From: Anaerobacillus sp.
Lineage (GTDB): Bacteria; Bacillota; Bacilli; Bacillales_H; Anaerobacillaceae
NCBI GenBank assembly: GCA_007120055.1
Contig: SKOL01000158.1
Location: forward strand, 1-17,749
Direction of reading: 5' to 3'
DNA length: 17,749 bases
Shown: positions 1 through 17,749 of the stretch, piece after piece
How the letters are laid out: each line of letters opens with the position of its first letter
Numbering within the stretch: the first letter of the stretch is position 1
Program-made: the position numbers and the translations under genes
The notes under the pieces: model-generated
Seen by the model: only the letters and a program-made list of their open reading frames with translations
The model's database searches: none
What the model was told of the DNA's origin: nothing

Positions 1-917
1 TCCATGTTCAAGGTTGCTCCAAACGGCAAACTGAAGCTGTATAGACTTTTGTTTAACCCGAGTCGTTGTGCTGCATCCATCGTTATTGGTAAAGTACCAG
101 CACTACTTTGTGTGACAAATGCAGTTAACATTGGTGTGCGAGCTGCTTTAAAAAATTGGACGGGTGACACTCCCGTGAACTTCATAAATACAATGTAAAG
201 GGCGAGCTGAACGAGTAGGGCAATATAAAGGACGGCAACCACTTCCCCTAGCGAGATCAACGTATTAAGCCCTTGTTTTGCTACCGTTGTTGCAATAATG
301 GCGAAAATGCCGATCGGTACATATTGCAAAATGACGTGCATAATTCGAAACGCTGCCTCATTAAGTCCTTCAACAGCTTTGTAAATAATTTCTCCTGATT
401 CTTTGTATGCATCTGAAGATCTCAAAGAAGAGATCGCGAGTCCGAACACAAGGGCAGTGAAAATGATGCCAAGAAGATTCAGTTCACTAAAGGCCGTGAC
501 AATATTCCGAGGAATGATATTTAATAGAACACTAACAATCCCTGGGTGTTCAGGTGATTGATAGGCTTCGTCCACCTTTAGTGTCATCCCGCTTCCTGGA
601 GAAAACATGCTGGCAACCGTAAGTCCAACAATAATCGCTACCGCTGAAGTACCAACATAATAGAAGAAAACTTTGCTTCCCATTCTACCAATGTTTTTAA
701 TACTTGTTTGGTTAACCCCGACAATAAGAGTAAAGACAATAAGTGGTAGGATTAGGAACATTAATAGACGTAACAAGAGATCCCCAAATGGTTGTAGGAT
801 TGGTACAGCACTTTCACCAAAAACCAATCCGACAATAATACCAAGAATAAGTGCAATTGTAATTTTTAAAACGAGGGATGCCTCCCAATACTTTTTCCAA
901 ATCGATTTCATCTGCAT
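1..917 (-). CDS. Dicarboxylate/glutamate:cation symporter (DAACS family), C-terminus cut by window edge
   Basis: Integral membrane secondary transporter that probably imports dicarboxylates or acidic amino acids with Na+ or H+. The 305 complete codons give a protein with many hydrophobic segments. Family marks are the serine-rich re-entrant loop SSAGTLP at about residues 271-277 and LPFGATLNM at about 297-305, where the window ends; the usual continuation would be DG. Roughly the last quarter of the typical ~420-residue protein is missing. The ribosome binding site GGAGG (922-926 on the minus strand) lies 4 nt before the ATG at 917 and 10 nt before an in-frame ATG at 911, so either could be the true start. 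It is divergent from the tct operon. Exact substrate (glutamate, aspartate, C4-dicarboxylate) cannot be told from the sequence. Family assignment is confident. Confidence 0.9.
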   Translation of the reverse strand, partial: MQMKSIWKKYWEASLVLKITIALILGIIVGLVFGESAVPILQPFGDLLLRLLMFLILPLIVFTLIVGVNQTSIKNIGRMGSKVFFYYVGTSAVAIIVGLTVASMFSPGSGMTLKVDEAYQSPEHPGIVSVLLNIIPRNIVTAFSELNLLGIIFTALVFGLAISSLRSSDAYKESGEIIYKAVEGLNEAAFRIMHVILQYVPIGIFAIIATTVAKQGLNTLISLGEVVAVLYIALLVQLALYIVFMKFTGVSPVQFFKAARTPMLTAFVTQSSAGTLPITMDAAQRLGLNKSLYSFSLPFGATLNM

Positions 918-1107
918 AAAACCTCCAATCGTATGATGTGAGTTATCGTTATAGACAAGTTTAAACTAGCCGGTAGTAGATTAAATAAAAGGGTATCGCA
1001 ATCCGTTTTAGACAACGATTACTGAGATTAACGTTAATAATAAAGTAAGGAAGTAGTTAATGGAATTAGGAATAATCATCGATTGCTTTCATCTACGAAC
1101 GCGCTAA

Positions 1108-1126
1108 ATTGATATATCTTATCAAT
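1108..1126. repeat. Inverted repeat ATTGATA-N5-TATCAAT, possible operator
   Basis: Perfect 7-bp arms (1108-1114 and 1120-1126) around a 5-bp spacer. It lies just downstream of the predicted start point of the minus-strand symporter promoter, a common place for a repressor site. It could also form a weak RNA hairpin in the leader. A second perfect palindrome, ATTAACGTTAAT, lies in the same leader at 1027-1038. No regulator can be named. The remainder of the gap 918-1397 holds a REP-like repeat and the leader of tctC. Confidence 0.4.
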
Positions 1127-1151
1127 AAACTCGGGATTAATTGTTATCTAT

Positions 1152-1178
1152 ATTATAAGAGTAGGGTATGGTTGTCAA
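1152..1178 (-). promoter_or_regulatory. Probable promoter of the symporter gene
   Basis: On the minus strand, TTGACA (1173-1178) is followed by TATAAT (1152-1157) with a 15-bp spacer. The same -35 also fits TAATAT with 17 bp. Transcription would start near 1145, giving an untranslated leader of about 225 nt before the ATG at 917. The hexamers are excellent but the spacing of the perfect pair is short. Confidence 0.5.
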
Positions 1179-1200
1179 TAGGAAAGTAGTGCCTTATGAG

Positions 1201-1273
1201 GGTGCCTGACCCCCGGTGCGTTAAAGTGCGAAAGTCTTGGTTATTCGACAAAACTCGGGAGGTGACAGGCACC
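1201..1273. repeat. REP-like palindromic repeat, copy 1
   Basis: The ends GGTGCCTG (1201-1208) and CAGGCACC (1266-1273) are perfect inverted repeats, and the inner parts ACCCCCGG and CGGGAGGTG extend the pairing. Bases 1239-1274 are identical over 36 bp to bases 10549-10584 near the lacI-type gene. The left arm and loop differ in sequence and length between the copies. This is the pattern of dispersed REP/MITE-like hairpins seen in Bacillaceae intergenic regions. No associated transposase gene (RAYT type) is in the window. Confidence 0.75.
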
Positions 1274-1397
1274 ACCCCCAAAAGTCCAATTTTTGCAGTA
1301 GGGCTTCCTTTTTTATTTACGCTTGAGATATAAACAGAATTTTTCTAAAATTAGCACAAGTAATAAACTATTAAAACTTAAAAAAAGGGGTGTTTGT

Positions 1398-2417
1398 ATG
1401 AAGCGTCAAAATCTATTATTTTTCGCAATGTTGTTAGCGTTTTCATTCTTGGTTGCATGTGGAGGTACAGAGGAAGGTCCTACTTCACAGGTTTCTTCTG
1501 AAACAGATGCAACACAAGAAAGTGGGATGGCGGATAATTATCCGGAAAGACCAATTGATGTCGTGGTTGCTTATGCAGCAGGTGGTGGTACGGATGTAGG
1601 GGCAAGAATTCTTACTTCAGCTGCAGAGAATGTAAGCGGACATTCGTTCGTTGTTCAAAACCGTGAAGGTGCTGGTGGCGAAATGGGCTTCAATTACTTA
1701 GCTAAATCAAATCCAGACGGTTATACGATCGGGTTTATCAACTTACCAACCTTTGTTTCATTACCAGAAGAAAGACCAACCGAATACAAAATTGGTGATG
1801 TAGAACCGATTATGCTTCATGTTTATGATCCAGCTGTATTAGTAGTAAAACCAGGTAGCGGATTAGATACTCTGGATGAATTTTTAGACTTCGCGAATGA
1901 AAATCCTGGTAAAATAACGGTTTCTAATAATGGTACTGGAGCATCAAACCATATTATTGCTGCCCATTTTGAATCCGTTGCAGATATTGACCTAAATCAT
2001 GTTCCTTTTAATGGGACGAATGAATTAATCACGGCTTTACGTGGTGGCCACGTGATGGCCGCTGTGGCAAAAATTAGTGAAGTTTCACAACACTTAAACA
2101 GTGGAGAAATTATTGCGGTTGCTTCAATGACAGATGAGAGACTTCCAGAGCTTACTGACGTACCTACCTTAATGGAAAACGGTATTGATGTTATCGGTGC
2201 ATCTGGACGTGGAGTAGTGGCACCAAAAGGAACACCTCAAGAAGTTATTGACTATATTCACGACATTCTAAAAGAAGCAATGGAAACAGAAGAGCATATT
2301 AATCAAGCGGAAAACATTAATTTGCCATTAAGGTATATGGGGCAAGAGGACTTCAGTAACTTTATTTTGCAACAATATGAAGATAACAAAGAATTACGTG
2401 AAATTTTAGATTTATAA
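1398..2417 (+). CDS. tctC: Tripartite tricarboxylate transporter substrate-binding lipoprotein (TctC family)
   Basis: Extracytoplasmic solute receptor of a TTT-family transporter; it captures a carboxylate and delivers it to the TctA/TctB membrane unit. The 339-residue protein starts with a lipoprotein signal whose lipobox LVAC places the lipidated cysteine at residue 21. A Ser/Thr/Glu-rich linker follows, then the family landmarks YPERPID, GGGTD, NREGAGGEMG and PDGYT. The ATG at 1398 is chosen because AAAAAAGGGG lies just upstream and the signal peptide begins there; an upstream in-frame ATG at 1323 would add an implausible lysine-rich extension. It leads the tctCBA operon. The ligand (citrate, another tricarboxylate, or an unrelated acid) is not predictable, since TctC homologues are very diverse. 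Confidence 0.92.
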   Translation: MKRQNLLFFAMLLAFSFLVACGGTEEGPTSQVSSETDATQESGMADNYPERPIDVVVAYAAGGGTDVGARILTSAAENVSGHSFVVQNREGAGGEMGFNYLAKSNPDGYTIGFINLPTFVSLPEERPTEYKIGDVEPIMLHVYDPAVLVVKPGSGLDTLDEFLDFANENPGKITVSNNGTGASNHIIAAHFESVADIDLNHVPFNGTNELITALRGGHVMAAVAKISEVSQHLNSGEIIAVASMTDERLPELTDVPTLMENGIDVIGASGRGVVAPKGTPQEVIDYIHDILKEAMETEEHINQAENINLPLRYMGQEDFSNFILQQYEDNKELREILDL

Positions 2418-2460
2418 AAAGTGTTATTTGGGAGGGGGGATAACCCTCTCCTAGTTTAAT

Positions 2461-2466
2461 AGGGGG
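2461..2466 (+). promoter_or_regulatory. Ribosome binding site that fixes the TTG start of tctB
   Basis: AGGGGG lies 8 nt upstream of the TTG at 2475. The alternative in-frame GTG at 2466 overlaps this site and has no Shine-Dalgarno sequence of its own. Confidence 0.65.
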
Positions 2467-2474
2467 TGAATGAA

Positions 2475-2906
2475 TTGAAACATAGTGATCGTGTAGTAAG
2501 TATTGCGTTTATGGTAATTGCTTTGATCTTTTTTTTGAATACGATGAAACTACCTGAGAATTCACAAATGTACCCGCGTTTTATGATTGGAATTATGACT
2601 TTTCTTGCTATTTTAATATTTATTAAGAGCTTTTTTAAAGCTCCAGAAAAAGAGTGGAAAGAGTTGTTTGGACACATACAATGGAAACGATTTTTGTTTG
2701 TGTTTGTTATTAGTTTTGTTTATATTGCCTTAATTAATACACTAGGATTCTTTACTACAACTCTACTATATCTCATTATTTCAATGGTTTTCTTAAAGGC
2801 AACGGTAAAAACATTTATCATAAGTATTCCGTCCTTTATGTTAGTTTTATACTTAGTTTTCAGGATATTCTTAAAAGTTCCGTTACCGACTGGAATTTTA
2901 ATTTAA
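2475..2906 (+). CDS. tctB: Tripartite tricarboxylate transporter small membrane subunit (TctB family)
   Basis: Small membrane subunit of the TTT transporter, working with the large subunit TctA in the cytoplasmic membrane. The 143-residue product has four hydrophobic segments (about residues 8-25, 35-52, 72-92 and 97-135, the last probably two close spans), matching the usual size and topology of TctB proteins, which are poorly conserved in sequence. The TTG start at 2475 is preferred over a GTG at 2466. The assignment rests strongly on its position between tctC and tctA, with 14 bp to the latter. Confidence 0.85.
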   Translation: MKHSDRVVSIAFMVIALIFFLNTMKLPENSQMYPRFMIGIMTFLAILIFIKSFFKAPEKEWKELFGHIQWKRFLFVFVISFVYIALINTLGFFTTTLLYLIISMVFLKATVKTFIISIPSFMLVLYLVFRIFLKVPLPTGILI

Positions 2907-2920
2907 AGGGGGGATCATAG

Positions 2921-4402
2921 ATGGAAGAAATTCTTAATGGTTTTATGAATGCTTTACATTGGCAAAATTTAATTGTCATCGTTTTAGCAACAACCCTTGG
3001 TGTTGTCATTGGATCAATGCCAGGTTTATCAGCGGCAATGGGGGTTGCACTGCTTATTCCATTAACATTTACGATGGACCCTGCCACTGGAATGATTATG
3101 TTAATCGGTGTTTACTGCGGGGCCATATTTGGTGGATCGATTGCAGCGATTTTAATTAGTACCCCGGGGACCCCGGCGGCCTCGGCCACCTTAATAGAAG
3201 GGTATGAAATGACCAAAAGAGGAAAAGGGGGAAAAGCATTAAAGACAGCTGCGGTAGCATCATTTACAGGAGCTATGGTCAGTGCTATTGCTTTATATGG
3301 CTTTGCGCCACTCCTTGCTCAGTTGTCTCTAAGATTTGGACCTGCAGAATACTTTTGGTTGGCCATATTTGGTTTAACCATTATCGCCGGTGTAAGCAGC
3401 GGTTCGATGTTAAAAGGACTCCTTGCAGGAGCTTTTGGCTTAGTTATTGCAACAATCGGGCTTGACCCGATCACTGGAGTACCACGATTTACGTTTGGTT
3501 ATAATCAATTAACATCTGGTATTCCTTTTACTCCTGCGTTAATAGGATTGTTCGCCATGTCGCAAGTATTGATTATGGCTGAAAAGAAGTTAAAGGTAAA
3601 TAACACCATTCAACAAGTGAAAGATCATTCAAAGATCACCTGGTCTGAAATTAAGAAAATAAAGACAACACTTATGCGTTCTTCGTTAATTGGAACTGTC
3701 ATTGGATTGTTACCGGGTGCAGGTGCTACGATTGCTGCCTTTGTTGGTTACAACGAGGCGAAACGTTTCTCGAAAAACAAAGAAGAGTATGGAAAAGGAT
3801 CACAAGAAGGGGTGGCAGGCTGTGAAGCTGCTAATAACGGGGTTACTGGGTCCTCGCTAATTCCAACCCTTACTTTAGGAATTCCAGGAGAGAGTGTAAC
3901 CGCCGTTTTACTAGGTGGACTCATTATCCATGGATTACAACCAGGCCCTGATCTATTTACGACGCATGCGACGACAACGTATACATTTTTTGCAGGATTT
4001 ATTTTTGTTAACATTGTTATGCTAATCATCGGCCTATATGGCGCCCGCTATTTTGTCGGTGTAACTCGTATTCCAGACACGGCGTTAATACCGATCATCT
4101 TTACTTTAAGTGTGGTTGGGTCATACGCAATTCACAATAACTACTTTGATGTGATTTTAATGTTTATTTTCGGTATTATTGGCTATTTCTTTAGGAAACT
4201 GAATTTGAACCCAGCTTCGATTGTATTAGCGCTAATCTTAGGGGTATTAGCGGAAGCAGGATTTAGAAGAACATTGGTTATCTCGCAAGGGGATCCAATG
4301 GCATTAATTTCAGGACCAATTAGTATTACTCTCATTACAATTACCGTTTTATCCTTATTCTCACCACTTATTATGGCTAAAGTAAAAAAAAGAACTGCTT
4401 AA
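2921..4402 (+). CDS. tctA: Tripartite tricarboxylate transporter large membrane subunit (TctA family)
   Basis: Large permease subunit of the TTT transporter, which probably moves its carboxylate in with a cation. At 493 residues it has the normal family length, with about 11-12 membrane segments. Glycine/proline-rich family signatures are clear: GGSIAAILISTPGTPAAS near residues 67-85, followed by the EGYEMTKRGKGGKAL cytoplasmic loop; GLLPGAGATIAAFVGYNEAKR near 265-285; and TLGIPGESVTAVLLGG near 320-335. The start has a strong AAGGGGGG site 8-9 nt upstream. It is the last gene of tctCBA; a hairpin follows 4 bp after the stop. No two-component regulator of the TctDE type is nearby. Confidence 0.95.
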   Translation: MEEILNGFMNALHWQNLIVIVLATTLGVVIGSMPGLSAAMGVALLIPLTFTMDPATGMIMLIGVYCGAIFGGSIAAILISTPGTPAASATLIEGYEMTKRGKGGKALKTAAVASFTGAMVSAIALYGFAPLLAQLSLRFGPAEYFWLAIFGLTIIAGVSSGSMLKGLLAGAFGLVIATIGLDPITGVPRFTFGYNQLTSGIPFTPALIGLFAMSQVLIMAEKKLKVNNTIQQVKDHSKITWSEIKKIKTTLMRSSLIGTVIGLLPGAGATIAAFVGYNEAKRFSKNKEEYGKGSQEGVAGCEAANNGVTGSSLIPTLTLGIPGESVTAVLLGGLIIHGLQPGPDLFTTHATTTYTFFAGFIFVNIVMLIIGLYGARYFVGVTRIPDTALIPIIFTLSVVGSYAIHNNYFDVILMFIFGIIGYFFRKLNLNPASIVLALILGVLAEAGFRRTLVISQGDPMALISGPISITLITITVLSLFSPLIMAKVKKRTA

Positions 4403-4406
4403 GTTA

Positions 4407-4457
4407 AAAGTCTCGGCAGAACGTTTGCTATTTTCAGAAACGTAAAGCTGGGACTTT
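4407..4457 (+). terminator. Long hairpin after tctA, possible terminator or attenuator
   Basis: AAAGTCTCGGC (4407-4417) pairs with GCTGGGACTTT (4447-4457) over 11 bp including two G-U pairs. Inside, ACGTTT (4421-4426) pairs with AAACGT (4438-4443). The following bases ATTATAAAA give only a poor U tract, so termination may be partial and the phoU-like gene could be reached by readthrough. No clear promoter is visible between the hairpin and the phoU-like gene. Confidence 0.5.
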
Positions 4458-4477
4458 ATTATAAAAGGAGGGGTTTT

Positions 4478-5116
4478 ATGGTTCCAATAATGAAAACTTT
4501 TTCTTATGAAATGGAGAGAATTTACGATCAAATCCATGAGATGGGAAAGTTAACACTTCAACAGATGAATTTAATTCAAGAGAACTTTGAGATGATTACC
4601 TCAAAAAAATCACAAGAAATCTTCTTAATGGATCAAGTAGTTGATAAAAAAGATGAAGAAATTCAAAGGGAGATCTTGAACTTAATGGTTGTTCAAACTC
4701 CACTTCCTAAGGAGTTAGAATCGTTAACAGTGATGCTTAGAATGTCGCGGGAGTTTGAAAGAATAGGAGATCAAATGGTGAATATTGCAGAGTCATTCCA
4801 GCATATTCATTTTGATGCCCCACATTCAACGATCGCTAATGTTTTTGAAATGTTGAACCATACAATTTTTATGCATCAGGAAACATTGAAACTGTTAGGT
4901 GAATATGAAAAGAGTCGAGCTGAAAATATTCGTATTTCAGATGAAAAAGTAGATAGTTTGTTTCATGAATTTCGTGAAGAACTTCCTTCTCTTGTACGTA
5001 AATACGACACTAATATTGATTCGTTAATACAATTTTTTCTTATTAGTCGATATTTGGAGCGGAGTGCTGATCACCTTGTTAATATTTCAAAACGTATCAC
5101 ATTAATAAAAGAATAG
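4478..5116 (+). CDS. PhoU-family protein
   Basis: Cytoplasmic helical-bundle protein of the PhoU family. Family members act in phosphate signalling or regulate phosphate transporters, and bind metals through repeated E/DxxxD motifs. The 212 residues contain the expected two repeats: REFERIGDQMVNIAES (about 91-106) and RYLERSADHLVNISKRI (about 191-207). The start has AAAGGAGGGG upstream; an internal ATG at 4490 is less well placed. The next gene, a Na/Pi cotransporter with its own PhoU-like tail, begins 12 bp after the stop, so this protein probably regulates that transporter rather than a Pst ABC system, which is absent from the window. Confidence 0.88.
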   Translation: MVPIMKTFSYEMERIYDQIHEMGKLTLQQMNLIQENFEMITSKKSQEIFLMDQVVDKKDEEIQREILNLMVVQTPLPKELESLTVMLRMSREFERIGDQMVNIAESFQHIHFDAPHSTIANVFEMLNHTIFMHQETLKLLGEYEKSRAENIRISDEKVDSLFHEFREELPSLVRKYDTNIDSLIQFFLISRYLERSADHLVNISKRITLIKE

Positions 5117-5128
5117 GAGTCTTGTTTT

Positions 5129-6727
5129 ATGGACTGGATACAAATTGTTATTGGTATTTTTGGGGGGCTGGGGATTTTTTTATATGGAATGTATCTAGCC
5201 AGTGAAGGGTTAAAGCGCTCGGCTTCTCAACATTTGAAAGAGTTTCTCAAAAAGGTCACCAAAAACCAAGTGTATGGTTCGGGAGCGGGAGTTGTTCTTG
5301 CTGCTGGGTTGCAATCTTCTAGTGCAGCAACGGTGATGGTCGTTGGCTTTGTCAATTCAGGCTTGATGACGTTAAGACAGTCAATGGGAGTTGTCCTTGG
5401 TTCGGCGATAGGTACTACTTTAACCGTACAACTTATCGCCTTTAAAATTACAGATTATGCCCTTGTGTTTGTTGGGCTAGGTGTTTTATTATTTTTAGTT
5501 TCTTCTAATCAAAAATTCCGCTATGTAGGCAGCATCTTACTTGGATTTGGATTTGTGTTTTTCGGAATGGGTATGATGACAGAGACGATGGGTCCCGTTC
5601 AAGAAAGCCCGCAATTTCTGGAATGGTTTCTTGCTGCCACAGATCAACCTATTTTTACAGTTCTTATCGCTACCCTCTTTACTGCAATCATTCAAAACAG
5701 TGCAGCAACCATCGCCATTGCAATGACTTTAGCAGTTGGCGGAACCTTGACTTTAGAAAGTTCGCTTGCTATAGTTTATGGTGCGAATATTGGGACAGTT
5801 GTGACTGCTTTGATCTCCAGCTTAAATGCTTCAAGAGATTCACAGCGTACGGCAGTTGCCCATGCTTTATTTAAAATTATAGGAGTGCTCTTTTTCCTTC
5901 CTTTTACTATATTATTTGTTCAAGTATTACAAAGCTTAGGAGGAACGGTCGAAAGGCAGATTGCCAATGCACACACCATCTTTAACATTGTCAATCTATT
6001 AATCTTATTGCCATTTTGTAACCTTTTTGCTGATTGGATGACAAAGTTACTTAAAGATAAACCTGAAATGAGTTATACTAAGTATCTAGATAAAAATAGT
6101 TTGGATTTCCCTACCGTCGCAATTCTGAATGTTCAGAAAGAATTACAGCGGATGTCAGCTAAAATAAAACAAGGAATGTTTGATCCTTTGCTTGAAACAT
6201 TAAATCATGATGGTGCGAAAGTAAGGCTATCGATTGTAGAAGAAGAGAAGAAGATTGATCGCCTTTATCGAGGAATATACCATTATTTAAAAAACATTGC
6301 AGAAAAAGATTTGACTGATCAAGAGTCAAGAGATAGTGTACAAATGCTTTATGTAAATAATGAATTAGAAGGGGTTTCTGATTCATTAGAGCAACTCGGC
6401 AATCTTACGATAAAATTTGAAAATGGTGAGTCGGACTTAAGCGAAACGGAAAAGAAAGCCATTGAAGGTTTATATGAAGAAGTATATTTGAGTTTCTGTG
6501 ATTCCGTGGTCGCCTTTGAAAGTCGTGACAAAGATAAAGCGATGGAAGTCATTCATCGTAATCCGAAAATTGTAAGGTTAGAAAAGGAGTTACGTTATCA
6601 ACATTTTTGTTTTGATGGTGTAGAGAGTAGTCGACGAAGTGCGGTCTATACGGATGTGATGAATGGATTATTAAAAATTAATTATCACTGTGTCAATATA
6701 TCACAAACGATGTTAGGAAGGATGTAG
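5129..6727 (+). CDS. Na+/phosphate cotransporter family protein with C-terminal PhoU-like domain
   Basis: Membrane protein of the NptA/YjbB-type Na/Pi cotransporter family, which moves phosphate with sodium; direction and physiological role vary between members. In 532 residues it shows two inverted membrane repeats with the paired family motifs QSSSAATVM (62-70) with GSAIGTT (91-97), and QNSAATIAI (189-197) with GANIGTVVTAL (218-228). A soluble, charged, helical PhoU-like domain occupies about residues 335-532. This is the usual fusion architecture. It is flanked by a separate PhoU-family gene and by a PTS regulator whose start is only 2 bp after the stop, implying translational coupling. 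Confidence 0.92.
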   Translation: MDWIQIVIGIFGGLGIFLYGMYLASEGLKRSASQHLKEFLKKVTKNQVYGSGAGVVLAAGLQSSSAATVMVVGFVNSGLMTLRQSMGVVLGSAIGTTLTVQLIAFKITDYALVFVGLGVLLFLVSSNQKFRYVGSILLGFGFVFFGMGMMTETMGPVQESPQFLEWFLAATDQPIFTVLIATLFTAIIQNSAATIAIAMTLAVGGTLTLESSLAIVYGANIGTVVTALISSLNASRDSQRTAVAHALFKIIGVLFFLPFTILFVQVLQSLGGTVERQIANAHTIFNIVNLLILLPFCNLFADWMTKLLKDKPEMSYTKYLDKNSLDFPTVAILNVQKELQRMSAKIKQGMFDPLLETLNHDGAKVRLSIVEEEKKIDRLYRGIYHYLKNIAEKDLTDQESRDSVQMLYVNNELEGVSDSLEQLGNLTIKFENGESDLSETEKKAIEGLYEEVYLSFCDSVVAFESRDKDKAMEVIHRNPKIVRLEKELRYQHFCFDGVESSRRSAVYTDVMNGLLKINYHCVNISQTMLGRM

Positions 6728-6729
6728 GT

Positions 6730-8889
6730 ATGAAGCAATTTAATTATAGAAGATTATCCATCTTGCAAGATCTTCTAAAACAAAATTTACCTACAACCGT
6801 AGATTTGCTGGCAAAAGAACTAGATTGTTCAGTACGAACGTTAAGGGAAGATATAAAAGCCGTGGATGACTGGCTGAGGGAAAATAAATTCCCATCGCTT
6901 CAGAGAAAAGCGGGGATGGGGATATTGCTTGTAGCTGATGAAAATGTTCGCGCTGAAATTAATAAAGAAATCAGAAAGATTAATATTAGCTATTACGAAT
7001 TTAATAGAAGTGAACGGGTGACTTTTATTTTACTTCACTTGTTAACGAAACAAGGTCCACAGACGGTCAAAAAATTTAGTGATTTATTTTATGTAAGTCG
7101 CGGAACCATATTTGAAGATTTAAAACTCGTGGAAGATTATTTGAAAAACTATCAATTAGTCTTAATGAGGCAAAAAAAAGTCGGGTTATGGGTAGACGGA
7201 GATGAAATTCATTTCCGTCGCTCACTTACCACTTTATGTAAAGACTTAAATCCTGTTTTGATTCAGATGGTAGCAGAAGGACAGTCAGAAGGTCCTTTGT
7301 TTAATAGAAACATAGAATTTTCAAGCTCATTACAGCATGTTGTTGATGATTTACAAGTTAAAGATATTCAAGCCATTATTGATCCTATCTTACAGTTGTT
7401 AGATATTCCGTTGAGTGATGACGGACGAATGGCATTATACTTGCATATTGGGATGGTATTAAATAGACTTGAAACTAAAAATAGTATTGAGTTATTCGAA
7501 AAAGAGTTAGAACAAATATTTACCCAGCGTGAATATCAAATTGCTTTGCTTGTAACGAAGCAATTAGAAGAGCATTTTCATATTAACATTCCAGATCACG
7601 AGATTGCCTATATTACCCTTTATTTAATTGGAAATCAAAATGCACCAGTTCTGCCTGATCAACCATTTATGTTTGAAGATACAGAACTATATCAGCAAAT
7701 TTTAAAAATGACTTTAGTTATGGAGCGAGTACTTCATACGAAGTATAATAAAAAAGACCAATTAATCAAGGGGCTTCTTCTCCATATGAGACCTGCGATT
7801 TATCGGGCGCGTTACGGATTGCATGTCGAAAACCCTCTTGTACAGGAATTAAAACAACAGTTTAAAGAAGTCTACGAAGCTGTTCAAACAGCGGTCTCTA
7901 CGATAGAAGAGGCTTATAAAATTTCATTTTCTGAAGAAGAAATTGCTTATATTACCATGCATTATGGCAGCGCACTATCGAATAGTGAAATAAACGATCA
8001 GCAAAAATTAAAGATTTTAATTATTTGTAGTAGCGGAATTGGGACCGCAAATTTACTAAAGATGCAGATCAATAAGTTATTTTCTAATATCGAGATCGTA
8101 CAGACCATCTCTTATCAAATGTTTAATGAAAGGAATGACTGGGAAGCTAATTTAATTGTTAGTACAATCAAAGTTAAATCTGCTTCTATACCGGTTTTAA
8201 CTGTAAGTCCACTTCTTCCTAAAGAGGATATTAAAAAGTTATCCTTTTATGCGCAACCAAAAAAAGAACTGAACGTTACATCGGAACAAATTTATGAAGT
8301 CATTTGGCCGATTATTAATGAACATAGTGATGTTCGAGATCCTAAACAGCTAACAGATCAGTTGATTATACGGTTAAAAGAGGTATTTGAGGAAGAAAAA
8401 ACGTATTCGCCAGTATCCATGGGATCTCTTGATGACGTTTTAAATTTAAGCAACATTCAATTAAATGTAAAGGTAAAAGATTGGAAAGACGCGATTTGCG
8501 TAGGAACCAAACCTCTTGAAAAAGAAGGGAATGTTCCTCCTAGATATAAAGATGAAATCATCACGATCATTCAGGAACGGGGCCCGTATATGGCAGTTGC
8601 TCCTGGAATTATGTTAGCTCATGGATCTGCAAATGATGAGGTGAAAAAAGTGAGTCTTAGTTTTACTAGATTAAATCCGCCAATCAAATTTGGGCATGAA
8701 AGTAATGACCCCATTTCATTTCTGTTTGTATTTGCTTCTCCGAACCAAACTAGCCATGTACCTGCCTTACAACAATTACTTGAAAAATTATTAGATGATA
8801 AAAGTAGACAAGCATTGGAAGTAGCTAAAGAACCTTGGGATGTCATAAAAATTTTTATTAAGCAAGTGGAAGAGGAAGTTTATCTATGA
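6730..8889 (+). CDS. PRD-containing PTS transcriptional regulator with EIIB-like and EIIA domains (BglG/MtlR type)
   Basis: Large DNA-binding activator whose activity is expected to be set by PTS phosphorylation. Domains in its 719 residues: DeoR-like HTH (5-55; LAKELDCSVRTLREDI), a second HTH (95-150), PRD1 (195-305) with His239, PRD2 (320-420) with His352 and His411, an EIIB-like domain with Cys433 in IICSSGIGTANLL, and a C-terminal EIIA domain of the mannitol/ascorbate class with probable phosphoryl histidine His631 in APGIMLAHG. The position in PRD1 usually holding a second histidine seems to be Tyr298 (AYITLYL). It overlaps the EIIB gene by 4 bp, and no stand-alone EIIA gene is present, so its EIIA domain may also phosphorylate EIIB. 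Annotation as an antiterminator would be misleading: DNA-binding HTH domains are present and no RNA-binding CAT domain is seen. Confidence 0.9.
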   Translation: MKQFNYRRLSILQDLLKQNLPTTVDLLAKELDCSVRTLREDIKAVDDWLRENKFPSLQRKAGMGILLVADENVRAEINKEIRKINISYYEFNRSERVTFILLHLLTKQGPQTVKKFSDLFYVSRGTIFEDLKLVEDYLKNYQLVLMRQKKVGLWVDGDEIHFRRSLTTLCKDLNPVLIQMVAEGQSEGPLFNRNIEFSSSLQHVVDDLQVKDIQAIIDPILQLLDIPLSDDGRMALYLHIGMVLNRLETKNSIELFEKELEQIFTQREYQIALLVTKQLEEHFHINIPDHEIAYITLYLIGNQNAPVLPDQPFMFEDTELYQQILKMTLVMERVLHTKYNKKDQLIKGLLLHMRPAIYRARYGLHVENPLVQELKQQFKEVYEAVQTAVSTIEEAYKISFSEEEIAYITMHYGSALSNSEINDQQKLKILIICSSGIGTANLLKMQINKLFSNIEIVQTISYQMFNERNDWEANLIVSTIKVKSASIPVLTVSPLLPKEDIKKLSFYAQPKKELNVTSEQIYEVIWPIINEHSDVRDPKQLTDQLIIRLKEVFEEEKTYSPVSMGSLDDVLNLSNIQLNVKVKDWKDAICVGTKPLEKEGNVPPRYKDEIITIIQERGPYMAVAPGIMLAHGSANDEVKKVSLSFTRLNPPIKFGHESNDPISFLFVFASPNQTSHVPALQQLLEKLLDDKSRQALEVAKEPWDVIKIFIKQVEEEVYL

Positions 8890-9179
8890 AAACGATTACT
8901 ATCGCAGTTGTTTGTCATCAAGGATTGGGAACAAGTTTATGGATTAAAGTCCAAGTAGAAAAGATCATATTAAAGTATAGGATTCCAGCCAATGTGATGC
9001 AAGTAGATATCGGTGGATTAATAGGGGTTAATCCGGATATTGCAGTAGGGGTTGGTTATATGGAGGAACAATTACAAATACAAGCAAAAACGATAGTAGT
9101 AGTTAATAATATTCTTCAAACTGAAGAAATTGAAAATCAATTACTTGCGAATTGTTTTGTGAAACCTTTTATAGAATAG
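8886..9179 (+). CDS. PTS EIIB component, ascorbate (UlaB/SgaB)-like
   Basis: Small cytoplasmic phosphocarrier of 97 residues that passes phosphate from an EIIA domain to the sugar bound by EIIC. The phosphorylation site is Cys10 in the loop VVCHQGLGTSLWIK, equivalent to the CGNGQGSS loop of UlaB-type proteins; length is normal. The ATG overlaps the end of the regulator gene (ATGA), and the EIIC gene starts 9 bp after its stop. The substrate need not be ascorbate, because the genes for ascorbate-6-phosphate breakdown (UlaD/E/F/G types) are not in the window. Confidence 0.85.
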   Translation: MKTITIAVVCHQGLGTSLWIKVQVEKIILKYRIPANVMQVDIGGLIGVNPDIAVGVGYMEEQLQIQAKTIVVVNNILQTEEIENQLLANCFVKPFIE

Positions 9180-9188
9180 AGGACAACT

Positions 9189-10439
9189 ATGTTATCACTA
9201 TTAATAAGTGAAACCGCATTTATTATAGGGCTTGTAGCTTTTCTAGGATTAATTCTCCAACGAAAACCTATTAATTTTGTCATTGAAGGAACGATTAAGG
9301 CGGTTATTGGGTATGTCATTTTACTATTTGGGGCTTTTTTAGCCACTCAACAGCTGAGTCAACTAGCTGTATTACTAGAAAGAGCTTTTAATGTTCAAGG
9401 TATTATGCCAAATAATGAAATGATCGTCGGAATTTCGCAATGGTTTTTTGGTAAGACGATAGGCTATATTATGCTTGTAGGAATGATATTTCACTTGCTC
9501 ATTGCTAGATTTACTAGATTCAAATATATATTTTTAACGGGCCATCATATTTTGTATATGGCTTCACTCATTGCGGTGATTATGGCAGGGTCAGGCCTTC
9601 CGTTTTATTTACAGATTATCATTGGAAGTGTCGTATTAGCCTGTTCAATGACCTTTTTTCCTGCCATCTGTCAACCGATGATGCGACAGATCATCCCCAA
9701 TCAAAATGTTGCGATCGGCCACTTTGGTTCCGTAGGATATGTGGTCTCAGGATTTTTGGGTAAAGTGGTGGGAGGTTCCCATAAGAAGCCAGAAATTAAT
9801 GCAAACCAGTCGACTAACCTAGGGTTATTAAATAATCCTAATGTTATGATCATGCTATTTATGTTGACTCTTTTTCTATTTGTAGGCATTATCGGAGGCA
9901 AACAGGCCTTCTTTGAAGTATCGGGACAGGGAAATATTATTTTTAATGCGTTTATGCAGGCGTTTCAATTTACAGCAGCGATTTATATTATCATCATTGG
10001 TGTAAGGATGATGTTAACAGAGGTATTAACGGCTTTCCAGGGGATTGCCGATAAACTAGTTCCTAAAGCGATCCCTGCCTTAGATTGCCCGGTCATCTTT
10101 CCATACGCACCTATCGGAGTTGTCATTGGTTTTGCTTCTAGTTTAGCAGGAGGCTTTGCTGGTATTGCCATTTTAATTTATTTTAATATGCAAATTGTAA
10201 TACCGGCGATGATCGCTCACTTTTTTTCTGGAAGTACAGCAGGGGTTTTCGGTTTTGTCATGGGTGGTTACCGTGGGGCCATCGTAGGAGCCTTTACACA
10301 CGGCTTGATCATCACTTTCCTTCCTTTGTTAATTCTCCCAGTTATGTATCAACTAGGTTATACACAGACCACATTTAGTGACACTGACTTTGGTGTAGTT
10401 GGCCTGCTCTTATACTATTTGTTAGAAATACTGACTTAA
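9189..10439 (+). CDS. PTS EIIC component, UlaA/SgaT family
   Basis: Integral membrane permease of a PTS system in the ascorbate/UlaA family; it transports and, with EIIB, phosphorylates its substrate. In 416 residues it carries about 10-11 hydrophobic segments and family motifs RFTRFKYIFLTGHHILYMA (about 107-125) and PKAIPALDCPVIFPYAPIGVVIGF (about 292-315). It is slightly shorter than E. coli UlaA (about 465). AGAGGA precedes the ATG by 5 nt. It is the last gene of the run from 4478. The downstream gap to the convergent lacI-type gene contains a small palindrome and a REP-like hairpin instead of a classic terminator. Substrate unknown. Confidence 0.88.
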   Translation: MLSLLISETAFIIGLVAFLGLILQRKPINFVIEGTIKAVIGYVILLFGAFLATQQLSQLAVLLERAFNVQGIMPNNEMIVGISQWFFGKTIGYIMLVGMIFHLLIARFTRFKYIFLTGHHILYMASLIAVIMAGSGLPFYLQIIIGSVVLACSMTFFPAICQPMMRQIIPNQNVAIGHFGSVGYVVSGFLGKVVGGSHKKPEINANQSTNLGLLNNPNVMIMLFMLTLFLFVGIIGGKQAFFEVSGQGNIIFNAFMQAFQFTAAIYIIIIGVRMMLTEVLTAFQGIADKLVPKAIPALDCPVIFPYAPIGVVIGFASSLAGGFAGIAILIYFNMQIVIPAMIAHFFSGSTAGVFGFVMGGYRGAIVGAFTHGLIITFLPLLILPVMYQLGYTQTTFSDTDFGVVGLLLYYLLEILT

Positions 10440-10442
10440 ATC

Positions 10443-10455
10443 CGTCACTGTGACG
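10443..10455. repeat. Short palindrome CGTCACTGTGACG after the EIIC gene
   Basis: Perfect 6-bp arms around a single T, starting 4 bp after the EIIC stop codon. The spacing is too tight for an RNA hairpin, so it is a DNA palindrome of unknown role. A smaller repeat TTCAC-N5-GTGAA follows at 10485-10499. Confidence 0.35.
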
Positions 10456-10526
10456 CCCCGAAATATCTTGTTTCACAGGAGTGTTTCACGGATTGTGAAT
10501 ATAAAATGGATTTACTACTTAATATA

Positions 10527-10586
10527 ACTGGTGCCAAGCCCCCCTACCGGTTATTCGACAAAACTCGGGAGGTGACAGGCACCAGT
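10527..10586. repeat. REP-like palindromic repeat, copy 2
   Basis: ACTGGTGCC (10527-10535) and GGCACCAGT (10578-10586) are perfect 9-bp inverted repeats. Inside, CCCCCC pairs with GGGAGG. Bases 10549-10584 are identical to 1239-1274 (36 bp). The element ends 3 bp before the stop codon of the minus-strand lacI-type gene and lies between two convergent genes, so the long GC-rich hairpin could act as a bidirectional transcription stop or RNA end protector. The last codons of the lacI-type gene contain another ACTGGTGC (10599-10606). Confidence 0.75.
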
Positions 10587-10589
10587 CCC

Positions 10590-11621
10590 CTATGGCTTAC
10601 TGGTGCTATTTCCGATAATAAATTCGGCGTGTTTAAGGATGGAGTTAGGAATTGTTTCGTTGTCGTTAATACGTTTTATGAGCATGTCAACTAAAGCTCT
10701 ACCTTGCCATTCATAATCTTCGTGGATGGTGGTTAAAATGGGTCGGTTGTTTCTAAACGTTTCCATATGTCCAAAAGAAATTAAAGATACATCTTCTGGA
10801 ACTGTATATCCTTCATCGAGTAAACAGTTTAAAGCTGAAATCGCAGTGATTTCATTAGAAATTAAAAGGCCAGTAGGATGTTCCTCTTTGTATAAGTTTT
10901 TAATTAAATTATAGCTTTCTTCTTTATATCCCGGAGACTTGAGAATATTTTTTTCATCAACAGAAAAACCATATTCTTTTAATGCTTGTTCAAAACCTTT
11001 TATTCTTTCTATATTATGGGACAATAATTTTCCATTAATATCTCCAACAATTATTTTTATGTTTTCATGACCTAAATCTAGTAAATGCTTTGTTGCCGTA
11101 TAACTGCTAGTGATATGATCAAAAGAAACATAATTAATTTCATTTTCTTCGGAGTATTTGGTATTGAAGACATAAGGAATGTTATCTTCGTCTAGTTTAT
11201 TGCTTAGGCTATCATTCAGTGTAGCTCCTAACAAAATAAAACCATCGGCTGTATTTTTTTTAATAACATCAATATACGATTCATAGTTAATTCCTGCTGG
11301 ATTAATGATTAAAATATGGTACCCATAACTTTGTGCGCGCTCTGTAATCGATTTCAATAAGAAGGGATAAAATGGATTTAAAATAACTTCACTAAATTCT
11401 TGCTCTGTAACGACAAGACCGATGATGTTATTTTTACCAGATTTAAGTGTCCTTGCTGCTTTATTAGGTACATAACCTAATATGTTAATCGCTTCTAATA
11501 CCTTTCTTTTGGTTGCTTCGCTCACTTCTGAAGAATCGTTTAAAACTCTAGAAACGGTTGATTTAGTGACGTTTGCCTTTTTAGCAACATCATAAATAGT
11601 TACTTTTTTTATGGTAATCAC
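10590..11621 (-). CDS. LacI-family transcriptional regulator
   Basis: Cytoplasmic one-component regulator; binding of a sugar-like effector normally releases it from palindromic operators with a central CG. The 343 residues show an N-terminal HTH (about 8-30; TIYDVAKKANVTKSTVSRVLN), the hinge helix YVPNKAARTLKSG (50-62) and a periplasmic-binding-protein-like effector domain (about 65-338). The start is GTG at 11621, with AAAGGA only 3 nt away; this short spacing makes the exact start uncertain, but no better ATG/TTG precedes the HTH. It is divergent from the rpiB-TRAP genes and is the obvious candidate to bind the four GGTAYCGTTCCCG sites found upstream of rpiB and of the ADP-ribosylglycohydrolase gene. 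No such site lies at its own promoter. Effector unknown. Confidence 0.92.
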   Translation of the reverse strand: MITIKKVTIYDVAKKANVTKSTVSRVLNDSSEVSEATKRKVLEAINILGYVPNKAARTLKSGKNNIIGLVVTEQEFSEVILNPFYPFLLKSITERAQSYGYHILIINPAGINYESYIDVIKKNTADGFILLGATLNDSLSNKLDEDNIPYVFNTKYSEENEINYVSFDHITSSYTATKHLLDLGHENIKIIVGDINGKLLSHNIERIKGFEQALKEYGFSVDEKNILKSPGYKEESYNLIKNLYKEEHPTGLLISNEITAISALNCLLDEGYTVPEDVSLISFGHMETFRNNRPILTTIHEDYEWQGRALVDMLIKRINDNETIPNSILKHAEFIIGNSTSKP

Positions 11622-11743
11622 CTATCCTTTAAACTATATTTTAAGAGAAAATGGACTGTTTAAATAGCCCACAAAGATATAAAGTTCTAATATTTTTTAA
11701 GGGAACTAAAAAGGAGCCAATAGAGACTTTTAGTATTACTTTT

Positions 11744-11772
11744 ATTATATATTAGAAATTTTAACCAAACAA
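11744..11772 (-). promoter_or_regulatory. Probable promoter of the lacI-type gene
   Basis: On the minus strand TTGTTT (11767-11772) and a perfect TATAAT (11744-11749) are separated by 17 bp. The transcript would begin near 11738 and carry a leader of about 115 nt. The promoter lies back to back with the rpiB promoter, about 30 bp away. Confidence 0.6.
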
Positions 11773-11803
11773 TTTTTGTCGAACATTTTATGAAACTTGG
11801 ATA

Positions 11804-11832
11804 TTGACATTAAAGTTTTATTGTATTACTAT
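11804..11832 (+). promoter_or_regulatory. Promoter of the rpiB-TRAP genes
   Basis: A perfect -35 TTGACA (11804-11809), a 17-bp spacer and TACTAT (11827-11832) as -10. Transcription should start near 11839, 8 bp before the first operator, leaving a leader of about 165 nt that contains two operators and a cre site. Confidence 0.75.
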
Positions 11833-11846
11833 TTAGTTACAACAGC

Positions 11847-11859
11847 GGTACCGTTCCCG
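11847..11859 (+). promoter_or_regulatory. LacI-type operator O1 upstream of rpiB
   Basis: GGTACCGTTCCCG, one of four near-identical sites in the window. The first 12 bases have the imperfect symmetry GGNANCGNTNCC with a central CG, typical of LacI-family operators. It starts 20 bp after the start of the -10 box, so a bound repressor would block initiation or early elongation. Confidence 0.75.
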
Positions 11860-11911
11860 GTTGGTTTAATATAACTATAACACAAAAGTTATTTTTTTTA
11901 TAGTTAAAAAT

Positions 11912-11924
11912 GGTATCGTTCCCG
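11912..11924 (+). promoter_or_regulatory. LacI-type operator O2 upstream of rpiB
   Basis: GGTATCGTTCCCG, 65 bp after O1 (start to start). It may act as a roadblock or help form a repression loop with O1. Between the two lies an AT-rich inverted repeat AACTATA (11873-11879) / TATAGTT (11899-11905). Confidence 0.75.
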
Positions 11925-11954
11925 ACAAAAAATCAACATTTTTTTATCGGTGGT

Positions 11955-11968
11955 TGTAAGCGGTTTCT
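11955..11968 (+). promoter_or_regulatory. cre site for CcpA catabolite repression
   Basis: TGTAAGCGGTTTCT matches the Bacillus cre consensus TGWAARCGYTWNCW at 13 of 14 positions. It lies in the transcribed leader between O2 and the rpiB ribosome binding site, where CcpA acts as a roadblock repressor. It starts 43 bp after O2 starts, exactly as in the 16.6-kb copy of this arrangement. Confidence 0.65.
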
Positions 11969-11990
11969 AATGTTTGATTAATTAAAGTGA

Positions 11991-11996
11991 AGGAGG
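11991..11996 (+). promoter_or_regulatory. Ribosome binding site that fixes the TTG start of rpiB
   Basis: AGGAGG lies 8 nt upstream of the TTG at 12005. The alternative in-frame GTG at 11987 is upstream of this site and would be unserved. Confidence 0.8.
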
Positions 11997-12004
11997 ATTT
12001 TAAA

Positions 12005-12472
12005 TTGATTGTATCCGTTGGATGTGACCACGCTGGATTTCCGTTAAAAGCGAAAGTAGTAGAGTATATTAAAGCTCTCGGCATTGAAGTCATTGATCAT
12101 GGAAGCTATACACCTGAGCCCGTTGATTTTCCTGACATCGCTCGAACCGTGTGTGATTCGGTAAGAGACGGCCAGGCTGATCGTGGAATTATGGTTTGTG
12201 GTACTGGAGTTGGAGCGAGCATTGCAGCAAATAAGATCCCAAAAATAAGGGCGGCTGTTTGCCACGATATTCATTCTGCTTATCAGTGTGTAGAGCATGA
12301 TGATGTAAATGTGATGTGTATTGGAGCAAAAATTGTAGGAGAATGGGTGGCCAAAGATTTAATTGAAGCCTTTTTAAAAGCGGAATTTAGTACTGAAGTT
12401 CACTTTAGACGAAGGGTTGAAAAGTTACATCAGTTAGAAATAGAAGCTGCAAAAGAGTTAAAAGTGGATTGA
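12005..12472 (+). CDS. rpiB: RpiB/LacAB-family sugar-phosphate isomerase
   Basis: Cytoplasmic isomerase that interconverts an aldose phosphate and a ketose phosphate; the type enzyme converts ribose 5-phosphate to ribulose 5-phosphate. The TTG start at 12005 gives 155 residues, normal for RpiB. Visible features: VGCDHAGFPLK at 5-15, with the phosphate/substrate Asp-His pair at 8-9; Cys65 in VCGTGVGASIAANK, the expected catalytic base; His98 in VEHDDVNVMCIGAKIVG, matching the RpiB HNDAN region; and RRRVEKL near the C-terminus for phosphate binding. Some RpiB-like enzymes act on allose, galactose or four-carbon sugar phosphates, so the pentose assignment is probable but not proven. It is first in a LacI/CcpA-controlled unit with a TRAP transporter. 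Confidence 0.88.
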   Translation: MIVSVGCDHAGFPLKAKVVEYIKALGIEVIDHGSYTPEPVDFPDIARTVCDSVRDGQADRGIMVCGTGVGASIAANKIPKIRAAVCHDIHSAYQCVEHDDVNVMCIGAKIVGEWVAKDLIEAFLKAEFSTEVHFRRRVEKLHQLEIEAAKELKVD

Positions 12473-12804
12473 GTGGCGCTAGTTATTGGGACATAAGAGT
12501 CTACTTTAGTTATTGGTGAAAAGATTTAATTAGCAACTTTAAAAAAAGTTTCATAAATGTTGTTTCATGTAATGATTTTGACGATTTCTTAATGAATTTG
12601 AAATTATTTTTGATGAATGTTACAAAGCTAATAATTACATTACGTAAATGAGTATTCAATGCCGGTGTAAAATTCCAGAATTGTTATATTGAATAGGTAT
12701 AAAAATAGTGATTAAATATTAAACAGTATTTAATATATTTTTTTAAAAGCTGTTTTAATATTATAGAAGTTTTGTAATCTAAAAAAAGAGAGGGGATTTG
12801 TTAC
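12473..12804 (+). other. AT-rich gap between rpiB and the TRAP receptor gene
   Basis: No gene is seen. A small AU-only hairpin AACTTT-N4-AAAGTT (12535-12550) and a direct repeat TAGTTATTGG (12480-12489, 12507-12516) are present. TTGAAA (12598-12603) with TACAAA (12621-12626) at 17-bp spacing is a possible weak promoter for the TRAP genes. There is no GGTAYCGTTCCCG operator and no strong terminator, so readthrough from rpiB is likely. Confidence 0.4.
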
Positions 12805-13893
12805 ATGAAGAAGTTTTTCTTAACAGTTTTGCTAGTTTTATTGTCAGTACTTATTGTTGTAGGTTGTTCATCACCGACTGGAAATGAGAATGAGAATGAG
12901 GAATCCCAAGCAGGAGAAGCTCCAGAAGGAAATTCTGAAAACCAAAACTCTGCAGAGAAAGAGAAGAAGACGATTAACATTTCTGTTTTAGGTTCGCCTC
13001 AAAATACGACTACACAAGTTCTTTATACATTTAAAGAAGAACTTGAGAGTTTGGCTGATGGTCAAATCGAAGTAGTCATTCACCATTCTGGATCACTTTA
13101 CGGTCAAGATGCCGATGAGCGCGCTGTATTGAGAGGAAACTTAGAAATGACATATGTTGACGCGGCGTCCGTTGCAGCACACCTTCCTGAAGCAAGTATG
13201 TACAATGCTGCATATATGTGGAAGAATTACGAGCATATGAATGCTGCTTTATCAGGAGAGATTGGCCAAGAATTTTTTGAAAAAGTTGCAAGTGAAGTAG
13301 GATACAGACCGTTAGCTGCTTTTTACCATGGTGACAGACAGTTAAATTATAGAGATGTTGGACGTGAAATAAGAACTCCAGAGGATGTTCAAGGTTTAGT
13401 GCTTAGAATGCCAAATAACCGTGCCATGATTTTCATTGGTGAAGCAATGGGTGCTTCGGTAACTCCACTAGCTTTTGGTGAGGTGTATACAGGATTAAGT
13501 ACAGGAACAATTGATGCTCAGGATAACTCAATGGAAGTGACTATTGATCATAAATTCTATGAAGTTACAGATTATGTATCATTAACAAATCACGTTGTTG
13601 ATAGTCTTTTCCCGATCATTAATGAAGACTTCTTCCAATCTTTAGGGTCTGAATTACAAGAAATGGTTTATAAAGCAATTGAAATAACGAAAGAAGAAAA
13701 CGATAACATCATGCTTTCGAAGCGAGAAGATGCCATTGAAGTTCTAGAAAGTAAAGGTGTGACAGTCATTAGCGACGTAGACATAGAAGCGTTTATGAGT
13801 GAAATTCAAGAGAAGTATTTAAATGATGATATTTCTGCAGAGTGGAATATGGATGTATTTAATCAAATTCAAGAATTGGCAGATCAATTCTAA
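12805..13893 (+). CDS. TRAP transporter substrate-binding lipoprotein (DctP family)
   Basis: Extracytoplasmic receptor of a TRAP transporter that delivers its ligand to the DctQ/DctM permease. The 362 residues begin with a lipoprotein signal (lipobox IVVGC, Cys21), followed by an Asn/Glu-rich tether to about residue 53. The DctP fold follows, with LRMPNN around Arg201, the conserved arginine that in known members binds the ligand carboxylate, and AFGEVYTGLSTGTIDAQDNS at about 223-242. The start has GAGAGGGGA about 10 nt upstream. The conserved arginine favours an acidic ligand, but the compound cannot be named. The permease genes follow only after a 324-bp gap containing hairpins and a MITE-like element. 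Confidence 0.92.
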   Translation: MKKFFLTVLLVLLSVLIVVGCSSPTGNENENEESQAGEAPEGNSENQNSAEKEKKTINISVLGSPQNTTTQVLYTFKEELESLADGQIEVVIHHSGSLYGQDADERAVLRGNLEMTYVDAASVAAHLPEASMYNAAYMWKNYEHMNAALSGEIGQEFFEKVASEVGYRPLAAFYHGDRQLNYRDVGREIRTPEDVQGLVLRMPNNRAMIFIGEAMGASVTPLAFGEVYTGLSTGTIDAQDNSMEVTIDHKFYEVTDYVSLTNHVVDSLFPIINEDFFQSLGSELQEMVYKAIEITKEENDNIMLSKREDAIEVLESKGVTVISDVDIEAFMSEIQEKYLNDDISAEWNMDVFNQIQELADQF

Positions 13894-13946
13894 TAGATTA
13901 AAATTTAAACTTTGACCATATATCAAGCCTTTTTTTAAAATTATCG

Positions 13947-13998
13947 CCCCTAGATTTTACAACTTTTTAGCCCAAGTTTTGGGATGTACTTCTAGGGG
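13947..13998 (+). repeat. Nested hairpin after the TRAP receptor gene
   Basis: CCCCTAGA (13947-13954) and TCTAGGGG (13991-13998) form perfect 8-bp arms enclosing a smaller hairpin CCCAA-GTT-TTGGG (13971-13983). It has no U tract directly after it. Such structures after receptor genes often protect the upstream mRNA or reduce readthrough into permease genes. Its right arm overlaps the left end of the MITE-like element. Confidence 0.5.
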
Positions 13999-14150
13999 AC
14001 TGTCCTAAAATCAAGTGTCAACAAATACCAATTAAAGTTCACTTTCACCAACATCAATGTAAATAAGTTGCTTAGAAATGCTCCATTAAAGAAAGTTCAC
14101 TTTCTCGTAGCAACCTTGTTTACAGGGTAGATACTTATGTGACAGCCCCC
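13995..14150. mobile_element. Possible MITE or insertion-sequence remnant
   Basis: The outer ends match as imperfect terminal inverted repeats: GGGGACTGTC (13995-14004) against GGGGGCTGTC read inward from 14150. Such GGG-CTGTC ends are common in Bacillus insertion sequences. The 156-bp interior has no open frame, two direct copies of AAAGTTCACTTTC (14034-14046, 14092-14104), and an inner inverted repeat between TGTAAATAAGTTGCT (14056-14070) and AGCAACCTTGTTTACA (14109-14124). No target duplication is evident, so the boundaries are uncertain. Confidence 0.4.
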
Positions 14151-14202
14151 GTTAGCAATAATATAGAGAGTAACACTCCAAACTTGGGTTAATGTTAGAA
14201 AT

Positions 14203-14208
14203 GAGGTG
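14203..14208 (+). promoter_or_regulatory. Ribosome binding site deciding the dctQ start
   Basis: GAGGTG lies 9 nt before the ATG at 14218. The in-frame GTG at 14206 overlaps this site and is therefore unlikely to be the start. Confidence 0.65.
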
Positions 14209-14217
14209 TATTCTTTC

Positions 14218-14808
14218 ATGAACATAGTTAAGAAGGTATGGAACTACGTGCTTTGGTTTTTTGAAGTAATAATGCCTGCTGTATCACTGATCGGAATATT
14301 TTTAATATTCAACGTTCAAATTTTTTACCGATATGTTTTAGAAAGCCCTTTAATATGGGCGTTTGAGGCAAGTTTAACCCTTTTTCTTTGGCTAATTATG
14401 TTTGGAGCCGTTTATGCTTGGAGAAAAAAAGAGCATGTTCAGTTTAGTATTTTCTATGATTTAGCTCCAAGTAAAGTCCAACTTTTTATAAGGCTAATAA
14501 GTAATTCCGTTGTTATTATTTTCTTGAGTATCGTTGTGTATCCTGTGAGCCAGCAATTAAATTTCTTAAATAGAATTTCTTCGCCACAGCTAGATATTCC
14601 ACTCAGTATAGTCTTTTTACCAATGTTGATTTGCTTTATATTAATTATCTTTCATAGTTTTGTAGATATACTTCATGATTTAAGAAAGCTAAAGTCAGGC
14701 GATGGTGATTATACAGAAACTATTTATGAAGATCAATATGTCGAACTCGAACCTCAAGACGAAGAGACAATTACAATTTTTAATGAGCAAGGGGCGAGTA
14801 CAAAATGA
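14218..14808 (+). CDS. TRAP transporter small permease subunit (DctQ family)
   Basis: Small integral membrane subunit of the TRAP transporter, required with DctM. The product from the ATG at 14218 has 196 residues with four hydrophobic spans (about 15-35, 48-68, 85-108 and 130-155), the standard DctQ topology, including the FEASLTLFLWLIMFGAVYAWRKKEH region typical of the family. A charged C-terminal tail of about 40 residues rich in Glu/Asp is somewhat long. The stop overlaps the DctM start (ATGA), indicating translational coupling. Confidence 0.9.
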   Translation: MNIVKKVWNYVLWFFEVIMPAVSLIGIFLIFNVQIFYRYVLESPLIWAFEASLTLFLWLIMFGAVYAWRKKEHVQFSIFYDLAPSKVQLFIRLISNSVVIIFLSIVVYPVSQQLNFLNRISSPQLDIPLSIVFLPMLICFILIIFHSFVDILHDLRKLKSGDGDYTETIYEDQYVELEPQDEETITIFNEQGASTK

Positions 14809-16088
14809 GTATAGAGCTTTTATTACCGTTACTATTGTTAATATTATCATTTCTCATACGTATACCTATTGCTGCTGGGATGATCATAGCGAGTATTCTG
14901 TATTTTTTACTTACTAATAAAGACTTAGGGTTAGTAGTAGAAGTCATGGGAGAGAGCCTTTACACCCAGTATGTCGTAATTGCGATCCCTTTGTTTGTTT
15001 TTGCAGCAAACTTGATGAATACGGGAACGGTAAGTGATCGTGTCTTTTCTTTTGCTAATGCATTAGTTGGACGTTTTCGAGGAGGTCTAGGGCAGGTTAA
15101 TGTCCTGTCATCATTAGTCTTCTCAGGAATGAGTGGTTCATCTTACGCAGATGCTTCGGGTCTGGGAAAACTGGCAATATCTGCGATGAAAAAGAAAGGA
15201 TATGATCCCGGTTTTTCATGCGCGGTCACCGCAACATCAGCGACGGTTGGCCCGATTTTTCCACCAAGTATCATCATGGTCATGTATGCGATGTTGTCAG
15301 GGGCATCTGTAGGTGCGCTTTTCATAGCAGGTATCGTCCCGGCAATACTTATGTGTTTGAGTTTGATGATCTACATTGCGTATATCTCTCATAAGAGAAA
15401 CTACCCATATGGAGCAAAGTATGCAATGCGTGATTTTCTTGTTTACACTTTTAAAGCGTTACCAGCTCTGTTTATGCCGGTGATTTTACTAGGTGGTATT
15501 TACTCAGGAATTATGACGCCAACAGAAGCAGCAGGTGTAGCTGCATTTTATACATTGATCATCTCTGTAGTTGTATATCGTTCTTTAGGAATAAAAGAAT
15601 TTTGGCAGGTGGCTGTAAATAGCGCAAGAATGGTAGGTTCTTTAGGCTTTTTATTAGGGGGGGCCATTTTATTATCGTATGTAGTTGCATACGAAAGGGT
15701 TGCTCAAATTTTAGCTGATTCGGTCTTAGGATATATAGATAACCCTATTTTACTATTAATATTAATTAATATCGTTTTTTTACTATTAGGAATGGTGTTA
15801 GATGTCGCTGTTTTATTGCTCATCTTTACTCCCATTGTGTTGCCTTTAGTCGCAGCGTTAGGGATTGATTTAGTACATTTTGGTATTGTTATCATTATTA
15901 ATATGGGAATTGGAACGATCACACCTCCATTTGGAATGCTATTATTTATTGTCTCGGGTGTATCTAAAACTAAGCTATATGCAATCATCAAAGAAATTGT
16001 TCCTTTCGTAGGTATTATGATTGTAATATTACTTTTAATCACACTTTTCCCGGATATCGTTCTTTTCTTACCTAACATGATTAATTAA
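14805..16088 (+). CDS. TRAP transporter large permease subunit (DctM family)
   Basis: Large membrane subunit forming the Na+-driven transport path of the TRAP system. The 427 residues show about 11-12 hydrophobic segments and clear family signatures: FSGMSGSSYADASGLGKLAI near 106-125, VTATSATVGPIFPPSIIMVMY near 140-160, GGIYSGIMTPTEAAGVAAFY near 227-246 and GIGTITPPFGMLLFIVSGV near 367-385. Length is normal. It overlaps dctQ by 4 bp. The transcript probably continues into the structured region at 16208-16328. The gene is complete, as are its two partners, so the TRAP system appears functional. Confidence 0.95.
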   Translation: MSIELLLPLLLLILSFLIRIPIAAGMIIASILYFLLTNKDLGLVVEVMGESLYTQYVVIAIPLFVFAANLMNTGTVSDRVFSFANALVGRFRGGLGQVNVLSSLVFSGMSGSSYADASGLGKLAISAMKKKGYDPGFSCAVTATSATVGPIFPPSIIMVMYAMLSGASVGALFIAGIVPAILMCLSLMIYIAYISHKRNYPYGAKYAMRDFLVYTFKALPALFMPVILLGGIYSGIMTPTEAAGVAAFYTLIISVVVYRSLGIKEFWQVAVNSARMVGSLGFLLGGAILLSYVVAYERVAQILADSVLGYIDNPILLLILINIVFLLLGMVLDVAVLLLIFTPIVLPLVAALGIDLVHFGIVIIINMGIGTITPPFGMLLFIVSGVSKTKLYAIIKEIVPFVGIMIVILLLITLFPDIVLFLPNMIN

Positions 16089-16448
16089 GTTGCTTTTGGT
16101 CAACGTAGAGTACTAGATTGTCATTTTCCTAAAAGATAGATAGTAGTCGACGTTAAAATAGTTGTTTTCAGCTACAGCTGATAGGTGGTTATCGCGCAAT
16201 ACTTCTATGAGAGGATTCTCTCAATTCTGTATCTAAAAGTCGGTCGGCTACTTTCGCTACACTGTTATCTCTGCCGTTCAAGAGGCTTGCTCAAGTAAAC
16301 CAACCGACGATATATTTTTTATACAGAAAATAGTTAGAAGCTGCTTTTAATTGAGATAGTATTGATTAGAATTCGTGGCTTCTAGTTGTAGATCGATCCA
16401 TGTGGGATGAGTTTTTATAAAGTTTTTTCTAATAAAAGGAAAAAGTGT
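16089..16448 (+). other. Gene-free stretch after dctM
   Basis: No protein gene or recognisable RNA gene is seen. It contains a DNA palindrome TCAGCT-AC-AGCTGA (16168-16181), a hairpin TGAGAG-GATT-CTCTCA (16208-16223) and the larger structured element at 16225-16328. The rest, up to the promoter at 16449, is AT-rich and featureless to me. Confidence 0.45.
16225..16328 (+). terminator. Structured element, possible multibranch terminator of the TRAP transcript
   Basis: Outer arms TTCTGTAT (16225-16232) and ATACAGAA (16321-16328) are perfect. Inner arms GTCGGTCGG (16239-16247) and CCAACCGAC (16300-16308) pair with one mismatch. Smaller pairings inside are GCC/GGC around 16273-16285 and CTTG/CAAG at 16286-16295. 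A T6 run follows the inner right arm at 16315-16320, so the GC-rich stem could stop transcription from dctM. The loop is large for a simple terminator, and it might instead be a small RNA or a palindromic repeat. Confidence 0.4.
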
Positions 16449-16477
16449 TTGACAAAGGGATGTTAATAAATTAAACT
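16449..16477 (+). promoter_or_regulatory. Promoter of the ADP-ribosylglycohydrolase-family gene
   Basis: A perfect -35 TTGACA (16449-16454), a 17-bp spacer and TAAACT (16472-16477) as -10. The predicted start is near 16484, 10 bp before operator O3. Layout matches the rpiB promoter. Confidence 0.7.
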
Positions 16478-16493
16478 TTAGATACAACGAATT

Positions 16494-16506
16494 GGTATCG
16501 TTCCCG
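16494..16506 (+). promoter_or_regulatory. LacI-type operator O3
   Basis: GGTATCGTTCCCG followed by G, as at O1. It starts 22 bp after the start of the -10 box (20 bp at rpiB), so the same repressor would block this promoter. Confidence 0.75.
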
Positions 16507-16559
16507 GCAATGGATTTACAAATTGAATTGAGTTTTTGGTTATTTTTTTATATAAAATC

Positions 16560-16572
16560 GGTATCGTTCCCG
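16560..16572 (+). promoter_or_regulatory. LacI-type operator O4
   Basis: GGTATCGTTCCCG followed by A, as at O2, and 66 bp after O3 (65 bp between O1 and O2). Confidence 0.75.
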
Positions 16573-16602
16573 AAAAAGTCGGACCTGATTTTGTCTAAAA
16601 GA

Positions 16603-16616
16603 TGATAGCGCTTTTG
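16603..16616 (+). promoter_or_regulatory. cre-like site
   Basis: TGATAGCGCTTTTG matches the cre consensus around the central CG but departs from it at the fourth base and at the 3' end. Alone it would be weak. Its start is exactly 43 bp after O4 starts, the same distance as the good cre site after O2, which supports the call. Confidence 0.45.
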
Positions 16617-16726
16617 GGAAAAGGATTTTTTATTACTTTTACGAAAGATTTTGTACTGAATTCTAAGTGGTAGATTAAAGGTTTTAGCCTTTAATATATA
16701 AAAATGATCATAGGATGGTGTTAAAT

Positions 16727-17749
16727 ATGAGTAGAGAAGTTAGCTTAAGAGACAAATTTTTAGGTTGTATATCAGGTGTGCACATCGGATCTGCAATGGG
16801 TGCAGCTGTTGAAAGTTGGAGCTATCAAAAAATAGAAGAAAGATATGGAACATTACAAGAATTACTTCCATATGAGCATTATGAAAATGGTTGGGTTAGA
16901 GAAGCAGGAACAACTGAGGATGGAGTAGAAAGACAAAAGTTAATGATCACAGCGATGATCGAGAAAGAAGATCGAGTAACCGCAGAGGATGTCAAAAAGA
17001 TTTGGGTACGTGATATTAAACCAGAATCGATTGGAATGATCTCTGAACCATTTGAAGCAACGTTACTTGCGATGGCGAAAAGTGATATTCCGGGTGTCGA
17101 TATTGGTAAATATTGTGATTATTCAGGATTGAATAGTTTTGCACGTGCTTGTCATCCAATTGGTCTAATAAATGCTGGAGATCCTAAGGGAGCAATGGAC
17201 GATGTTTTTGAAGTAGGGCAACTCTACCAATCTAGTAATAGTAGAGGTTTAAAGTGGGCATCTGTTACTGCGGTTGCAATAGCATCTGCTACGAAACCTG
17301 GAGCAACCGTTGATAGTGTCATCGGAGATATTTACGATTTATGTGATCAAGATCGTGTTGTAAAAGAAATTGACAGAGAGTTAAAACATACAGCTCATTG
17401 TAAAGATTTTAGAGAACTAAGAACAACTTTTGACAGTGTTTATGCGGGTGAAGGAATGGACTATGCGTACGCATGGGCAAACGAAGTTGTGACAAAAGGT
17501 ATTTGTATTTTTAAAATGACGAATGGTGACCTAAGAGATGCAATGGTATCAGCGGTTAACATGGGAAGAGATGTTGATTGTATTACAGCTGTAGCCTCAG
17601 GTATTTCCGGTGCACTTACAGGTACCTCATCCATTCCTGAAGAATGGATCAAACAAACAGATTACGCAACAAAAGTTAATCATGTGACAAATAACCAAAG
17701 AACACTTCAAGAAAGTGCAGATGGATTATACTTTGCTTATCAATCACGA
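16727..17749 (+). CDS. ADP-ribosylglycohydrolase-family protein, C-terminus cut by window edge
   Basis: Cytosolic enzyme of the ADP-ribosylglycohydrolase (DraG/ARH) superfamily; characterised members use Mg2+ to hydrolyse N- or O-glycosidic bonds to ribose. The frame is open for 341 residues with no signal peptide and no stop before the edge. Landmarks: LGCISGVHIGSAMGAAVES (12-30), the family's N-terminal glycine motif; TTED at 62-65, in place of the usual TDDT metal motif; and GRDVDCITAVASGISGALTG at 280-299, in place of GGDTDT. Acidic residues are kept in both motifs. The ATG follows AGGATGGTG by 6 nt. With its LacI operators and nearby RpiB and TRAP genes, it is likelier to act in catabolism of a small glycoside than in protein de-ADP-ribosylation; this is inference. 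Confidence 0.8.
   Translation, partial: MSREVSLRDKFLGCISGVHIGSAMGAAVESWSYQKIEERYGTLQELLPYEHYENGWVREAGTTEDGVERQKLMITAMIEKEDRVTAEDVKKIWVRDIKPESIGMISEPFEATLLAMAKSDIPGVDIGKYCDYSGLNSFARACHPIGLINAGDPKGAMDDVFEVGQLYQSSNSRGLKWASVTAVAIASATKPGATVDSVIGDIYDLCDQDRVVKEIDRELKHTAHCKDFRELRTTFDSVYAGEGMDYAYAWANEVVTKGICIFKMTNGDLRDAMVSAVNMGRDVDCITAVASGISGALTGTSSIPEEWIKQTDYATKVNHVTNNQRTLQESADGLYFAYQSR

Follow-up and report, generated by a model that had tools for sequence, protein, structure and literature searches.

A LacI-family repressor gene and paired operators at two promoters suggest a local regulon of rpiB and an ADP-ribosylglycohydrolase-family gene

Introduction

Local sugar regulators of the LacI family in the RegPrecise collection, as described in the main text of that study, recognise even palindromes with a central CG that lie mostly just upstream of their targets, and tandem sites precede about 20% of the operons, with spacing peaks at 13, 22 and 32 bp (PMC4052901). 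A word search of this main text found no mention of ADP-ribosyl, rpiB, TRAP, looping or Paenibacillus. For regulators with a TVSR helix, the part of the LacI code used here links residues 15 and 16 to operator bases 5 and 4, and R20 to G at base 6 (PMC2978694).

The locus described here lies in a stretch of 17,749 nucleotides, the whole of which was analysed and is referred to as the window. It shares the CG-centred even palindrome and the tandem sites of the RegPrecise regulators, as far as the main text of PMC4052901 describes them, but its operators are paired at 65 bp, unlike the spacing peaks given there. The TVSR helix is common to its repressor and to the regulators treated in that part of the LacI code (PMC2978694). 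A LacI-family locus of Holdemania filiformis (L007) likewise combines a KSTVSR helix with an operator pair, GGTATCGTTCCC/GGTACCGTTCCC. Its lacI gene falls outside the listed ortholog group of the window repressor, however, and its neighbours differ, being PTS and sucrose-type genes (named by eye); its operators also appear by eye to flank the promoter, whereas those of the window lie downstream. A literature search with the operator strings returned only unrelated subjects.

Results

Genes and control sites in the window

The repressor gene (10590..11621, minus strand) encodes 343 amino acids (Pfam LacI, Peripla_BP_3) with the recognition helix TKSTVSR, and its orthologs share 45-79% identity. 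The protein scored above cut-off for PF00356 and PF13377/PF00532, corresponding to an N-terminal LacI helix-turn-helix and a periplasmic-binding-protein-like effector domain. All 17 listed matches to named NCBIfam LacI equivalogs or subfamilies (CcpA, RbsR, PurR, CytR and others) were below the curated cut-off, the best being ccpA with 177.6 of 442. The remaining genes considered here are on the plus strand, beginning with rpiB (12005..12472, above the NCBIfam rpiB cut-off), whose start was read from the sequence as the likely TTG at 12005 behind AAGGAGG; the listed GTG at 11987 falls on that ribosome-binding site. TRAP transporter genes dctP (12805-13893), dctQ (14206-14808) and dctM (14805-16088) were assigned by Pfam DctP, DctQ and DctM, and are followed by an ADP-ribosylglycohydrolase-family gene (PF03747, by Pfam; 16727..17749) truncated by the window end. 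The TRAP genes (12805..16088) are perhaps read from promoter 1, by presumed co-transcription. No Rfam families were found in the window.

Four exact copies of GGTAYCGTTCCCG, at 11847, 11912, 16494 and 16560, form two pairs, each directly 3' of a TTGACA-17-TANNNT promoter. Promoter 1 (TTGACA-17-TACTAT, 11804..11832, plus strand, -35 at 11804 and -10 at 11827) is followed by operators O1 (GGTACCGTTCCCGG, 11847..11860) and O2 (GGTATCGTTCCCGA, 11912..11925), which share identical 12-mers with the relative loci L050 and L051 and with L049, respectively. Promoter 2 (TTGACA-17-TAAACT, 16449..16477, plus strand, -35 at 16449 and -10 at 16472) is followed by O1 (GGTATCGTTCCCGG, 16494..16507) and O2 (GGTATCGTTCCCGA again, 16560..16573), all four operators being exact matches on the plus strand. 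Both promoters scored 10/12, in a promoter scan of the window that was not significant by itself (21 found versus 29.5 expected). The distance from the start of the -10 to O1 is 20 at promoter 1 and 22 at promoter 2, placing O1 at about +9 and +11 of the predicted start sites; O1 to O2 is 65 and 66, and a cre or cre-like site begins 43 after the start of O2 at both. The operator, GGTAYC.GTTCCC, is an imperfect even palindrome with a central CG; both O1 sites end in GG and both O2 sites in GA. With up to two mismatches, the 13-mer matched six times in the window (shuffle mean 0.20, maximum 2), comprising the four exact sites and two with 2 mismatches, both within dctM, and no 8/8 site occurs in the window outside the four operators. 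The sequence-only reading that first described this layout was thus accurate in its four operator positions, in its promoter type and distances and, for exact copies, in reporting the motif nowhere else in the window.

The cre consensus, bound by CcpA, can be written as WTGNAANCGNWNNCW or TGWAANCGNTNWCA. A putative cre at promoter 1, TTGTAAGCGGTTTCT (11954..11968, plus strand), has 0 mismatches to WTGNAANCGNWNNCW, and the weak cre-like site at promoter 2, TGATAGCGCTTTTG (16603..16616, plus strand), differs from TGWAANCGNTNWCA by 2 mismatches on the minus strand and 3 on the plus strand. Further 0-mismatch cre matches occur within genes of the window, and the cre-like sites of four relative loci (L049, L050, L051 and L052) precede O1, a position different from that in the window. 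CcpA control, proposed earlier for both promoters, is plausible for promoter 1, with its 0-mismatch putative cre, but the case is weak for promoter 2, with its 2-3 mismatches.

The repressor and its operators in relatives

The divergent lacI belongs to a discrete ortholog group, whose members include genes of Halalkalibacter lacteus, kiskunsagensis and flavus, from the genus of the nearest relatives. The group was compared through 19 loci from 16 genomes, Paenibacillaceae by our inference, giving 20 regions with the window. Upstream of lacI these regions hold 21 full GGNANCGNTNCC palindromes, against a shuffle mean of 0.11 and maximum of 2 (500 shuffles), with at least one site in 15/20. The operator form in relatives, GGCAAC.GTTGCC, is an even palindrome with a central CG. 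In 15 of the 19 relative loci an operator stands at a distance of 14-54 bases ahead of lacI, and the window has none in this position. L035, whose stretch contains neither partner gene, lacks a site, as does the second lacI copy in each of L053 and L054. In the three closest loci (L049, L050 and L051), GGTAYCGTTCCC itself lies between lacI and the operon; their sites end in CCCA or CCA, those of the window in CCCG (4/4). The sequence-only reading had set its regulon against a motif widespread at unrelated places, and no such spread was found in the relatives, where GGTAYCGTTCCC was about as frequent as its reversed control, both in five relative genomes (9 exact matches versus 8) and in the three genomes whose lacI orthologs are the closest (8, five of them at the lacI locus, versus 6).

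Within the ortholog group, the residue before STVSR tracks base 4 of the operator half-site. Where it is K, this base is G or T in 24/25 half-sites, and where it is P, the base is C in 31 of 37, a covariation in line with the LacI code in the part considered here (PMC2978694).

The gene neighbourhood is also conserved. ADP-ribosylglycohydrolase-family genes occur near lacI in 16/17 clusters, based on the fetched stretches, and rpiB in 14/17; lacI adjoins rpiB in 11 of the 19 relative loci. Among the best 120 of 1872 matches, at least seven pairs of ADP-ribosylglycohydrolase-family genes and lacI orthologs lay on contigs of equal length. An operator-like site is found 46, 47 or 53 bases before the first ADP-ribosylglycohydrolase-family gene in three clusters, L066 (7/8) and L054/L065 and L053/L067 (8/8). 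The scan before these genes took in sites inside called ORFs; in L032-L034 and L036-L040 a site of at least 7/8 within 400 bases before the first such gene was recorded in 0/8. Matches of 7-8/8 at 107-362 bases before a gene of this family (L049, L051, L032 and L040) lie inside upstream genes and were taken as chance.

Based on these ortholog sites, the helix covariation and the gene association, the window operators very probably belong to the divergent LacI-family regulator and form a small local regulon, as the sequence-only reading had proposed from their LacI-type symmetry.

Wider searches

No lacI relatives were found in 398 class genomes (E 1e-65), in the family to which G221 belongs (29 genomes, E 1e-60) or in its order (397 genomes, E 1e-60), G221 having been picked via an nptA search that matched 1/398; Halalkalibacter may be missing from these samples, so the nulls are not proof of absence. 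Plasmid tblastn gave less than 60% identity for 4517/4517 records. Viral contigs yielded no lacI relative and three stretches matching the paired pattern. The same pattern matched 12 stretches of genome contigs, 0 from Halalkalibacter; the L007 locus was among them, and another, L011 (Neobacillus), was a tandem repeat without relation to lacI. A looser pattern, GGYAWCGTTRMC, proved too frequent in 11 genomes (11 to 43 matches each versus 6 to 24 for the reversed control), and L055, chosen for a GGCAACGTTGCC match in G911, has no window-type genes.

Discussion

Paired operators and their spacing

The alike layout of the two promoters had been read as selection for exact spacing, on the grounds that the intervening sequences were not alike. 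That likeness is indeed mostly weak, yet TTAGNTACAAC lies between the -10 and O1 at both promoters (p = 0.005) and each O2 has a GTTA-TTTTTTTATA block in front of it. Summed over four segments the similarity is significant (p = 0.005), though three of these singly are not (-35/-10 spacer, p = 0.39; O1-O2, p = 0.18; O2-cre, p = 0.13), and part of it is AT-rich. The 40 bases flanking the cassette on either side show no similarity, and the O1 pair and O2 pair share their respective GG and GA ends. Given this weak residual similarity, the two promoters are as likely to descend from a single cassette duplicated long ago as to have converged, and the earlier exclusion of duplication is not supported. 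In relatives, O1 and O2 are separated by 67, 68, 92, 97, 98, 99, 99, 100, 108, 108 and 169 bp; 65/66 is therefore no general requirement, which leaves the claim of selected exact spacing unsupported.

Looping of the DNA between two repressors bound on one helix face, also suggested earlier, appears unlikely. Operon-side pairs recur in 12/20 lacI regions (window counted by promoter 1 only), and 13 spacings cluster in phase at 10.5 bp (p = 0.005), but the phasing is suggestive only, with p = 0.11 once the spacings are pooled into 8 rough clades that were delimited by eye. The tetramerisation helix of Lac repressor is C-terminal. Alignment of the window repressor to Lac repressor (360 residues) stops at residue 331, after which the window protein has 7 further residues, so this helix is missing from its 343 amino acids, which argues against a loop of the Lac tetramer type. 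Binding mainly by some other LacI-family protein, such as CcpA, is very improbable: operator and cre have a CG-centred scheme in common and some relatives' operators are within 1-2 mismatches of cre, but the operators adjoin this lacI gene and covary with the recognition helix of its product, and all four window sites differ from the cre consensus TGWAANCGNTNWCA in carrying GG at positions 6 and 5 of the half-site.

A probable local regulon and its possible role

Taken as a whole, the observations are best explained, we infer with considerable confidence, by a local regulon of the LacI-family repressor, based on the comparative evidence of regulator-operator pairing and gene association. The repressor would bind the CG-centred operator GGTAYC.GTTCCC at about +9 to +11, where from O1 it could block initiation or promoter escape, while the second copy about 65 bp downstream may raise occupancy or act as a roadblock. 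It would thereby control rpiB, and perhaps the TRAP genes, from promoter 1 and the ADP-ribosylglycohydrolase-family gene from promoter 2. Release is presumably by a sugar or nucleoside-type ligand, with catabolite repression through CcpA probably superimposed at promoter 1. Since the same repressor and near-identical sites adjoin related genes in other bacteria, the window circuit is real, though the control of sugar use that it represents is of an ordinary kind.

More tentatively, an undescribed LacI-family ortholog group may control a catabolic route that is likewise undescribed. In this route a ribosyl compound imported by TRAP or ABC transporters would be cleaved by ADP-ribosylglycohydrolase-like enzymes of PF03747, joined in some species by a nucleoside hydrolase, and the sugar phosphate would be passed on by RpiB. 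Within the group, the recognition helix would have changed its choice of operator base 4 between G/T (Lys) and C (Pro). For PF03747 proteins that lie in sugar-uptake clusters, the locus provides a regulator, an operator and a set of genes as predictions. The locus also cautions that equal spacing at two promoters need not mean that the spacing was selected, and the Lys/Pro switch with its matching operator change in one ortholog group is a natural setting in which to test the LacI recognition code.

Operators and genes of the window

Comparison with related genomes gives good support to the view that the window carries a real regulator-operator system of a kind already known, for which we infer repression, the ligand and the substrate. 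The operator GGTAYCGTTCCCG is present in four copies, at 11847 and 11912 behind the promoter of rpiB and at 16494 and 16560 behind that of the ADP-ribosylglycohydrolase-family gene; allowing up to two mismatches gave six matches in the window against a shuffle mean of 0.20. These four copies alone satisfy the CG-centred scheme GGNANCGNTNCC at 8/8 positions, with one extra stretch scoring 7/8 at 346, which bears out the sequence-only reading that the operator occurs nowhere else in the window. All the distances it gave between promoter, first operator (O1), second operator (O2) and CcpA site (cre) were also correct on recheck. Genes of the window include a lacI-family gene (10590-11621, minus strand), rpiB, the TRAP genes dctP, dctQ and dctM, and the ADP-ribosylglycohydrolase-family gene, which is cut by the window end. 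Further upstream are EIIB and EIIC genes together with a PTS regulator of the PRD type, as well as tct-type, phoU-like and nptA-like genes named by eye. The start of rpiB is probably TTG 12005, since the listed GTG 11987 sits on an AAGGAGG ribosome-binding site. The long dctP-dctQ gap (13894-14205) contains, by eye, short repeated AAAGTTCACTTTC words.

Conservation of the operators in relatives

Besides the window's own protein, 22 relatives, from sources including Halalkalibacter, Paenibacillus and Gordoniibacillus, matched the lacI product at 45-79% identity, followed by a fall to 37%; among these best 120 of 2341 matches, the product belongs, by sequence, to a discrete ortholog group. Searches in 398, 29 and 397 Bacilli genomes returned no orthologs at the limits set, and 11 were found among 374 genomes from a single family, which we infer to be Paenibacillaceae, and eight in 373 genomes of its order, three of them already among the family's 11. 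The comparison set comprised 16 genomes with 19 ortholog genes in 17 clusters (fetched stretches, L-numbers), two of which (L053 and L054) carry two neighbouring lacI copies.

In 450-base regions preceding the lacI starts (n=20, the window plus 19), we found 21 full 8/8 sites, including two from the window itself, the source of the scheme, against a shuffle mean of 0.11 (maximum 2 in 500); sites of at least 7/8 numbered 42, against 2.0 in shuffles (maximum 8). At least one full site was present in 15/20 regions, while L030 and L031 each have a single 7/8 site, GCAACCGTTCCC. No site of at least 7/8 lies in the L035 region, or in that of the second lacI copy in L053 or L054. The main site in eight loci with a TPSTVSR helix (L032-L034, L036-L040) is GGCAACGTTGCC (8/8), and the closest loci fetched (L049, L050 and L051, 54-56% identity) have GGTATCGTTCCC or GGTACCGTTCCC in the stretch that separates lacI from the operon. 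A third site lies 14-54 bases before the lacI start in 15/19 relative loci, and is missing from the window's 450-base region. The 12-mer of GGTATCGTTCCC/GGTACCGTTCCC had eight exact matches in the genomes of L049-L051, five of them at the locus, against six for the reversed control. Over the five genomes searched it showed no enrichment (nine matches versus eight), therefore the placement of the sites, not the 12-mer as such, carries the evidence. Such a scan had been named beforehand as decisive against the system should the motif occur at many unrelated places, and these counts in relatives leave the proposal standing. A Neobacillus niacini tandem repeat (L011:600-830, unit ~52 bases) includes GGGAACGATACC; it is unrelated to lacI and adjoins, by eye, a replicative-helicase-like gene.

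Operator base 4 appears to track the residue preceding STVSR in the recognition helix, although the counts come from related, non-independent species and do not amount to a formal test. With K, base 4 was G in 15, T in 9, A in 1 and C in 0 of 25 complete half-sites, to which all four sites in the window contribute; with P it was C in 31, T in 5, A in 1 and G in 0 of 37; and with T it was C in 2, T in 2 and G in 1 of 5. This pattern fits residue-base links given in a published study of TVSR regulators (PMC2978694), in which residues 15 and 16 are linked to operator bases 5 and 4, and R20 to a G at base 6. In Holdemania, a regulator that is not part of the listed ortholog group also has a KSTVSR helix, and adjoins GGTATCGTTCCC and GGTACCGTTCCC.

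Gene neighbourhood and the second promoter

The lacI gene adjoins rpiB in 11/19 relative loci (L032-L034, L036-L040, L049, L050 and L052). Within the fetched stretches, rpiB is present in 14/17 clusters and an ADP-ribosylglycohydrolase-family gene in 16/17, the exception being L035 and with L030 and L031 counted at only 43% identity; seven pairs of lacI and ADP-ribosylglycohydrolase orthologs lay on equally long contigs among the matches listed. The L049 operon reads rpiB, ABC binding protein, two permeases (transporter by Pfam) and ADP-ribosylglycohydrolase gene, an order shared by L050 as judged solely from tblastn and the sizes of its genes; in L051 rpiB is absent, but transporter-size genes and the ADP-ribosylglycohydrolase gene are present. 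Two ADP-ribosylglycohydrolase genes occur in the L036 cluster, along with one gene of AraC type and one for a nucleoside hydrolase (PF01156); L053 likewise has AraC-type and nucleoside hydrolase genes. For the second promoter there is precedent: an 8/8 site precedes the first ADP-ribosylglycohydrolase gene by 53 bases in L053/L067 and 47 in L054/L065, and a 7/8 site by 46 in L066, but, against this, the 400 bases before it hold no site of at least 7/8 in the eight loci L032-L034 and L036-L040.

Operator geometry and likeness of the two promoters

In 12/20 regions the operon side of lacI carries two sites that each reach at least 7/8. The spacings are 65 and 66 (the window's two promoters), 67, 68, 92, 97, 98, 99, 99, 100, 108, 108 and 169. 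The phases of these 13 spacings cluster when a turn is set at 10.5 bp (R = 0.62, p = 0.005), suggesting looping, as had been proposed, or same-face binding, but over eight rough clades set by eye the support falls to p = 0.11. The match between the window's lacI protein and Lac repressor stops at residue 331 of 360, seven residues short of the end of the window protein, which therefore lacks a Lac-type tetramerisation tail.

The sequence-only reading held that the intervening sequences are not alike and that the spacing looks selected. Against dinucleotide shuffles, three of the four inner segments showed no significant likeness when taken alone (p = 0.39, 0.18 and 0.13), but the -10 to O1 stretch is similar in both promoters (TTAGNTACAAC, p = 0.005), and the four segments summed are significant (p = 0.005). 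Together with a GTTA-TTTTTTTATA block that precedes both O2 sites and falls within the best local alignment, this likeness makes it possible that an old duplication of a promoter cassette left traces in both regions, although the similarity is weak and lies in part in AT-rich sequence. Outside the cassette, the promoters showed no likeness in the 40 bases preceding -35 or in the 40 following cre.

CcpA sites and leader features

CcpA control, also proposed, is better founded at one promoter than at the other: the cre at 11954 has no mismatch to the cre consensus, but the cre-like site at 16603 does not fit it without mismatch. Cre-like sites with at most one mismatch occurred in 6/20 regions (shuffle mean 0.54, maximum 3), coinciding in two (L036 and L054) with the lacI-proximal operator position. 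In L049, L050 and L051 the site lies between -10 and O1, not downstream of O2; the 43-bp O2-cre distance is therefore not general.

In five loci (L032, L033, L034, L037 and L040), a terminator-like hairpin, GGCTTACA ... TGTAAG or GTGAG followed by a T run, lies upstream of rpiB between promoter and first operator; all the variation in its 3' arm keeps pairing through G-U, and it is a possible attenuator. The insert is absent from L036 and L038, and a scan of the window leaders gave no terminator-like match. A lysine riboswitch lies near the cluster in two genomes (L037:3849-4039 and L040:15131-15320; seven loci searched).
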